This document shows, piece after piece, positions 1-64,000 of a stretch of DNA of 64,000 nt (position 1 is its first letter; every line of letters starts with the position of its first letter). Under the pieces are notes generated by a model that made no database searches, was not told the DNA's origin, and saw only the letters and a program-made list of their open reading frames with translations. Position numbers and translations under genes: made by a program. This DNA comes from Massilia arenae (GTDB taxonomy: Bacteria > Pseudomonadota > Gammaproteobacteria > Burkholderiales > Burkholderiaceae_D), in the NCBI RefSeq assembly GCF_008014745.1, contig NZ_VPFD01000010.1:1-64000 (forward strand), read 5' to 3'.

Positions 1-116
1 CTGAACCCAACAATCAATTCGCCCAGCATAGCTTTTGCACGGAACAAAGGCCAGCTACGGCGAGGAACATGATCGCACGATACTGAACAGATAAGGTCTA
101 TTGTGCTTCTTCTTTT

Positions 117-141
117 CGCCAGGGACTATGCCTGTCTGGCG
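117..141. other. inverted repeat in the leader of the first hydrolase gene
   Basis: CGCCAG at 117-122 and CTGGCG at 136-141 form an inverted repeat with a 13-nt gap, about 35 nt ahead of the hydrolase start. It could be a small leader hairpin or an operator. Nothing else is recognisable in bases 1-175, and no gene is visible there on either strand. Confidence 0.3.
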
Positions 142-175
142 AGTCGCGTCATATTGCTGAAGGAAATCGAGTCTC

Positions 176-1066
176 ATGTCTTTCCTTTTTCCCGGTTTCC
201 GGGCCTTGAGAATTGAAACGGAACCTGCGCTCGTGATCAGTGCAGTCATCGGCGGCTCCGGCCCACCCTTGCTGCTCCTGCACGGCCACCCGCAAACCCA
301 CGCCATCTGGCACAAGGTCGCGCCCCGGCTTGCCGAGCGTTTCACGGTAGTGGCCTGCGACCTGCGCGGCTATGGCGACTCGAGCAAGCCGCAGGGAGAC
401 GCCTACCACGCCAACTACAGCAAGCGCACGATGGCGCTCGATGCGCTGGCCGTCATGCGTTCGCTCGGCTTCGAACGATTCCGCGTACTGGCCCACGACC
501 GCGGCGCGCGCGTGGCGCACCGGCTGGCGCTGGACCATACGCAAGCGATCGAGCGGATGGCATTGCTGGACATCGCGCCGACCCTGGCGATGTACGAACA
601 GACTTCGGAAGCGTTCGCGCGCGCCTACTGGCACTGGTTCTTCCTGATCCAGCCAGCGCCCATGCCCGAGCGCCTGATCGAGGCCGACCCGGCCGCCTAC
701 GTGCGTGACGTGATGGGCAAGCGCAGCGCCGGCCTGGCGCCGTTCGATCCGCGCGCGCTGAGCGAATACCAGCGCTGCCTGGCGCTGCCGGGCGCGGCCC
801 ACGGTATCTGCGAGGATTACCGGGCCGCCGCCGGCATCGATCTCGACCACGACCGGCTCGATCGCGAGGAAGGGCGAAAGCTCCGGATGCCGCTATTGGC
901 ACTGTGGGGTGAGCAGGGCGTGGTGGGGCGCTGCTTCGATCCGCTCAGGGAGTGGAAACTGGTGGCGGACGACGTACAGGGCGGGGCGCTGCCCTGCGGT
1001 CACTACATCGCGGAAGAAGCGCCCGAGCTGCTGCTCGAGCGCGTGCTACCGTTTTTCGTCGGCTGA
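176..1066 (+). CDS. alpha/beta hydrolase, fluoroacetate/haloacetate dehalogenase-like
   Basis: This 296-residue alpha/beta hydrolase closely resembles fluoroacetate dehalogenases (EC 3.8.1.3), which release halide from haloacetates to give glycolate. The oxyanion motif HGHPQ lies at residues 36-40. The nucleophile elbow HDRGAR puts the putative Asp nucleophile at D108, with carboxylate-binding R109 and R112. D132 and H276 fit the acid and base. H153, W154 and Y215 sit where the family's halide pocket His, Trp and Tyr are found, and the cap segment WFFLIQPAPMPERL is typical. There is no signal peptide, so it should be cytoplasmic. AAGGA at 160-164 precedes the ATG. It stands alone, converging on the histidine kinase gene. 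The fold is certain; haloacetate specificity is inferred from the conserved active site, and an epoxide-hydrolase-like substrate remains possible. Confidence 0.85.
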   Translation: MSFLFPGFRALRIETEPALVISAVIGGSGPPLLLLHGHPQTHAIWHKVAPRLAERFTVVACDLRGYGDSSKPQGDAYHANYSKRTMALDALAVMRSLGFERFRVLAHDRGARVAHRLALDHTQAIERMALLDIAPTLAMYEQTSEAFARAYWHWFFLIQPAPMPERLIEADPAAYVRDVMGKRSAGLAPFDPRALSEYQRCLALPGAAHGICEDYRAAAGIDLDHDRLDREEGRKLRMPLLALWGEQGVVGRCFDPLREWKLVADDVQGGALPCGHYIAEEAPELLLERVLPFFVG

Positions 1067-1096
1067 TAACATCAATCCACAGCCCGCGCCCTTGAA

Positions 1097-1203
1097 ACGT
1101 CGTTCCCGCGCAGGCGGGAACCCAAGCTTGCATGATCCCCTGGCACGGTCCACGCAGCCGGCTGCGTGAAGGACTTAGGTTCCCGCCTGCGCGGGAACGA
1201 CGT
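1097..1203. repeat. paired hairpin (REP/BIME-like) repeat, copy 1
   Basis: Two 30-nt arms (1097-1126 and 1174-1203) are near-perfect reverse complements. Each arm also folds alone: GTTCCCGC pairs with GCGGGAAC around a 4-nt loop. Between them is a perfect palindrome, CACGCAGCC followed by GGCTGCGTG (1151-1168). The element fills the gap between two converging genes and could act as a bidirectional terminator. Related elements are at 32161-32267 and 60692-60781. Copy 1 has T-A pairs where the others have C-G pairs. Confidence 0.85.
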
Positions 1204-1230
1204 GCGAAAGGCGCAGGCCGAATCACATGA

Positions 1231-2613
1231 TCAAGCCGCGGCGCCCGCGAACTCGATCGTCGCCGTCAACCCCTGTCCACCTTCGCCGTCCGACAGCACA
1301 ATGATGCCGCCATTGCGCGCGGCGCCCCGTTCCGCGATCGCCAGTCCCAGGCCGCTGCCCGACTGCTCCTGTCCCGGCACCCGGTAGAAGCGTTCGAAGA
1401 CCTTGTCGCGCAGGTCCGGCTTGATGCCCGGTCCCTGGTCGGCGACCGCCAGCCGATAGATGTGGCCGATGCGGTTGAGGCGCACCGCGATGCGGCTGTC
1501 CTGCGGCGAATACTTGATCGCGTTGCTGATCAGGTTATCGACGGCCGACGCCATGCTTTCCAGGTGCAGCGGCACGCTGCCGTCGGCATCGGCGTGGAAC
1601 TCGATTTCGATATTGCGCTGCACCGCCAGGTGGGCCGCCGCCGCCACCCGGTCGCGCACGAACTCGGCGACGTCGGTCTGCGGCCGGGGGTGGTCGACCT
1701 GTGGCTCGGCGCGCGCCCGCTCGAGGGCGAGCAACTGGTGCACAGTGTGGGTGGCGCGCGCCACGCCGCTGCGCAGGCCGGCCGCCGGCTCGGCGCAGCG
1801 CTCGGCCAGCTCGCTGCCGGCGCGGCTGAGCAGCACGTGGGCATTGATCTGGATCGCCGCCAGCGGCGTCTTGAGTTCGTGCGCCGCATCGGTAAGGAAT
1901 TCGTGCTCGTGCTCGATGCGCTGCGAGAGTCGCGCCATCAGGCCGTTGATCGCGTCGACCAGCGGCGACAGTTCACGGTAGGTGGAATCCGGCAGGGGCG
2001 TCAGGTCGCCGTCCGAACGCTGGGCGATGTTTGACGCGATCGAGCGCAGCGGACGCAGGCCGATGCCGACGATCAGCCAGGCGGGAATCAGCAGCAGCGG
2101 CAGGCTGAAGATGGTCGAGGACAGCAGGAACCCAACGCCGCCGATCGAGAACATCCATTCGTCGTCGACTTCGTGGCTGCGCTCGACCACGATGTCCTCG
2201 AGCTTGTCCTGCGCTTCCCAGCGCACCCAGGAATAGGCGTCGCGGGTGGCGACTTCCGGCAACCGGTCGGGCCACTGCGGCGCCGAGTTGTAGACCAGGC
2301 GGCCGTGCAGCCAGACGCGCACCCGCACGTGCGAGTGGTAATCGAGTTCCTGGAACATGCGCACGCGGTTGGCCTCGATCTCCTCCAATACCGGCAGCAT
2401 GCGCGCTACATCCGGGCCGACGTCCGACAGGTGGGCCTGGATATTGGCGGTGTGCGCCTTGTTCTCGCTGAAGGTGCGGCTGCGCTGGGTCGCCTTGGCC
2501 TCGAGGAATACCCATACCAGTCCGATGATGGCCACGACGACGATCACGCCCGCGAAGCTGAACATCAGGCGCTGGAACAGCGACGACGGCCGGTTCGCCA
2601 GCCGCCTAAGCAT
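1231..2613 (-). CDS. sensor histidine kinase, QseC/TctE-like
   Basis: A 460-residue membrane histidine kinase. Transmembrane segments at about 15-37 and 158-184 enclose a periplasmic sensor region. A linker then leads to the dimerisation motif AAHELKTPLAA with phosphoacceptor H245. The ATPase domain has the N box around N360 and N364, DQGPG at 392-396 and GSGLGLAI at 419-426, so all catalytic motifs are present. It should autophosphorylate and pass phosphate to the response regulator just upstream, whose stop codon lies inside this gene's start (8-nt overlap), showing translational coupling. The signal is unknown. The adjacent TonB receptor and glucosidase suggest, but do not prove, a link to carbohydrate or envelope sensing. 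Confidence 0.93.
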   Translation of the reverse strand: MLRRLANRPSSLFQRLMFSFAGVIVVVAIIGLVWVFLEAKATQRSRTFSENKAHTANIQAHLSDVGPDVARMLPVLEEIEANRVRMFQELDYHSHVRVRVWLHGRLVYNSAPQWPDRLPEVATRDAYSWVRWEAQDKLEDIVVERSHEVDDEWMFSIGGVGFLLSSTIFSLPLLLIPAWLIVGIGLRPLRSIASNIAQRSDGDLTPLPDSTYRELSPLVDAINGLMARLSQRIEHEHEFLTDAAHELKTPLAAIQINAHVLLSRAGSELAERCAEPAAGLRSGVARATHTVHQLLALERARAEPQVDHPRPQTDVAEFVRDRVAAAAHLAVQRNIEIEFHADADGSVPLHLESMASAVDNLISNAIKYSPQDSRIAVRLNRIGHIYRLAVADQGPGIKPDLRDKVFERFYRVPGQEQSGSGLGLAIAERGAARNGGIIVLSDGEGGQGLTATIEFAGAAA

Positions 2614-3268
2614 CCTGCTGCACCATATAGCCGACCCCGCGCACGGTGCGGATTACGCCCTCGCCGATCTTCTTGCGCAGGTTGAAGATGTGCACGTCCA
2701 GGGTCTGGCTTTGTCCCTCGCCGGCGGGCAGCGCGCGCCGTTCCAGCTCCACCCGGGTCAATACCCGGTTGGCCTGCTTCATGAGCGTCAGCAGCAGCGC
2801 GAACTCGGTCTTCGACAGGGTCACCGGCTGGCCGCCGCGCGTCACCGCCATGCGGTTTTCGTCCAGCACGATGTCGCCGGACGTCCATAGGTTTTCTTCC
2901 AGCGTGCCGTGGCTGCGGCGCACGAGCGCGCGCAGGCGCACCAGCAGCTCGGGGATTTCGAACGGTTTGATCAAATAGTCGTCGGCGCCCAGGTCGAAGC
3001 CCTTCAGGCGGTCTTGCAGGCTGTCGCGCGCGCTGATGATCAATACCGGCAGGCGCACCCCGTCGGCGCGCAACGAGCGCAACACGTCATTGCCGTCGCC
3101 GTCGGGCAGGCCGAGGTCGAGCACCACCGCGTCGAAGGCCTCGCCGCGGATGCGCGCACCGGCATCGGCCGCGAGGCGCAGCCAGACCGCCGTATGGCCC
3201 TCGTCCTGGAATACCGACAACAGCGCCTGGCCGATGGCGAGATCGTCTTCGATCATGAGAATTTTCAT
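2606..3268 (-). CDS. OmpR-family response regulator
   Basis: A 220-residue regulator with an N-terminal receiver domain (phosphoacceptor D51 in VVLDLGLP, acidic pocket E7/D8/D9, conserved K101) and a C-terminal winged helix ending RTVRGVGYMV. It resembles the QseB/TctD/PmrA group. The kinase gene follows with an 8-nt overlap. No Shine-Dalgarno sequence precedes the ATG. Instead an extended -10, TGGTAAACT, ends only 6 nt before it, so the mRNA may be leaderless. A direct repeat typical of OmpR-family binding lies just upstream (3314-3330), suggesting autoregulation and possibly control of the divergent TonB receptor gene. Confidence 0.93.
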   Translation of the reverse strand: MKILMIEDDLAIGQALLSVFQDEGHTAVWLRLAADAGARIRGEAFDAVVLDLGLPDGDGNDVLRSLRADGVRLPVLIISARDSLQDRLKGFDLGADDYLIKPFEIPELLVRLRALVRRSHGTLEENLWTSGDIVLDENRMAVTRGGQPVTLSKTEFALLLTLMKQANRVLTRVELERRALPAGEGQSQTLDVHIFNLRKKIGEGVIRTVRGVGYMVQQDA

Positions 3269-3274
3269 GGCGCG

Positions 3275-3283
3275 AGTTTACCA
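3275..3283 (-). promoter_or_regulatory. extended -10 element of the response regulator gene
   Basis: On the minus strand TGGTAAACT reads as an extended -10 (TGn plus TAAACT), followed by six bases and then the ATG at 3268. Transcription would start at or next to the A of the ATG. No good -35 is present at the expected distance, as expected for an activator-dependent promoter. Confidence 0.45.
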
Positions 3284-3313
3284 GTGCGGCGTACCGGCAG
3301 GGCGTCGGCGAAT

Positions 3314-3330
3314 CTTCAGATTCGCTTCAG
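3314..3330. promoter_or_regulatory. OmpR-family direct-repeat operator (CTTCAG-N5-CTTCAG)
   Basis: Two perfect CTTCAG hexamers separated by five bases, an 11-bp period. OmpR/PhoB-type winged-helix dimers typically bind such tandem repeats (compare the PmrA and PhoP boxes). The site lies about 46 nt upstream of the response regulator start and 86 nt upstream of the TonB receptor start, in the gap they share, so one regulator could act on both. Confidence 0.55.
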
Positions 3331-3415
3331 CTCATGCGTTGACCCCGCCCGCGCGATATTGGACCATCGAACCCAACCAGCAAAAAGCTGGAATAAATAT
3401 AATCAGGAGACAGAC

Positions 3416-6286
3416 ATGACGACACGTCGGGACGGCGCGCGGCGCCAGCGCTTTCAGTCACATTTCCAGTTACATCCTATTGCAGGAGCGTGCGCGCTGC
3501 TGTTGATGGTAACTCCGCTGCACGCGCAGGAAGCCGGCGCCCAGGATGCCGAGGACGCGGTCCGGCCCGCGGCGACGGTTACGGGAGAGGCGCCGCTCGC
3601 CACCGTCAACGTGTCCGGCATCCGGCGCGGCATCGAGGCCGCCATCGAGATCAAGCGCAACGCGACGTCCATCGTCGAAGCCGTCTCCGCCGAAGACATC
3701 GGCAAGCTGCCCGACACCACCGTTGCCCAGTCGATCTCGCGCCTGTCGGGCGTCACCACCCAGCGCAGCAAGATCAACGGCAAGGCGACCGAGGTCAGCG
3801 TGCGCGGCATGTCGCCGACCTTCAATGGATCGTTGCTCAACGGCCGCGAACAGGCCTCGACCAGCGATGCGCGCAGCCCCGAATTCGACCTGTTCCCGTC
3901 CGAGCTGACCGGCAGCGTGCTGGTCTATAAAACGCCGGACGCGAGCCTGATCGGCCAGGGCCTGGCCTCGACCATCGACCTGCGCACCCTGCGCCCGCTC
4001 GATTTCGGCAAGCGCATGTTCGCGGCCAATGCGCGCAAGGAGCGCATCGGCTTCGGTTCCGGTTCCGACCTCGGCTCGGGCCACCGCAAGACGCTGACCT
4101 ACGTCGACCAGTACTTCGGCCGCAAGCTGGGCCTGTCGGTTGGCCTGACCTCGTTCAAGCAGGACAACGGCGGCGAACTCAAATTCGACAGCTGGGGCGC
4201 CAATACCGCCGACATCGACTACAACGGCCAGACCGTCAAGGCGATCAACGGCTTCATGGCCGAGACCTCGCGCCGCAAGGCCGAGCGCGACGGCGCTTCG
4301 GTGACCCTGCAGTTCCGCCCCAACGACAAGTTCCGCTCGACCTTCGACGCGTTCTACTCGCGCGGCGAAGAGGCGACCAAGAAGACCGGCCTCGAAGGCG
4401 CGATCGTCGGCGGCACCGGCATCTACGATCCCAACGCGGTGCTGACCGACGCCACCATCGAGAACGGCATCGTCACCGCCGGCACCTTCAGCAACTACAA
4501 GGGCGACGTGCGCAACCACCTGTTCTCGAACAAGGACCGCCTGCTGTCGCTCGGCGTGAACAATGAGCTCAAGGTGGGCGAGTGGCGCATCGTGAACGAC
4601 CTGTCGTACTCGAAGGGCACCAAGCGCATCAGCAATTTCGAGACCATGGCCGGCCAGCCGGGCAACACGCCCGAAAGCCAGCTCGGCTCGATCAGCTACA
4701 GCGGCTTCAATGGCAGCAACTTCGCCGACGTGCGCTATAACCCGAGCCTGAACTACGCCGACCGCAACGTGGCCCTGCTGACCGACGTCGCCGGCTGGGG
4801 CGGCGGCCCGCTGTCGCCGCAGGCCGGCTACCTGGCGCTGCCGACCATCGACGACAAGGTGCAGGCGGTGCGCCTGTCGGCCGAACGCGATACCGACTGG
4901 GGGCCGCTGGCCACGGTGCGCTTCGGCGTCAACTACACCAAGCGCGACAAGTCGCGCCTGGGCGAAGAGGGGCGGCTGTCGGTGCGCGGCGGCGATGGCT
5001 ATGCCGCGATCGCCATGCCGGGAAGCGGCACTGAGGTCGCGGGCCCGACCGGTATCCCGGTGGCCTCGTTCGACCCGACCGGGAGCTTGGGCTCGCTGTA
5101 CGAATTGAACCGCTGGGTCGACGCCACCGTGCTGGCGCGCGACTGGAGGGTGGGCGAGAAGGTCGCCACCGCCTACCTGATGGGCGAACTCGATGGCACC
5201 CTGATGTCGCTGCCGTACAGTGGCAATATCGGCGTGCAGGTGGTCGACACCCGCCAGCGCGCCAGCGGCAACCAGGTCGACCTGGCCAACTGCACCGGCA
5301 TCACCACCGACACCTGCCCGGCGATCGTGAAAACCGGCGGCATCGACTACACCAAGGTCTTGCCCAGCCTGAACCTGACCTTCGACCTGGGCAACGACCA
5401 GCTGCTGCGCCTGGGCGCCGGCAAGCAGGTCTCGCGCGCCAACCTGGACAACCTGAAGGCCAGCATGAACTTCGGCCTGCAGAGCGCCACCGCCGACGAC
5501 CCGGCGCTGACCGGCTTCGCCGGCAATCCGGAACTCAAGCCCTATGAGGCGCGCGCGCTCGACCTGTCGTACGAAAAATACTTCGGCAAGAAGGGTTACG
5601 TCAGCGCCGCGCTGTTCTACAAGAAGCTCGACAACTACGTGATCAATGCGCCGCAGATGTTCGACTTCGCCCAGTACACCAGCGCCAGCACGCCGCTGCC
5701 GGCCACCGGCCAGTATGCCGGCTCGACGATCGGCTTCCTGACCATGCCGCAGAACGGGGAGGGCGGCATCATGCGCGGCATCGAGCTGTCGGCCAACCTG
5801 CCGTTCGGGCTGGTCGTGAATGCGCTGGACGGCTTCGGCGTGCAGGTGAACCATTCGCATACCGATTCCTCGGTGCGCCTGCCGACCAGCGCCTTCGTCA
5901 CCGGCAGCAATGCGCCGGTGTTCAACGGCGCGGTGTCCGAGATCGGCCTGCCTGGCCTGTCGCGCAACGTGACCAGCCTGCGCCTGTACTACGAGAAGCA
6001 CGGCCTGCAGGTGTCGCTGGCGGCCTACCGCCGCTCGAGCTTCATCGGCCAGATCCTCGACTACCGCAGCGAATCGCAGTTCACCTTCATCAAGGGCGAG
6101 ACGATTGCCGACGCCCAGGTGTCCTACGATTTCCAGGCCGGCATGCTGCAGGGCTGGTCGGTGTTCCTGCAAGGGCATAACCTGACCAACGAACCGTTCC
6201 GCGAGTACACCAGCGATCCGAAGGTGTACACCAACACCGTCAACTTCGGGCGCACCTACTCGGCGGGTATCAATTACAAGTTTTGA
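3416..6286 (+). CDS. TonB-dependent outer-membrane receptor, Xanthomonas/Caulobacter type
   Basis: A 956-residue receptor that would import a ligand across the outer membrane with energy from TonB-ExbB-ExbD. A signal peptide ends near TPLHAQ (residue 38). A plug domain contains the family segment EDIGKLPDTTVAQSISRLSG, and a beta-barrel follows, ending in the classic aromatic terminus NYKF. The open frame extends upstream, but the ATG at 3416 is preferred because AGGAG at 3405-3409 precedes it and the signal peptide starts there. The glucosidase gene begins 32 nt after the stop, so the two probably form an operon. The ligand is therefore most likely an alpha-glucan or maltodextrin fragment. 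This is inferred from the neighbour; an iron-chelate ligand is less likely. Confidence 0.93.
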   Translation: MTTRRDGARRQRFQSHFQLHPIAGACALLLMVTPLHAQEAGAQDAEDAVRPAATVTGEAPLATVNVSGIRRGIEAAIEIKRNATSIVEAVSAEDIGKLPDTTVAQSISRLSGVTTQRSKINGKATEVSVRGMSPTFNGSLLNGREQASTSDARSPEFDLFPSELTGSVLVYKTPDASLIGQGLASTIDLRTLRPLDFGKRMFAANARKERIGFGSGSDLGSGHRKTLTYVDQYFGRKLGLSVGLTSFKQDNGGELKFDSWGANTADIDYNGQTVKAINGFMAETSRRKAERDGASVTLQFRPNDKFRSTFDAFYSRGEEATKKTGLEGAIVGGTGIYDPNAVLTDATIENGIVTAGTFSNYKGDVRNHLFSNKDRLLSLGVNNELKVGEWRIVNDLSYSKGTKRISNFETMAGQPGNTPESQLGSISYSGFNGSNFADVRYNPSLNYADRNVALLTDVAGWGGGPLSPQAGYLALPTIDDKVQAVRLSAERDTDWGPLATVRFGVNYTKRDKSRLGEEGRLSVRGGDGYAAIAMPGSGTEVAGPTGIPVASFDPTGSLGSLYELNRWVDATVLARDWRVGEKVATAYLMGELDGTLMSLPYSGNIGVQVVDTRQRASGNQVDLANCTGITTDTCPAIVKTGGIDYTKVLPSLNLTFDLGNDQLLRLGAGKQVSRANLDNLKASMNFGLQSATADDPALTGFAGNPELKPYEARALDLSYEKYFGKKGYVSAALFYKKLDNYVINAPQMFDFAQYTSASTPLPATGQYAGSTIGFLTMPQNGEGGIMRGIELSANLPFGLVVNALDGFGVQVNHSHTDSSVRLPTSAFVTGSNAPVFNGAVSEIGLPGLSRNVTSLRLYYEKHGLQVSLAAYRRSSFIGQILDYRSESQFTFIKGETIADAQVSYDFQAGMLQGWSVFLQGHNLTNEPFREYTSDPKVYTNTVNFGRTYSAGINYKF

Positions 6287-6318
6287 GCAGTAAATAAAGC
6301 AGCAAACAAGGGAGAAAT

Positions 6319-8376
6319 ATGGTTTCCAGATTCATGAATGCCAGCCTGGCCACGCATTGCTGCGTGGTGCTGGGCATGGTGGTGAGCAGCAGCGCCTTCG
6401 CGGCCGAGGCAATGAGCGCGAGCGTCGAGTCGCCGGGCAAGGTGCTGAACGTGTCGGTGCAGGTCGCGCCGGACGGGCGCCTGTCGTACCAGGTCGAACG
6501 CAAGGGGCAGCAGGTGATCGCGCCGTCGCGCCTGGGCTTCGTGCTGGGCAGCGACAAGCCGCTGGACTCGGGCTTCAAGATCGAGCGCCAGGTGGTCACC
6601 GACCATGACAGCACCTGGGAACAGCCCTGGGGCGAGCGCCGCACGGTGCGCAACCACTACCGCCAGATGCGGGTCGACGTGAAGAAGAACGACGGCCGCC
6701 GCCTGGCGATCGTGTTCCGCGTGTTCGACGACGGCCTGGGCTTTCGCTACGAATTCCCCAAGCTGCCGAACAACCGCGCCACGCACATCGCCGACGAGCT
6801 GACCGAGTTCGTGGTGGCCCAACCCGCCACCGCCTGGTGGCAGCAGGCCGGCGAAGTCTGGGCGCTGGAATACCCGATCCAGAAGTCGCCGTTGCGTGAA
6901 GTGGGCATGGCCAACACCCCGATGACGGTTCGCATGGAGAACGGCACCCACATCGCCTTCCACGAGGCGGCGCTGGTCGACTATGCCTCGATGTGGCTGC
7001 GCCGGGTCGAGGGCCAGCGCCTGCGCGCGCACCTGACCCCGTCGGCCACCGGCAACCCGGTGGTGCGCACCGGCGCCTTCACCACGCCATGGCGCACGAT
7101 GCAGATCGCCGACGATGCGGCCGGCCTGTACATGTCCGACCTGGTGCTGAACCTGAACGAACCGAACAAGCTGGGCGACGTCTCCTGGGTCAAGCCGTCG
7201 AAATATGTCGGCGTGTGGTGGGACATGCACCTGGAAACCAAGTCGTGGGCCTCGGGTGCGAAACATGGCGCCACCACCGAATACACCAAGCGCTACATCG
7301 ACTTTGCGGCCAAGCACGGCTTCCGCGGCGTGCTGGTCGAGGGCTGGAACCCGGGCTGGGACAGCGACTGGGCCGGCAATGGCCTGGACATGGATTTCAC
7401 GAAGGCGCATCCGAGCTTCGACATCGCCGCTGTGACGGACTATGGCCGCAAGAAGGGCGTACACCTGATCGGTCACCACGAGACCGGCGGCAACGTCGCG
7501 CACTACGAAAAGCAGATGGACGCGGCGTTCAAGCTGTATGCCAAACACGGCGTGGACAGCATCAAGACCGGCTACGTGACCGACGGCGGCGCGGCCCAGT
7601 TCATGGGCAAGAACGGCAAGGTCCATTTCGGCTACACCGACTCGCAAGAGGGCGTGCGCCACTACCAAAAGGTGGTCGAGGAGGCGGCGCGCTACAAGAT
7701 CGCGATCAACACCCATGAACCGGTGAAGGACACCGGCCTGCGCCGCACGTATCCGAACTGGATCTCGCGCGAAGGCGCGCGCGGCGTCGAGTACAACGCC
7801 TGGGGCAATCCGGTCAACACGGTCGACCACGAGGCCAATCTGGTGTTCACCCGCATGCTGAGCGGCCCGCTGGACTACACGCCGGGCATCCTGAGCCTGG
7901 AAGGCAAGGACAAGCGGCCATTCAACTCGACCCAGGCCAAGCAGCTCGCGAACTTCGTGGTGATCTATTCGCCGGTGCAGATGGCGGCCGACCTGATCGA
8001 GCACTACGAGCGCTATCCGGGCCCGTTCCAGTTCATCAAGGACGTGCCGGCCGACTGGGAAGACACCCGCGTGCCGCATGGCGCGGTGGGCGAATACGTG
8101 ACCATCGTGCGCAAGGACCGTCATTCGGATGCCTGGTACGTCGGCTCGGTCACGGACGGCACCCGCCGCACCCTGGACCTGAAGCTGGACTTCCTGGACG
8201 CCGGCAAGACCTATGTGGCCGAGATCTACCGCGACGGCGACAACGCCGACTATCGTGACGACAAGCGCCGCTTCGAGATCGCGATCGAGAAGCGCAACGT
8301 CACCAGCGCCGATACCATCAAGATGGTGCTGGCGCCGGGCGGCGGGCAGGCGATTCGCCTTGTGCCCGTGAAGTAA
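6319..8376 (+). CDS. GH97 alpha-glucoside hydrolase, inverting SusB type
   Basis: A 685-residue glycoside hydrolase family 97 enzyme with a signal peptide (cleavage near SSAFA), so periplasmic. An N-terminal beta-sandwich precedes the catalytic barrel, and a C-terminal beta domain ends QAIRLVPVK. Family 97 has inverting members (SusB) and retaining members. Retaining enzymes carry an Asp nucleophile at the end of strand 4, while SusB has Gly in a KTGYV motif. This protein has IKTGYV at 415-420. It also keeps the glutamates that match the SusB calcium-linked bases and acid: E397 (HYE), E467 (NTHE) and E491 (GVEY). Inverting alpha-glucosidase activity is thus the best prediction. It lies 32 nt behind the TonB receptor gene with a GGGAGA ribosome site, and should degrade the imported oligosaccharide. 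Confidence 0.93.
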   Translation: MVSRFMNASLATHCCVVLGMVVSSSAFAAEAMSASVESPGKVLNVSVQVAPDGRLSYQVERKGQQVIAPSRLGFVLGSDKPLDSGFKIERQVVTDHDSTWEQPWGERRTVRNHYRQMRVDVKKNDGRRLAIVFRVFDDGLGFRYEFPKLPNNRATHIADELTEFVVAQPATAWWQQAGEVWALEYPIQKSPLREVGMANTPMTVRMENGTHIAFHEAALVDYASMWLRRVEGQRLRAHLTPSATGNPVVRTGAFTTPWRTMQIADDAAGLYMSDLVLNLNEPNKLGDVSWVKPSKYVGVWWDMHLETKSWASGAKHGATTEYTKRYIDFAAKHGFRGVLVEGWNPGWDSDWAGNGLDMDFTKAHPSFDIAAVTDYGRKKGVHLIGHHETGGNVAHYEKQMDAAFKLYAKHGVDSIKTGYVTDGGAAQFMGKNGKVHFGYTDSQEGVRHYQKVVEEAARYKIAINTHEPVKDTGLRRTYPNWISREGARGVEYNAWGNPVNTVDHEANLVFTRMLSGPLDYTPGILSLEGKDKRPFNSTQAKQLANFVVIYSPVQMAADLIEHYERYPGPFQFIKDVPADWEDTRVPHGAVGEYVTIVRKDRHSDAWYVGSVTDGTRRTLDLKLDFLDAGKTYVAEIYRDGDNADYRDDKRRFEIAIEKRNVTSADTIKMVLAPGGGQAIRLVPVK

Positions 8377-8400
8377 CGGAACGTCGCGGACGACACGGGC

Positions 8401-8430
8401 GCGCATGGGCCGGAGGCACCGGCCCTGCGC
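8401..8430 (+). terminator. strong hairpin after the GH97 gene
   Basis: A 12-bp stem (GCGCA plus GGGCCGG pairing with CCGGCCC plus TGCGC, one bulged T at 8406) with a 5-nt loop lies 25 nt after the GH97 stop. No T-run follows, so it may stabilise the mRNA end or pause polymerase rather than be a textbook terminator. Confidence 0.4.
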
Positions 8431-8499
8431 GTTCGGCGGATTTGGCATATGCTGTTGGATTGTCCATACCGCGTTGACGCAATTCGAGTCCGTCGTCCC

Positions 8500-9711
8500 A
8501 TGTCCACATCACCGTCTTCACCTTCCACGATTTCCCCCGCCGCTTCCGGCACCGTCATGCAGATCCTGTTCTCGGTGGCCTTCGTTCACCTGCTGAACGA
8601 CTGCGTGCAGGCCGTGCTGCCGTCGATCTACCCGCTCCTGAAGCATGAATTCAACCTGACCTTTACCCAGGTCGGCATGATCACTTTGACCTTCCAGTGC
8701 ACCGCCTCGCTGCTCCAGCCCTGGATCGGCCTGTACACCGACAAGCGTCCGATCCCCTTCCTGCTGCCGGCCGGGATGTGCGTGACCCTGGTGGGCGTCG
8801 GCCTCCTGGCCTGGGCCGACAGCTTCGCGATGCTGCTCACCGCTGCCGCGATGATCGGCGTCGGTTCCTCGACCTTCCACCCCGAAGCCTCGCGCGTCGC
8901 GCGCCTGGCCTCGGGCGGGCGCTTCGGCTTTGCCCAGTCGCTGTTCCAGGTCGGCGGCAACGCCGGCTCGGCGCTCGGCCCGCTGCTGGCGGCGGCCATC
9001 GTGGTGGGACGCGGCCAGGGCGAGATCGCCTGGTTCATGCTGCTGGTGCTGGTCGCGGTGGCGGTGCTGGTGGGCGTGAGCCGCTGGTACAGCAACCACC
9101 TGACGAATATGATCAAGAAGGCCGCGCAGCACGCCGGTCCGGCACTGCCGCGCAAGAAGGTGATCCAGGCCCTGGTGGTGCTGGCGCTGCTGGTGTTCTC
9201 CAAGTACATCTACATGGCCAGCCTGCAGACCTACTACACCTTCTTCCTGATCGAGAAGTTCCACCTGCCAGTCGGCACCGCCCAGCTCTACCTGTTCCTG
9301 TTCCTGGCCTCGGTGGCGGCAGGCACCTTCGCCGGCGGCCCGATCGGCGACAAGATCGGTCGCAAGCGCGTGATCTGGTTCTCGATCCTGGGCGCGGCGC
9401 CATTCACCATCATGCTGCCGTACGCGAACCTGTTCTGGACCGGCGTGCTGTCGGTCGTGATCGGGCTGGTGATGTCGTCGGCCTTCTCGGCCATCGTGGT
9501 CTTCGCCCAGGAGCTGGTGCCGGGCAAGGTCGGCCTGATCTCGGGCATCTTCTTCGGCCTGATGTTCGGCATCAGCGGCGTGGGCGCGGCGGCGATGGGC
9601 CATATCGCCGACATCCACGGCATCGACCAGGTGTACCGGATCGCGTCCTTCCTGCCGCTGCTGGGCATCATGGCGGCGCTGTTGCCGAAGGTCGAAGGGG
9701 CGCGGCGCTAG
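8500..9711 (+). CDS. fsr: MFS efflux protein, fosmidomycin-resistance (Fsr) type
   Basis: A 403-residue 12-helix major facilitator superfamily exporter. It matches E. coli Fsr over nearly its whole length, for example HLLNDCVQAVLPSIYPLL, VGMITLTFQ, GSSTFHPEASRVAR, the cytoplasmic loop motif GDKIGRKRVIW and FAQELVPGKVGLISG. Fsr confers fosmidomycin resistance by efflux; the physiological substrate is unknown. The ATG at 8500 gives an N-terminus like that of Fsr; an in-frame ATG at 8449 would add 17 residues. It lies 123 bp beyond the glucosidase and behind a hairpin, so it is probably a separate unit. Its stop TAG shares the palindrome CTAG with the stop of the converging gene. Confidence 0.9.
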   Translation: MSTSPSSPSTISPAASGTVMQILFSVAFVHLLNDCVQAVLPSIYPLLKHEFNLTFTQVGMITLTFQCTASLLQPWIGLYTDKRPIPFLLPAGMCVTLVGVGLLAWADSFAMLLTAAAMIGVGSSTFHPEASRVARLASGGRFGFAQSLFQVGGNAGSALGPLLAAAIVVGRGQGEIAWFMLLVLVAVAVLVGVSRWYSNHLTNMIKKAAQHAGPALPRKKVIQALVVLALLVFSKYIYMASLQTYYTFFLIEKFHLPVGTAQLYLFLFLASVAAGTFAGGPIGDKIGRKRVIWFSILGAAPFTIMLPYANLFWTGVLSVVIGLVMSSAFSAIVVFAQELVPGKVGLISGIFFGLMFGISGVGAAAMGHIADIHGIDQVYRIASFLPLLGIMAALLPKVEGARR

Positions 9712-10109
9712 CGCTGCCCTTCGGCCCCGATCCGCTCGAGCACGATCGTGTAGCGCTGTTCCTCGCCGTCCGCGGTCCAGCGCTGGCGAGCTTCCAGCGT
9801 CGCGTCGTCGATTCGGTGCCAGGAAAAATGGCTGGGCGCATTGACCGGGTCGAAGCTGGCGGAGTCGGCATCGATGCTGGCCGCGCGCCAGGTGAATTCG
9901 CCCCATTGCGAGACGACGCCGCCTTCAGTCAAGGTGATGGTGCTGCCGTCGCTATGTTCGCTGAACGTCGCGTCCGTGAAGCGGCGCGACCGGAATACCG
10001 TCGGCTCGGGCCGGTCGTACTCCTCATAGAATGGCGTGCCGTCCGGCGCTTCACCTCTCCAGCGGCCTTCCAGGAACCGGAGCCGGTCGAAATCTTCAAC
10101 GCTGAACAT
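9708..10109 (-). CDS. conserved hypothetical protein, small beta-rich fold
   Basis: A 133-residue soluble protein without signal peptide or membrane segment. The N-terminal FLEGRWRGEAPDGTPFYEEY and later TFRSRRF-like and HFSWHRI segments suggest a small beta-barrel of the DUF6265/lipocalin-like kind, but no family is recognised with confidence. A good ribosome site (CAGGAGA) precedes the ATG at 10109. The last codons overlap the stop of the converging fsr gene by 4 nt. Function unknown. Confidence 0.65.
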   Translation of the reverse strand: MFSVEDFDRLRFLEGRWRGEAPDGTPFYEEYDRPEPTVFRSRRFTDATFSEHSDGSTITLTEGGVVSQWGEFTWRAASIDADSASFDPVNAPSHFSWHRIDDATLEARQRWTADGEEQRYTIVLERIGAEGQR

Positions 10110-10255
10110 GGGTTTTCTCCTGTATGGAATGATCGAGGACGGGGGGCGCAGAAGAGCGCTGGACGCTGGGCCCGCCAGGCAGCTACTCTACACCTGTTCC
10201 CCGAAGTCTCGTCGCCGATGCGATCATGGGCGACCCCATTATCGAAAGGATCCAC

Positions 10256-11092
10256 ATGGAACTGCACGACATCCAGCGTATCGCCGCCTTCGACGACAAC
10301 GGCCAGGGCGGCAATCCGGCCGGGGTCTGGATCGGCGCCGCCTTGCCGCCGGCCGCCGAGATGGCCCGCATCGCGCACGAGGTCGGGTTTTCGGAAACCG
10401 CCTTCGCCGCGCCGGAAGGCGAGGCCTGGCGGGTGCGCTATTTTTCACCGGAATCCGAGGTGCCGTTCTGCGGCCACGCGACCATCGCCCTCGGCGCCGC
10501 GCTGGCCCGCGCCCACGGCGATGGCCGCTATGCGCTGACCCTGAACGCGGCCAGCATCACGGTCGAGGGCCGGCGCGACGGCGAACGGGTGCACGCGGCG
10601 CTGCAGTCGCCGCCGACCCGCAGCAAGGCGGCCGACGCGGCGCTGGTCGATGCGGCGCTGGCGCTGTTCGGCTACACCCGGGCCGATCTCGACCCGCGCA
10701 TTCCGCCGTCACACGCCCACGGCGGCGCCGACCACCTGGTGCTGGCGCTGTCGAGCCGCGCGCTGCTGGCGGCGATGCGCTATGACCTGGACGCCGGCCG
10801 GGCGCTGATGCTGGCACACGGCCTGGTGACGGTCGTGCTGGCTTGGGCCGAGCATCCGCAGTTGTTCCATACCCGCAATCCCTTCGCCTCCGGCGGCGTC
10901 TATGAAGATCCGGCCACCGGCGCCGGCACCGCGGCACTGGCCGGCTACCTGCGCGACATCGGCTGGCCGCATGGCGGACGCATCGAGATTGTCCAGGGTG
11001 AAGACATGGGCGCGCGTTCGCGTTTGACGGCCGACATCGGCGAGGAGGCGGGCGGCTCGATCCGCGTGTCAGGAACGGCGCGGTTGATGTAA
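10256..11092 (+). CDS. PhzF-family isomerase/epimerase
   Basis: A 278-residue member of the PhzF family (diaminopimelate-epimerase fold, two pseudo-symmetric halves). Family landmarks are the N-terminal DNGQGGNPAGV, GFSETAF with the conserved glutamate E47, FCGHATIALG, and the C-terminal PFASGGVYEDPATGAGTAALAGYL. PhzF itself isomerises dihydro-hydroxyanthranilate in phenazine synthesis, but no phenazine genes are present here, so the substrate is unknown. The ATG at 10256 is chosen over an in-frame ATG at 10226 because AAAGGA (10245-10250) sits directly before it and the family N-terminus begins there. Probably cytoplasmic and monocistronic. Confidence 0.88.
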   Translation: MELHDIQRIAAFDDNGQGGNPAGVWIGAALPPAAEMARIAHEVGFSETAFAAPEGEAWRVRYFSPESEVPFCGHATIALGAALARAHGDGRYALTLNAASITVEGRRDGERVHAALQSPPTRSKAADAALVDAALALFGYTRADLDPRIPPSHAHGGADHLVLALSSRALLAAMRYDLDAGRALMLAHGLVTVVLAWAEHPQLFHTRNPFASGGVYEDPATGAGTAALAGYLRDIGWPHGGRIEIVQGEDMGARSRLTADIGEEAGGSIRVSGTARLM

Positions 11093-11155
11093 AGCAATAG
11101 TCCTTTAACTTATGGTAGTTGGCTGGACAAAACCGACAACTTTGTCATAAAACCA

Positions 11156-11171
11156 CTAGTGTACTTACTAG
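11156..11171. promoter_or_regulatory. inverted repeat CTAGT-N6-ACTAG upstream of the FeeM-like gene
   Basis: A perfect 5-bp inverted repeat with a 6-nt gap lies in an AT-rich 190-bp leader (11093-11282) ahead of the FeeM-like gene. The size and symmetry fit a dimeric regulator, and lux-box-like sites have a similar form. No specific regulator can be named. Confidence 0.35.
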
Positions 11172-11282
11172 CAAACAGAGGGCTAAAAGCACGCCTGCTC
11201 AACAGTTCGATTTTCCGTGAGCGGATTGATAATTTGATCCAGACCAACCCTGTGTCAATCTTATCAACCCAGGAGTACCGCC

Positions 11283-12065
11283 ATGGAGCTGTTCCCAGCA
11301 GCTGTGTTCAACCCCTCGAAAGCGTCCCCACCGCGCACCGCGCGCGGTCCCGTCGCTGGAGGCGCGATCGAGCGTTTGCCGTTCACTATCCGCCGGGTAG
11401 AAACCGAAGCGGATTTACTCAAGGCCGTGCGCATCCGCCACGCCGCCTATGCCCGCCACGTCCCGGATTTCGCCCGCAGCCTGGCGCAGCCCGAGGCAGC
11501 CGACTATGACGCCGACACCATCGTCCTGCTGGCCGAGTCCAAGCTCGACGGCACGCCGATCGGCAGCACCCGCATCCGCACCAACCTCTACCGCCCGCTG
11601 GGCGTGGAAGAGTCGATCGTCCTGCCCGACTGGCTGCAGGACAAGCGCCTGGTCGAGGCGACCCGCCTCGGGATCGACGAGGGTCGTGTCGGTCGCATGG
11701 TCAAGATTGCACTGATCAAGGCCTGCTTCATGTATTGCGAAGATAACGCCATCGACTATTCCGTGGCGACCGGCCGTCCACCCGTGGACAAGCAATACGA
11801 TCAGCTGATGTTCGTCGACGTATTCCCTGAACTGGGCCTGGTGCCGCTGCGTCACGTGGGTAATATTCCGCATCGCGTGATGGCGTTCGAGATCGCCACC
11901 TTCCAGCAGCGCTGGGCCGAGGCGCGCCATCCGATGCTGAACTTCTTCTTCAATACCCACCACCCGGACATCGACGTCGGTCCGATTGCGCCGCCATCGC
12001 TGGCGCTGCCGCAACGCCCCGTGCCGCCGGCCGTGCGGCCTCGCGTCGAACTGGCGTTCGCCTGA
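11283..12065 (+). CDS. FeeM-like N-acyl amino acid synthase (GNAT fold)
   Basis: A 260-residue protein of the FeeM / acyl-homoserine-lactone-synthase-related GNAT group. FeeM joins a long-chain acyl group from acyl-carrier protein to an amino acid such as tyrosine. The core runs from about residue 34 (FTIRRVETEADLLKAVRIRHAAYARH, the AHL-synthase-like N-terminal pattern), through STRIRTN and VEATRLGI, to VDVFPELGLVPLRHVGN, a region typical of the family. The last 30 residues are proline-rich and probably disordered. AGGAG precedes the ATG by 7 nt. It is monocistronic, with its own AT-rich leader and a strong terminator. No fatty-acid-activating partner is nearby. The product may be a signal or surfactant; function is inferred from family only. 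Confidence 0.75.
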   Translation: MELFPAAVFNPSKASPPRTARGPVAGGAIERLPFTIRRVETEADLLKAVRIRHAAYARHVPDFARSLAQPEAADYDADTIVLLAESKLDGTPIGSTRIRTNLYRPLGVEESIVLPDWLQDKRLVEATRLGIDEGRVGRMVKIALIKACFMYCEDNAIDYSVATGRPPVDKQYDQLMFVDVFPELGLVPLRHVGNIPHRVMAFEIATFQQRWAEARHPMLNFFFNTHHPDIDVGPIAPPSLALPQRPVPPAVRPRVELAFA

Positions 12066-12079
12066 CGTTCTCCTGATCT

Positions 12080-12478
12080 TCATCCGGGATCGCGGGGCGC
12101 AGCCTGGACAGGCTGCGCCCCTTCGCGTTTCTGCTCGGCCAATTCACGTTCGCGGGCCCGCGCCAGGTCATGGTCCAGGAAATAGGTGAGGAAGGTGCGG
12201 ATGGCGGCGATCGCCGCCAGCCGTCCCAGCTCGTCCCAGCCAGGCGCGATCGTGGTGCCGACGATGTCGGCCGCAAGCTGGAAGGTGAGGGCGACCACCA
12301 GCCAGTCGCCGAAGCCGATGAAGGCCGCGTGCACCCGCGCCGGCGTAGCCGCGCCGCGCAGGCATAGCGCCACCACCCGCGCCAGCGCCTCAAGGGCGCC
12401 GGCGGCCACGGTCAGCACCGCGAACGCGTCGAGCGCGAGCGCGATCCAGCCGGCGGCCGCATGCACCAGCGCATCCAT
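12080..12478 (-). CDS. DUF1622 membrane protein
   Basis: A 132-residue inner-membrane protein of the DUF1622 family. It has three predicted hydrophobic segments (about 4-30, 45-70 and 80-100), the family pattern FGDWLVVALTFQLAADIVGTT, and a charged C-terminal tail (ARARERELAEQ). The ATG at 12478 is chosen because the family N-terminus starts there and a G-rich ribosome site precedes it; a longer in-frame reading upstream has no membrane protein character. Function unknown in the family. It converges on the FeeM-like gene, and its tail overlaps that gene's terminator. Confidence 0.75.
   Translation of the reverse strand: MDALVHAAAGWIALALDAFAVLTVAAGALEALARVVALCLRGAATPARVHAAFIGFGDWLVVALTFQLAADIVGTTIAPGWDELGRLAAIAAIRTFLTYFLDHDLARARERELAEQKREGAQPVQAAPRDPG
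12094..12121. terminator. 12-bp stem-loop between converging genes
   Basis: GGGGCGCAGCCT (12094-12105), loop GGAC, then a perfect complementary arm to 12121, 29 nt after the FeeM-like stop. It overlaps the 3' end of the converging DUF1622 gene. T-rich sequence follows weakly on the plus strand. Confidence 0.65.
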
Positions 12479-12722
12479 CCCGTCCCCCCGTCCAGACCCA
12501 CTCATCATCCTAAGCACGTTCCAGGTGTGCGCGGTACTGGACCTTGGTCGTAGCGCTGGGGGCGCCAGCGCCAGGGCAGGATCGGAGCGCACGACGTTTT
12601 TGACGAGATATGGCACAAAACGCGGCGCGGACTGTCTACACAGTTCCGGCAATGCGAAGCGCAGCGGTGAATGGCGCCGGCGCGGCCCCGATGTCCCAAC
12701 CCCTAGCTCCGAGAGGTCAGTC

Positions 12723-13589
12723 ATGAAGACGTTCACGCACAGCCCCCGCAGCCAACCTGTCCACCGCAGCCTCGCCATTGCCGCAGCGCTGCTCTGTTCA
12801 CCGCTCGCCGCCGCGCAAGACGTGCTCCCGGTCGAGTTGCTCGAAGAACGCAACCTGGTGGGCCTGGGGCTATTCGCGGTGCCCGATTATTACGGCTCCG
12901 GCGATTACCAGGCCGCCGTCGCGCCGGTATTGCACTACAACTTCGGCGAAGACCGCTACGTGCGGGTGCTCGGTCCCGAGATCCTGGCCAACCTGCTGCC
13001 GCGCAAGGACTGGCGCGCCGGTCCATTGATTCGCTGGCGCATGCGGCGCGACGACGACGTCGACGACGAGGTCGTCAAGCGCATGCGCCCGGTCGCCACG
13101 GCCACCGAGATCGGCGCCTTCGTCGCCTACCACATGCCGCTGACGCAGGGCCAGCCGATGCACAAGCTGGTGTTCAGCGCCGACGTGGTCGGCAACACCA
13201 ATAATGTGTACGACGGCGCCACCGGCAACCTGCGCGTCAACTACGTCCACCCCTTCCCGCAGCCGGTCGCCGGCAGGCAGCTGATCGGGAGCATAGGCTT
13301 TGGCCTGTTCTTCGCAAGTAAAGACTTCAACCGCAAGTATTTCGGCATCAGGGATAGCGACGAGGTCCTGTTCCCGGAGCGGGGCGGCCTGATCTATGAC
13401 CCCGACCCGTCGGTCACTTCGATCAAGATTCCCTTCAGCCTGACGACCCAGCTCAACCCCGAATGGCTGATGACGTTCGGTGGGCGTTATGAGCGGCTGC
13501 TGGACGACGCCAAGGACAGCCCGGTGGTGGAGGGGCGCGGGGACGCCGACCAGTGGACGGTGGGGGTTGCGTTCTCCTACTTGTTCTGA
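12723..13589 (+). CDS. MipA/OmpV family outer-membrane protein
   Basis: A 288-residue beta-barrel protein of the MipA/OmpV family. A signal peptide ends at PLAAAQ (about residue 36). The family start GLGLFAVPDYYGSGDYQAAVAPVLHYNF follows, then alternating hydrophobic strands and the C-terminal outer-membrane signature GVAFSYLF. MipA in E. coli scaffolds murein hydrolases; OmpV-type proteins are porins or osmotic-response proteins, so the role here is open. The true start is the ATG at 12723, after GAGAGG, although the frame stays open upstream. The 244-bp gap ahead (12479-12722) probably contains its promoter; TTGACG at 12600-12605 is a possible -35 but no convincing -10 was found. Confidence 0.85.
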   Translation: MKTFTHSPRSQPVHRSLAIAAALLCSPLAAAQDVLPVELLEERNLVGLGLFAVPDYYGSGDYQAAVAPVLHYNFGEDRYVRVLGPEILANLLPRKDWRAGPLIRWRMRRDDDVDDEVVKRMRPVATATEIGAFVAYHMPLTQGQPMHKLVFSADVVGNTNNVYDGATGNLRVNYVHPFPQPVAGRQLIGSIGFGLFFASKDFNRKYFGIRDSDEVLFPERGGLIYDPDPSVTSIKIPFSLTTQLNPEWLMTFGGRYERLLDDAKDSPVVEGRGDADQWTVGVAFSYLF

Positions 13590-13593
13590 CATG

Positions 13594-13625
13594 GGCAGGC
13601 CGGCCCGCCAGCGGGCCGGCCTGCC
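13594..13625. terminator. bidirectional terminator hairpin
   Basis: GGCAGGCCGGCCCGC (13594-13608) and its exact reverse complement (13611-13625) are separated by two bases, an effective 14-bp GC stem. It fills the 38-bp gap between the converging MipA/OmpV gene and the transporter-like gene, so it can serve both. Confidence 0.75.
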
Positions 13626-13627
13626 GC

Positions 13628-14437
13628 CTACCTGGCAAACAGGAAGGTCACGCTCAGGCGCACGCCCCAGTCGCGCGGCCCGCCGGGCGGGCTGTCGGCC
13701 CAGTAGCGCAGGCCGCCGCCGATCGATACCGGCTGGCGGCCGAACTTGATCAGCTTGCTGGCGGTGAAATTGACCGGCACCGACCACTGTTCCTGTTTCC
13801 AGTCGTAGCTCGATTCGGTGTTGATGCCGAAGGTCCAGGCATCTTTGGTGGTATAGCTGAGGAAGGGCTGCAGGAAGGTGGCGCTGACGTTCGGCCGGTC
13901 GTCATGGCCGGCGAACGACCAGATGTGGTTGGCCAGCGCGCCATAGGTCCACGGTCCGTGCTGGCGGAGCACGACCCCGGTCGGGCCGGCGCCCCACTGG
14001 CGCGCGCTGAGCGCACTCTCGCTGCCGGTGGGTAGCAGGAAGGCCGGTCCGGCGCCCCAGACGATGCCGTTGGCGCCGGGGCGCGAAGGCGAGAGGAAGA
14101 AACTCTGGGTAACGTCGCCAATGCCGTGCTGGTGACCGGCGCCGGGAGTCAGTTCGTGCTGGCTGATTACCGGCAGGATGGTGCGGCTGATCAAGGTCCA
14201 GTCGGGATTGAGCGTGACCGGCACCACCGGCTGCACATTCAAGGTGAACCTGTGGCCGTCGCGCGTGGGGCCGTAGCGGCGGTCGTCGTTGGCCTGCAGC
14301 GGCACGCTGATCATCGCGGCCACCGGATTGGCCAGCTTCTTGGCCAGCTCTTGCGCGTCCTGCGCGTGGACGGGCTGGCAGCAGAGCCAGGCCAGGCCGG
14401 CTACTGCCGCGCAGGCGTGCCTGCCGTTCGTCGCCAC
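13628..14437 (-). CDS. outer-membrane beta-barrel protein of the 'neuromedin U/transporter' type
   Basis: A 269-residue secreted protein, starting with GTG at 14437 and a signal peptide ending at QPVHAQ. The mature part begins ELAKKLANPVAAMISVPLQ, then NVQPVVPVTLNPDWTLISRTILPVI. This is the pattern of proteins often labelled neuromedin U or transporter in proteobacteria and probably related to the phenol/MetA-degradation-type barrels. The C-terminus VRLSVTFLFAR has alternating residues as in outer-membrane strands. It starts four bases after the stop of the 160-residue gene upstream and is third in the DUF2092 operon. The GTG is preferred because it gives a clean signal peptide; a longer reading overlaps the previous gene. 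Function unknown. Confidence 0.7.
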   Translation of the reverse strand: MATNGRHACAAVAGLAWLCCQPVHAQDAQELAKKLANPVAAMISVPLQANDDRRYGPTRDGHRFTLNVQPVVPVTLNPDWTLISRTILPVISQHELTPGAGHQHGIGDVTQSFFLSPSRPGANGIVWGAGPAFLLPTGSESALSARQWGAGPTGVVLRQHGPWTYGALANHIWSFAGHDDRPNVSATFLQPFLSYTTKDAWTFGINTESSYDWKQEQWSVPVNFTASKLIKFGRQPVSIGGGLRYWADSPPGGPRDWGVRLSVTFLFAR

Positions 14438-14441
14438 GGAC

Positions 14442-14924
14442 TTACCCCGGTGGCGCGACCACGACATAGTTGACGCTGGTGCCCGCATATTGCGGCTGGT
14501 ACCAGGTGCTGCCGCACTGCTGGTAGGCGGTGCCGGCGCGGACCACGGCAACGCAGGACGGCGGGATCGAATAGGCGATCGAACCGATCGCCGCTGCCGT
14601 CACCGCCACCGCGCCGGCCACCGCCAGCCCCGCGCCGGGGCGGTAGTAATCATGGTCGACGTCCACATTGATATTGCGGTTGACGTTGACGTTGCGGTTG
14701 ACGTTGCCGTAGCCGTTGACCGAGGTGCGGCTGACGTTGCGCGAGGCCTGGTAATTCCCGCCATAGGCGCCGCGATGCGCCTGGACGCTTCCGCTGCGGC
14801 TGACCGCCGCCGCCCCGCCGACGCGTCCCGCGCCACGCTGGGCGGCGGCCTCGTAGGCGATGACGACGACGGCCAGCGCGAGCAGCACACCGATGAAGCG
14901 CCGGTGTCCTGGAGTGAGCGGCAT
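14442..14924 (-). CDS. small secreted or membrane protein, Asn/Val-rich
   Basis: A 160-residue protein with an N-terminal hydrophobic segment (residues 10-28) ending AAAQ, probably a signal peptide. A repeat-like stretch follows with alternating VN, RN and DV pairs (about residues 66-90), then a second hydrophobic segment around 100-118 and a C-terminal part with two cysteines. Similar proteins sit next to DUF2092 genes, but no function is known. GGGGGAGA precedes the ATG at 14924. Another ATG at 14942 overlaps the DUF2092 stop as ATGA and is an alternative start. Middle gene of a three-gene operon. Confidence 0.65.
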   Translation of the reverse strand: MPLTPGHRRFIGVLLALAVVVIAYEAAAQRGAGRVGGAAAVSRSGSVQAHRGAYGGNYQASRNVSRTSVNGYGNVNRNVNVNRNINVDVDHDYYRPGAGLAVAGAVAVTAAAIGSIAYSIPPSCVAVVRAGTAYQQCGSTWYQPQYAGTSVNYVVVAPPG

Positions 14925-14938
14925 GGTTTCTCCCCCGT

Positions 14939-15751
14939 TCATTTGATCGACGCGACCTTGCCGTCGGCCGTCTGCAGCGCGATCTTCATCGCGCCCGACG
15001 GCGGCCGGAAGGAAAAAGTGGCATCGGAGAAGCGCGGCGCGAGGTTCCAGCGCAGCCACGCCGTATGGGTCGGCTCGCCCGGCTGGGCGATGGCCGTGAC
15101 CGCCAGTTTGAGGGGCAGCGGCGTCTTGCCGGCCTGGATCCACACCTGCCAGTCCACGCCTTCCTGGCGGTAGGCGTAGTGATCGGCCTTCAGGCTGCCG
15201 ACCGTCGCCGGACCGATGTAGTGCGCGGCGCGGATGTCGGACACCGGCGCCTGTTCGGTCCCCCAATAGAACAGGTCGGCCAGCGGCAGTTCGATGCCGT
15301 ACTTCGCGCCCAGCGCATCGACGGTCTCGCGCAGGGTCGGCGGGGCCGCGACGGTGGCGTAGTACTTCAGGCGCGGGCCGTAGACGGTCACCGACTTGCC
15401 GTCATAGAAAATCTGGCGCTGCTTGCGGTCATTGGCGATGTCGACCTGCAGCCGGTCGGGCCGGCGCACCTTGAGGTTGGCCGTGCTGTCGAACTGCAGC
15501 TTCATGCCGTCGTCCATCACGGTCTCGGTCGTGGCGCGGCCGAGGACCTCGAAAGAGGGCAGGGTGCGCAGGTAGGCGCCCATGGCGGACAGGGCCGAGA
15601 TTGCTTCGGGTTCGATATCGGGCTGGGCGGCTTGTGCCGGCTGGTCGGTCGGTGCCGGCGGCGGGTTCTGTGGCGCATTCTGTGGCGCCGCCAGGCAGGC
15701 CAGCGGCAAGCAGGCCGCGGCGCAGAGGAGTCGGATCGGGACGGCCCGCAT
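14939..15751 (-). CDS. DUF2092 periplasmic protein
   Basis: A 270-residue DUF2092 protein. The signal peptide ends near LACLAAP. A Pro/Gln-rich linker (about 25-50) leads to the folded domain with LQFDSTANLKVRRPDRLQVD, FYDGKSVTVYGP, ELPLADLFYW and KADHYAYRQEGVDWQVWIQ. The fold recalls LolA/LolB-like lipoprotein carriers (concave beta-sheet), so lipid or lipoprotein handling is possible but unproven. AGGAAGG precedes the ATG at 15751; the frame extends upstream without a comparable start. It heads an operon with the two downstream genes, so the three products may act together in the envelope. Confidence 0.75.
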   Translation of the reverse strand: MRAVPIRLLCAAACLPLACLAAPQNAPQNPPPAPTDQPAQAAQPDIEPEAISALSAMGAYLRTLPSFEVLGRATTETVMDDGMKLQFDSTANLKVRRPDRLQVDIANDRKQRQIFYDGKSVTVYGPRLKYYATVAAPPTLRETVDALGAKYGIELPLADLFYWGTEQAPVSDIRAAHYIGPATVGSLKADHYAYRQEGVDWQVWIQAGKTPLPLKLAVTAIAQPGEPTHTAWLRWNLAPRFSDATFSFRPPSGAMKIALQTADGKVASIK

Positions 15752-16007
15752 ATGCCTTCCTTTCGTTTGCGAACAAACCACGCGGGGCCGTTCGATGCGC
15801 TGTGCGACCGGCCGCCATGGGTACCAGTGGGCCATCGGCGCGGCGCGCGCGCAATCGGACCTTGGCCCTACTGTCAATGCCAAACCGTTGTGAATTGGTC
15901 TTTTCTGGCCCAATAATTGCATGACGGCACTAGCGTTAAGCTGTATCCTTGCGCTTTAATGCCCGGCGTCCGTCGCGCAGCGTCACCAGTTCCATCCAAG
16001 ATCGTCC

Positions 16008-18947
16008 ATGCCCAACGTCAAACATCAGCTCCGTGCAACGCTGCCGGCCGCGATCCACGCGGCTGTCGAGCTGATACTGAAGATCTTTGCCTATTACCTG
16101 ATCCCGGTGGGGATCGGCATCGTCTCGCTGATCGCGCTGGTGTTCTGGCATGACGAATACCGCACCAGCGGCGACGTGCCGCTGGCGATGCACGTTACGA
16201 TCGACCAGTCCGCGACGCTGGCGCCAGGCGATGCGCTGGCGCTGGCGCGCGCCACGCCGCTGACCAATGGGCACGACACCCACCTGTCCGAAGCGCCGGT
16301 CTGGTTCGCCTTCGAGCCGATGCCGCGCGCCGGCGAGCAGGTGATCGAATTCCCGTCGCGCCACGCGCTCGACATCGCCTGCTGGGATGCGAGCACCCAG
16401 AACCCGCTCGGCGCCGCCACCCGCAGCACCGACCACGGCGTGCTGCAGGCCGACAAGGCCGGCTTCGCGATGCGCCTGGCGCCGCTGCCGCGCCAGCTGT
16501 TGTGCCGCGCCACCTTCTCGGGCCCGGCGCGCCTGTCGGTGCTGCAATGGCCGGCCGATCAGTTCGCCTTGTCGGTCAAGCAATACCACCGCAAGTCGGG
16601 CCTGCTCGACGGCGGCATGATCGTGCTGGCCCTGTTCATCATCATCACGGCCCTGATCAACCGTCAGCCGGTCTACGTGCTGTTCGCCGGCTGGCTGATC
16701 CTGAACCTGCGCGTGGGCGCGCTGTCGGCCGGCTGGGACATCCAGTGGCTGGGCCAGACCGTGCCGTCCGAATGGCTGCTGCGCAGCCGCGCCGTGACGA
16801 TCACCCTGTACGGCATCGCCACGCTGACCCTGTACCAGGCGCTGCTCAAGGAACACCTGGCCGAGATGCGCTACCTGCTGCCGATGCGCGTCATGCAGTG
16901 GCTGTGCATGCCGATGCTGGCCGCGGCCATGCTGCTGCCGTACGGCATGTACCTGCCGCTGCTGTGGGGCATCCTGGTGTGCTGCTTCTCGCTGATGACG
17001 ATCGGCCTGTTCAAGATCATCGTGGAATCGCGCACCCGGGTCGCGGCCTGGTTCGCGGCCTCGTTCGCGGTGACGTTCCTGGCCTCGCTGGCCGAGGTCC
17101 TGTCGGCCGCGCTCGGCATGCGCGAACTGCTGGGCGTGATCAACAGCGTCACCGCCGCGCTCGCATCGAGCCTGCTGGCGGCGCTGGCCGTGGCCGAGCA
17201 GATGCGCATGGAAACCGAGAAGCGCCAGGAAGCCCAGGAAGAACTCGAGCACGCCTACCAGGCGATGCCGGTCGGCCTGTTCACTCTCGATATGTACGGC
17301 CACTTCCTGAGCGTCAATCCGGCGCTGCAGAAAATGCTGGGCATGAGCGGCTTCACCCCGGGCCGCACCGCCTGGCGCCAGTTCTTCACCGAAGCCAGCT
17401 GGGCCAACCTGCACGAGCAGGTGCATGCCAAGTCCGAGGCCGAGATGGAGCTGGCCAGCCGCGACGGCAACCAGCGCTTCCTGGTCAGCGCCACGCTGGC
17501 GCGCTCGCGCATCGAGGGCGTGCTGCAGGACACGACCGAAAAACACAAGGCCACCGAGCAGCTGCGCTTCATGGCCAATAACGATCCGCTGACCAAGGTC
17601 TACAACCGGCGCGGCATCGAACGCGAATTCTCGAGCGCCGCCGCCAGCCTGGCCGCGGGGCGGCCGATGGCGCTGGCCTACGTCGACCTCGACCGCTTTA
17701 AACTGATCAACGACCTGTTCGGCCATGCGGCGGGCGACGAAGTGCTCAAGCAGGTATGCGAGCGGATGGGCACGATGCTCGCCGGCGGCCAGCAGATCGG
17801 GCGCGTGGGCGGCGACGAATTCGTGATCGTCATGCCCGAGACGGCGATCCCGCTGGCCTCGATCATCTGCCGCGGCATCGTCGACCGCCTCGGCAACACG
17901 CCGTACCGGGTAGGCGACAAGGCCTTCCACGTGCGCGCCTCGGTCGGCCTGATCGAGGTGGTGCCGGGCATGCCGATGAAGGATGCGGTATCGACCTCGG
18001 ACCGCGCCTGCCGCGAAGCCAAGACCGGCCTGGGCGACGGCCTGGTCGTCTATGAACGCGGCGCCGACGCCTTCCGCCAGCGCGCGGCTGAACTGGACCT
18101 GGTCGAGCGCCTGTCCGGCCCGGATGCGACCGACAACCTGCTGCTCGAGATGCAGCCGATCATGTCGCTGCGCGCGCCGCACGAATCGTTGAACTTCGAG
18201 GTCTTGCTGCGCATGCGCGAGCCGGATGGCCGCGTGGTGCCGGCCGGCGCCGTGATCGCCGCCGCCGAGAAGAGCGGGCGCGCCAGCATGATCGACCGCT
18301 GGGTGCTCACCACGACCCTGGCCTGGATCGCCGAGCATACCGAAGACCTGGTCAACACCCGGTTCGTGTGCATGAACCTGTCGGGGGCCTCGCTCAACGA
18401 CGAGCGCTTCGTGCAGGACACCTTCGACATCCTGGGCCGCTACGTGCACGTGGCCAGCCGCCTGTGCCTGGAAATCACCGAGAGCGTGGCGCTGCACGAC
18501 CTGGACAACACGCGCCGCTTCATTGACCAGGTGCGCAGCTTTGGGGTGAAGGTGGCGCTGGACGACTTCGGCGCCGGTTATACCTCGTTCTCGTACCTGA
18601 AGGAGCTGCCGGCCGACGTGCTGAAAATCGACGGCAACTTTATCGTCAACATCAATGCTCACCCGGCCAATGTGGCGATCGTCGAGGCGATCGTGAGCCT
18701 GGCCGTGAACCTGGGAATGAAGACGATCGCGGAATGGGCCGAGGACGCGGCGACCGTGCAGACGCTGCACGAGATCGGCGTCGACTACGTGCAGGGCTAT
18801 GTGGTGGCGCGCTCTATGCCGCCCGAGCTTTTATTGGAAGGACGCTCGAGCGCCGGCTTCATCAAGGACGATCAATTGTTGGAGCTGCTGCGCGAGCTGG
18901 AGAATCCTCCGGCGCCGCACCTGGCCAGCGTGAGCCGGCTGCACTGA
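16008..18947 (+). CDS. membrane-bound GGDEF/EAL cyclic-di-GMP protein
   Basis: A 979-residue signalling protein. A transmembrane helix (about 22-46) is followed by a roughly 160-residue periplasmic region, then several helices (about 205-390) resembling the 7TM-DISM layout, and a PAS-like segment (420-520). The GGDEF domain has an intact GGDEF at 601-605. The EAL domain has EVLLR (E731) instead of EALLR and an intact DDFGAGYTSFSYLK. Both domains look potentially active, so it could make or hydrolyse cyclic di-GMP. EVL variants are seen in active phosphodiesterases. The long divergent gap (15752-16007, 256 bp) should hold its promoter. The stop is two bases from that of the converging DUF4124 gene. 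Confidence 0.92.
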   Translation: MPNVKHQLRATLPAAIHAAVELILKIFAYYLIPVGIGIVSLIALVFWHDEYRTSGDVPLAMHVTIDQSATLAPGDALALARATPLTNGHDTHLSEAPVWFAFEPMPRAGEQVIEFPSRHALDIACWDASTQNPLGAATRSTDHGVLQADKAGFAMRLAPLPRQLLCRATFSGPARLSVLQWPADQFALSVKQYHRKSGLLDGGMIVLALFIIITALINRQPVYVLFAGWLILNLRVGALSAGWDIQWLGQTVPSEWLLRSRAVTITLYGIATLTLYQALLKEHLAEMRYLLPMRVMQWLCMPMLAAAMLLPYGMYLPLLWGILVCCFSLMTIGLFKIIVESRTRVAAWFAASFAVTFLASLAEVLSAALGMRELLGVINSVTAALASSLLAALAVAEQMRMETEKRQEAQEELEHAYQAMPVGLFTLDMYGHFLSVNPALQKMLGMSGFTPGRTAWRQFFTEASWANLHEQVHAKSEAEMELASRDGNQRFLVSATLARSRIEGVLQDTTEKHKATEQLRFMANNDPLTKVYNRRGIEREFSSAAASLAAGRPMALAYVDLDRFKLINDLFGHAAGDEVLKQVCERMGTMLAGGQQIGRVGGDEFVIVMPETAIPLASIICRGIVDRLGNTPYRVGDKAFHVRASVGLIEVVPGMPMKDAVSTSDRACREAKTGLGDGLVVYERGADAFRQRAAELDLVERLSGPDATDNLLLEMQPIMSLRAPHESLNFEVLLRMREPDGRVVPAGAVIAAAEKSGRASMIDRWVLTTTLAWIAEHTEDLVNTRFVCMNLSGASLNDERFVQDTFDILGRYVHVASRLCLEITESVALHDLDNTRRFIDQVRSFGVKVALDDFGAGYTSFSYLKELPADVLKIDGNFIVNINAHPANVAIVEAIVSLAVNLGMKTIAEWAEDAATVQTLHEIGVDYVQGYVVARSMPPELLLEGRSSAGFIKDDQLLELLRELENPPAPHLASVSRLH

Positions 18948-18949
18948 GC

Positions 18950-19330
18950 TTATTCAAGACCAGCCAGGGTTTCCCTGCTGCCCACGTCGCCGATCAGGAA
19001 TTGCGCGCGCGCCGCCTTCAGGGTGGCGACGTCGCTGGCCAGCGGCGTGGCTTTCACCCGTGGCATCGGCGCTGCACTGCGCTGCAGTGCGCGCGCGGGC
19101 GGCAGCACGTCTTCCCGGGCCGCCAGCGGATAAGGTGCGATCCTCGTTACACCTTCGCTGGACGGCATGCTGGCCATGCGCACGGTGGCGGCGCCCGCTT
19201 CGCAAGGGCGGTCGGTGAAAGTGACGCGGCCGGCGCCGTCGATGCACTTAACGATGACGGTGTCGGAATAGGCGCTCGGCGCGGCGATCGCGGCGGCGGC
19301 CAGCAGGCAGATGCTCAGTTGACGCTTCAT
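18950..19330 (-). CDS. DUF4124-type periplasmic protein
   Basis: A 126-residue protein with a signal peptide (cleavage near APSAYS) followed by the DUF4124 core VIVKCIDGAGRVTFTDRPCEAG, with two cysteines that could form a disulfide. The rest is low in predicted structure. Such proteins are common and uncharacterised in Betaproteobacteria. It ends two bases from the GGDEF/EAL gene. Confidence 0.7.
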   Translation of the reverse strand: MKRQLSICLLAAAAIAAPSAYSDTVIVKCIDGAGRVTFTDRPCEAGAATVRMASMPSSEGVTRIAPYPLAAREDVLPPARALQRSAAPMPRVKATPLASDVATLKAARAQFLIGDVGSRETLAGLE

Positions 19331-19438
19331 GGTTGGCTCCTGGACGGATCCGTATTCAGGAATTTCATTGTCTTCCTTGCATCAATACGCTTCTGTTCGC
19401 CACTTCACGTGGGCGTGTAGGCCTGCGCGCCGTCGTTT

Positions 19439-19473
19439 TTTACAGAACCGCCAGTCTTGGATAAAATGTCCAA
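19439..19473 (+). promoter_or_regulatory. sigma70 promoter with overlapping operator, leaderless start
   Basis: The -35 TTTACA (19439-19444), a 17-bp spacer and the -10 TAAAAT (19462-19467) make a near-consensus promoter. Transcription should start about 19474, next to the ATG at 19475. The inverted repeat TTGGA-N7-TCCAA (19457-19473) covers the -10. The same repeat lies on the promoter of the ammonia-lyase gene at 23039-23055, so it is probably the operator of the regulator encoded here. Confidence 0.65.
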
Positions 19474-19474
19474 T

Positions 19475-20107
19475 ATGACCAAGACATTGCCAAGCAAGGA
19501 AGAATCCGCGCTCATCGAGCAGGTGCGGCACATTGCCGAGGGCTTGGCCCAGACCTTCGCGCCGTTCTGCGAGGTCGTGGTGCACGACCTGCGCGACCCC
19601 GGCCATGCGGTGCTGGCCATCCACAACAACCTCTCCAGCCGCGCGGCCGGCGACCCGGCCACCGAGCTGGGACTGGCGCGCATTGCCGACAGCGCCTATC
19701 CGCAGGTGCTCGCCAACTACCCGAACCAGTTCCCGGACGGCCGTCCGGCCAAGAGCACCTCGATCGGGATCAAGGATGCCGACGGCAACTACGTCGCGGC
19801 CTTGTGCCTGAACGTCGACCTGACCCTGTTCCGTTCGATGCAGGGCATCCTGGAACAGTTCAATGCGCTGGGAGAAGCGCCGGTGGGCGAATCGCTCGAT
19901 CCGGCCAACGCCGACGGCATCCGGCGCCGCATCGACGCCTATGCGGCGCGGCTGGCGTCCTCGCCCCAGCTGCTCAAGGCGCACGAACGGCGTGCGCTGA
20001 TGCGCGAACTGAAGGAGGGCGGATTTCTGGAAGTGCGGCGCGCGATGGAAGTAGCGGCATCTCACCTCGGCATTTCGCGGGCGACGGCATACAACGACAT
20101 CAAATAG
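19475..20107 (+). CDS. YheO/DauR-like PAS-HTH transcriptional regulator
   Basis: A 210-residue cytoplasmic regulator with an N-terminal YheO-type PAS domain (about 15-130, pattern FAPFCEVVVHDLRDPGHAVLAIHNN) and a C-terminal helix-turn-helix (about 165-210, AMEVAASHLGISRATAYNDIK). This is the DauR layout; DauR controls D-arginine catabolism in Pseudomonas. The ATG at 19475 is chosen because the promoter predicts a transcript beginning there. TTG at 19457 and ATG at 19466 are in frame but lie inside the -10/operator. No Shine-Dalgarno is seen for any of them. The shared operator implies autoregulation plus control of the hydroxyaspartate-lyase-like gene, with an amino acid or derivative as likely effector. 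Confidence 0.85.
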   Translation: MTKTLPSKEESALIEQVRHIAEGLAQTFAPFCEVVVHDLRDPGHAVLAIHNNLSSRAAGDPATELGLARIADSAYPQVLANYPNQFPDGRPAKSTSIGIKDADGNYVAALCLNVDLTLFRSMQGILEQFNALGEAPVGESLDPANADGIRRRIDAYAARLASSPQLLKAHERRALMRELKEGGFLEVRRAMEVAASHLGISRATAYNDIK

Positions 20108-20141
20108 AATTTAGCGGTACCGTTTATCAGGGGAGTCAGTC

Positions 20142-21134
20142 GTGAAGACAGCCGTTTACAGCGCCCGCCGCTACGACAAGACCATGCTGGCCCAGGCCAA
20201 CTTTGACGCCGACCATGAATTGCGCTTTCTCGAAGACCGGCTGAGCCGCGAGACCGCGATCCTGGCCGAGGGCTGCGCGGCGGTCTGCGTCTTCGTCAAC
20301 GATACCGTCGATGCCGAGGTGCTGGGCATCCTGGCGCAGCAGGGCACGCGCCTGGTGGCTACCCGCTCGACCGGCTACAACCACGTCGATGCGGCCGCAG
20401 CACGCCGGCTGGGCATCGCGGTGGTGCGGGTGACGGACTATTCTCCCAACTCGGTCGCCGAGTTCGCGGTCGGGCTGCTGCTGGCCGTGAACCGCAAGAT
20501 CGCCCGCGCCAGCGTGCGCACGCGTGAAGGCAACTTCGACCTCGACGGCCTGATGGGTTTCGACTTGCACGGCAAGACGGTCGGCGTGATCGGCACCGGC
20601 AAGATCGGCACCATCTTCGCCCGCATCATGGCCGGTTTCGGCTGCACCCTGGTCGGCTACGACCGCTACCCGACGCCGGCCTTCGAGGCATTGGGAGGGC
20701 GCTATATCGGCGTCGATGAGCTGCTGGCCTGCAGCGACGTGGTGTCGCTGCACTGCCCGCTGCTGGAAGAGACCCACCACATCGTCAATGCGGCGGCGCT
20801 GGCGCGAGTCAAGCGCGGCTGCGTGCTGGTCAATACCAGCCGCGGCGGCCTGGTCGACACCGAGGCGGCGGTGCAGGCGCTCAAGAGCGGCCAGCTGGGC
20901 GGCCTGGCGATCGACGTCTACGAGCAGGAAGCGAGCCTGTTCTTCCAGGACCTGTCGTCGACCATCATCACGGACGACGTGATCCAGCGCCTGGTGTCGT
21001 TCCCGAATGTGATCGTGACCGGTCACCAGGCCTTTTTCACGGTGGAGGCGATCGGGCAGATCATGCGCACGACCATCGACAGCATCGGTGCGTTCGAGCG
21101 GGGCGAGGAACTGGTCAATCGGATTCCGGATTGA
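20142..21134 (+). CDS. ldhA: D-2-hydroxyacid dehydrogenase, fermentative D-lactate dehydrogenase type
   Basis: A 330-residue NAD-dependent dehydrogenase that would interconvert pyruvate and D-lactate. The Rossmann motif GTGKIG is at 151-156. The catalytic set is R234 (NTSRGGL), E261 (DVYEQE) and H295 (TGHQAFFT). The C-terminal FFTVEAIGQIM is typical of the LdhA group. The GTG start at 20142 follows AGGGGAG. It begins 34 nt after the regulator stop and so may be cotranscribed with it. If so, it may reduce a 2-oxo acid from the same amino-acid pathway rather than act in fermentation. Confidence 0.9.
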   Translation: MKTAVYSARRYDKTMLAQANFDADHELRFLEDRLSRETAILAEGCAAVCVFVNDTVDAEVLGILAQQGTRLVATRSTGYNHVDAAAARRLGIAVVRVTDYSPNSVAEFAVGLLLAVNRKIARASVRTREGNFDLDGLMGFDLHGKTVGVIGTGKIGTIFARIMAGFGCTLVGYDRYPTPAFEALGGRYIGVDELLACSDVVSLHCPLLEETHHIVNAAALARVKRGCVLVNTSRGGLVDTEAAVQALKSGQLGGLAIDVYEQEASLFFQDLSSTIITDDVIQRLVSFPNVIVTGHQAFFTVEAIGQIMRTTIDSIGAFERGEELVNRIPD

Positions 21135-21230
21135 TGCGGTTTGCATGACTTGTCCCACGGGCTGGACAGGGCGGCACATAGTGCGTTAGGGTTCCCGGCA
21201 TCGGCAATGTGTAGGGAAGGTTACGACCAG

Positions 21231-21719
21231 ATGCATATCAAGCAGGTCCGCTTCGACCGGATTTTCGACGTCCAGGAGCGTACGGGTGACTTCAGCTTCG
21301 AGGATGGCGGCTGGCCGGTGTATGGCGTCAATGCCAATGGCCTGACGATCCCGCGTGAAGGCGCGATCTATGCCGTCGCCTTTGCCGAAGCGGGCAACTG
21401 GGAAAAAGTCATCGGCTGGCGCGACCTGGCAGAGTCCAACGTGGAGATCAAGCGCTCGGCCTGGTCGCTCGCCATCCAGGCGCTCCCCTGGTATTACATG
21501 ATCATCCCGGTGCCGTTCGGCATCACTTTGGCGGTCCCGGTAGCCGGGCTCATGGTGTTGGCTTTTGGCGCCTTCATCTACCGCGCTGCCTGGCGCAACC
21601 GGCAGGCGGCCCACGCGCTGCGGGACGTGCATCCGGCTGTGCCGCCGGAGCCGGGCAAGCGCAAGCCGTCGCGACTGGCGCAATCGATATGGGCGCTGGC
21701 TCCGCTCCTGTGGAAATGA
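21231..21719 (+). CDS. two-helix membrane protein, paralogue A
   Basis: A 162-residue protein with a soluble N-terminal domain (FDRIFDVQERTGDFSFEDGG, then IPREGAIYAVAFAEAGNWEKVIGWRDL) and two close hydrophobic segments (about 88-125), then a basic tail. It is clearly paralogous to the protein at 22459-22992, sharing FDR-FDVQ, the FSFE-GG motif, GNW-KVIGWRDL and the RNR-LRD-P tail. The PgeF-like gene lies between the two. ATG at 21231 is chosen for the alignment with the paralogue; GGGAAGG lies 11 nt upstream. Function unknown. Confidence 0.65.
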   Translation: MHIKQVRFDRIFDVQERTGDFSFEDGGWPVYGVNANGLTIPREGAIYAVAFAEAGNWEKVIGWRDLAESNVEIKRSAWSLAIQALPWYYMIIPVPFGITLAVPVAGLMVLAFGAFIYRAAWRNRQAAHALRDVHPAVPPEPGKRKPSRLAQSIWALAPLLWK

Positions 21720-21751
21720 CGCGGCATACGCCTGACTGATCGACCGCGACC

Positions 21752-22462
21752 ATGACGAACAGCCCCGCACTGGATGCCGTCGCCGGTATCGTCCATCGCT
21801 TCGGCCGACGCGACGACGACATGGGCAGGCGCTTCCCGGCTTACTGGCCGCACCGGCCAGTCCAGCACGAGCGCCATGGCACGCGCATCGCCATCGCCCT
21901 GCACATGGGTGAGGATTGCGGCGAAGCCGATGGCATGTTCACCGAGCAGCCGGGACTGATGCTGGCGATCGCGACCGCCGATTGTGCGCCGGTCCTGTTG
22001 GCCCGGAAAGATGGTACGGCGGTGGCGGCCCTGCACGTCGGCTGGCGCGGCGCCCTGGCCGGCATCGTCCCTGAGTTCGCCGCATTGCTCGCGCGGCGCG
22101 GCGAGCGCACGGGCGACTGGGTTGCCGCCATCGGGCCGACGGCCGGACCCTGTTGCTACGAAGTGTCGGACGACATCATCGCCAGTTTTCGCGAGCGCTA
22201 TCCGATCGATCCTCGCGTGATAGCGCCGCGTCATCGGCGCCTGGATCTGGCGCGCATGGTGCAGTGGCAGTTGGGCAGTGCCGGATTCGGCCAGGTTGGC
22301 GCGTGTGTGGAATGCACGATGTGCCACACGGTGGACACCGCGGAAGCGGATCCTGTTTTCGCTTATCACAGTTACCGGCGCGATAGCGCAACGCGGTCAC
22401 CGGGCATCGACGTGCAATGGTCGGTGGTGGCAATCGCACCTCGAGATAAGGAAGAGAAATGA
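21752..22462 (+). CDS. PgeF/YfiH-type multicopper-oxidase-like domain protein
   Basis: A 236-residue protein of the YfiH/YlmD family, long called polyphenol oxidase or laccase domain. E. coli YfiH (PgeF) edits peptidoglycan precursors. Metal-site motifs are present: ADCAPVLL (the conserved Asp-Cys), HVGWRG and IGPTAGPCCYEV. It is not the usual rluD-linked copy, since no rluD is here. It lies between two paralogous membrane proteins, and its stop overlaps the next ATG as ATGA, so translation of the downstream paralogue is coupled. It may be a second, specialised member. Confidence 0.8.
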   Translation: MTNSPALDAVAGIVHRFGRRDDDMGRRFPAYWPHRPVQHERHGTRIAIALHMGEDCGEADGMFTEQPGLMLAIATADCAPVLLARKDGTAVAALHVGWRGALAGIVPEFAALLARRGERTGDWVAAIGPTAGPCCYEVSDDIIASFRERYPIDPRVIAPRHRRLDLARMVQWQLGSAGFGQVGACVECTMCHTVDTAEADPVFAYHSYRRDSATRSPGIDVQWSVVAIAPRDKEEK

Positions 22463-22992
22463 GCAGGCGAGTGGAAGATTTCGCACACATCGTGCAGGTA
22501 ACGTTCGACCGCGTGTTCGACGTGCAGGGAGGCACCTTCAGCTTCGAAAGCGGCGGCAAGAAGCATTACAGCGTCACCTTCTCCGACGACACCGTGCCGC
22601 GCGATGGTTCGCGCTATGCTGTCGCACTGGTCGAGCAGGGCAACTGGCAGAAGATCGTGGGCTGGCGCGACCTGTCGACGCCGGACGTCGTGCTTGCCGA
22701 ATCGGCCTGGGACGTCGCGCGCGACCAGGCCTGGGCCGTGTACTGGTTCGGCCCGTTCTTCGTCTTCGGCGCGCTGCTGTTCTTTGGCGGCTGGGCGGCG
22801 CTCGCGGCCTTGCTGCTGTTCCTGTGGGCGTCGGTGTACTTCGTGCAGCAGGCGCGCGAGCGCAACCGGCTGGTCGACCAGGCGTTGCGCGACATTCCGC
22901 CGGCCGCGCCGCCGGGCAATGGACCCAGGATCGGGAAGACCGGGAAAACGTGGATTACGGGCGTGCTGAACATCGTCCGCTGGTGGCCATAG
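22459..22992 (+). CDS. two-helix membrane protein, paralogue B
   Basis: A 177-residue paralogue of the protein at 21231-21719: soluble N-terminal domain (VTFDRVFDVQGGTFSFESGG, then VPRDGSRYAVALVEQGNWQKIVGWRDL), two hydrophobic segments at about 92-132, and a basic tail. AAGGAAGAG precedes the ATG, which overlaps the PgeF-like stop by 4 nt. The arrangement A-PgeF-B suggests duplication of a membrane partner on both sides of the enzyme gene. Function unknown. Confidence 0.65.
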   Translation: MSRRVEDFAHIVQVTFDRVFDVQGGTFSFESGGKKHYSVTFSDDTVPRDGSRYAVALVEQGNWQKIVGWRDLSTPDVVLAESAWDVARDQAWAVYWFGPFFVFGALLFFGGWAALAALLLFLWASVYFVQQARERNRLVDQALRDIPPAAPPGNGPRIGKTGKTWITGVLNIVRWWP

Positions 22993-23020
22993 CAAGGAGG
23001 TGACCCGACATCGCTGCGGT

Positions 23021-23063
23021 TTGACGCTTCATCCAGAATTGGATAATATGTCCAATATTGGAT
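23021..23063 (+). promoter_or_regulatory. sigma70 promoter with operator half-site cluster
   Basis: -35 TTGACG (23021-23026), 17-bp spacer and -10 TAATAT (23044-23049). The inverted repeat TTGGA-N7-TCCAA at 23039-23055 covers the -10, exactly as in the regulator promoter at 19457. Further half-sites flank it: ATCCA at 23031-23035 and the palindrome CCAATATTGG at 23052-23061. The predicted start near 23056 gives a leader of about 49 nt. Confidence 0.65.
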
Positions 23064-23104
23064 GAATCGTTAAACCGACCGCAGTGAACTGAAAGGATAG
23101 CGCC

Positions 23105-24073
23105 ATGACCGCAGCATCGCTCCCCACTTACGAAGACGTCGCCCAGGCCGCCGAGCGCATCCTGGGCGCTGCCCACCGCACGCCGGTACTGACCTCGCGC
23201 ACCGTCAACGAGGAATTCGGCGCCGAGGTGTTCTTCAAGTGCGAGAACATGCAGCGCATGGGCGCCTTCAAATTCCGCGGCGGCTATAACGCGCTGGCGA
23301 AGTTCAGCCCCGATCAGCGCCGCGCCGGCGTCGTCGCTTTCTCGTCCGGCAACCATGCGCAGGCGATCGCGCTGTCGGCGAAGATCCTGGGCATGCCGGC
23401 CACGATCGTGATGCCGCAGGATGCGCCGGCCGCGAAGGTTGCCGCAACGCGCGGCTATGGCGCCACCGTGGTCACCTATGACCGCTATACCGAAGACCGC
23501 GAGCAAATCGGCCGCGAGTTGGCCGAGAAGCACGGCCTGACCCTGATTCCACCCTATGACCACGCGGACGTGATTGCGGGGCAGGGCACGGCGGCCAAGG
23601 AGTTGTTCGAGGAAGTCGGCCCATTGGACGCCTTCTTCGTGTGCCTGGGCGGTGGCGGCCTGCTGTCCGGCTCCGCGCTGGCCACGCGCGCGCTGTCGCC
23701 GGGCTGCATGCTGTACGGCGTCGAGCCGGAGGCCGGCAATGACGGCCAGCAGTCGTTCCGCACCGGCGAGATCGTCCATATCGACACGCCGCGGACCATC
23801 GCCGACGGCGCCCAGACTCAGCACCTGGGGCAGCTGACCTTTCCGATCATCCGACGCGACGTCAACGATATTCTCACCGTGAGCGACGAGGAACTGGTGG
23901 CCTGCATGCGCTTTTTTGCCGAACGTATGAAGATCGTGGTGGAGCCGACCGGTTGCTTGGGGTTTGCCGCTGCGCGCCGGATGAAGGATCAGCTGAAGGG
24001 GAAGAAGGTCGGGGTGTTGATCAGTGGCGGGAATATCGATCTGGGGCGGTTTGCGAGTCTGATCGGCGATTGA
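23105..24073 (+). CDS. PLP-dependent threo-3-hydroxy-L-aspartate ammonia-lyase / serine-threonine dehydratase-like
   Basis: A 322-residue fold-type II PLP enzyme. The PLP lysine is K56 in GAFKFRGGYN. SSGNHAQAIALSAK and the phosphate-binding GGGGLLSG are intact. It lacks the C-terminal ACT domain of biosynthetic IlvA. The segments TVNEEFGAEVFFKCENMQRMGAF and ATRGYGATVVTYDRYTEDRE are typical of proteins named threo-3-hydroxyaspartate ammonia-lyase (EC 4.3.1.16), which forms oxaloacetate and ammonia. Catabolic serine or threonine dehydratase or serine racemase activity remain alternatives. GAAAGGAT precedes the ATG. The promoter carries the operator shared with the YheO/DauR-like regulator gene. 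Confidence 0.85.
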   Translation: MTAASLPTYEDVAQAAERILGAAHRTPVLTSRTVNEEFGAEVFFKCENMQRMGAFKFRGGYNALAKFSPDQRRAGVVAFSSGNHAQAIALSAKILGMPATIVMPQDAPAAKVAATRGYGATVVTYDRYTEDREQIGRELAEKHGLTLIPPYDHADVIAGQGTAAKELFEEVGPLDAFFVCLGGGGLLSGSALATRALSPGCMLYGVEPEAGNDGQQSFRTGEIVHIDTPRTIADGAQTQHLGQLTFPIIRRDVNDILTVSDEELVACMRFFAERMKIVVEPTGCLGFAAARRMKDQLKGKKVGVLISGGNIDLGRFASLIGD

Positions 24074-24120
24074 TTAATTTCTGCGACACAGTCGTGCGTC
24101 TGGCTGCGGGTCAGACCGGC

Positions 24121-24148
24121 AAAAAAGAGGGAGCATATATGCTCCTTT
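24121..24148 (-). terminator. intrinsic terminator of the lone antitoxin gene
   Basis: A perfect 16-nt palindrome, GGAGCATATATGCTCC (24130-24145), with flanking weak pairs, is followed on the minus strand by six T residues (complement of 24121-24126). It lies about 60 nt downstream of the antitoxin stop. The rest of the 24074-24209 gap shows no gene. Confidence 0.65.
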
Positions 24149-24209
24149 GGCGATTCTCTTGAGTGTCTTCTTGTGTTGCGTCGGCTCGTAAATAAAACGC
24201 GCTCAGCCC

Positions 24210-24503
24210 TCATTCATGAACGTCAAGCGGCGCATGTTGCGGTGCCCCAGCGTTGTCAAGTAGTTCCCGATGCTGCGCTCGACCAGAGCGGGCTTGTGTA
24301 ATCGACTTGTCGAGGTGGACTGCATTCGCCGGCGAGCTTATCAGGTGCACAGTCTCCATGAGATTGCTGTAGTGATCTAATGACATGACGACGGCATCTG
24401 GCCCATCGCGGCGAGAGATGACGGTGATGTCAGCATCTTCCATCACTTGGTCGATGACAGCCCGGAGATCGTCGCGAGCATCGGAAAAATTGATGATTCT
24501 CAT
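24210..24503 (-). CDS. Phd/YefM-type antitoxin, apparently without toxin
   Basis: A 97-residue protein with the YefM/Phd N-terminal DNA-binding fold: MRIINFSDARDDLRAVIDQVMEDADITVISRRDGPDAVVMSLDHYSNLMETVHL. The C-terminal tail, which normally wraps the toxin, is divergent and Ala/His-rich. The ATG at 24503 follows GGAAAG; upstream in-frame starts lack a ribosome site. YefM genes are normally followed at once by yoeB, but a terminator comes about 60 nt downstream and no RelE-type reading frame is present. Base composition is less GC-rich than the surroundings. It may be a remnant of a toxin-antitoxin module or a solitary regulator. Confidence 0.8.
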   Translation of the reverse strand: MRIINFSDARDDLRAVIDQVMEDADITVISRRDGPDAVVMSLDHYSNLMETVHLISSPANAVHLDKSITQARSGRAQHRELLDNAGAPQHAPLDVHE

Positions 24504-24589
24504 GTGACTTTCCATTCGCTTAATAGTCGTCATCGACATGTAGGATCAGTATGGCGTGGTTTACGAGAGCGACAAGCGAAAGCTGTAGC

Positions 24590-25963
24590 TCACGCCGCCA
24601 GCGGCAACGCCACCTGCAGCATGAACCCGCCGCCTTCGCGGTTACGCACTTCCAGTCCTGCGTTATGCCGGGTCAGCACCCGCTCCACGATCGCCAATCC
24701 GAGCCCGGCGCCATTCGCCTGGCCGCGCGCGCTATCGAGCCGCGTAAAGGGTTTCATCAGCTGCGCGATCTGGTCCGCCGGCACGCCGACGCCATGGTCG
24801 CCGATCTCGATCACGGCGCGCCGGCCGTGGCCGGTGGCCTTCACGCGCAGCACGATGTCGATATCGGTGCATGAGGTGCCCGGCGTGTTGCCGTAGCGGC
24901 GCGCGTTCTCGATGATGTTGTTGATCACGCGCCGCAGGTCGGTCGCATTTCCCATCACGTGCACGCCCGGCATCAGGTCGGTCTTGACGTGCAGGTCGGG
25001 GATGCGGGCTGCCTCGCGGCCGACGTCGGACAACATCTCGGACAGGTTCACCGGCACGAAGGTCGCCGCCTCGGTCGGCTTGGCGTAGTCCAGGAACTGG
25101 CCGATGATGGCGTCCATCTGCGCGATGTCCGACTGCATGCCTTCGCGCGCGTCCGTCGACAGGTTCGCCATCTCCACTTCGAGCCCCATGCGCGCCAGCG
25201 GCGTGCGCAGGTCGTGCGAGATGCCGGCCAGGATCACGGCGCGGTCCTTCTCCACCTGCGCCAGGTCTTCCACCATCTGGTTGAAACTGCGGTTAGCCTC
25301 GATGATCTCCTGCGAGCCCTTCTCGGGCAGGCGCACCGGGCGCTCGCCCTTGGCGATGGCGCGCGCGGCGGCCGTCAGGCGCGCCAGCGGGCGGTTCACC
25401 AGGCTCGAGATCAGCGCCGCGCCGACCACCGACAGCAGGCCCACGACCACCGCCCAGCCCAGCCACTGTTCACGCGTCAGCCCGGTCAGGCGCTCGCGCT
25501 CGAGCATCAGCCAGTATTTGTCGTCCTCGATATTGAAGCTGATGTAGAAGCCCGGCACGCCGTTCACGCCGCTCGAAAAGCGGGTGTCGGTGCCCAGGCG
25601 TTCGCGCACGATGGCCGCGATCTCGGGCATCAGGGGATTGTGCGGCGGCGGGTCGATCACGTCCGTGTCTTCCAGCGTAAAGATGCGGATGCCTTCGTTC
25701 GACACCAGTTCGAGCAGCAGCTCGCGCCGCAGGTCGGGCGCGGAGTGGGTCAGGGCGGCCTTGGTGATCGTCACCACCGACACCACCAGCTCCGCCGTCT
25801 GCTGCACCTGCTTGTCGCGCTGGAACACGCTGATCATGCCGATCCAGGCCAGCATCGAAGCCGCGGTGAGCACCGACATCAGGAAGAAGGTGCGCCAGAA
25901 CAGGCCGCTCTTGAACCAGGCGAAGCGCAGGGCGCGCCGCGCTTGGGCGATTGGGGTGAACAC
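24590..25963 (-). CDS. EnvZ/RisS-type sensor histidine kinase
   Basis: A 457-residue inner-membrane kinase. TM1 is at about 22-46 and TM2 at 167-190, around a periplasmic domain of some 120 residues. A HAMP region is followed by GISHDLRTPLARM with phosphoacceptor H250, the N box (NNIIENARRYG), GDHGVGVP and GAGLGLAIV. GISHDLRTPL is the typical EnvZ form. The start is GTG at 25963, and its G is the last base of the response regulator's TAG stop, so the two are tightly coupled. It would phosphorylate the OmpR-like regulator in response to osmolarity, pH or another envelope signal. RisS of Bordetella is the closest described type. Confidence 0.92.
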   Translation of the reverse strand: MFTPIAQARRALRFAWFKSGLFWRTFFLMSVLTAASMLAWIGMISVFQRDKQVQQTAELVVSVVTITKAALTHSAPDLRRELLLELVSNEGIRIFTLEDTDVIDPPPHNPLMPEIAAIVRERLGTDTRFSSGVNGVPGFYISFNIEDDKYWLMLERERLTGLTREQWLGWAVVVGLLSVVGAALISSLVNRPLARLTAAARAIAKGERPVRLPEKGSQEIIEANRSFNQMVEDLAQVEKDRAVILAGISHDLRTPLARMGLEVEMANLSTDAREGMQSDIAQMDAIIGQFLDYAKPTEAATFVPVNLSEMLSDVGREAARIPDLHVKTDLMPGVHVMGNATDLRRVINNIIENARRYGNTPGTSCTDIDIVLRVKATGHGRRAVIEIGDHGVGVPADQIAQLMKPFTRLDSARGQANGAGLGLAIVERVLTRHNAGLEVRNREGGGFMLQVALPLAA

Positions 25964-26730
25964 TAGCGCGGCTGGCCTTCAGGGATGAACACATAGCCCA
26001 GGCCCCACACGGTCTGGATGTACAGCGGGCTCGATGGATCGGGCTCGATCAGCTTGCGCAGGCGGGAGATCTGGACGTCGAGCGAGCGGTCGAACACTTC
26101 GTATTCGCGGCCGCGGGCCAGTTCCATCAGCTTCTCGCGCGACAGCGGCTGGCGCGCATGGCGCGCGAACACCTTGAGTACCGAGAATTCGCCGGTGGTC
26201 AGCGGCACTGTCTCGCCATTCTTCTTGAGCGTGCGCGTGCCCAGGTCGAGCACGAAGTCGCCGAACTCGAAGGTCTGCGGGGTTTCGGACGGCGCGCCCG
26301 GGATCTCGTCCGGGCCCTTGCGGCGCAGGACGGCGCCGATGCGGGCCACCAGTTCGCGCGGGTTGAATGGCTTGGGCAGGTAGTCGTCGGCGCCCATCTC
26401 GAGGCCGACGATGCGGTCGACGTCCTCGCCCTTGGCGGTCAGCATGATGATCGGGGTCTGGTCGCCGGCGCCGCGCAGGCGGCGGCAGATCGACAGGCCG
26501 TCTTCGCCGGGCAGCATCAGGTCGAGCACCAGCAGGTCGTAACGCTCGCGCAGCCACAATTTGTTCATCGCCGGCGCGCTTTCGGCGGTCACGACCTGGA
26601 ATCCCTGTTCGGTCAGGTAGCGGCGCAGCAGGTCGCGCAGGCGTACGTCGTCGTCCACGACCATGATCTTGGCGGAGTGGCCCGCTGACGCGCCCGTACC
26701 CGCATTATTGTTCGAAGTCGTTGAAGTCAT
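25963..26730 (-). CDS. ompR: OmpR-type response regulator
   Basis: A 255-residue response regulator. After a short Ser/Thr/Asn-rich N-terminus, the receiver domain begins KIMVVDDD; D70 is the phosphoacceptor (LLVLDLMLPGEDGL) and LPKPFNPREL holds the conserved Lys. The C-terminal winged helix has FEFGDFVLDL, TTGEFSVLKVF and RSLDVQISRLRKLIEPDPSSPLYIQTVWGLGYVF, essentially the OmpR/RisA pattern. The ATG at 26730 is the first fitting start; the frame remains open upstream. It overlaps its kinase by 1 nt. The 200-bp gap to the next, divergent gene should contain its promoter. Confidence 0.92.
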   Translation of the reverse strand: MTSTTSNNNAGTGASAGHSAKIMVVDDDVRLRDLLRRYLTEQGFQVVTAESAPAMNKLWLRERYDLLVLDLMLPGEDGLSICRRLRGAGDQTPIIMLTAKGEDVDRIVGLEMGADDYLPKPFNPRELVARIGAVLRRKGPDEIPGAPSETPQTFEFGDFVLDLGTRTLKKNGETVPLTTGEFSVLKVFARHARQPLSREKLMELARGREYEVFDRSLDVQISRLRKLIEPDPSSPLYIQTVWGLGYVFIPEGQPR

Positions 26731-26930
26731 AGAGCTGTCCAGAATTGTCAGATGAATGTCGCTATGGTAACTTCTTATCGCTGGAGCGGAAGCACGACTC
26801 AGCTCAGCCATTACAATGTGTTACAAACTTTACCCAATTAGTCTTACTCCACTTTCGGTATGCACCTACACTGGCGACAAGTGATCAACACAGCTTATCC
26901 GTTTATCAGGCATCGCGGAAGAGGAACACC

Positions 26931-27296
26931 ATGAACCACGCGCACAACGACAAACCAGCAGGATTCGGCGCCAATGGCGGCCGGCTCGCCCGGCTTGCGC
27001 GCCTTGGTGTCATCGCCTGTGTACTGGCAGGCACTGGAGCCAGCGCATTGGCGCAAAACCAGGAGCGCGATCCACGCCGCGACGAAGCGGCGATGCGCGA
27101 CCGTTACCAGATGCAGGCCCAGCAGGATCCGCGCGTCTACGAGATGCGTGATCAGGACCGTCGCGCCATGGAGGCGCAATCCGACGCGGCGCGCGAAGAG
27201 CGCCGTCGCGGCCGGCTGTCGCCGGACGAGCGGCGCGACCTGCGGCGCCAGATCAAGGAAGGTTCGGAACTCTATCCGAACACCCGCCGCCGCTGA
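26931..27296 (+). CDS. small periplasmic charged protein, unknown function
   Basis: A 121-residue protein with a signal peptide (cleavage near ASALAQ, residue 41), then a mature part very rich in Arg, Asp, Glu and Gln (for example REERRRGRLSPDERRDLRRQI), probably helical or coiled-coil. AGAGGA precedes the ATG. LSPDERRDLRRQI resembles the LT(P)EER-like helices of periplasmic sensor or CpxP-like proteins, but the LTxxQ motif is absent and no family is assigned. It is divergent from the ompR-type gene and may be its target. Confidence 0.65.
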   Translation: MNHAHNDKPAGFGANGGRLARLARLGVIACVLAGTGASALAQNQERDPRRDEAAMRDRYQMQAQQDPRVYEMRDQDRRAMEAQSDAAREERRRGRLSPDERRDLRRQIKEGSELYPNTRRR

Positions 27297-27320
27297 AAAT
27301 GCGGTCGGCAATGTAAAACG

Positions 27321-27339
27321 ACGGCGCCGATGGCGCCGT
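27321..27339 (+). terminator. possible terminator after the small periplasmic gene
   Basis: ACGGCGCC (27321-27328), loop GAT, then GGCGCCGT (27332-27339), 25 nt after the stop, followed by a moderately T-rich stretch (TGTCGTTTCTGG). The remaining bases to 27576 are AT-richer and should hold the next promoter; no gene is seen. Confidence 0.5.
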
Positions 27340-27576
27340 TGTCGTTTCTGGAATTTGACATTTCCCAAGTCGCCATGCTGGCGTATCTGATGTGTTTTTG
27401 CTGGATTTCGCCGCTAACGCCCCGTGCGGCAACCGTGTCGACCGCGTAACAAATTTTCTTTTTAGAAATCTAGTTGCCATATGTTCATTTAGCTTGCGCA
27501 ACATGCTATGTTTACGTCCACCTTACTGTTGGCAGGGTATTTGTCGCCAACATACTTCCCTAAGTGGAGCGTGAAC

Positions 27577-29490
27577 GTGTCCGACCTTGCCGTACCACCC
27601 GACGCCGTGTCTGTCGCGTCCACCGCCGTCCGCTTCGAATCCACCGGGCCCGAACACTGCATCGCCAGGCGCGACGACGGCGTGTATGCCGATCCCGAAG
27701 TGCTCGGCACCACGCTGGCAGCGGCAGTCGACGGCATCCTGCGCTCCAGTCACTACCTGGCCGGCCTCGATTATCCGGTCCTGGTCAAGGCCCTGTATGG
27801 CCACGGGCCGGATCTGCCGCGCGATGCGGCCGGGCGGGTCGTGGTGCGCATCGCGGCCGACATCGTGCCGTTCACGCCGCAGCGCCAGGCCCTGTACCGC
27901 TCGGTCAAGATCGCCGACGGCCAGGCCGAATACTATTTCGAGCCCGTGTTCGAGCGCGACGAGGAAGGCAATGAGCGCCCGACCCGGCTCGACGCCGACG
28001 AGTTCGTCGCCGACATGTGGGTGAAGGGCATTCGCTTCGGCGCCGAGGTCGAGGCCATCCGCAGCCACATCGCGAGCGGCGCGGCCGGCCGCTACGTGGT
28101 GGCGCGCCGCCTCGAGCCGCTGCCCGGGGTGGACGCCGGCGTCGAGGAAGTCGCCAACGAGCTGCATCGCAGCGATGCGCCACGCCAGCTCGCCAACGGC
28201 AAGCTCGACCTGATGAGCTTCCAGAACCGCTTCCCGCAGGTGGCGGCCGGCACGCGCCTGCTGCGCAAGGTGCCGCGTACCAGCGGCAGCCCGGGCTTCG
28301 ACCTGAACGGCATCCCGATCGCGCCAGAGGTGGCGAAGGACCTCGACCTGGCCACCTATGCGGCCGACGGCACGGCGGTCGACCTGGCGCCGGAAGGCGA
28401 GTTCCTGGTGGCGCGCCAGGACGGCTTTTTGAGCGTCGACCCCAAGAGCTGCCGCATCGCCATCACCGACAAGATCGTCAGCCGCGACGGCGTCAGCGCC
28501 AAGACCACCGGCAACCTGCACCTGGCCGGCGACTACGAGGAATTCGGCGAAGTGCAGGAGCAGCGCATCATCGAGGCCGAGAGCATCACCGTGCACGGCG
28601 ACGTGTACGGCCACCTGGTCTCGCGCGGCGGCGCCATCCTCCTGCGCCGCAACCTGGTCGGCGGCAGCGCGCGCAACCTGGATGGCGGGGTGCGGGTGCT
28701 GGGCGTCGCGTCCCAGGCGACGATCCAGGCGCCCAAGGGCGAGATCCGGCTCGAGCGTGCCGAGAACTGCGTGATCTCGGGCGCGCGCATCCGGATCGAG
28801 ACCGCGATCAACTGCGAGATCATCGGCGACGAAGTCGAGGTGGCGCATGCCGAGGGCAGCGCCATCGCCGGGCGGCGCGTGGCGATCGGCCGCGCGGCGC
28901 CGTGGAAGCAGGGCGAGATGCTGGTCTGGCTGCTGCGCCCGGACTGCGCGCGCGTCGACGCGGCGATGGCGCAGGTGCGCGAGCGGATGGACCAGTTCGT
29001 CCAGCTGGCGGCGCAGCGCCGCAGCGCGATGGAAGCGCTGACCGGCCAGCCTGAGATGCGCAAATACCTGTTGATCGCGCCGCGCCTGCGCAAGGGCGAG
29101 CTGGTGCTCACGCCGGAACAGGAACCGCAATTCCGGCGCCTGGCTGCCAGTGTGGCGCCGGCGCTCAAGGAACTGGGCCGGCTGTCGCAAGAAGCCAAGT
29201 CGCTCGACGCCGAGCGCCAGGGCGGCATGGAATTACTGAAACGGTTCGAGGCCCAGCGCTTCGAGCGGGTCGGGTCGGCCGGGGTGGCGATCGGCATGCT
29301 GGCGGGCGAAGTGCAGGTGCTGGCGCTGCCCTACGAACCGGACTTCGGCTGCGTCTGGGATATGACGGCGCGCGACGTCAAGCTGCGCCTGCGCGACACC
29401 AAGGGCAGGGAAGTGCTGTACGCGGGCTACGAGGGCGCGTGGTCGTGGGACACGTCCACGGCCGCGGTACAGGCGCCGGCCGTGTCCTGA
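27577..29490 (+). CDS. FapA-like DUF342 protein
   Basis: A cytoplasmic protein of about 637 residues of the FapA/DUF342 family. FapA in Vibrio is linked to flagellar regulation through the glucose phosphotransferase system. An N-terminal alpha/beta region of about 200 residues precedes the DUF342 beta-helix core (about 260-450), with TSGSPGFDLNGIPI, GDVYGHLVSRGGAILLRRNLVGG and repeating hexapeptide-like turns. A coiled-coil (about 450-590) and a small C-terminal beta domain follow. GTG at 27577 is preferred because GGAG (27566-27569) is correctly spaced; an upstream ATG at 27508 has no ribosome site. The CheW gene next to it supports a motility or chemotaxis link. Confidence 0.8.
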   Translation: MSDLAVPPDAVSVASTAVRFESTGPEHCIARRDDGVYADPEVLGTTLAAAVDGILRSSHYLAGLDYPVLVKALYGHGPDLPRDAAGRVVVRIAADIVPFTPQRQALYRSVKIADGQAEYYFEPVFERDEEGNERPTRLDADEFVADMWVKGIRFGAEVEAIRSHIASGAAGRYVVARRLEPLPGVDAGVEEVANELHRSDAPRQLANGKLDLMSFQNRFPQVAAGTRLLRKVPRTSGSPGFDLNGIPIAPEVAKDLDLATYAADGTAVDLAPEGEFLVARQDGFLSVDPKSCRIAITDKIVSRDGVSAKTTGNLHLAGDYEEFGEVQEQRIIEAESITVHGDVYGHLVSRGGAILLRRNLVGGSARNLDGGVRVLGVASQATIQAPKGEIRLERAENCVISGARIRIETAINCEIIGDEVEVAHAEGSAIAGRRVAIGRAAPWKQGEMLVWLLRPDCARVDAAMAQVRERMDQFVQLAAQRRSAMEALTGQPEMRKYLLIAPRLRKGELVLTPEQEPQFRRLAASVAPALKELGRLSQEAKSLDAERQGGMELLKRFEAQRFERVGSAGVAIGMLAGEVQVLALPYEPDFGCVWDMTARDVKLRLRDTKGREVLYAGYEGAWSWDTSTAAVQAPAVS

Positions 29491-29596
29491 ATGTGACCCG
29501 TGGCGCGGGGCATGCGCAAGGCTGAAGTTGACCACAGTCAACATCGGCGCCGGGGGCGCGGCATACGATGGTGATCGCACCCATAAAGGATCCGCC

Positions 29597-30106
29597 ATGG
29601 TCACCTTGCCCAGCATGCTCCACGCTTCAGTCCCGCGCGCTTCTGTTTCCCGGTATCCGGCGCCGCGCAGTAGCGCCTCGCGGGAATTCCTCAGCTTCAT
29701 GCTCGACGGGCAGGAGTACGGGCTCGATTGCGCGCGCGTGCAGGAACTCAAGCTGCTGGGATCCCTCGAGCGCTTCGCCACCGACGGCGAAATCATCGGC
29801 GGCGTGGCGCTGTCGCATGGGGTGATCATGCCGGTGGTCGATATGCGCGCGGCCACGGGGCCGGGCCGATCGGCGCCGGATACCGACGTGATCATCCTGC
29901 GCCTGTCGAGCGGGATCGTCGGCATGGTGGTCGAGAGCGTGACCGGCATCGTGCACGTGCGGCCTGAAGCCGTGCAGCCCCTGCCGGGCGCGCCGGGCGC
30001 GGGCTACCTGATCGGCATCGCCCGCATCGATGGACGCAAGGTGGTGTTGATCGACATCGATCGGCTGATGTCGCTGTCGCCGAGGCGGCCGCTGCGGGCC
30101 GCCTGA
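29597..30106 (+). CDS. CheW-family chemotaxis coupling protein
   Basis: A 169-residue CheW-domain protein. After a 30-residue Ser/Pro-rich N-terminus come EFLSFMLDGQEYGLDCARVQELK, GVIMPVVDMR (the CheW hydrophobic core), VIILRLSSGIVGMVVESVTGIVHV and a C-terminal strand GRKVVLIDIDRLMS. CheW links chemoreceptors to CheA. No cheA or receptor gene is here, so it may serve an array encoded elsewhere. AAAGGA precedes the ATG. It lies 106 bp after the FapA-like gene and converges on the ABC-F gene with only two bases between stops. Confidence 0.88.
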   Translation: MVTLPSMLHASVPRASVSRYPAPRSSASREFLSFMLDGQEYGLDCARVQELKLLGSLERFATDGEIIGGVALSHGVIMPVVDMRAATGPGRSAPDTDVIILRLSSGIVGMVVESVTGIVHVRPEAVQPLPGAPGAGYLIGIARIDGRKVVLIDIDRLMSLSPRRPLRAA

Positions 30107-30108
30107 CC

Positions 30109-32109
30109 TTACGCCGTCAACGCCTCGAGCTGCTCCTGGATCTCCAGCCACTCCATCTCGAGCGTTTCCAGATCGCGTACCGCGAAGGCCTGGTCGGCCA
30201 CCAGCGTCTTGAGGCGATCCTTGTTCTCGGCTTCGTAGATCGCCGGGTCGAGCAGCTCGGCGTCGATCGTCGCTTTCTTCGCACTCAGCTTGGCCATCTG
30301 CTCATCGATGCGCTTGACCCGGGTTTCCAGGGGCTTGCGCTGGGCCGCCATGCGCTGGCGCTCTTCGGCTTCGACGCGCTTCTGTTCCTTGCGCTCGGCC
30401 GGCGACACGGTGACGACAGGCGCGGGCGCGCTGGCCTTGGCGGCCGGCTGGGCCGCCTTCGCCGCCTGGCCGGGCAGGGCGTCGCCGCCCTTGCCCAGCT
30501 TGGTCTTGAACAGCCAGTCCTTGTAGTCGTCCAGGTCGCCGTCGAAAGGCTGCAGGCGGCCGTCGGCCACGATGATGAACTGGTCGGTGGTGGCGCGCAG
30601 CAGGTGGCGGTCGTGCGAGACCACGACCAGCGTGCCCTCGAACTGGGCCAGCGCCATCGTCAGCGCTTCGCGCGTTTCCAGGTCCAGGTGGTTGGTCGGT
30701 TCATCGAGCAGCAGCAGGTTGGGGCGCTGCCACACGATCAGGGCCAGCGCCAGGCGCGCCTTTTCGCCGCCCGAGAACGGCTTGATCGGGCTGGTCACCA
30801 TCTCGCCGGGGAAGTTGAAGCTGCCGAGGAAGTTGCGCAGCTCCTGCTCGCGTACCGTCGGTGCGATCTTCGCCAGGTGCCACAGGGGCGATTCGTCGTG
30901 GCGCAGCATCTCGACCTGGTGCTGGGCGAAGTAGCCGATCGACAGGCCCTTGCCGATCGTCGCTTCACCGGTCAGCGGTTTCAGTTCGCCCGCCACGGTC
31001 TTGATCAGGGTCGACTTGCCGGCGCCGTTCACGCCCAAGAGGCCAATGCGCTGGCCGATCGTGAGCGAGAAATCGATGTGGTTGACGATGGTCTTGGCGC
31101 CGACCTTGTCGCCATGCTCGTCGAGCAGCGGATAGCCGGCGTCCACACCGTCGAGCACCAGCAGCGGATTCGGCGCGGCCAGCGGCTCGCGGAATTCGAA
31201 CGAGAATTCGGCGGCGGCGCGCAGCGGCGCCAGTTCTTCCATCCGCGACAGCGCCTTGATCCGGCTCTGCGCCTGGCGCGCCTTGGTGGCCTGCGCCTTG
31301 AAGCGGTTGATGAAGGATTCAAGGTGGGCGCGCTGGCGGTTCTGCTTCTCGATGGCCGAGGCCTGCAGCACCATCTGGGCGGCGCGCTGGCGTTCGAAGC
31401 TCGAATAGTTGCCGCCGTAGCGTTTCAGCTTGCGGTCGTCGATGTGCACGATCACGTTCACGATCTCGTCGAGGAAGTCGCGGTCGTGCGAGATGATGAT
31501 CAGGGTGCCCGGATAACGCTTGAGCCAGTCCTCGAGCCAGATGATCGCGTCCAGGTCCAGGTGGTTGGTCGGTTCATCGAGCAGCAGCAGGTCGGAAGGG
31601 CACATCAGCGCCTGCGCCAGGTTCAGGCGCATGCGCCAGCCGCCCGAGAAGCTGGCCACCGGCTGGTTCATCTGGGCCAGCGAAAAGCCCAGGCCCAGCA
31701 GCAGCTGTTCGCCGCGCGACTGCACGGTGTAGGCATCGGCGTCGGCCAGCATCCCGTGCAGCTCGCCCAGGCGCATGCCGTGGGCGTCGGCGTCGGGATG
31801 CGATTCCAGTTCTTCCAGCTCGGCCTGCAATTTGCGCAGGCCGACGTCGCCGTCGATCGCGTAGTCGAGCGCGGCGCGCTCGAGCGGCGGGGTCTCTTGC
31901 GCCACATAGGCCATGCGCCACTTGGCGGGGAAGTCGATCTGCCCCTGGTCCGGATGCAGCTCGTTGCGCAGCATGCCGAACAGGCTCGATTTGCCGGCGC
32001 CGTTGGCGCCGATCAGGCCGATCTTGTCGCCCGGGTTGAGGGTCAGGTCGGCGTCTACGAGCAGCGGCTTGGTGCCGCGCATCAGGCTGACGTTCTGGAT
32101 TCGGATCAT
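30109..32109 (-). CDS. yheS: ABC-F family ATPase, YheS type
   Basis: A 666-residue cytoplasmic ABC-F protein with two nucleotide-binding domains and no membrane domain. First domain: Walker A GANGAGKSS (from about residue 34), signature SFSGGWRMRLNLAQALM, Walker B LLLLDEPTNHLD. Second domain: GVNGAGKST, PFSGGEKARLALALI, LLLLDEPTNHLD. The charged linker between them (IEKQNRQRAHLESFINRFKAQATKARQAQSRIKAL) is the P-site tRNA interaction motif. An Ala/Pro-rich linker and C-terminal coiled coil follow. ABC-F proteins act on the ribosome during stalling or resistance. It is last in the dapC-to-yheS gene series, after a repeat-containing gap. Confidence 0.93.
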   Translation of the reverse strand: MIRIQNVSLMRGTKPLLVDADLTLNPGDKIGLIGANGAGKSSLFGMLRNELHPDQGQIDFPAKWRMAYVAQETPPLERAALDYAIDGDVGLRKLQAELEELESHPDADAHGMRLGELHGMLADADAYTVQSRGEQLLLGLGFSLAQMNQPVASFSGGWRMRLNLAQALMCPSDLLLLDEPTNHLDLDAIIWLEDWLKRYPGTLIIISHDRDFLDEIVNVIVHIDDRKLKRYGGNYSSFERQRAAQMVLQASAIEKQNRQRAHLESFINRFKAQATKARQAQSRIKALSRMEELAPLRAAAEFSFEFREPLAAPNPLLVLDGVDAGYPLLDEHGDKVGAKTIVNHIDFSLTIGQRIGLLGVNGAGKSTLIKTVAGELKPLTGEATIGKGLSIGYFAQHQVEMLRHDESPLWHLAKIAPTVREQELRNFLGSFNFPGEMVTSPIKPFSGGEKARLALALIVWQRPNLLLLDEPTNHLDLETREALTMALAQFEGTLVVVSHDRHLLRATTDQFIIVADGRLQPFDGDLDDYKDWLFKTKLGKGGDALPGQAAKAAQPAAKASAPAPVVTVSPAERKEQKRVEAEERQRMAAQRKPLETRVKRIDEQMAKLSAKKATIDAELLDPAIYEAENKDRLKTLVADQAFAVRDLETLEMEWLEIQEQLEALTA

Positions 32110-32160
32110 GGGATTTTGTCTACTTAGTCGAACGGGTGTTGCTTCGTTGTTGGCTCATGC

Positions 32161-32267
32161 ACGTCGTCCCCGCGAAGGCGGGGACCCAAGTGTGCGTGTG
32201 TTGCCGCTACGTTTGACGCAATGGCTGCTCAAGAAAACTTGGGTCCCCGCCTGCGCGGGGACGACGT
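32161..32267. repeat. paired hairpin (REP/BIME-like) repeat, copy 2
   Basis: Arms at 32161-32190 and 32238-32267 are near reverse complements (they differ only in the 4-nt loops), and each folds alone: GTCCCCGC with GCGGGGAC around loop GAAG or CTGC. It lies between prmB and the ABC-F gene, in a 201-bp gap that otherwise shows only the ABC-F leader. Confidence 0.88.
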
Positions 32268-32310
32268 TCGAAAGTCGGCGCAATCAATCAGCGCCGGCGA
32301 ATCGCGTATT

Positions 32311-33204
32311 TTACTGTGCGGTCTGCAGCTGCTCGGCCGTCAGCAGGAACACCGCATCGTCGCCGATGCTGGTGGTCAGCCAGGTCAGGCCCAGGTGGCC
32401 GAACGCCGCTTCGGCGAACTCGCGCTCGTTGCCGATCTCGACCACCAGGATGCCTTCCGGCGTCAGGCGCTCGGCGGCGCCGGCGATGATCTTGCGCACC
32501 AGGTCCATGCCGTCTTCGCCGCCCGCGAGCGCGATCTGCGGCTCGTTCAGGTATTCCGGCGGCAGGGTGCGCATCGATTCCGAGTTCACGTACGGCGGAT
32601 TGGTGATGATCAGGTCGTACTTCTTGAACGGCACGTTCTCGTACAGGTCGGACTCGATCGGGTTTACCCGGCCTTCCAGCTTGTATTCGCGGATGTTGTG
32701 CTCGGCCACGGCCAGCGCGTCTTTCGAGATGTCGACCGCATCGACCACGGCGTTTTCGAAGGTGTCGGCCATCATGATCGCCAGGCAACCGCTGCCGGTG
32801 CACAGTTCGAGCACGTTCTCGACGCCTTCCGGATCGGTCAGCCATGGGCTGAACTGCTGCGGGATCAGCTCGGCGATGAAGGAGCGCGGCACCAGCACGC
32901 GTTCGTCGACGTAGAAGCGGTATTCGCCCAACCAAGCTTCCTTGGTGATGTAGGCGGCCGGCACGCGCTCGGTGACGCGGCGCTCGATCACGGCCAGCAC
33001 CTGCAGCACTTCGTCCGGCAGCAGGCGGGCGTCGAGGAAGGGCTCGAGGCGGTCCAGCGGCAGTCTCAGGGTGTGCAGGATCAGGTAGGCGGCTTCGTCG
33101 AAGGCCTCGGCGCTGCCGTGGCCGAAGAACAGGCGGGCAGAGTTGAAGCGGGTGATGGCATAGCGCAGCAGGTCGCGCGGCGTACTGAAGGTGGTGTTGG
33201 TCAT
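32311..33204 (-). CDS. prmB: 50S ribosomal protein L3 N5-glutamine methyltransferase PrmB
   Basis: A 297-residue SAM-dependent methyltransferase that modifies a glutamine of ribosomal protein L3. The N-terminal helical domain is followed by AWLGEYRFYVDERVLVPRSFIAELI, typical of PrmB. SAM motif I is VLELCTGSGCLAIMMA, and the catalytic glutamine-binding motif is NPPYVNSESM. It differs from PrmC/HemK by the RVLVPRSFIAELI region. It lies just downstream of dapE on the same strand. Confidence 0.93.
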   Translation of the reverse strand: MTNTTFSTPRDLLRYAITRFNSARLFFGHGSAEAFDEAAYLILHTLRLPLDRLEPFLDARLLPDEVLQVLAVIERRVTERVPAAYITKEAWLGEYRFYVDERVLVPRSFIAELIPQQFSPWLTDPEGVENVLELCTGSGCLAIMMADTFENAVVDAVDISKDALAVAEHNIREYKLEGRVNPIESDLYENVPFKKYDLIITNPPYVNSESMRTLPPEYLNEPQIALAGGEDGMDLVRKIIAGAAERLTPEGILVVEIGNEREFAEAAFGHLGLTWLTTSIGDDAVFLLTAEQLQTAQ

Positions 33205-33236
33205 GGTCTTGTTCTCGTGTTAGTTCAGCGCCCCGG

Positions 33237-34729
<1,493 letters not shown>

Positions 34730-34864
34730 GGGCAATCTTGGCCGCCGGGGCGGCGTGGTCGTTCGAAAAGGCGTGAGGATAGTGTATGCGCGCGCGAGCG
34801 CACAAGGTCATTCAGGGCCGATTGTACACAGATGAGGCGCACGGGTGCGCCGCCTGGCGCTGGG

Positions 34865-36007
34865 TCAGGAATTGAGCGTGAATTCGGTGAACGAGGCGCC
34901 CTGCGGCTCGCTCGGCTTCTTTTGCTCTTCCTGCTGGACCTGGCTGTCCGGCCCATTGTTGAGCACCCAAAGCAGGTTGGTGGCCGAATCGGCATTGGCC
35001 AGCGCCTCATCCTGCGTTATCAGGCCGTCCTTGACCAGCTTGAACAGCGCGCCTTCGAACGATTGCGAGCCGGGCGACAGGCTCTTGTCCATCGCTTCCT
35101 TGATCTGGCCGATCTCGCCTTTTTCGATCAGGTCGGCGATGTAGCGCGTGTTGAGCATCACTTCGACCGCCGCCTGGCGCACACCACCCGCCGCGGACTT
35201 CACCAGCCGCTGCGACACGATCGCCTTGACGCTCGAGGCCAGGTCTTGCAGCAGGGCGCCGCGGTTTTCCATCGGGTAGAAGCTGATGATGCGGTTCAGC
35301 GCGTTGTAGCTGTTGTTGGCGTGCAGGGTGGCCAGCACCAGATGGCCCGACTGGGCATAGGCCAGCGCCGCGGCCATCGTCTCGCGGTCGCGGATCTCGC
35401 CGATCAGGATGCAGTCAGGCGCCTGGCGCATCGAGTTCTTCAGCGCGATGCCGAAGCTGCTGGCGTCGCTGCCGATCTCGCGCTGGTTGACGATCGATTT
35501 CTTGTTCTTGAAGAGGTATTCGATCGGGTCTTCGAGCGTCAGGATGTGGCCTGCGCGGTGCTCGTTGCGATGGTCGAGCATGGCGGCGATGGTGGTCGAC
35601 TTGCCGGAGCCGGTGGCGCCGACCACCAGCAGCAGGCCGCGCTTTTCCATGATCAGTTCGGACAGCACGGGCGGCAGTCCCAGCCCGCCCAGTGGCGGGA
35701 TGTCGGCCGGCACGAAGCGGAACACGGCCGAGATCGAGCCGCGCTGGCGAAAGGCCGACAGGCGGAAGCGCCCCAGGTTGGGGACCGACACGCCCATATT
35801 CAGTTCGTTGTCGCGTTCGAGTTCGAGCAGCTGTTCCGGGGTGGCGACCTCGGACAGCAGCGACAGGATGTTCTCGGGTTCGAGACGGTGCTGGTTGATG
35901 GGGATGAGGGCGCCGTTGATCTTGATGTGCACCGGGGAGTTCACGGCGAAGAACATGTCGGAAGCGTTCTTCTCTTTCATCAGCTGGAACAGGCGGTCCA
36001 TGGCCAT
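34865..36007 (-). CDS. pilU: PilT/PilU-family type IV pilus retraction ATPase
   Basis: A 380-residue GspE/PilT-family ATPase. An N-terminal PAS-like domain (SDMFFAVNSPVHIKINGAL) is followed by the ATPase: Walker A GATGSGKST at 130-138, the Asp box around HILTLEDPIEY, Walker B DCILIGEIRD at 198-207, and His box HLVLATLHAN at 222-231. The MDRLFQLMKEKNASDMF start and C-terminal tail beyond 340 are closer to PilU than PilT. PilU assists PilT in pilus retraction and twitching. GGAGA is 7 nt ahead of the ATG. It sits between dapD and the ArsC-like gene, a location seen in Burkholderiales. Confidence 0.88.
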   Translation of the reverse strand: MAMDRLFQLMKEKNASDMFFAVNSPVHIKINGALIPINQHRLEPENILSLLSEVATPEQLLELERDNELNMGVSVPNLGRFRLSAFRQRGSISAVFRFVPADIPPLGGLGLPPVLSELIMEKRGLLLVVGATGSGKSTTIAAMLDHRNEHRAGHILTLEDPIEYLFKNKKSIVNQREIGSDASSFGIALKNSMRQAPDCILIGEIRDRETMAAALAYAQSGHLVLATLHANNSYNALNRIISFYPMENRGALLQDLASSVKAIVSQRLVKSAAGGVRQAAVEVMLNTRYIADLIEKGEIGQIKEAMDKSLSPGSQSFEGALFKLVKDGLITQDEALANADSATNLLWVLNNGPDSQVQQEEQKKPSEPQGASFTEFTLNS

Positions 36008-36089
36008 CGCATCGTCTCCGTTTTTGTTTCGGATATTTCAGGGCCGGTTAGACGCGTCGGCGGCAGGGCCGCCAACGCGTTCAACCAGC

Positions 36090-36914
36090 TTAAACGCCGC
36101 GCAGCAGCTCGTTGATCCCGGTCTTCGAACGCGTCTGCGCATCCACGCGCTTGACGATCACCGCGCAGTACAGGCTGTACTTGCCATCGGTCGAGGGCAG
36201 GCTGCCCGACACCACGACCGAACCCGACGGCACGCGGCCGTAGGTGACTTCGCCGGTTTCGCGGTTGTAGATCTTGGTCGACTGGCCGATGTACACGCCC
36301 ATCGAGATCACCGAGTTCTCTTCGACGATCACGCCTTCGACGATTTCCGAGCGCGCGCCGATGAAGCAGTTGTCTTCGATGATGGTCGGATTGGCCTGCA
36401 TCGGTTCCAGCACGCCGCCGATGCCGACGCCGCCCGACAGGTGGACGTTCTTGCCGATCTGGGCGCAGGAGCCGACGGTGGCCCAGGTGTCGACCATCGT
36501 GCCTTCATCGACGTAGGCGCCGATGTTGACGTAGGACGGCATCAGGACCACGTTCTTGCCGATGAAGCTGCCGCGGCGGGCGACGGCCGGCGGCACCACG
36601 CGGAAACCGCCGCGTGCGAAGTCTTCTGGCGTGTAGTCGGCGAACTTGGTCGGCACTTTGTCGTAGAACTGGATGTCGCCGGAAGCGACCGGCACGTTGT
36701 TCTCGAGGCGGAACGACAGCAGCACGGCCTTTTTGATCCACTGGTTCACGACCCAGGTGCCGGTGTCCTTCTGCGCCACGCGCAGGCTGCCGTCATCGAG
36801 GCCGGCGAGGACGTGGGCGACGGCGTCGCGCACTTCGGCGCTGGCGTTGTTCGGGCTGATGTCGGCGCGCTGTTCCCAGGCGGTGTCGATGATGGTTTGC
36901 AGTTGTTGGGTCAT
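36090..36914 (-). CDS. dapD: tetrahydrodipicolinate N-succinyltransferase DapD
   Basis: A 274-residue left-handed beta-helix enzyme that uses succinyl-CoA to acylate tetrahydrodipicolinate. The N-terminal helical domain ([13 protein letters not shown]) is followed by hexapeptide repeats from about 105 to 230, including [44 protein letters not shown] and [20 protein letters not shown]. The C-terminus [18 protein letters not shown] is typical. With dapC and dapE it shows that the succinylase route is used. Confidence 0.97.
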
Positions 36915-36958
36915 GATGCTGGTCTTTATTGAAATGAAAACAGGAATTCGTGGGGCTC

Positions 36959-38173
36959 TTACTTGAGGCCCTGGCAGAACTGGACGATGCGATTGGCCGC
37001 TTCCAGTCCTTCGTCGACGCCGGCCACCAGGGCCATGCGGATACGGTCGCGCCCCGGATTCTGGCCATGCGCTTCGCGCGCCAGATAGCTGCCCGGGAGG
37101 ACCGTCACATTATAGTCGGCGTACAGGCGGCGCGCGAAGTCGGTGTCCGACAGGCCGCTGCGCCGCACGTCGGCCCACAGGTAGAAGCCGGCGTCGGGCA
37201 GCTCGACGTCCATCACGTCCTTGAGCAGCGGCGTGATGAGGGCGAATTTTTCCTTGTACAGCGCGCGGTTCTCAATCACGTGATGTTCGTCGTTCCAGGC
37301 CGCGATCGAAGCCGCCTGCACCGGCGGCGACATCGCGCCGCCGCAATAGGTGCGGTAGAGCAGGAATTTCTTCATCGCGATGGGATCGCCGGCCACGAAA
37401 CCGGAACGCATGCCCGGCACGTTCGAGCGCTTCGACAGGCTCGAGAACACGATCAGGTTGCGGTACGGTTGCTCGCCGCCGCTGCGGCCCAGTTGATGCG
37501 CCGCTTCCAGCGCGCCCAGCGGCGGGGCGGCGCCGGTATAGATCTCCGAATAGCACTCGTCGGCCGCAATCAAGAAGCCCCAGCGGTCGGCCAGCTCGAA
37601 CAGCTGGCGCCAGTCGTCCAGGCCCAGGGTGGCCCCGGTCGGGTTGCCGGGCGAGCAGACGTAGAGCAGCTGCACGCGCGGCCACACGTCGTCGGGCACG
37701 CTGCCGTAATCCGGCGCGAAGTTGCGCGCGGGTTCGGAATTGACGAAGTACGGCGTGGCGCCGGCCAGGTAGGCCGCGCCTTCGTAGATCTGGTAGAACG
37801 GGTTCGGGCACATCGCCAGCGCATCCGGCCTGGAGGCGTCGATCATGCACTGGGCGATCGCGAACAGCGCCTCGCGCGAACCGTTCACCGGCAGCACCAT
37901 GGTGGCCGGGTCCAGCGCCGGGATGCCGTAGCGGCGTTCCAGCCAGCCGGCGATGGCCGCGCGCAGGGGCTCGCCGCCCACCGTGCTCGGATAGTTGGCC
38001 AGGCCGGCCACCGAATGCGTCAGCGCTTTTTCGATGAAGGCCGGCGTCGGATGCTTCGGTTCGCCGATGCCCAGGCTGATCGCGGAATAGGCCGGGTTCG
38101 GAGTGACGCCGGCAAACAGCTGGCGCAGCTTTTCGAACGGGTAAGGATGGAGCTTGTCGAGATGGGGATTCAC
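36959..38173 (-). CDS. dapC: succinyldiaminopimelate aminotransferase DapC
   Basis: A 404-residue class I PLP aminotransferase that makes N-succinyl-LL-diaminopimelate from the keto acid. Its N-terminus [23 protein letters not shown] and [13 protein letters not shown] are characteristic of the DapC group. [11 protein letters not shown] and [16 protein letters not shown] (PLP lysine) are intact. The start is GTG at 38173. dapD follows after 44 nt. A leader hairpin lies at 38185-38202. First gene of the minus-strand series dapC-dapD-pilU-arsC-dapE-prmB. Confidence 0.95.
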
Positions 38174-38184
38174 GGCAGTCTTGG

Positions 38185-38202
38185 GCGCACAGGGGTGTGC
38201 GC
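38185..38202. promoter_or_regulatory. leader hairpin of dapC
   Basis: GCGCAC (38185-38190), loop of six, GTGCGC (38197-38202), 12 nt upstream of the dapC GTG. On the plus strand TTTT follows, but no plus-strand gene ends here, so a role as leader structure of dapC is more likely than termination. The AT-rich stretch 38207-38245 probably contains the divergent promoters. Confidence 0.35.
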
Positions 38203-38321
38203 TTTTCGATAATTTTTTATTATAGCTCTATGAATGGAAGAACGTTCGAGCGTGCGGCAAGTGATTTGCGGTAACATTAATCACACACCAACCAGCGATT
38301 TCATCCGGAGAGCCATCCGCC

Positions 38322-39080
38322 GTGCCGATCAGTTACGCGCGCAGCCTGACAGGACATGAACGTACTCCCGGCGCCAACCGGCACCTGGGCGTGGCGCTGG
38401 CTTTCGTCGCCGGGGCGATCAATGCCGGCGGCTTTCTCGCGGTGCGCGAATATACCTCGCACATGACCGGCATCGTCTCCAGCGCGGCCGACCACCTGGT
38501 ACTGGGCGACACCGACCTGGTGCTGGCCGCGCTCGGCGCGCTGCTCAGCTTCCTGCTCGGCGCGGCCTGCACCGCCATCCTCGTCAACTATATCCGGCGC
38601 CGCGGCCTGCATAGCGGCTTTGCGCTGCCCCTGTTGCTCGAGGCCGTCCTTTTGCTGGTGTTCGGCATCCTCGGCGCGCGCCTGGCCGGGATCGACGCCT
38701 TCTTCATTCCGCTGACCGTGATGCTGCTGTGCTTCATGATGGGGCTGCAGAACGCGGTGATGACCAAGGTTTCGCATGCCGAGATCCGCACCACCCACAT
38801 GACCGGCATCGTGACCGACATCGGCATCGAGCTGGGCAAGATGGCCTACTGGAACGCCGACGGCCCGCTGCGCCAGCCGAAAGTCACGGCCAACCTCGGG
38901 CGCCTGATGCTGATGCTGTCGCTGCTGGGCGCGTTCTTCCTGGGCGGCGTGGTGGGGGCGCTGGGCTTCAAGCACCTGGGCTATCTGTCCACGGTGCCGC
39001 TGGCCGCCTTCCTGTGCGTGCTGGCGATCGTGCCGGTGGTCGACGATGCCGTGCGCGTGCTGGGGCGGCGCGACGCCTGA
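38322..39080 (+). CDS. DUF1275 (YoaK-type) membrane protein
   Basis: A 252-residue inner-membrane protein with about six hydrophobic segments. Two copies of the family motif are present, SHMTGIVSSAADHL (about 45) and THMTGIVTDIGIELG (about 160), matching the internal duplication of DUF1275. AFVAGAINAGGFLAVREY is also characteristic. Transport activity is presumed but unproven in the family. The start is GTG at 38322 with GGAG 13 nt upstream. Confidence 0.85.
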   Translation: MPISYARSLTGHERTPGANRHLGVALAFVAGAINAGGFLAVREYTSHMTGIVSSAADHLVLGDTDLVLAALGALLSFLLGAACTAILVNYIRRRGLHSGFALPLLLEAVLLLVFGILGARLAGIDAFFIPLTVMLLCFMMGLQNAVMTKVSHAEIRTTHMTGIVTDIGIELGKMAYWNADGPLRQPKVTANLGRLMLMLSLLGAFFLGGVVGALGFKHLGYLSTVPLAAFLCVLAIVPVVDDAVRVLGRRDA

Positions 39081-39122
39081 CCGTGGCCGACAGCCGCAAC
39101 CGATTTCGTGGACCCTCGAGTC

Positions 39123-39464
39123 TTAACGCACGAGCGCGAATGCGCCGGCCACGATCAGCACCATGCCGACGATCTTGCTGACGCTGAGCGGCTCATTGAG
39201 CGCGGCCACGCCGATCGCCGCCACCGCCAGCATCGCCACGCCCGTCATCACCGGGTAGGCCAGGCTCATGTCCAGCTTTTGCAGGGCCACCGAATAGCAC
39301 ACGAAGCCCAGCGCATAGGTAGCGCCGGCGCCGCCGAGGAAGGCGATCCGCACCAGGTTCCAGTCGACGCCGTGCTGGTTCGACAGTTTGATGAGGAAGG
39401 TGGCGGCAGCACTGGCAAGGGCGGCCAGCGCGCACCACAGGTAGCCGGTCATGGTTGGGGTCAT
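39123..39464 (-). CDS. SMR-like four-helix membrane protein lacking the conserved Glu
   Basis: A 113-residue protein with four hydrophobic helices and the SMR family landmarks LIKLSNQHG and MSLAYPVMTGVAMLAVAAIG, followed by NEPLSVSKIVGMVLIVAGAFAL. In EmrE the first helix carries the essential Glu14 in LAEV; here the aligned segment is LASA, so a Ser replaces it. This resembles ArnE/ArnF-type lipid flippase subunits more than drug exporters. The ATG at 39464 overlaps the TGA of the large histidine kinase as ATGA, showing coupling. Function unknown. Confidence 0.75.
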   Translation of the reverse strand: MTPTMTGYLWCALAALASAAATFLIKLSNQHGVDWNLVRIAFLGGAGATYALGFVCYSVALQKLDMSLAYPVMTGVAMLAVAAIGVAALNEPLSVSKIVGMVLIVAGAFALVR

Positions 39465-42400
39465 GGAATGTCTTCTGTCGAGGTGGAATGGGCAGGGCGC
39501 GATTGTACCGCCTGATCGGGCGCGACCGGGATCGCCAGTGTGACCCGGGTGCCGGCCGGGCCGCTGTCGATGCGCAGCCGGGCGCCGATCTGGGTGGCGC
39601 GCTCGCGCATGCCTTGCAGGCCGAAGTGGCCGGCCTTGTCCATGGCGGATCCGCCCGCGCCATCGTCGCTGACGGTCAGCGCCAGGCCGCGCTGGCCGGT
39701 ATCGGCGCTGAGCCGGACGGCGCCAGGCGTGTGCCGCAGCGCGTTGAGCAGGGCTTCGCGCACGATCGCGTGCACGTCGCGGCGCAGGCGCACCGGCAGG
39801 CGCTCGACCGATCCCGGCGCCGCCGCCAGGGCCAGGCGCCCGCTGCCGCCGGGGAGAATCAGATCCACGTCGCGCAGCAGGCCCTGCCAAAACGCATCGA
39901 CGTTGGCAAAACCCTGGCGCAGGCCCTGGACTTCGTCGCGGCCTTCTTCCAGCACCTGTTCCGCGCTCTCCAGCACCCGCTCGAACTCGGCGCGCGCCGG
40001 GCTGTCGGGCGGCAGCCCGGTCAGCACCGAGTGCATCCGCAACAGCATGCCCTGCACGCCCTGCAGGAAGGTGTCGTGCAGCGAGCGGGCGATCGATTCG
40101 CGCTCGCGCATGCGCGCCATCAGCTCGCCTTCGATGCGCTCGGCCAGGTGGCGGGTGCGCAGCCGGTAGGCCCACGCGAGCATGAGCAGGAAGGCCAGCA
40201 CGCAGGCGGCAAGGAACCACCAGGTCTGGAACCAGCGTGGCGGGATATGGAATGCCAGGGTCGTGACCGAGCCCGCCACGCCGCTCTCGTTGATGGCCAT
40301 CACCTCGAAGGTGTGGTTGCCGGGCCGCAGCCGCTGGAAGAAGGCGCTGCGCCGCGTTCCGGCCTCCTCCCACTCCTGGCCGCCCGCAAGGCGATAGCGG
40401 AAGCTGACCTTCTGCGGCATGCGCAGGCTGGGCGCCGTGTAGTCGATCTGCACGTTCTCGGTGCCCTGGTCGAGTGCCAATCCCGTGCCTACGCCATAGT
40501 GGCGCGTGCCGCTCGATACGGCCAGCACCTCGACCGCGGGCGTCACGGGATTGGGGGACGTCTTGCGCGGATCGATCCAGGCCAGGCCGCGCTCGCCGGC
40601 GAACCACAGCGTGCCGTCGCCGGCCACCGCGGCCGTGCGCGACAGCAGGCCCGACACGCCGCCGCCCAGGTAGCCGTCGGCGGCATCGAACAGCCGGCCG
40701 CGCAGCGCGATGCCGGGGTCGTTCATCGAGCGCGTCCAGTCCTCGGGCGTGACGCGGTAGATGCCGCGCGCGGCGTTGATCCAGCGTACGCCGGCGGCGT
40801 CGGTGACGATTCCGCTGGCCGCGCCGATGCCGTCCGGCGCGGCGACGGCGAGGCGCCGGAAGCGGTTGCCTTGCAGGACCTGCATGCCGTCCTCGCCCGA
40901 CACCAGCAAGGGCTTGCCCGGCACGATCAGGCTGAACTTGCCGACCTCCAGCCCTTCCTGGGCGCCGTATTCGCGCACCGCGCTGCCGTCGACGATGCGC
41001 AGGCGGTTGCCGGGCAGGCCCAGGTAGCTGCGGCCCGCAGCGTCGAAGGCCACTTTCTGGGGATGGTCTTCCTTGACAGGCGGCCGGGTCCAGGCGCCGT
41101 TGCGGTAATGCCATGCGCCCATGCGGCCGGTCCAGAGCCAGACTTCGTCATTGCCGGCCGCCAGGCTCCGGGGCCGGATGCTGTCCGCGGCCGCGCTGAC
41201 CGCGGGCGGCAGCGGGATGCGCTCGACGCCGGTGCGGCCATGGCGCTCGATGCCGTGGCGACCGCCGAGCACCAGCGTGCCGTCCGGCGCACGGTCGAGC
41301 ACGTGGGTCGCGATAGCGTCGGGCAGGCCGCTCGCCTTGCCGTTCTCGATGCGCACCAGGCCGGCCGTATCGTCCAGCCGTTGGGCCCGCGCCGCGACGA
41401 TCCCGCCGTCCGGGTGCCGGGCGGGGTGGGAGATGCCGCGGTCGAGCAGTTGCGGCACCATGTGCACTGCGTGGTCGCGCAGCCGCTCCAGGCCCGAGGG
41501 CGTGCCGACCCAGATGCTGCCGTCGCCGTCTTCCATCAGCGCCAGCACCGACAGGCTGGTCATCTGCCACGCCTGGTCGAGCCGCTCGGCGGCGCCCACC
41601 GGCGTGAAACGCTCGCCGCGCTGCCAGTCGGCCGGGCGCAGCACGCAAATGCCGACCGGGCAGTTGCCGGACCAGACGTTGCCGTCGCGGTCGAACAGCG
41701 ACTGGTAGGTGTTGGTGTTGCCGGGTTGCGCAGGAACGCGGCGCGGCGAGGGCGGCGCCACCTGCTCGAACTCTTTGCCGAGCACCAGCCATACACTGCT
41801 ATCGCGCGCCTCGAGCAGCATCGCATCGCCTCGCACCGGGCGCAGTCGATGAAACCGCGTCGCGCCGGCCTCGCGCAGGTAGAGCGCCGCGCCGTTGGTG
41901 GCCCAGACCCGGCCGGCGCCGTCGGCCAGCACGTATTCGGCGCGGGCGCCGTCATAGCCGAGTTCAGGGCCGACGCGCACGGCGCGATCGCCGTCGACCC
42001 GAAACAGGCCGCGCCAGCTGGCGATCCAGGGCGCGCCATCGGCGCCGAGTGAAATGGCGAATACGCTGCCGCGCTGTTCGGGTGTGATCAGGTGCCGGTA
42101 GCGCCCCTTGCGCAGCACGCTCATGCCCCCGCTGCCGTGGCCGATCCACAGCTCGCCGTCGGGCCCGGGCCGCAGCGCGCTGATGCCGGTGTTCTGCAGG
42201 CGGCTGCCGTCGGCCGTTTCGAACGGCAGGAAGCGCAGGCCGTCGAAGCGCAGCAGTCCGGCGTAGCGGCTGCCGACCCACAGCCAGCCGTCCTGGCTGC
42301 GCGCCAGCGCATCGACATAGCGCGGCGCGCCTTCCAGCTCGCCCCAGCGCTCATGGCGATAGCCGTCCAGCGCGATGGTCGGGTCAAGGGCGAGGGCGGC

Positions 42401-42472
42401 CGGGGCGATGGCGCACGATAGTACGAGAAGTGCCGCGCGCAGCCATGCCTGGAATCGGGAAATGATACTCAT
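39461..42472 (-). CDS. beta-propeller (Reg_prop/Y_Y_Y) sensor histidine kinase
   Basis: A 1003-residue one-piece sensor. A signal peptide (to about 29) is followed by a periplasmic region of two-component-regulator propeller repeats (about 40-640, many DG-WVGT/GGL-like blades such as SQDGWLWVGSRYAGLLRFDG). A Y_Y_Y domain (about 655-740, ending HTFEVMAINESGVAG) and a transmembrane helix (751-771) come next. The HisKA_3 dimerisation region has H799 in RSLHDTFLQG, and the HATPase domain includes EALLNALRHTPGA and SDDGAGG. NarL-type partners are expected, yet none is adjacent. The gene downstream is the coupled SMR-like protein. Related sensors in Bacteroides and Xanthomonas often sense polysaccharide fragments. 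Confidence 0.9.
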   Translation of the reverse strand: MSIISRFQAWLRAALLVLSCAIAPAALALDPTIALDGYRHERWGELEGAPRYVDALARSQDGWLWVGSRYAGLLRFDGLRFLPFETADGSRLQNTGISALRPGPDGELWIGHGSGGMSVLRKGRYRHLITPEQRGSVFAISLGADGAPWIASWRGLFRVDGDRAVRVGPELGYDGARAEYVLADGAGRVWATNGAALYLREAGATRFHRLRPVRGDAMLLEARDSSVWLVLGKEFEQVAPPSPRRVPAQPGNTNTYQSLFDRDGNVWSGNCPVGICVLRPADWQRGERFTPVGAAERLDQAWQMTSLSVLALMEDGDGSIWVGTPSGLERLRDHAVHMVPQLLDRGISHPARHPDGGIVAARAQRLDDTAGLVRIENGKASGLPDAIATHVLDRAPDGTLVLGGRHGIERHGRTGVERIPLPPAVSAAADSIRPRSLAAGNDEVWLWTGRMGAWHYRNGAWTRPPVKEDHPQKVAFDAAGRSYLGLPGNRLRIVDGSAVREYGAQEGLEVGKFSLIVPGKPLLVSGEDGMQVLQGNRFRRLAVAAPDGIGAASGIVTDAAGVRWINAARGIYRVTPEDWTRSMNDPGIALRGRLFDAADGYLGGGVSGLLSRTAAVAGDGTLWFAGERGLAWIDPRKTSPNPVTPAVEVLAVSSGTRHYGVGTGLALDQGTENVQIDYTAPSLRMPQKVSFRYRLAGGQEWEEAGTRRSAFFQRLRPGNHTFEVMAINESGVAGSVTTLAFHIPPRWFQTWWFLAACVLAFLLMLAWAYRLRTRHLAERIEGELMARMRERESIARSLHDTFLQGVQGMLLRMHSVLTGLPPDSPARAEFERVLESAEQVLEEGRDEVQGLRQGFANVDAFWQGLLRDVDLILPGGSGRLALAAAPGSVERLPVRLRRDVHAIVREALLNALRHTPGAVRLSADTGQRGLALTVSDDGAGGSAMDKAGHFGLQGMRERATQIGARLRIDSGPAGTRVTLAIPVAPDQAVQSRPAHSTSTEDIP

Positions 42473-42535
42473 TCGCGAATTGTTGCAGCAAAATCATTGC
42501 CGGTCCAGTCATCCGGACCGATCATCGAAGCCGAT

Positions 42536-43576
42536 TCATGCGGCCTGTTCGCGCCATGCCCCCGGATTCATGCCGCTCCATTCGCGAAACGCGTGGGTGA
42601 ACGCGCTCTGCTCCTGGAAGCCGAGCAGGAAGGCGATATCGACCAGGCCCAGCTCGCGCCGGCGCAGGTAGTCCTGGGCCAGGCCGTAGCGCACCGCATC
42701 GAGCACCTGCTGGAAGCTCGAACCGGCGTCGGCCAGCTTGCGTTGCAGGGTGCGGGTCGACAGCCCGAGCTCGGCCGCCACCGGCGCCAGCCGCGCCTCG
42801 CCGCTGTTCAGGCGCGGCAGCAGCGCGGCCCGCACCCGCGCCACGATCGGGTCGACCCGGGCGGCGCGTTCTTCGAGCAGCCGTTCGGCGTGATGCAGCA
42901 GGAGCGGGTACAGGCTGGTATCGGCGTTCGGTACCGGCATCGCCAGCAGGGCGGCATCGACGACGGCGCAGTTCAGTGGCGCACCGAACTCCGGCGCGAT
43001 GCCCAGCACACGCAGGTATTCGGCGCTGCCGTGGCCCGGGTCGGCATGCCGGACCCGCAGCGCCAGCGGCATCAGGGGCCGCCCGGCCAGCCAGCCGCCG
43101 AACACGCGGATGCCCGCGAACACGCTTTCCACCAGGTGCCGGGTGGCGTCGGGGTAGTGGCTGATCCATTCGTAGTGCGCCTGGGCGCCGTGGAGCGCCA
43201 GGCCGCTGCGGCCCAGGTCGTGGGCCAGCGATTCGTAGCGCTGGGTCAGCTCCAGCGCATGGCCGAAGCTGCTGCAGGCCAGGAGCAGCATGCCGTAGGC
43301 GCTATAGGTGGCCGGACGCGCCTTCTCGCCCACGTGCAGGCCGAAGAATGGGTCGTTCGCCAGGCGCGCGCCGGCTTCGAGCAGGCCGATGTAGCGTCGT
43401 GCGGACAGTCTCTCGGGCAGCGGATCCAGGGCATCGGGCGCCATGCCGGCGGCCTCGGCCAATGCAGGAAGGGTAAGGCCGCGCTCGAGGGCGGTTTCCA
43501 GTAGAGGCTGCAGGTAGGAACCGGTCACGCGGGCGTCCATGGCGGGCGGTGGCGTGATTGAGCAAGGCTGTGTCAT
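42536..43576 (-). CDS. AraC-family transcriptional regulator (PF12625-type N-terminus)
   Basis: A 346-residue regulator. The N-terminal domain of about 200 residues (YLQPLLETALERGLTLPALAEAAGM, later YGMLLLACSSFGHALELTQRYESL) is the arabinose-binding-like domain of the OruR/ArgR-type AraC proteins. The C-terminal double helix-turn-helix has LAPVAAELGLSTRTLQRKLADAGSSF and LVDIAFLLGFQEQSAFTHAFREWSGMNPGAWR. It is divergent from the flavoenzyme-GlpD-kinase operon, and three direct repeats lie in the 111-bp gap, so it probably controls that operon. No ribosome site is seen before the ATG. Confidence 0.9.
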   Translation of the reverse strand: MTQPCSITPPPAMDARVTGSYLQPLLETALERGLTLPALAEAAGMAPDALDPLPERLSARRYIGLLEAGARLANDPFFGLHVGEKARPATYSAYGMLLLACSSFGHALELTQRYESLAHDLGRSGLALHGAQAHYEWISHYPDATRHLVESVFAGIRVFGGWLAGRPLMPLALRVRHADPGHGSAEYLRVLGIAPEFGAPLNCAVVDAALLAMPVPNADTSLYPLLLHHAERLLEERAARVDPIVARVRAALLPRLNSGEARLAPVAAELGLSTRTLQRKLADAGSSFQQVLDAVRYGLAQDYLRRRELGLVDIAFLLGFQEQSAFTHAFREWSGMNPGAWREQAA

Positions 43577-43611
43577 GAAAGCGCAATACGATTGGCGGGA
43601 GCGTCTTTAAC

Positions 43612-43643
43612 GTGTTACCTGAGGTGATACCTGTAGTGATACC
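43612..43643. promoter_or_regulatory. three GTGWTACC direct repeats at 12-bp spacing
   Basis: GTGTTACC (43612-43619), GTGATACC (43624-43631) and GTGATACC (43636-43643) repeat with an exact 12-bp period in the gap between the divergent AraC regulator and the flavoenzyme operon, ending 44 nt before the latter's ATG. They are the likely binding array of the AraC protein. Confidence 0.6.
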
Positions 43644-43687
43644 GGGCTGGCAAAAAGAACAACTTGCAGTATAACGGAAAGTCATTG

Positions 43688-45295
43688 ATGCGGCGTTGGA
43701 ACGGTTGGGGTGACGAGTCGATTACGGTGCAGCTGGAAGGGGAGGCCAGAGCCTTCCTCGGCGCACGGCTGGGCCGGGGCACGGCTCCGCAGGACGCGAC
43801 CTTCGAACAAGCCTGCGCCGGCCTGCCGCCGGGCCGCCTGCCGCCCCATCCCCTGATCGATACCAGCAGCGCCACGCGCGCGCGCCACGCCCTCGGCCAG
43901 AGCCTGCCGGACTGGCTGCGCCTGCGCCACGGCCGCCTGGGCAATGTGCCCGACGGCGTGGCCTTTCCCGAATCCGGCGCCCAGGTGCGCGAGCTCTTGG
44001 GCTTCGCCGCCCGCCACGATGCGGTGGTGATCCCCTACGGCGGCGGCACCAGCGTGGCCGGCCACCTCGACGTGGGCCGCAGCTCCAACGGCGGCCTGCG
44101 CCCGAGCCTCTCCATCGACATGGGCCGCATGCGCGCCATGATCTCGCTCGACCGCGAGGCGCAGCTGGCCTGCTTCGGCGCCGGCGTGTCCGGCGCCGAT
44201 CTCGAAGCCCAGCTGCGCGCCCATGGCTATACCCTGGGCCATTATCCGCAGTCGTTCGAATACTCCACGCTCGGGGGCTGGATCGCCACTCGCTCGTCGG
44301 GACAGCAGTCGCTGCGCTACGGCCGCATCGAGCAGATGTTCGCGGGCGGGCGCATCGAGACGCCGTCCGGCACCCTCGACATCCCGACCTTCCCAGCCTC
44401 GAGCAGCGGCATCGACCTGCGCGAGATGGTGCTCGGTTCCGAAGGCCGCATAGGCGTGCTGACCCATGCCGCGGTGCGCATCAACCGCCTGCCCGAGCAC
44501 GAAGCCTTCCACGCGCTGTTCTTCCCCGACTGGGAACACGCGCTGCAGGCGGCGCGGACGCTGGCCCAGGCGCGCCTGGGATTGTCGATGCTGCGCCTGT
44601 CGAACGCCGGCGAGACGGTCACCATGCTGGCGCTGGCCGGCCACGCCCGCCAGGTTGCGCTGCTGGAGCGCTACCTGGGCTGGCGCGGTTGCGGCCAGTC
44701 CAAATGCATGCTGCTGGTCGGCGCCAGCGGCGCCAGGGGCCAGGCGCGCGAGGCGCTGCGCGCGGCGGTGGCCCTGGCGCGGCGCCAGCGCGGCGTGCAC
44801 GTCGGACGCGCGCTGGGCGAACGCTGGCGCCGCAACCGCTTCCGCAGCGTCTACCTGCGCAATGCGGCCTGGGAGCAGGGCTATGCGATCGACACGGTCG
44901 AGACGGCGCTCGACTGGCCGCACGTGACGTCGGCGGTGACGGCGATCGAGCAGGCCGCGGCGGCCGCGCTGGAAGCCTTCGGCGAACGCGTGCACGCCTA
45001 TACCCACCTGTCGCACCTGTATCCGCAGGGCGCCAGCGTGTATTCGACCTTCGTCTACCGGCTGGCGGGCGACTACCAGGCCGACCTGGCGCGCTGGCGC
45101 CAGCTCAAGGACCGGGTCTCGAGCGCGATCGTCGGCTGCGGCGGCACCATTAGCCACCAGCATGGCGTGGGCGTCGACCACGCGCCATGGCTGGCGGCCG
45201 AGAAGGGCGAGCTGGGACTCGGCGCCATGGGCGCGCTGTTCCGCCACTTCGATCCCGAGTGCCGGATGAACCCGGGCAAGCTGGTGACGCCATGA
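43688..45295 (+). CDS. FAD-binding oxidase, alkyl-dihydroxyacetonephosphate synthase-like
   Basis: A 535-residue VAO/PCMH-type flavoprotein resembling alkyl-DHAP synthase, which swaps the acyl group of acyl-DHAP for a fatty alcohol to form an ether lipid precursor. The FAD pyrophosphate motif YGGGTSVAGH is at 117-126. HYPQSFEYSTLGGWIATRSSGQQSLRYG is the family's second FAD region. The C-terminal active-site block reads GASVYSTFVYRLAGDYQ then GGTISHQHGVGVDHAPWL. The usual His-His-His tract is His-Gln-His. GGAAAG is 6 nt before the ATG at 43688. The stop overlaps the next gene as ATGA. The pathway role is inferred; a 2-hydroxyacid oxidase role is the main alternative. Confidence 0.8.
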   Translation: MRRWNGWGDESITVQLEGEARAFLGARLGRGTAPQDATFEQACAGLPPGRLPPHPLIDTSSATRARHALGQSLPDWLRLRHGRLGNVPDGVAFPESGAQVRELLGFAARHDAVVIPYGGGTSVAGHLDVGRSSNGGLRPSLSIDMGRMRAMISLDREAQLACFGAGVSGADLEAQLRAHGYTLGHYPQSFEYSTLGGWIATRSSGQQSLRYGRIEQMFAGGRIETPSGTLDIPTFPASSSGIDLREMVLGSEGRIGVLTHAAVRINRLPEHEAFHALFFPDWEHALQAARTLAQARLGLSMLRLSNAGETVTMLALAGHARQVALLERYLGWRGCGQSKCMLLVGASGARGQAREALRAAVALARRQRGVHVGRALGERWRRNRFRSVYLRNAAWEQGYAIDTVETALDWPHVTSAVTAIEQAAAAALEAFGERVHAYTHLSHLYPQGASVYSTFVYRLAGDYQADLARWRQLKDRVSSAIVGCGGTISHQHGVGVDHAPWLAAEKGELGLGAMGALFRHFDPECRMNPGKLVTP

Positions 45296-46881
45296 ATCAA
45301 ACTAACGTCTTTCCTCCAGGGCGCGACTGGGACCTGCTGGTGATCGGCGGCGGCATCACCGGCGCCGGCATCCTGCTCGAAGCCGCGCGGCGCGGCCTCA
45401 AGACCTTGCTGGTCGAGCAGAAGGACTTCGCCTGGGGCACCTCGAGCCGTTCGTCGAAGCTGGTGCACGGCGGCCTGCGCTACCTTGCGTCCGGAAACCT
45501 GCGCCTGACGCGCGACGCCGTGCGCGAGCGCGAATCGCTGTTGCGCGCCGCGCCCGGCCTGGTCGAGCCGCAGGGCTTTGCCTTCGCCGACCATGGCACC
45601 GACGTCAAGCGGCGGCTGGGCTTTCTCGCCATGCTGCGCGTGTACGACATGCTGGCCGGCCGCCGCGAGCCGCACTGGGAGCGCCCGGAATCGTTCCGCA
45701 TGCTGGCGCCGAATATCGGAGAAGCCAACCTTGCCGGCGGCATCCGCTACACCGACGCCAAGACCGACGACGCGCGCCTGGTGCTGCGTGTCATCGACGA
45801 GGCGCGCGCCCATGGCGCGGTCGCCTGCAACTACGTGACCGTGCAGGCGCTGGTGCGCGACGGCGGCAAGGTGCACGGCGCCATGCTGCGCGACGAACGC
45901 AGCAAGGCCGAGACGGCGGTGCGCGCGCGGGTGGTGATCAACGCCACCGGCGCCTGGTCCGATTTGCTCGGCGGCGCGGCAGGCGGAGAGGTAGCCTGCA
46001 ATAAGCCCGATCGCGCGCCGCGCCTGCGGCCGCTGCGCGGCAGCCACCTGGTGCTGCCGGCCTGGCGCCTGCCGCTGGCGCAGGCGGTCAGCCTGCTGCA
46101 CCCGGCCGACAGCCGCCCCGTATTCGCCTTCCCGTGGGAGGGCGTGACCCTGGTCGGCACCACCGATGTCGACCACGAGGAAGGGGTGAACACCGAGGCG
46201 CGCATCACGCGTCATGAATTCGACTACCTGATGGCTGCCCTGCACGCCCAGTTCCCGCAGCTCGGGCTGGGCGACCAGGACGTCGTCGCCACCTTCGCCG
46301 GCGTGCGGCCGGTGATCGACGGCGGCCAGCATGGCGCGCCGTCGTCCGAGAAGCGCGACCACTTCGTGTGGTCGGAGCCGGGCCTGGTCTCGGTGGCCGG
46401 CGGCAAGCTGACCACCTTCCGTTCGATCGCCCTCGACGTGCTGCGCCACGTGTCGCAGCAGCTGCCCGGCTGGCAGCTGCGTCCCGAGCGCGGGCCGGTG
46501 TTCGCGCGGGTCTCGGTGCCGGCACGCCACGACCTGCCGTCCGGTGTGCTGCGCCGGCTGGCCGGCCGCTATGGCGCCCAGGCCAAGCCGCTGCTGCTCG
46601 CGGCGCGCCAGGGCGAGCTGGAATGCATCCCGGGCACGCAGACGCTGTGGGCCGAGCTGCGCTGGGCCGCACGTTGCGAGCAGGTCTTCCAGCTGGACGA
46701 CCTGCTGCTGCGCCGCACCCGGCTCGGCATCCAGCTGCCTAACGGCGGCATCGACCAGATGGCGCGCATCCGCGCCATGTGCCAGCCGGAGCTCGGCTGG
46801 GACGATGCGCACTGGGAATCGCAGGAGCGGCGCTACCTGGCCGAGTGGCGCAAGCAGTACGGCGTTCCGCCTGCCGCCTGA
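45292..46881 (+). CDS. glycerol-3-phosphate dehydrogenase-like FAD oxidoreductase (GlpD type)
   Basis: A 529-residue GlpD/GlpA-family flavoprotein. The N-terminal FAD motif DLLVIGGGITGAGILLEAARRG is followed by SSRSSKLVHGGLRYL, a GlpD hallmark, then VINATGAWSD, FPWEGVTLVGTTDVDHE and SVAGGKLTTFRSIA. The C-terminal helical domain (about 390-525) is typical of GlpD. It would oxidise glycerol-3-phosphate or a related polyol phosphate to a ketone at the membrane face. The ATG overlaps the previous stop, and the kinase gene follows 2 nt later. The housekeeping glpD is probably elsewhere; this copy may act on a modified substrate. Confidence 0.88.
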   Translation: MNQTNVFPPGRDWDLLVIGGGITGAGILLEAARRGLKTLLVEQKDFAWGTSSRSSKLVHGGLRYLASGNLRLTRDAVRERESLLRAAPGLVEPQGFAFADHGTDVKRRLGFLAMLRVYDMLAGRREPHWERPESFRMLAPNIGEANLAGGIRYTDAKTDDARLVLRVIDEARAHGAVACNYVTVQALVRDGGKVHGAMLRDERSKAETAVRARVVINATGAWSDLLGGAAGGEVACNKPDRAPRLRPLRGSHLVLPAWRLPLAQAVSLLHPADSRPVFAFPWEGVTLVGTTDVDHEEGVNTEARITRHEFDYLMAALHAQFPQLGLGDQDVVATFAGVRPVIDGGQHGAPSSEKRDHFVWSEPGLVSVAGGKLTTFRSIALDVLRHVSQQLPGWQLRPERGPVFARVSVPARHDLPSGVLRRLAGRYGAQAKPLLLAARQGELECIPGTQTLWAELRWAARCEQVFQLDDLLLRRTRLGIQLPNGGIDQMARIRAMCQPELGWDDAHWESQERRYLAEWRKQYGVPPAA

Positions 46882-46883
46882 CC

Positions 46884-48446
46884 GTGCAGGCGCCGCTGCT
46901 GCTGGCCATCGATAACGGCACGCAAAGCGTGCGCGCCCTGCTGTTCGACTTGCGCGGCGAACTGGTGGCGAAGTCGCAGGTGGCGCTGGACGACTACCGA
47001 TCGCCGCAGCCGGGCTGGCACGAGCACGACGTCGACGCCTACTGGCAGGCGCTGTGCCAGGCCTGCCGCCAGCTATGGACACAGCCCGGCGCCGAGCGCG
47101 CCCGCCTGGCCGGCGTCGCCGTCACGGCCCAGCGCGGCACCGTGGTCAACCTGGACCGCGAAGGCCGCCCGCTGCGGCCCGCGATCACCTGGCTCGACCA
47201 GCGCCGCACCGAAGACGTCCCGCCGATCGGACCGCTGTGGCGCGCGGCCTTTCGCGTGGCGGGCGTGGCCGGCACCATGCGGCACCTGGCCGGCGAAGCC
47301 GAGATCAACTGGATCCGCGCCCACCAGCCCGAGGTCTGGGATGCTACCGACAAGTTCCTGCTGCTGTCGGGCTACCTGAACTGGCGCCTTGGCGGCCGCT
47401 TCGTCGATTCTAGCGGCTCGCAGGTGGCCTATATTCCTTTCGACTACCGGCGCCGGCGCTGGGCCGGACCGCGCGCCTGGCAGTGGCAGGCACTCGCCGT
47501 GAAGCCTTCCATGTTGCCCGAGCTGGCGCCGCCCGGTGCGCGCCTTGGCAGCGTCACCGCGCAGGCGGCGTTCGATACGGGCATCCCGGAGGGCTTGCCG
47601 CTGCTGGCGGCGGCCGCCGACAAGGCCTGCGAAGTGATCGGCGCCGGCTGCTGCGCGCCGCACGTGGCGTGCCTCAGCTACGGCACCACGGCCACCATCA
47701 ACATCACCTCGCAGCGTTACATCGAGGCGGTGCGTTTCGTGCCGCCGTATCCGAGCGCGCTGCCGGATGCGTACAGCATCGAGCAGCAGGTGTATCGCGG
47801 CTACTGGATGGTCAACTGGTTCAAGGAGCAGTTCGGCCACCACGAACAATCGCGCGCACTGCTGGAAGACGTGGCGCCTGAACGGCTGTTCGACGAGCTG
47901 GCCAGCAGCGTGCCGCCGGGATCGATGGGGCTGATGCTGCAACCCTACTGGACGCCGGGCATCCGCCTGCCGGGGCGCGAAGCCAAGGGGGCGATCGTGG
48001 GATTCGGCGACGTCCACACCCGCGCCCACGTGTACCGCGCAATCCTGGAAGGGCTGGCGTATGCGCTGCGCGAAGGCAAGGAGCGGATCGAGCGGCGGGG
48101 CGGCGTGCGCATCACCGAGCTGCGAGTGTCGGGCGGCGGCTCACAGAGCGACGCGGCGATGCAGCTCACGGCCGATATCTTCGGCCTGCCGACGGCGCGG
48201 CCGCATGTGTATGAGACGTCCGGGCTGGGGGCGGCGATCGATGCCGCCGTGGGATTGGGCTTGTATCCGGATTTTGCCAGCGCGATTGACGGCATGACGC
48301 GGGTAGGGCGGGTGTTCGAGCCAGTTCCAGGCAACCGGGTGGTCTACGAGCGCCTGTACAAGGACGTGTATTTGCGGATGTACCGACGCTTGCAGCCGAT
48401 GTACCGCGACATCGCGCGCATTACGGGTTATCCGCGCGAAGCGTGA
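46884..48446 (+). CDS. FGGY-family carbohydrate kinase
   Basis: A 520-residue sugar/polyol kinase. The N-terminal phosphate motif LLLAIDNGTQSVRALLFD and WHEHDVDAYWQAL are present, then VTAQRGTVVNLDREGRPLRPAITWLDQRR. ATP-binding blocks are CLSYGTTATINI, LRVSGGGSQSDAAMQLTADIFGLP and TSGLGAAIDAAVGLGLY. It starts with GTG at 46884, 2 nt after the GlpD-like stop. The substrate is unknown: glycerol kinase itself is shorter in sequence pattern, and similar proteins lie in equivalent operons. Likely a kinase for a glycerol-like or ether-linked polyol feeding the two oxidoreductases. Confidence 0.85.
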   Translation: MQAPLLLAIDNGTQSVRALLFDLRGELVAKSQVALDDYRSPQPGWHEHDVDAYWQALCQACRQLWTQPGAERARLAGVAVTAQRGTVVNLDREGRPLRPAITWLDQRRTEDVPPIGPLWRAAFRVAGVAGTMRHLAGEAEINWIRAHQPEVWDATDKFLLLSGYLNWRLGGRFVDSSGSQVAYIPFDYRRRRWAGPRAWQWQALAVKPSMLPELAPPGARLGSVTAQAAFDTGIPEGLPLLAAAADKACEVIGAGCCAPHVACLSYGTTATINITSQRYIEAVRFVPPYPSALPDAYSIEQQVYRGYWMVNWFKEQFGHHEQSRALLEDVAPERLFDELASSVPPGSMGLMLQPYWTPGIRLPGREAKGAIVGFGDVHTRAHVYRAILEGLAYALREGKERIERRGGVRITELRVSGGGSQSDAAMQLTADIFGLPTARPHVYETSGLGAAIDAAVGLGLYPDFASAIDGMTRVGRVFEPVPGNRVVYERLYKDVYLRMYRRLQPMYRDIARITGYPREA

Positions 48447-48467
48447 TCCGATACAGAAAGCGCTTTT

Positions 48468-48510
48468 TTGACATGGCCACAGAATTACACTGAAGTCTCT
48501 TTCCACTTCA
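48468..48510 (+). promoter_or_regulatory. possible promoter and inverted repeat ahead of the 52-residue gene
   Basis: A perfect -35 TTGACA (48468-48473) lies 17 bp before a poor -10 (TGAAGT, 48491-48496). That hexamer is itself the left half of an inverted repeat TGAAGT-N8-ACTTCA (48491-48510), so repression or activation at this site is plausible. The preceding AAAGCGCTTTTTT could terminate the kinase operon weakly. Confidence 0.35.
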
Positions 48511-48523
48511 TCGGGAGTACATC

Positions 48524-48682
48524 ATGAACCGCAAAGAGGCTGATCACCACGCAAACCAGCGCAACCCCGAGCATATTGCTCGCAAGTTGGCCAACGATAA
48601 CCGATCGAGGCAACTCAATCCCAAGGACCCGGTCTATCAACTGGGGCGTAGTAACCTGCAGCCGAAGCCGAGGACGAAGTAG
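48524..48682 (+). CDS. 52-residue basic small protein
   Basis: A short gene with a strong ribosome site (GGGAG at 48513-48517) and ATG at 48524, ending TAG at 48682. The product is 52 residues, hydrophilic and basic, starting MNRKEADHHANQRNPEHIA and containing NDNRSRQLNPKDPVYQLGRS. The NDNRSRQLNP stretch recalls a widespread group of small uncharacterised proteobacterial proteins with D-N-R-S-N-Q-x-N-P. No membrane segment or signal. It lies 77 nt after the kinase operon with its own promoter-like site. Function unknown. Confidence 0.6.
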   Translation: MNRKEADHHANQRNPEHIARKLANDNRSRQLNPKDPVYQLGRSNLQPKPRTK

Positions 48683-48750
48683 TTCGGTGACGGGAGTGCG
48701 GAGAAGGAATGGCCGGGAGGGTTTGGCGGCCAGACGTAAAGGAATAGGTG

Positions 48751-50667
48751 ATGGCAAGAAAGAAGGCGAGTGACGGGGTGCAGGCCACCGTCGAACGGCT
48801 GACGGGAGAAACCCCGTGTCCACCGTATCTGCGGGAAACGCTCAACAAGTACTGGCGACATGAGCGCCTGATTGGCAGTCAAGGGCGGCGTCGAGCAGCT
48901 GGCGAAGACGCAACCTTGAATCAGCTCAAGGACGTGCACCTCGATAATCTGGTGCACAACCTGCTGGACCTCGATGCACTGTTCGTCGGCGACACGGGCA
49001 AGGTCATTGACGTCATCACTGGTCGCATGGAAACGCATGTGCTGGACGGCGAGCTTGTCAGCATCGAAGGCGTCATGCAAAGGCGCATGGAGATCTATCG
49101 TCACTGGCTCGATCGCATGGCTTCGGTGCGCGCCACACTGGCCCAGCCAGGTCTCGACCTGCGTGTGGATCGGCTGGAAGACCAGCTATCTGTCGGCAGG
49201 CGGGAGGACGCGCGCGCCATTCCTTCCTTTGCATTACATGCGCTGCAAGTGCAGGAGGCCAGCGAGGCAAGGCAGGGCGGGGGCGAGCCGAGTGCTGCCG
49301 ACTTCGTTGAACGCGCCGACGCCTACCTCGCACTCGGAGACTTGGCCAGTGCGGACAAAAACGCCTGCCTCGCCATCGGGCAGGACGCTTCTTGCGCCCG
49401 GGGCTGGTTCATCCGCGTGGTGGTCGCATTGCGACGCCGTCAGGAAGCAATGCGGGCCCATCGAAGGAAACGCATAGAAGCGCAGGAGTGCGCGGAACCG
49501 GCGTCGGCACACGAGCGATGGGCCATGGACCAGGCGGACGACGCGGCCGGTGACGCCCAGGAGCAGCATCGGATCTTGCTGGCGATCTTGCCTCAGGCAA
49601 TCGTGCACTGGCCGTGCACGGTAAAGCGACATGATCACCCGGCGCTATGGAAACAGGTGCGTGGCTTGTTCGTTGACAGCATGTTCGCGATCGCAGCGCA
49701 CGATACGCAGCGCTTCGGCTCCCGGCAACAATGGGCGCGCGTGAGTGGACTGGAGCCTGAGTGGGCGCTGGAGCACGCGAAACATCCCTACGCTCACAGT
49801 AGCGGCTTGACGGCAGGTTCACCATTTACGAGGGAAGAAACACTGGGCATTCGCTATCTGGTATCTGCCTATGATGCGCAACCCCGGGATTTCTTCGAAT
49901 TGTTCGACGAAGAGAGGATTGGCCTGGATTTTCGCCTGTATCACTTGCGCCATGTCTTGGCCATGGAAGGCGGCGAGGAGCACTGGGAACGGCTGCAGGG
50001 CGCGGTTGCGGAGAGTCCACCGGCGTGGCGGGTTGGTCAGCTGATGAGAGATTCGGCGGTGGCGCGGCTCTGGCAGGCGCATTACTGCGGCCGCAGCGGC
50101 GCCACGGCGCTCATGGAGGCCGGCGCGCAATGGCTGCGAGAGATGGAGGACATCGACAAGGGACGGCACCGGTTCCAGTTGCTTGGACAATACGCGTATC
50201 TATATCACCATCAACTCGCGCGGGGTGAATTCGGCGCATGTGGATTGGTGGCCGCCAAAGCGATCGCGCTGTTCGATGGCGCGTCAGCGCTGATCGGGTG
50301 GTTCGGGTTTGAAACGCATCCCTACGACGATTCGATCGGCATGCCGATCGACCGCTGCCGCTATTGGGAGTATCTTGCCGCAATCGCTGCCGTTGAACAG
50401 CGCCGAAACGGCGCGACGCTTTCCGTTCAGGCCGACGCCATACTGGCCACAGAGGATCATTGGCGGCTCCTCTTTTCAGACGAGGATGCTTGCTTCTGGC
50501 GCGCTTCGGAGGAATACGAAGAAGGCGGCGGCACCGATTGGCTGGAGCCGCCCTATGGAATCGATCTTCGGCGCACCGACAGTTGGACCAGCGCAGCAGT
50601 ACCCCACGACCGGTTGGCGGCGATGCCTCCTCAACCGGTATCGCTGCCGCCGGATTGCCGGTCATGA
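48751..50667 (+). CDS. large hypothetical protein, possible TPR-like region
   Basis: A 638-residue soluble protein without signal peptide, membrane helix or recognised catalytic motif. About 40% is predicted helical by eye; a region near 185-230 (FVERADAYLALGDLASADKNACLAIGQDASCARGWFIRVV) looks like one or two tetratricopeptide-like repeats. The second half has aromatic- and acid-rich helices (FDEERIGLDFRLYHLRHVL, HRFQLLGQYAYLYHHQLARGEFGACGLVAAKAI). AAAGGA lies 7 nt before ATG 48751; a GTG one codon upstream is in frame. Base composition is somewhat lower in GC than its neighbours, hinting at transfer. Function cannot be assigned. Confidence 0.7.
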   Translation: MARKKASDGVQATVERLTGETPCPPYLRETLNKYWRHERLIGSQGRRRAAGEDATLNQLKDVHLDNLVHNLLDLDALFVGDTGKVIDVITGRMETHVLDGELVSIEGVMQRRMEIYRHWLDRMASVRATLAQPGLDLRVDRLEDQLSVGRREDARAIPSFALHALQVQEASEARQGGGEPSAADFVERADAYLALGDLASADKNACLAIGQDASCARGWFIRVVVALRRRQEAMRAHRRKRIEAQECAEPASAHERWAMDQADDAAGDAQEQHRILLAILPQAIVHWPCTVKRHDHPALWKQVRGLFVDSMFAIAAHDTQRFGSRQQWARVSGLEPEWALEHAKHPYAHSSGLTAGSPFTREETLGIRYLVSAYDAQPRDFFELFDEERIGLDFRLYHLRHVLAMEGGEEHWERLQGAVAESPPAWRVGQLMRDSAVARLWQAHYCGRSGATALMEAGAQWLREMEDIDKGRHRFQLLGQYAYLYHHQLARGEFGACGLVAAKAIALFDGASALIGWFGFETHPYDDSIGMPIDRCRYWEYLAAIAAVEQRRNGATLSVQADAILATEDHWRLLFSDEDACFWRASEEYEEGGGTDWLEPPYGIDLRRTDSWTSAAVPHDRLAAMPPQPVSLPPDCRS

Positions 50668-50730
50668 ATGCCCGCTGGGCCGTAGGCGACATCGTGCGCA
50701 GTACAGGTGATCGGTGTGACGCTTGATACG

Positions 50731-51135
50731 TTAGGAGATATGCTCGGCGTCGGGCGGAGGAACCACCCAAGCGTGCATGCGATGCTCATACACCGACACC
50801 GTCGGCGCCGGAAAGCTGGCCTCGGCGAACGCCCCGATCGGGATGACGACGGATTCCTCTGCGCCTTCGGTCTGGTAATAGACCGTCGCACCGCAGACCG
50901 GGCAGAAGTGGAAATTCGCGCGCGAACCTTCGTCTCCTACCAGCACGAAACTGGTCGAGGTGCCGGATACCGCCACTTGCTCGCGCCGGAACCTGGCCTG
51001 CGCCGCGAACACGCTGCCACTACGGCGCTGACAATTCAGGCAGTGGCAGATCGAGACGCGGAGTGGTTCACCGCTGACTTGCGCCCTCAACGCGCCGCAA
51101 CTGCAAGACGCCAAACGTGTGCGTGGCGTCTCCAT
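50731..51135 (-). CDS. GFA-family zinc protein
   Basis: A 134-residue member of the GFA family (glutathione-dependent formaldehyde-activating enzyme-like, Mss4-like fold). Zinc ligands are complete: C11 and C13 (CSCG), C30, C32 and C35 (CHCLNCQ), and C78 and C81 (FCPVCG). It starts with METPRTRLASCSCGALRAQVSGEP. Most family members have no proven formaldehyde activity, so only zinc binding is safe to infer. It lies on the minus strand one base after the stop of the broken exonuclease gene. Confidence 0.85.
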   Translation of the reverse strand: METPRTRLASCSCGALRAQVSGEPLRVSICHCLNCQRRSGSVFAAQARFRREQVAVSGTSTSFVLVGDEGSRANFHFCPVCGATVYYQTEGAEESVVIPIGAFAEASFPAPTVSVYEHRMHAWVVPPPDAEHIS

Positions 51136-51136
51136 C

Positions 51137-52058
51137 TCAATCGTCGTCCTGCGGAATATCGAGCCACATCACATAGAAACCGTCGTTTGGCGAATCGCTG
51201 ATCCTTCCGCCGCGGATCTTGGCGGCACATTCAAAATGCTTGAACTCAGCCAGATCCCCCTCGACGACCGCTCGTCGGAAATCCTGGGCCATGCGCGGAG
51301 CCAGATTTCCCACCACTTCTTCGTTCAGCAAGACTTTTACGGCATTCGACATCGCTTCGATACGCAATTGCACTTGAATGTCGAGAACCGTCCCTTTTTG
51401 TGTTCGAGGGCCACATACGAGTTCGAAGGCCTCCTGATGGCGTCGCGTCCCGAGAACCTCTATGCGAAACTGCCGCGGGCCTGTAATGGTCGGGATGACG
51501 GCGGGAGCTCCGGTCTTGATCGCTTTGTTCACGCCCTTGTCTGGTCTTGCTGGAACAGCGGCATGGCGGGACAGGAAATACACTTCCAGCGCCAGGAGCG
51601 TGTCGTTCAGCGCCCGATGTGCGGTGCCAGTGTCGAGTTGGAGATGAGAGGCGAGATAAACCAGTTTATGATTCGGCAGATCGGGCCATGCTGCCCTTGC
51701 GCTGGCCAGCGCGCAATGTCCGATGTTGCTGAGCGGCCGACGGCCATGCCGCTCGATGGCGGCATTGAGAAATTTCGCATCAAAATTGATGTTGAATGCC
51801 ACCAGATCATGATCGCCCACGAAGTCGATGAACTCGTCCAAGACCTCTTGCATTGGCCGGCCGCCGGCCCGCAACATCTCATCGGTGATGCCAGTCAAAT
51901 TCGATCAGCTGTGTCATATGAGGATGCGATTGCGCGCCGGGAATATATTTGACAGCGGCGACCTCAATGATGCGGTCCTTCTTAGAGCATAGGCCAGTGG
52001 TTTCAAAATCGAAGAAGACGATCGGTTCACCGGATTGAGGGTAGTGGGAGTCGCGCAT
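51137..52058 (-). pseudogene. DnaQ-like 3'-5' exonuclease, frameshifted
   Basis: Two reading frames together make one DEDDh exonuclease. The first, from ATG 52058 to a TGA at 51879 (59 residues), has the Exo I motif FFDFETTGL and IIEVAAVKYIPG. The second, open from 51898 to 51137 (253 residues), continues with TGITDEMLRAGG, Exo II HDLVAFNINFDAKFL and Exo III HRALNDTLLALEVY, plus a C-terminal region of about 130 residues like the tail of WGR/BRCT-like accessory domains, not identified. The frames meet at about 51898-51905, where the family normally reads a few more residues before LTGIT. A small deletion is the simplest explanation; sequencing error or programmed frameshifting are alternatives. 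Confidence 0.75.
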
Positions 52059-52118
52059 GGAATAGTGATCGATATCGGGATGTCGGCGTCCAACTGACGC
52101 GAAGAAGATCGATTTATG

Positions 52119-53477
52119 TCAGTGTGCCATCCCGCCCCGCATTTGCTCCCACGCCGCTCCCGCCTGCGCCACCACCACCTGGTTACGCCCGCGCGCCTTG
52201 GCCTCGTACATCGCGCGGTCGGCCGAGATGAAGAACGTGCGGATATCGTCGAACAGGGTCGGCACGATGCACGCTACGCCCACGCTGACCGTCACCACCC
52301 CGGACCCCTCGGAGCGCGGATTCGGAATGGCCAGGCGCTCGATGTGGGCGCGGATCGACTCGCCCAGACGCGCCGCCGCACTGGAGCCGGTATCGGCCAG
52401 CAGCACCACGAATTCCTCGCCGCCGTAGCGCGCGGCCAGGTCGGTCGGGCGCATCGCATGCGATTGCAGCGCTTCGGCGATGGCCTGCAGGCAGGCGTCG
52501 CCGGCGGCGTGGCCCAGGCTGTCGTTGTAGCCCTTGAAATGGTCGACGTCGAGCACAATCAGCGACAACGGCTGGCCGCTGCGGATGGCGCGCTGCCATT
52601 CCTTGTCCAGGAAGGCATCGAAGTGGCGGCGGTTGGCGATGCGCGTCAGCGGGTCGACCAGGGCGGCGCGCTGCAGCGCGGTCTCGGACTGCTTGTGGTG
52701 GGTGATGTCGTGCAGCAGGGCGACGAACAGCGCCTCGCCGCCGGCCATCGGCGACAGGCTCAGGTCCATCGCGCGCATGGTGCCGTCCGACTGGCGCACC
52801 AGCACCTCGCGCGTGCCGCGGCAGCGCGCGGTCGCCTCGGCATCGAGCGGCTGGGCGAAGTAGTCGGCGTAGTCGTAGGCGGCGGGCGGCTCGACCAGGT
52901 CGGCCAGCAGCTCGCCCTCCAGCACTTCCTTGGGCTGGGACAGGAAGCGCTCGCAGGCCGGGTTAGCGTATACCACGCGGCCTTCGCAGTCGACCAGCAT
53001 CAGGCCCTCGTCCATGCCGTCGACGATCAGCTGCAGGCGCTCGGCCTGCTGCTTCTGGCTTTCGCTGCTGCTGCGCAGCCGCAGCTGGGCGCGCACGCGG
53101 GCACACACTTCGGCCATGCGCACCGGCTTGGCGATGTAGTCGGCGGCGCCGGTGTCGAAGCCGGCGACGATGTCCTCGGTCTCGCCGCAGGCGCTGACGA
53201 AGATGACGGGGATGTGGGCGGTATCGGGCTGGCGTTTCAGGCGGCGGCAGATTTCCAGGCCGTCGAGGTCGGGCAGGATGACATCGAGCAGGATCAGGTC
53301 GGGCTGGACGCGGGTGGCGATGTCGAGCGCGCGCTTGCCGGAACTGGCGACGAAGGTCTGGTAGCCCTGCTGGCGCATCATGTCCTGCAGCAGCCCGAGG
53401 CTGTCGGGAGCGTCGTCGACGATCAGAATCGCGGATTGGCGCGCCGGTGCGGCGAGCGCTAGGGCAGGATGCATCAT
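52119..53477 (-). CDS. response regulator-PAS-GGDEF diguanylate cyclase
   Basis: A 452-residue soluble protein. The receiver domain (about 15-132) has phosphoacceptor D65 in LILLDVILPDLDGLE and the Lys in YIAKPVR. A PAS domain (about 145-265) follows, then a GGDEF domain with intact GGEEF at 352-356 and DPLTRIANRRHFDAFL. The inhibitory RxxD upstream of GGEEF is not evident. Phosphorylation should raise cyclic di-GMP synthesis. No cognate kinase is adjacent. Monocistronic by position. Confidence 0.9.
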   Translation of the reverse strand: MMHPALALAAPARQSAILIVDDAPDSLGLLQDMMRQQGYQTFVASSGKRALDIATRVQPDLILLDVILPDLDGLEICRRLKRQPDTAHIPVIFVSACGETEDIVAGFDTGAADYIAKPVRMAEVCARVRAQLRLRSSSESQKQQAERLQLIVDGMDEGLMLVDCEGRVVYANPACERFLSQPKEVLEGELLADLVEPPAAYDYADYFAQPLDAEATARCRGTREVLVRQSDGTMRAMDLSLSPMAGGEALFVALLHDITHHKQSETALQRAALVDPLTRIANRRHFDAFLDKEWQRAIRSGQPLSLIVLDVDHFKGYNDSLGHAAGDACLQAIAEALQSHAMRPTDLAARYGGEEFVVLLADTGSSAAARLGESIRAHIERLAIPNPRSEGSGVVTVSVGVACIVPTLFDDIRTFFISADRAMYEAKARGRNQVVVAQAGAAWEQMRGGMAH

Positions 53478-53654
53478 CGGTGGCGGATTGACCTCATCAG
53501 TGACGAGAAATCATACTCTTTTACACGCAGATTTTGGACAGTTAACCTTGCCTAAAATCCACAAGACGATGCTATTGTTGCACTATCGCAACTGACCCGC
53601 CATTGGCCCGGCGTAACGCCGCAAATGATACCGGTATCGACTGACAGTCGACCG

Positions 53655-53679
53655 AAAAAAAGGGCCGCGTTTGCGGCCC
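53655..53679 (-). terminator. intrinsic terminator of the aminotransferase gene
   Basis: GGGCCGC (53662-53668), four-base loop, GCGGCCC (53673-53679). On the minus strand seven T residues follow (complement of 53655-53661). It begins 10 nt after the aminotransferase stop and is a textbook rho-independent terminator. The gap 53478-53654 holds no gene. Confidence 0.88.
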
Positions 53680-53688
53680 CCCTGGACA

Positions 53689-54882
53689 TTACAGCATGCC
53701 GGCGATCAGCTTGCCGAGGACCGCGATGCCTTCGCGGATGCGCTCAGGCGGCACGGTCACGAAGGACAGGCGCAGCGTGTTAGTGGCAGGATTGTTGGCG
53801 TAGAACGGCGCGCCCGGCACGAAGGCCACGCGCGCGGCCAGCGACTGCTCCAGCAGCTTCATGGCGTCGACCTGTTGCGGCAGGGTGACCCAGATGAACA
53901 TGCCGCCTTCGGGCTTGGTCCAGCTCACGCCGGCCGGGAAGTGTTCCTGCATCGCGTCCAGCATCACCTGGCACTGGTCGCCGTACAGCTGGCGGATGGT
54001 CGGGATGTGCTGGTCCAGGAAGCCGTCCTTGACGACTTCGTGCACCACCATCTGGGTCAGCTGGGCGGTGTGCAGGTCGGCTGCCTGCTTGGCCAGCTCG
54101 AGGCGGCGCACCAGCGGCAGCGGGGCGCAGACATAGCCCAGGCGGATGCCCGGGGTCAGCACCTTCGAGAACGAACCCATGTAGATGACGCCGTCCGGGT
54201 TCATGGTCACCATCTTCGGGCTCGGCGCGCCTTTGTAGCTCAGCGAGCCGTAGGGATCGTCCTCGATCAGCGGCACGCCCAGGCGGGCGCAGGTTTCCAC
54301 CAGTTCCTGGCGGCGCTCGACCGACAGCGAGCGGCCGGTCGGGTTCTGGAAGTTCGGCAGCGCGTACAGCATGCGCGCGCCTTGCGCGATGCCTTCCAGC
54401 GACGACGGCACCAGGCCGTGTTCGTCGGTCTCGACCGACTTGAATTCTGGACGGTAGACCGAAAACGCCTGCAGCGCGCCCAGGTAGCTCGGGGTCTCGA
54501 CCAGCACGCGGCTGCCTTCGTCGATCAGCACCTTGCCCAGCAGGTCGAGCGCTTGCTGCGAACCCGAGGTCATGAGGATCTGTTCCGGCAGGATCGTCGA
54601 GCCTTCCGTCGACAGCGAACCGGCAATCCACTCACGCAGCGGCGCGTAGCCATCGGTCGGGCCATATTGCAGCGCGACTTTGTCGTTCTCGCTCAGGACC
54701 TTGTCGTAAGCGGCTTTCATGCGCTCGACCGGGAAGGTGGCTGGCGATGGCAGGCCACCGGCGAACGAGATGATCTCCGGACGCTGGGTGATCTTCAGGA
54801 TCTCGCGGATGAACGAGCTTTGCAGCTGCTGGGCGCGTTCCGAGAACTGCCACTGGATGGGATTGGGGTTTTCGATTTTCAT
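53689..54882 (-). CDS. PLP-dependent aminotransferase, 2-aminoadipate/valine-pyruvate type (class I)
   Basis: A 397-residue cytoplasmic aminotransferase of the LysN/MocR-like fold without a DNA-binding domain. ISFAGGLPSPATFPVERM, ALQYGPTDGYAPLREWIA, TSGSQQALDLLGKVLID, PNFQNPTGRSL and the PLP lysine in GSFSKVLTPGIRLGY are all as in this group. The exact donor is not fixed by sequence; LysN, alanine-glyoxylate or aromatic/branched substrates are possible. The ATG at 54882 aligns with the family start MKIENPNPIQW. A strong terminator follows. Confidence 0.88.
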   Translation of the reverse strand: MKIENPNPIQWQFSERAQQLQSSFIREILKITQRPEIISFAGGLPSPATFPVERMKAAYDKVLSENDKVALQYGPTDGYAPLREWIAGSLSTEGSTILPEQILMTSGSQQALDLLGKVLIDEGSRVLVETPSYLGALQAFSVYRPEFKSVETDEHGLVPSSLEGIAQGARMLYALPNFQNPTGRSLSVERRQELVETCARLGVPLIEDDPYGSLSYKGAPSPKMVTMNPDGVIYMGSFSKVLTPGIRLGYVCAPLPLVRRLELAKQAADLHTAQLTQMVVHEVVKDGFLDQHIPTIRQLYGDQCQVMLDAMQEHFPAGVSWTKPEGGMFIWVTLPQQVDAMKLLEQSLAARVAFVPGAPFYANNPATNTLRLSFVTVPPERIREGIAVLGKLIAGML

Positions 54883-55044
54883 ACTCGTCTCACAGGAAGG
54901 TGCACGGTCGTGCCGGGCCATTATATAAAACACGCCGCGTTGGCGGCTCACGTCGGCGAATGGAGCCGGGTCAGCCGCGCGAGGTACAACAGTAATTGAT
55001 TTACCGACAAATTAATGCCGGTTGTAGACACGTTATCGACGGCT

Positions 55045-55506
55045 TTATGCCACTTCCACGATCATTTCGATCTCGACGCAGGTGCCGCGCGGCAGCGACG
55101 CAACGCCGAAGGCCGAGCGTGCGTGCTTGCCGGCGTCGCCGAACACTTCGCCGATCAGTTCCGAGGCGCCATTGGTGACCAGGTGTTGTTCGTTGTAGTC
55201 CGGGGTCGACGCGACCAGGCTCATCAGCTTGACGATGCGCTTGACGCGGTTCAGGTCGCCGCCCACGGCTTCCTGCAGGGTGCCGATCAGGTCGATCGCG
55301 ACCGAGCGCGCGGCGGCCTGGCCATCCGCCGTGGTCTTGTCGCGGCCCAGGATGCCGGCGTTGATGCTGCCGTCTTTGTTCTTGGCGATATGGCCCGAGA
55401 TGAACACCAGGTTGCCGGTCTGCACGTACATGACGTAGGCCGCGGCCGGGGTGGCTGGCGCTTCCAGGGTGATGTTCAGTTCCTTGAGTTTGTCGTAGAC
55501 GGACAT
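55045..55506 (-). CDS. RidA-family protein (YjgF endoribonuclease-like, long form)
   Basis: A 153-residue Rid-superfamily protein of the longer PF14588 type. RidA proteins hydrolyse reactive enamine/imine intermediates of PLP enzymes. Family segments are VMYVQTGNLVFISGHIAKNKDG, AIDLIGTLQEAVGGDLNRVKRIVKLMSLV and HARSAFGVASLPRGTCVEIEMIVEV, with the key Arg in ARSAFGV retained. ATG 55506 is chosen (GGAAAA 6 nt upstream); ATG 55518 is in frame. It lies beside the aminotransferase, consistent with detoxifying its by-products. Confidence 0.88.
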   Translation of the reverse strand: MSVYDKLKELNITLEAPATPAAAYVMYVQTGNLVFISGHIAKNKDGSINAGILGRDKTTADGQAAARSVAIDLIGTLQEAVGGDLNRVKRIVKLMSLVASTPDYNEQHLVTNGASELIGEVFGDAGKHARSAFGVASLPRGTCVEIEMIVEVA

Positions 55507-55581
55507 GGTGTTTTCCATAAGTTGCGTGAATGAAGGCGGTATTGTACGTTGAGCCAGCGTCATGCACATCGGGTGCGATCG

Positions 55582-56502
55582 TCAAGCCGGACGGCGCCCC
55601 ACCTGCAGCCGCCGTCCGGCGAACACGACACCGATCACGGCCAGCGCGAACAGGCTGTTGTGCAGGGTCAGCGCTTCGCCCAGCAGCACGGCCGCGCCGA
55701 CCAGGCTCATAAACGGCTGCAACAGCTGCACCTGGCCGACCCGGGCGATTCCGCCCAGGGCCAGTCCGCGGTACCAGAAAAAGAAGCCGATGAACATCGA
55801 GAACACGGTGATGTAGGCCAGCCCCGCCCAGGCCGCGGCGCCGACGCCGGCGAACGCGTCCAGCCGTGGGATGTAATGCCAGGCCAGCAGCGGCGCCACC
55901 AGCGGCAGCGCCAGCAGCAGCGCCCACGAGATCGTCTCGGGGCCGCCCAGGGTGCGCGCCAGCTTGCCGCCCTCGGCATAGCCGACGGCGCCGGCCGCCA
56001 TGGCCAGGAACATCAGCAGGTCGGCCAGGTGCAGGGCGCCGCCGCCCTGGGACAGGGCAAACGCGATCACCAGCGCCGCGCCGAGCACGGCCATCAGCCA
56101 GAAGGCGGCGGACGGCCGCTCGTCGCCGCGCATGGCGCTGTACAGGGCCGTCATCAGCGGCAGCAGGCCGGCCAGCACCGCGCCGTGCGAGGCCGACACC
56201 CAGCGCAGGGCGATCGAGCTCAGGAGCGGAAAGCCGATCACCACGCCCAGCGCCACCAAGGCCAGCGGCGCCAGCGCGGCGCGCGGCGGCAGGGGCGCGC
56301 GCCGCCATCCGAGCCACAGGCCGGCCAGCAGCGCCGCACCGAGCGCGCGCCCGAGGGCGATGAACAGCGGGTCGAGTTCGGCCACTGCCAGGCGGGTGAA
56401 CGGCAAGGTCAGGCTGAACATCGCCACGCCCACCAGGCCGAGGAGCATGCCGCGCGCTTCGTCGTGGCTGGCGGTCGGGATGGGGCGGGCGAGGGTGGTC
56501 AT
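55582..56502 (-). CDS. EamA/DMT-family exporter
   Basis: A 306-residue ten-helix drug/metabolite transporter with two EamA repeats (FSLTLPFTRLAVAELDPLFIALGRALGA and, later, GGIARVGQVQLLQPFMSLVGAAVLLGEAL). Substrate unknown; relatives export amino acids or metabolites. ATG 56502 follows AAGGA. It is divergent from the MocR regulator, which probably controls it. Such MocR/DMT pairs are common. Confidence 0.88.
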   Translation of the reverse strand: MTTLARPIPTASHDEARGMLLGLVGVAMFSLTLPFTRLAVAELDPLFIALGRALGAALLAGLWLGWRRAPLPPRAALAPLALVALGVVIGFPLLSSIALRWVSASHGAVLAGLLPLMTALYSAMRGDERPSAAFWLMAVLGAALVIAFALSQGGGALHLADLLMFLAMAAGAVGYAEGGKLARTLGGPETISWALLLALPLVAPLLAWHYIPRLDAFAGVGAAAWAGLAYITVFSMFIGFFFWYRGLALGGIARVGQVQLLQPFMSLVGAAVLLGEALTLHNSLFALAVIGVVFAGRRLQVGRRPA

Positions 56503-56558
56503 CGGGTGTCCTTGATCGGGCTTGCGGCAACGGGGTAGTGGGTCTATCCTAGCTGCAA

Positions 56559-56573
56559 GGACCAATACAGTCC
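56559..56573. promoter_or_regulatory. possible MocR operator (GGAC-N7-GTCC)
   Basis: An inverted repeat GGAC-N7-GTCC lies midway between the divergent EamA exporter and MocR genes; partly repeated AATACAGT and AGTACA sequences follow it. MocR regulators commonly bind such sites in the shared promoter. Weak evidence. Confidence 0.3.
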
Positions 56574-56614
56574 CAGTACACTTCAAGCGATAATTTGCCG
56601 ACTGTGGTGGTGAA

Positions 56615-58024
56615 ATGACCGATACACTCTCCTTTACACTGGCGCGCGATTCCGGCGCGCCGCTGGCCGACCAGATCGTGAGCGCGGTCGCGGCGCGTGT
56701 CGACGAGCGCCTGCTGCGTCCCGGCGCGCGCATGCCGTCGATCAGGCGCTTCGCCGCCAGCCACGGGGTGTCGCCGTTCACCGTCGTGGCCAGCTACGAC
56801 CGGCTGGTGGCGCAGGGTTATCTGGAATCGCGGCGCGGCGCCGGCTTCTTCGTGCGCGAACGCCAGGCCCAGGCGCGCGGCTTGCCGATGGCGCAGCCGG
56901 CGCCGGTCCCGGCCGAGCTCGACATCGCCTGGCTGGTGCGCAGCATGTTTCGCCAGGCCCCGCTCGGGCTGGCGCCGGGCTCCGGCGTGCTGCCGGCCGA
57001 CTGGCTCGACGGCCCGGCAGTCGCCAACGCGCTGCGCGCGCTCAGCCGCCAGAACTGCGACGGCCTGCTCAGCTATGGCTCTCCGCACGGCTTCCTGCCG
57101 CTGCGCCAGCAGCTGCAATTGACCCTGGCCGAACTCGAGATCGACGCGGGGCCCGAGCAGCTGGTGACCACGCTCGGCGTGACCCAGGCGCTGGACCTGG
57201 TGGCGCGCGCGTTCTGCCAGTCCGGCGACACGGTGCTGGTCGACGATCCGGCCTGGTTCCTGATGTTCGGTTCGTTCGCGGCGATGGGCCTGAAGGTGGT
57301 GGGCGTGCCGCGCCTGGCCGACGGTCCCGACCTGGCGCGGCTCGAAGAACTCGCCGCCCTGCATCGGCCGCGCCTGTTCGTCATCAACTCGGTGCTGCAC
57401 AATCCCAGTTCGACCTCGGTGTCGGCGGCCAAGGCCTTCCAGATGCTGCGCCTGGCCGAGCAGCACGACTTCCTGGTGGTCGAGGACGACATCTATTGCG
57501 GCCTGCACCCGGGCGGCGCCACCCGCCTGGCCGCGCTGGACGGCCTGCGGCGCGTGATCTACCTGGGCGGCTTCTCGAAATCGATGGCGGCCAACCTGCG
57601 GGTCGGCTTCATCGCCACCTCGCGCGAACGGGCCGCGCTGCTGGCCGACCGCAAGATGCTGGCCACGCTCAGCACCAGCGATATCGGCGAGCGCGTGGTC
57701 TATAAAATCCTGGCCGAAGGCCACCACCGCAAGCACCTCGACCGCGTGCGCGGCCGCCTGGATGCGGCGCGGCCGGGCGCGCTGCGCCGGCTCGAGGCGC
57801 TCGGGATGCGGGTCGACCCGGCGCCGGCGGCCGGCATGTTCCTGTGGGTCGATGCCGGCACGGACACCAATGCGCTGGCGGCGCGCGCCATGCAGCACGA
57901 CTTGCTGCTGGCGCCGGGCAGCCTGTTTTCGCCCAGCCAGCAGCCGTCGACCCGGATGCGGCTGAACCTGGCGGCGCTGCAGGATCCGGGCGTGTGGCGT
58001 TTTTTGGAGGGGCGCGGCGACTAA
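56615..58024 (+). CDS. MocR/PdxR-type regulator (GntR wHTH plus aminotransferase domain)
   Basis: A 469-residue regulator. The winged helix is at about 1-75 (LADQIVSAVAARVDERLLRPGARMPSIRRFAASHGVSPFTVVASYDRLVAQG). A type I aminotransferase-like domain follows (about 100-465) with TTLGVTQALDLVARAF, NSVLHNPSSTSVS and the PLP lysine in GGFSKSMAANLRVGFI. It is presumably a PLP-dependent sensor of an amino acid or vitamer and controls the divergent EamA exporter. It ends 13 nt from the converging VOC gene. Confidence 0.93.
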   Translation: MTDTLSFTLARDSGAPLADQIVSAVAARVDERLLRPGARMPSIRRFAASHGVSPFTVVASYDRLVAQGYLESRRGAGFFVRERQAQARGLPMAQPAPVPAELDIAWLVRSMFRQAPLGLAPGSGVLPADWLDGPAVANALRALSRQNCDGLLSYGSPHGFLPLRQQLQLTLAELEIDAGPEQLVTTLGVTQALDLVARAFCQSGDTVLVDDPAWFLMFGSFAAMGLKVVGVPRLADGPDLARLEELAALHRPRLFVINSVLHNPSSTSVSAAKAFQMLRLAEQHDFLVVEDDIYCGLHPGGATRLAALDGLRRVIYLGGFSKSMAANLRVGFIATSRERAALLADRKMLATLSTSDIGERVVYKILAEGHHRKHLDRVRGRLDAARPGALRRLEALGMRVDPAPAAGMFLWVDAGTDTNALAARAMQHDLLLAPGSLFSPSQQPSTRMRLNLAALQDPGVWRFLEGRGD

Positions 58025-58037
58025 GTTAGCCGGATTG

Positions 58038-58535
58038 CTAGCTGGCTTGCTCGCCCGGGCAGCCGCCACCGGCCGCCATCATCTTATTGAAGCCTTCCAT
58101 GATCTGCTCCGGCGTCAGGTCCTGCTTGTGGGTAGCGATCGACCAGCGGTGGCCGAACGGATCGGCCACCTGGCCATAGCGATCGCCCCAGAACATGTCG
58201 GACAGCGGCATCGTCGGCTTGGCGCCGGCCTCGAGCGCCTGTGCCCACGCGGCGTCGGCGTCATTCACGTACAGGTGGATGACCACCGGCGTGCCTTTCA
58301 GGGCCAGCGGTCCGCGGCTGCCATAGTCGGGAAAGTCGTCAGCCAGCATGATGGGCGAGTCGCCGATTCGGATCTCGGCATGCATGATCTTGCCGCCCGG
58401 CCCCGGCATGCGGGCAATCTCGACGGCGCCAAAGGCTTTCTGGTAGAACGCGATCGCGTCCGCCGCGCCTTCGCACACCAGGTGCGGGGTGACGGTACGG
58501 TAGCCTTCGGGGATGGGGCGCACGGGCTGGTTCAT
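58038..58535 (-). CDS. VOC-family protein, PhnB type
   Basis: A 165-residue vicinal-oxygen-chelate protein of the PhnB/YaeR-like group: TVTPHLVCEGAADAIAFYQKAFGAVEIARM, then IMHAEIRIGDSPIMLADD, VVIHLYVNDADAAW and the metal-site region WGDRYGQVADPFGHRWSIATH. Function within the group is unknown. GGAGA precedes the ATG at 58535. The last residues are Cys-containing (GGGCPGEQAS). Confidence 0.85.
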   Translation of the reverse strand: MNQPVRPIPEGYRTVTPHLVCEGAADAIAFYQKAFGAVEIARMPGPGGKIMHAEIRIGDSPIMLADDFPDYGSRGPLALKGTPVVIHLYVNDADAAWAQALEAGAKPTMPLSDMFWGDRYGQVADPFGHRWSIATHKQDLTPEQIMEGFNKMMAAGGGCPGEQAS

Positions 58536-58665
58536 GGTGTTCTCCTGGATCGAGTTGGATGGGGTGCTGCTTTCCTGACGACGAATGAGGATGGCAGGAT
58601 TCGACACGGTGGCGCAAAAAAAGTGCGCTTTTCATCATGGCGGCATCTTTCTTGTCAAAAATACT

Positions 58666-58693
58666 CTTGAAATCCTCCCTAGCATCCTTATAT
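58666..58693 (+). promoter_or_regulatory. sigma32-like heat-shock promoter of htpG
   Basis: CTTGAAA (58666-58672, a perfect sigma32 -35), 13-bp spacer and CCTTATAT (58686-58693, 6 of 8 to the CCCCATnT -10). It lies some 50 nt upstream of the htpG ATG, as expected for a heat-shock chaperone. Confidence 0.75.
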
Positions 58694-58739
58694 GCCTCCG
58701 AGTCTGACCAACCCCCCTAAGTTTTTAACGAGGAACAAG

Positions 58740-60659
58740 ATGGCGAACGCCGAAAAAGAAACCCTTGGCTTCCAGGCAGAAGTAAAACAGCTGCTGCAGC
58801 TGATGATCCACTCCCTGTATTCGAACAAGGAGATCTTCCTGCGCGAACTGATCTCGAACGCGTCCGACGCGGCCGACAAGCTGCGCTTCGAGGCGATCAA
58901 CGACGACGCCCTGTACGGCAACGACCATGAACTCAAGATCAAGGTCTCGTTCGACAAGGATGCGAAAACCATCACGATCTCGGACAACGGCATCGGCATG
59001 AGCCGCGACGAGGTGATCTCGCACCTGGGCACCATCGCCAAATCGGGCACCAAGGAATTCTTCAGCAAGCTGTCGGGCGACCAGCAGCAGGATGCGGCCC
59101 TGATCGGCCAGTTCGGCGTGGGCTTCTACTCGGGCTTCATCGTGGCCGAGAAAATCGTCGTCAATACCCGCCGCGCCGGCGCCTTCGCCGAACAGGGCGT
59201 GCGCTGGGAATCGCGCGGCGAGGGCGACTACTCGATCGAGCAGATCGAGAAGACGGGCCGCGGCACCGACGTGATCCTGCACCTGCGCGAAGGTGAAGAA
59301 GAACTGCTGTCGTCGTGGAAGCTCAAGTCGATCATCCGCAAGTACTCCGACCACATCTCGCTGCCGATCGTGATGCAGAAGGAAGAGTGGGACGAAGAGC
59401 AGAAGGCGACCGTCGTCAAGGACGAACTCGAGACCGTGAACCAGGCCAGCGCGCTGTGGGCGCGCAGCAAATCGGACATCACCGAAGAGCAGTACAACGA
59501 GTTCTACAAGCACGTTTCGCACGACTTCCAGGAGCCGCTGACCTACACCCACAACCGCGTCGAAGGCCGCAGCGAGTACACCCAGCTGCTGTACGTGCCG
59601 GCCCACGCCCCGTTCGACCTGTGGGACCGCAACAAGCGCGGCGGCATCAAGCTGTACGTCAAGCGCGTGTTCATCATGGACGATGCCGAGCAGCTGATGC
59701 CGACCTACCTGCGCTTCATCAAGGGTGTGATCGACTCGGCCGACCTGCCGCTGAACGTCTCGCGCGAGATCCTGCAAGAGTCGCGCGACGTGCGCGTGAT
59801 CCGCGAAGGCTCGACCAAGCGCGTACTGGGCATGCTCGAGGAAATGGCGAACTCCGAAGAGCAGGACGGCAAGGACAAGTACGCGACCTTCTGGAAGGAA
59901 TTCGGCCAGGTGCTCAAGGAAGGCGTCGGCGAAGACACCACCAACAAGGACCGTATCGCCAAGCTGCTGCGCTTCGCCTCGACCGGCACTGACTCGACCG
60001 AGCAGACCGTGTCGTTCGCCGACTATGTCGGCCGCATGAAGGAAGGCCAGGACAAGATCTATTACGTCACCGCCGACAACTACCAGGCAGCGAAGAACAG
60101 CCCGCACCTCGAGATCTTCCGCAAGAAGGGCGTCGAGGTGATCCTGATGACCGACCGCGTCGACGAATGGATGCTGTCGTTCTTCACCGAGTTCGAAGGC
60201 AAGGAACTGGTGTCGGTCGCCAAGGGCGGCCTGGACCTGGGCGCGCTGGAAGACGAGGCCGAGAAGAAGGAACACGCCGAGACCGAAGCCGGCTATAAAG
60301 AGCTGGTCGAGAGCATGAAGGGCGCGCTGGGTGAGAAGGCCAAGGACGTGCGCGTGACCTTCCGCCTGACCGACTCGCCGGCCTGCCTGGTGGCGGACGA
60401 AAACGAGTTGTCCGGCAATCTGCTGCGCATGCTGAAGGCCGCCGGCCAGGAAGCCCCGGAGTCGAAGCCTATCCTCGAGATCAACCCGGACCACCCGCTG
60501 GTGCAGCGCCTGAAGTACGAGGACGCAAGCGGCGCCCGCTTCGTCGACTGGTCGCACATCCTGTTCGACCAGGCGATGCTGGCCGAAGGCGGCAGCCTGG
60601 CCGACCCGGCCTCGTTCGTGAAGCGCCTGAACGAGATGCTGCTGGCGGGCGGCAAATAA
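58740..60659 (+). CDS. htpG: Hsp90-family chaperone HtpG
   Basis: A 639-residue bacterial Hsp90. The GHKL ATPase domain is N-terminal: [51 protein letters not shown] and [14 protein letters not shown]. The middle domain has the catalytic Arg region ([21 protein letters not shown]). The C-terminal dimerisation domain ends LAGGK. ATG 58740 follows GAGGA; an upstream in-frame ATG at 58692 lies inside the predicted promoter. A sigma32-like promoter supports heat-shock control. Confidence 0.98.
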
Positions 60660-60691
60660 GTCCGCGGCGCTTTTCTTCAGCTAGCCCATGA

Positions 60692-60781
60692 ACGTCGTCC
60701 CCGCGAAGGCGGGGACCCAAGTACTGCCCGCGTTGTCGTAATGCGTGCAAACTTGGGTCCCCGCCTGCGCGGGGACGACGT
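60692..60781. repeat. paired hairpin (REP/BIME-like) repeat, copy 3
   Basis: Arms at 60692-60721 and 60752-60781; within each, GTCCCCGC pairs with GCGGGGAC. The arms are nearly identical to copy 2 (32161-32267). It lies between the ends of htpG and the converging small membrane gene, so it may double as a terminator. Confidence 0.88.
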
Positions 60782-60791
60782 TTTTGCGTAG

Positions 60792-61166
60792 TTAGCCGAA
60801 CCGCAGTGCCAGCGCCGCCATGCAGCTCGCCGCCGCCAGCATGCCGACCAGGCGCGCCACGCGCGCCGCGTTCAGTCTCGTCTGCGACAACAAGCCGATC
60901 GCGATCCATACCGCCGCCGTCAGGAAGGCGATCCAGGGCACGAAACCGTACCCATTCCTGCGCAGCGCCGCGCAGCATAACAAGGATGCAATCAAGGCCA
61001 GCGCGCCGAGCGCCTGTATGCACCTGCGCAGGCCTGGCCTGCGGCTGACCTTGCCAGTCTCTTGCCAGTGACGTTCGGTCGTCAGGCCAAGCGCCAGGAA
61101 GCCGCCGACCGCCGCGGCAAAGGCGGCCATGCCCAACAGCGCAGCGGCCAGCACTTGCGCCGTCAT
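60792..61166 (-). CDS. small Fur-regulated membrane protein, DUF3325-like
   Basis: A 124-residue membrane protein with about four hydrophobic helices (3-28, 48-70, 74-95 and 102-122) and a basic loop (KVSRRPGLRRC). The layout resembles DUF3325 proteins, found with PepSY and TonB-receptor genes in iron uptake operons, but here it stands alone. A perfect Fur box lies 52-70 nt upstream of the ATG, so iron repression is likely. The ribosome site is weak (AAGAAAG). The family assignment is tentative. Confidence 0.6.
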   Translation of the reverse strand: MTAQVLAAALLGMAAFAAAVGGFLALGLTTERHWQETGKVSRRPGLRRCIQALGALALIASLLCCAALRRNGYGFVPWIAFLTAAVWIAIGLLSQTRLNAARVARLVGMLAAASCMAALALRFG

Positions 61167-61217
61167 GCGCTGCTTTCTTCAGATAGGCGAGTAGTAGACA
61201 AGGAATTGGCAAATGAA

Positions 61218-61236
61218 AATGAGAATTATTCTCATT
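61218..61236. promoter_or_regulatory. Fur box
   Basis: AATGAGAATTATTCTCATT is a perfect 19-bp palindrome apart from the central base, very close to the Fur consensus. It lies between the end of yddG (61275) and the start of the minus-strand small membrane gene (61166), so the latter is the target. Confidence 0.85.
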
Positions 61237-61274
61237 GTCGTGCATTTGACCGAATGGTGCAATATGTTGCGCCG

Positions 61275-62171
61275 TCAGGACCTACGCCTCGTTGCGATCC
61301 AGCACAGGACAGATCCCGCACATACCATCGCCGCACCTTGCCAGAACGAGAACGATAGCGGGGTATCGAGCACCAGCGCCGCCAGCGCGGCCGAGAGCAC
61401 GGGAATGAAGTAAGAGGCCCCGGCCAGCACCGTGACGTTGCCATGCAAGATGCCGACGTTCCATGCCGCGTAGCCGAAGCCCATGGCGGCGGCAGCGAGC
61501 AGCAGGTGGACGACTGCCTGGGTGTCGACCCGCATCGGCTCGCCGCCAATGACCAGGTACTCGATCCACAGCGCGATGGCAGTAAGCATGAAGAACAGCG
61601 TCACGCCATTGCTGCCGTTGGCGATGCGCGCGGTGACGGTGCAGTAGCTGGCCCAGATCAGGGTGCCGGCGAAGGCCAGGCCGTAGCTGAGCGGGTTGTC
61701 GCGCACGTTGGCCGCCATCGCGGCCGGATCGAGGCCGGCATCGCCGCCCAGCACCCAGCACACGCCGGCGATCGCCAGCGCCACGCCGGGCACGATCGGC
61801 CAGCGCGTCTTCTGGCCGTTGAACAGGATGGCGAACACCATGGTGAAGGCCGGCCACAGGTAGTTCACCATGCCGACCTCGATGGCCTGGCGGTTGGTAT
61901 TGGCGTAGCCGATCGACAGCGCCAGGCACATTTCGTAGGCGACGAACAGGAGGCTGCCCCAGGCCAGGTAGGCGCGCGGAAAGGCGCGCACCTTGCTCGG
62001 GCCGACCGTGAGCAGCAGCAGGATCGAGGCGACCGTATAGATCAGCGCCGCGCCGCCGGTCGCCCCGAAGCTTGCGCTCACGCTGCGGATCAGGCCGACG
62101 ATCGAACTCCATAAAAGGATGGCGAGCAGGCCGATCAGGGTGGCCCGCGTGGTCTTGCTGATACTGTGCAT
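61275..62171 (-). CDS. yddG: aromatic amino acid exporter YddG (DMT family)
   Basis: A 298-residue ten-helix DMT protein matching E. coli YddG along its length: ATLIGLLAILLWSSIVGLIR, QAIEVGMVNYLWP, AILFNGQKTRWPIVPG, GVCWVLGGDAGL and YAAWNVGILHGNVTVLA, ending FSFWQGAAMVCAGSVLCW. YddG exports phenylalanine, tyrosine and tryptophan. It begins 10 nt after the truncated GFA gene and is the last gene of the overlapped minus-strand operon from 63406. Confidence 0.95.
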   Translation of the reverse strand: MHSISKTTRATLIGLLAILLWSSIVGLIRSVSASFGATGGAALIYTVASILLLLTVGPSKVRAFPRAYLAWGSLLFVAYEMCLALSIGYANTNRQAIEVGMVNYLWPAFTMVFAILFNGQKTRWPIVPGVALAIAGVCWVLGGDAGLDPAAMAANVRDNPLSYGLAFAGTLIWASYCTVTARIANGSNGVTLFFMLTAIALWIEYLVIGGEPMRVDTQAVVHLLLAAAAMGFGYAAWNVGILHGNVTVLAGASYFIPVLSAALAALVLDTPLSFSFWQGAAMVCAGSVLCWIATRRRS

Positions 62172-62181
62172 GCTTACGTCA

Positions 62182-62337
62182 TCAATGGCGGATTTCCGCC
62201 GTTGGCGTGTTCCAGTTGTCGTTGCGTCCGTCGATATGGCAGATCGAGCAGTTGCACTTGATCGTGCCGAGGGCCAGGTCGATGTCGGCCTCGTAGCGCA
62301 CCGCGCCGCAGTGGCAGCTGCCGTGGTAGGTCTTCAT
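62182..62337 (-). CDS. 51-residue truncated GFA-family protein
   Basis: A short reading frame, ATG 62337 to TGA 62182, 51 residues. It begins [19 protein letters not shown] and contains KCNCSICH, exactly the N-terminal half of GFA proteins (normal length about 115-135), then stops after [11 protein letters not shown]. The second CxxC pair and the hydrophobic core are missing. The ATG overlaps the GNAT stop as ATGA. It is probably a degenerate gene kept in an operon, or a mini-protein with one zinc site. Confidence 0.65.
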
Positions 62338-62861
62338 GCCTGGCGCGCGCGCCACGCATCGCGGCCGATCTCATACACCAGCGTCGTGCGGCCATGCCAG
62401 ACTTCCTCGCCGCGATACGTCATGCCGAGTTTTTCCATGATGCGCGCCGAGCGCAGGTTGCCAGGGTCGCAGATCGCGCACAGCAGCGGCGCCTGCAGCT
62501 CCTCGAAGGCATAGCGCGCCATGCGTTCGGCCGCTTCGATGGCGTAGCCGCGTCCCCAGCGGTCGGGGCGCAGGCGCCAGCCGATTTCGTGCGGGTTGGC
62601 AGGGTCTTGCGCCAGGTGCTGGATGCAGCCGGCGCCGACCAGTTCACCCGTGTCCTGCTCGATGAAATTCCACCACGAGTAGCCGATCGTCTCCCAGCGC
62701 GCCTTGACCCGGGCGATGACGGCGCGGGTTTCCTCGGGCGTCTCGGCCTGGCCGGTAATGTAGCGCATGACCTCGGGGTCGCCGTTCAGCCGGCGCATCC
62801 CCTCGTAGTGTTCGTCGGACACCGGCTCGAAGCGCAGCCGCGCGCTGTGCAGGACCGTCAT
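62334..62861 (-). CDS. GNAT-family N-acetyltransferase (RimJ/RimL type)
   Basis: A 175-residue acetyltransferase. The N-terminus [34 protein letters not shown] is the RimJ-like pattern; acetyl-CoA-binding segment A reads [23 protein letters not shown], followed by the typical [12 protein letters not shown]. Substrate unknown (ribosomal or other N-terminal amines). ATG 62861 overlaps the hydrolase stop, and its own stop overlaps the GFA fragment. Confidence 0.88.
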
Positions 62862-63406
62862 GTGCTCGAGACCTCGTCGCAGAACTGCTCCAGCAGGCGC
62901 AGGCCTTCGGGCCAGTCGCCATGGCCGGAATCGGAATTGAGGTGGCCGGCGTCCCCGATCTCGACCAGGCGGCTGCCCCAGGCGCCGGCGAAGGCGCCGG
63001 TGCGCGCGGGACTGGCGAAGGGATCGTTGGCGCTGCCCACCACCACGCTGGGGAAGGGCAGTTGCTGCAGCGGGATCGGCGCCCAGCAATTGAGGTCGGC
63101 CGGATAGGACGCCGCTTCGACGTCGCTCGGCGCCACCAGGAAGGCGCCCGCGACCTTGAGCGGGGGGCCGGACAGCGCCCAGTGCGCGACCAGCATGCAG
63201 CCCAGGCTGTGCGCCACCAGGATCGGCGCGCCCTGGCAGTCTGCGATGGCGGCGTCCAGCTCGGCCACCCATTCGTCGCAATGGGGATTGGTCCAGTCGC
63301 GGTGCGCGGCGCGGCGCCAGTGTGGATTACGTTCATGCCACAGCGATTGCCAGTGGCGCGGGCCGGAATTCCACAGGCCGGGCAGGATCAGGACATCACA
63401 CTTCAT
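62858..63406 (-). CDS. RBBP9/YdeN-family serine hydrolase
   Basis: A 182-residue small alpha/beta hydrolase. The nucleophile elbow VAHSLGCML carries the Ser; the catalytic Asp is probably in VVVGSANDPFASP and the His in GDAGHLNSDSG. LILPGLWNSGPRHWQSLWHERN is the family start. Such proteins are uncharacterised esterase-like enzymes. The ATG at 63406 lies inside the end of the upstream acyltransferase gene (11-nt overlap), and its stop overlaps the GNAT start. Confidence 0.88.
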   Translation of the reverse strand: MKCDVLILPGLWNSGPRHWQSLWHERNPHWRRAAHRDWTNPHCDEWVAELDAAIADCQGAPILVAHSLGCMLVAHWALSGPPLKVAGAFLVAPSDVEAASYPADLNCWAPIPLQQLPFPSVVVGSANDPFASPARTGAFAGAWGSRLVEIGDAGHLNSDSGHGDWPEGLRLLEQFCDEVSST

Positions 63407-64000
63407 CTTGCTTCTCCTTGATGGGGGCAGCGGTGGTGGCGCAGGCGGGAGCCAGGCGGGCAGGGCGCCACACCGCAGCCGCCAGGCGCGCGAGCAGGCG
63501 CCGGAACACGTCCTTGCGCTGTTCGGTCAGCATGCCGAGGACGGCGGTGGCGGCGGCGACGGCCAGGCCGAGGGCCAGCAGGTCCGCCATGCTGCCGGGG
63601 TCGTGCGGATACAGCGCCGGCCAGGCGATCAGGACCAGCGCGTGCGACAGGTAGAGGGTCAGCGTATACGAGGCCAGCAACCGGATCGGCGGCGCGACGC
63701 GCAGCAGGGCGTCGAAGCGGGCGAAGCGCGCGCAGGCGAAATTCAGGCAGACGATCAGGCCGAACACATAGTCGGACAGGAAGCGGTCGGCGTTGCCCAG
63801 TACGAAGGCTTGCCCGAGCCAGGATGCACGGCCGGCCGCGCGCAGGGTTTCCTCGATCCCGCTGGCCTCGTAGAGTACCAGCAGGACCAGGCTGGCGATC
63901 CAGCCGAGGCGCGCCAGGGCGCACGGCAGCGTGTGGCGCGCCTGCCAGTGGTAGAGCGCGACCCCGGCCAGCCAGACCGGCAGCAGCAGCCACAATTTGA
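63396..64000 (-). CDS. acyltransferase-3-like membrane protein, partial (5' end outside the window)
   Basis: At least 201 residues of a multi-spanning protein; the frame continues past the window edge. Helices are visible (LLLPVWLAGVALYHW, LGWIASLVLLVLYEA, FLSDYVFGLIVCLNFACARF, LLASYTLTLYLSHALVLIAWPAL, LLALGLAVAAATAVLGM). YTLTLYLSHALVLIAW resembles the C-terminal helix of OafA/YrhL acyltransferases, and the basic tail WRPARLAPACATTAAPIKEKQ is cytoplasmic. The N-terminal catalytic His is not in the window, so the family is provisional. Head of the overlapped operon. Confidence 0.6.
   Translation of the reverse strand, partial: KLWLLLPVWLAGVALYHWQARHTLPCALARLGWIASLVLLVLYEASGIEETLRAAGRASWLGQAFVLGNADRFLSDYVFGLIVCLNFACARFARFDALLRVAPPIRLLASYTLTLYLSHALVLIAWPALYPHDPGSMADLLALGLAVAAATAVLGMLTEQRKDVFRRLLARLAAAVWRPARLAPACATTAAPIKEKQDEV

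Follow-up and report, generated by a model that had tools for sequence, protein, structure and literature searches.

A relative of the ether-lipid enzyme alkyl-DHAP synthase (AGPS), encoded together with a GlpD-like dehydrogenase and an FGGY kinase, raises the question of whether such an operon makes ether-linked glycerol or breaks it. The three genes are packed on the forward strand of Massilia arenae contig NZ_VPFD01000010.1 (43688-48446), within the 64,000-nucleotide stretch analysed here (the window), and face an AraC-type gene on the reverse strand. Gene 1 (43688..45295, +) encodes the AGPS-like flavoenzyme, with FAD_binding_4 and FAD-oxidase_C domains. Its open frame spans 43664-45295 (+) from a TTG at 43664, and the ATG at 43688 is preferred because the conserved MRRWNGWGDE begins there. 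Gene 2 (45292..46881, +), a GlpD-like FAD dehydrogenase with DAO and DAO_C domains, overlaps gene 1 by 4 nt, and a 2-nt gap separates it from gene 3 (46884..48446, +), an FGGY kinase with FGGY_N and FGGY_C domains and a GTG start. The divergent regulator (42536..43576, −; Arabinose_bd and HTH_18) lies 111 nt from the gene 1 ATG. Both the tight packing and this divergent neighbour agree with the preliminary description of the locus, whose left boundary (43612) falls inside the intergenic region (43577..43687). At a probability of about 0.45, we read the locus as a cassette under AraC control that breaks down glycerol mono-ethers, 1-O-alkylglycerols for instance; its substrate and direction, the attacking nucleophile and the regulation by a glycerol ether are inferred.

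By sequence and modelled fold, the flavoenzyme is kin of AGPS and not of lactate or glycolate oxidases. Its best phmmer matches in the PDB are Dictyostelium AGPS (260 bits) and guinea-pig AGPS (181 bits), with the best D-lactate dehydrogenase at 66 bits. The nearest solved structure to the gene 1 model is the AGPS fold, the top 37 Foldseek matches being AGPS chains only and D-lactate dehydrogenases following at E ~1e-24. The NCBIfam glcD model gives 103 bits against a cut-off of 568, and the tree sets the cassette flavoenzyme apart from two GlcD-type proteins of its own genome (100/99). The grouping with glycolate or lactate oxidases that the preliminary description had weighed against its own reading appears in neither the tree nor the fold ranking, and such an identity is ruled out by sequence, tree and fold. 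Cassette flavoenzymes make up a separate clade (100/100) that excludes the two eukaryotic AGPS rows from the PDB; the deep order is weak (89/49) and the branches are long. As had been claimed, His-Gln-His (SHQHGVG) replaces the tri-His tract, in 79 of the 80 aligned cassette flavoenzymes (the window and 79 loci, with L078 left out by a position/length filter); locus L100 has three His, as do actinobacterial relatives. R352, R447 and Y508 of Dictyostelium AGPS are reported to be catalytically important (PMC3509576). Their counterparts R303, R391 and Y452, numbered from the alignment of gene 1 with Dictyostelium AGPS in the PDB search, are invariant in all 32 aligned cassette flavoenzymes, which together with the AGPS-type fold suggests that AGPS chemistry may be retained.

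The partners had been described as a glycerol-3-phosphate-type dehydrogenase and a polyol kinase; the families hold, with the corrections that the kinase is not GlpK and that the dehydrogenase falls below the GlpD cut-off. Gene 3 scores 157.6 bits with the GlpK model (cut-off 590); a fold search returned many FGGY kinases at similar E-values and was not discriminating. Glu84 of glycerol kinase is described as a ligand of a glycerol hydroxyl (PMC3245297, PMC2680290). This position is Gly, Ala or Ser in all 73 cassette kinases of the set; eight loci were left out of it, because they lack the gene or have it truncated, or through a length/position filter. The Phe270 position is Thr in 73/73 by the 2zf5 alignment (the 2d4w alignment is gapped there), the place of Tyr135 is a gap, and the specificity residues Arg83 and Asp245 are kept. 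A canonical GlpK copy lies elsewhere in the M. arenae genome, and a GlpK above the cut-off elsewhere in all 17 congeners tested, including all 7 with the cassette kinase. The partly lost GlpK signature and the separate true GlpK suggest, at the level of sequence, a catabolic role. Gene 2 scores 284 bits with GlpD model NF008899 (cut-off 360), and a canonical GlpD copy is also found elsewhere in the genome. That the two genes are plain GlpK/GlpD duplicates is rejected for the kinase on cut-off, residues and separate GlpK, and may hold for the dehydrogenase. The GlpD-like protein set leaves out six loci (length/position filter, or gene absent or cut off). The cassette GlpD-like protein is the only GlpD-model match (E <= 1e-20) in three of the four genomes that keep it alone (G555, G623, G641), where it may therefore act on plain G3P and stand in for GlpD.

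The named loci analysed here are the best 80 among at least 573 confirmed hits of two peptide patterns, which biases them towards relatives of the window. Genes were mapped by picking ORFs supported by homology; because this picked antisense frames in some high-GC loci, locus counts rest on tblastn instead. Among these best 80 of at least 573, 77 loci have the GlpD-like gene after the flavoenzyme and 72 continue with the FGGY kinase, so that the survey of gene neighbours suggested by the preliminary description argues against a chance arrangement. Loci with this gene order come from Pseudomonadota and also from MAGs that carry other phylum labels, and 38 of the 41 congeners having the flavoenzyme carry the full set. 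A partial cassette only, at the same genomic place, is found in 13 of 62 congeners, and its surviving genes are under purifying selection, which disfavours a strictly linear dedicated pathway. When 81 stretches were clustered, no cluster beyond the four core genes occurred in more than 21, and there is thus no constant transporter. Among ten neighbour-cluster representatives, Pfam identified one YegS-type kinase and left one unmatched; the remaining neighbours show no clear link (Pirin, T2SSC, peptidase C93, CheW/response regulator, MOSC, ABC, MoeA and amidohydrolase).

In the proposed route, the FGGY kinase would phosphorylate the free end of a substituted glycerol, converting an alkylglycerol to alkyl-G3P, whose middle hydroxyl the GlpD-like flavoenzyme would oxidise to give alkyl-DHAP. 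GlpD hands its electrons to the quinone pool, and those of the GlpD-like enzyme would probably take the same path. The AGPS-like flavoenzyme would form an AGPS-type flavin-DHAP adduct and then release the alcohol, the adduct taking water (or a fatty acid) to yield DHAP (or acyl-DHAP) besides the fatty alcohol. Known ether-lipid synthesis joins acyl-DHAP and a fatty alcohol and afterwards uses a reductase, with no oxidase. In a Streptomyces locus with an AGPS that falls among the eukaryotic ones in the tree, the neighbours are a short-chain dehydrogenase and a PF01553 acyltransferase. By the Pfam families of its genes, the window cassette lacks FAR-like and DHAP-acyltransferase genes. The earlier proposal that the operon could make or break ether-linked or otherwise modified glycerol therefore keeps its theme and narrows: breakage is favoured, since the cassette has no biosynthetic companions and what is conserved is a GlpD-type oxidising enzyme and a kinase, the oxidase being the most constant partner among the best 80 of at least 573 loci. 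More broadly, and tentatively, bacteria may cleave glycerol ethers by a route that dispenses with a monooxygenase and runs AGPS chemistry in reverse, through a kinase, a GlpD-type oxidase and a His-Gln-His lyase or hydrolase. Such a route would occur in Pseudomonadota and in MAGs assigned to other phyla, and actinobacterial plasmids would carry related versions that have three His and a different kinase. If true, this would be a novel bacterial means of cleaving the resistant ether bond and give a gene-level handle on bacterial ether-lipid recycling; bacterial homologues of AGPS should then not be taken as a sign that ether lipids are made.

Gene company in other bacteria suggests a lipid theme. 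A YegS/diacylglycerol-kinase-type gene occupies the kinase slot in two annotated actinobacterial plasmid loci, GlpK occupies it on a Microbacterium plasmid, and 9 of the best 80 of at least 573 loci, all Pseudomonas, have a YegS-type gene close to the cassette. A FadR_C regulator precedes two Anaerolineales cassettes, the cassette of one Anaerolineaceae locus has glpF, dhaK, dhaL and a GlpK-like gene facing it, and a Halioglobus cassette adjoins an AMP-binding acyl-CoA-ligase-type gene and an alpha/beta-hydrolase gene. The YegS-type, FadR_C, ligase and hydrolase contexts speak against a non-lipid substrate, namely another 1-substituted glycerol (a small glycerol ether or glycoside) that would be imported and pass through the same three reactions, as does the lack of a constant transporter. 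Such a substrate would suit FGGY kinases, which are described as acting mostly on polar polyols, with nine sugar or polyol substrates listed (PMC3245297), and a Paracoccus plasmid on which a distant AGPS-like gene accompanies an FGGY kinase, a Ugp-type ABC transporter and a LacI regulator; we consider it unlikely.

Ether-lipid biosynthesis has been proposed in print for the P. aeruginosa operon by Kotecka et al. (PMC8151288) as a path from glycerol through G3P and DHAP to acyl-DHAP, formed by an unlinked acyltransferase, and on to alkyl-DHAP. The AGPS kinship and conserved catalytic residues agree with it, as does the PF01553/DAGAT acyltransferase gene directly upstream of the cassette at locus L106. 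However, no further homologue of that acyltransferase or of the Streptomyces one was found in the best 80 of at least 573 loci by tblastn at 1e-8, as distinct from a family scan. The FAR model PF07993 discriminates poorly: its matches in the M. arenae genome are weak (<=32 bits), and it matches 14/14 control genomes as well. DHAP and G3P come from central metabolism, so a dedicated kinase and oxidase would be unneeded, and the kinase is missing part of the GlpK signature. Considering also the separate flavoenzyme clade and the absent cassette companions, synthesis appears distinctly improbable. A further reading places the kinase and the GlpD-like protein, as specialised paralogues, in an accessory metabolism of glycerol or glycerolipids, where each would have its own task, such as salvage of monoacylglycerols or oxidation of G3P, and the AGPS-like enzyme would act independently of both. 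It would account for the in-place partial cassettes and for the lone GlpD-like genes where a canonical GlpD match is absent, but it fits poorly with the retention of all three genes in most flavoenzyme-bearing congeners and with the recurrence of their order across phylum labels, and is rather doubtful. The partial cassettes and lone GlpD-like genes also count against ether breakdown, together with the L106 acyltransferase, the non-absolute His-Gln-His and the absence of an alcohol dehydrogenase, aldehyde dehydrogenase or transporter from the cassette. So do loci L115 and L116, which have the flavoenzyme but neither a GlpD-like nor a kinase gene, and 10 of 15 plasmid loci in which neither GlpD-like nor FGGY/GlpK was seen in the incomplete PLSDB gene tables.

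The closest known system is P. aeruginosa PA3027 (gliR)/PA3026-PA3025-PA3024, which has the same four genes, order and divergent layout (PMC8151288). The preliminary description held that no such pathway is established; the operon was in fact already in print, and the catabolic reading, if true, would assign a function to this orphan operon. Its deletion mutants are reported to grow without defect on citrate, on glycerol and on nine phenotype plates (PMC8151288), which counts against ether breakdown. Among the titles and abstracts listed on PA3024-PA3026 and bacterial alkylglycerol catabolism, only this paper treats the operon, and none assigns it to ether breakdown. Differences include a YegS-type gene, PA3023, beside the P. 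aeruginosa operon (PMC8151288), and identities to Pseudomonas loci (a set from which PAO1 is absent) of 54-56% for the flavoenzyme and 31-35% for the regulator. Myxococcus xanthus MXAN_1676-1674 likewise places an AGPS homologue in a three-gene operon, but its partners are described as a FAR/GNPAT-like fusion and an NAD-dependent epimerase/dehydratase (PMC9131029) rather than a GlpD-like protein and an FGGY kinase. Eukaryotic AGPS/ADPS shares the fold and three catalytic residues and differs in the tri-His tract, clade and gene company. The glpK-glpD pathway of glycerol catabolism uses the same chemistry, kinase then FAD dehydrogenase, whereas the window pair fall below both family cut-offs and canonical copies lie elsewhere. 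AGMO, a tetrahydrobiopterin-dependent membrane monooxygenase, cleaves alkylglycerol ethers and is called the sole known enzyme to do so (PMC3617469; also PMC7911779, PMC9192799); the proposed route, in contrast, would need neither tetrahydrobiopterin nor oxygen for cleavage.

By analogy, the AraC-type gene is supported as a GliR-like regulator of the cassette, although it scores 202 bits with the NCBIfam GliR model (cut-off 570) and the P. aeruginosa GliR motifs A and B have no good match in the intergenic region, the best having 5 and 4 mismatches. GliR is reported also to activate the phospholipase C gene PA3464 (PMC8151288), which by the same analogy suggests catabolism; the M. arenae genome has two PF04185 (phospholipase C) matches, for which no link to the operon was found. 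Across 20 aligned Oxalobacteraceae loci, the intergenic region 43577-43687 contains short stretches common to many of them.

The layout given in the preliminary description holds within this 5.97-Mb genome: an AGPS-like flavoenzyme gene (43688–45295, + strand) overlaps that of a GlpD-like dehydrogenase (45292–46881, +) by 4 nt, an FGGY kinase gene (46884–48446, +) follows after a 2-nt gap, and an AraC-type regulator gene (42536–43576, −) lies divergently beside them. The neighbour survey called for there shows a conserved arrangement. Among the named loci, the best 80 of 573 matches, the GlpD-like gene directly follows the flavoenzyme gene in 77 and the FGGY kinase gene comes next in 72, with an AraC-type gene divergent and less than 500 bp away in 44. 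Of the eight loci without an FGGY gene, the contig ends too early in four (L091, L117, L121, L140) and the kinase is missing from its place in L112, L115, L116 and L139. A phylum-wide sample of 398 genomes contains 20 that have a flavoenzyme relative at E ≤ 1e-40, 16 of them (own genome included) with a relative of at least 47% identity and four with distant relatives only (32–34%). The same threshold gives 53/195 genomes in the family, a few through distant relatives, and E ≤ 1e-100 gives 41/62 in the genus. The nearest named flavoenzymes in those best 80 of 573 matches are from Massilia species, at up to 79% identity.

The proposed resemblance to alkyl-DHAP synthase (AGPS) is borne out by both sequence and predicted structure. 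The best PDB sequence matches are the AGPS enzymes of Dictyostelium (260 bits) and guinea pig (181), with D-lactate dehydrogenase scoring far lower (66), and in a Foldseek search with the AlphaFold2 model (mean pLDDT 83.6) the first 37 matches are all AGPS chains (E 4.5e-41 to 6.4e-35), the D-lactate dehydrogenases coming after them (E 1.4e-24). Dictyostelium AGPS residues R352, R447 and Y508 are described as important for catalysis in PMC3509576; they correspond to R303, R391 and Y452, which do not vary among the 32 cassette proteins aligned, as mapped from the PDB-match alignment, where chain numbers run 3 behind. The tri-His tract does read His-Gln-His: all but one of the 80 proteins aligned (the window and 79 loci, from the best 80 of 573 matches) have Gln as its middle residue, L100 being the exception. 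In a 55-row tree the 32 cassette flavoenzymes form one clade (100/100), whereas the two PDB AGPS rows fall outside it with a Streptomyces row (97/86), in a tree with weak deeper order and several long branches. A grouping with glycolate or lactate oxidases was rejected, since the clade is split (100/99) from the genome's own two GlcD-type proteins, which score highest, though under the cut-off, with NCBIfam models of glycolate oxidase GlcD.

The GlpD-like protein scores 284 bits against NF008899, under the cut-off of 360. Its R63, Y64, R339, K372, T374 and T375 are identical in all 75 aligned copies (best 80 of 573 loci), in motifs GGLRY, GVRP and GGKLTTFR that align with those of E. coli GlpD. 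For the kinase, five specificity residues of glycerol kinase are named in PMC3245297. Arg83 and Asp245 are retained, whereas in all 73 cassette kinases (best 80 of 573 loci) Glu84 is replaced, by Gly in 61, Ala in 10 and Ser in 2, and Phe270 gives way to Thr, the latter by the 2zf5 alignment and a gap in that with 2d4w; the Tyr135 position aligns to a gap. GlpK is above cut-off in all 17 congeners tested (693–715 bits), and the cassette kinase scores 154–170 bits on the same model in the seven that carry it.

Congeners carry the cassette in differing states of completeness. Three gene searches at E ≤ 1e-100, combined by hand with split or contig-end matches (as in G639, G645, G006, G023 and G648) counted as present, found all three genes in 38 of 62 genomes and none in 11; the kinase alone is missing in three (G004, G628, G649), the GlpD-like gene alone is kept in four (G555, G623, G640, G641) and the kinase alone in six (G003, G016, G022, G609, G647, G650). 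All 13 partial loci (L164–L176) adjoin an aminotransferase and a RidA-like gene, the same pair that flanks the window cassette (53689–54951 and 55045–55569), and genes have thus been lost in place. The lone genes retain open frames with NG86 dN/dS of 0.20–0.42 for kinases and 0.07–0.22 for GlpD-like genes; by these sequence measures, different survivors are under constraint. The 13/62 in-place partial cassettes amount to a natural series of partial mutants, and no other result weighs as heavily against a dedicated, strictly linear pathway. Canonical GlpD was above cut-off in 14 of 17 genomes tested and was not found in G555, G623 and G641, where draft gaps are possible. These are three of the four genomes with a lone GlpD-like gene, a coincidence that suggests the GlpD-like enzyme may oxidise G3P. 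Two of the three are near-identical kin (97% in the GlpD-like protein), and G640, equally close kin, has both GlpD-like and canonical GlpD. All three genomes without canonical GlpD have GlpK, and at their cassette loci (L167, L168, L170) the GlpD-like gene is kept next to its AraC-type regulator.

As to whether the operon makes or breaks ethers, we favour catabolism, at a probability of roughly 45%, as it gives every cassette gene a use. The FGGY kinase would phosphorylate an alkylglycerol, the GlpD-like enzyme would oxidise the product to alkyl-DHAP, and an AGPS-type flavin adduct would then form, with water or else a fatty acid opening it. AGPS slowly hydrolyses acyl-DHAP. In the ping-pong adduct mechanism outlined in PMC3509576 the second substrate binds only after the leaving group has gone, which makes a swap of nucleophile chemically plausible. 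An acyltransferase gene immediately upstream in L106 and the lone flavoenzyme of L115 and L116 count against breakdown. Synthesis of ether lipids by the cassette is improbable: the cassette provides neither the acyl-DHAP nor the fatty alcohol nor the reductase that such a route would require, and DHAP needs no dedicated supply. The operon itself is already known; the ether-breaking reading was not found among the matches listed in the open-licence PMC literature. In P. aeruginosa its regulator GliR additionally activates a phospholipase C gene, according to the sections of PMC8151288 consulted, and this enzyme could be a source of alkyl-acylglycerols. The growth tests described in those sections were run in rich medium, on citrate or glycerol, under osmotic stress and on phenotype plates, with alkylglycerol not found among them.

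Related genes occur in other settings. Among 15 plasmid loci of AGPS-like genes, a GlpD-like gene adjoins the flavoenzyme in four: with TetR and YegS/diacylglycerol-kinase-type genes in Streptomyces fungicidicus and Tsukamurella, with GlpK in Microbacterium, and in a Nonomuraea record without annotation, where the frame was confirmed as GlpD-like. In 10 of the 15, neither GlpD-like nor FGGY/GlpK genes were found among the listed genes and the frames inspected. Within this group, a locus on a Streptomyces NBC_01450 plasmid (L147, 3154–6419) has a short-chain dehydrogenase, a PF01553 acyltransferase and an AGPS that groups with eukaryotic AGPS in a row, and is a candidate actinobacterial ether-lipid biosynthesis cluster. 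A Paracoccus plasmid (L154, 4941–11251) combines a distant AGPS-like gene with an FGGY kinase, a Ugp-type ABC transporter and a LacI regulator, with no listed GlpD; this company hints that the substrate is soluble, either a glycerol ether or a glycoside. In Anaerolineae MAGs, whose taxon labels may be wrong, the flavoenzyme and GlpD-like genes follow a FadR_C regulator (L139, L140) or lie opposite glpF, dhaK, dhaL and a GlpK-like gene (L112); in Halioglobus (L132) the cassette adjoins AMP-binding and alpha/beta-hydrolase genes. A separate plasmid clade in the tree (L061 7953–12308, L153 5953–10308, L062, L065, L152) has, in Moraxella osloensis and Acinetobacter towneri, genes for a gamma-carbonic-anhydrase-like protein and an acyl-CoA synthetase close to Tn3 transposases, and, in Roseovarius and Polaromonas, CaiB-type CoA-transferases nearby. 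It looks like a mobile breakdown module; its substrates might, at a guess, be alkoxy acids such as PEG carboxylates.

Between regulator and flavoenzyme genes (43577–43687), GCAATAC adjoining the regulator start and AGTATA upstream of the flavoenzyme gene are repeated in many aligned Oxalobacteraceae loci, a possible operator/promoter pair unlike the P. aeruginosa GliR motifs. Downstream, between the kinase gene and a GGDEF gene (52119–53477), 48447–52118 has a lower GC of about 0.60–0.62 and is possibly an insertion; in the related loci L164 and L165 the GGDEF gene lies close to the cassette.
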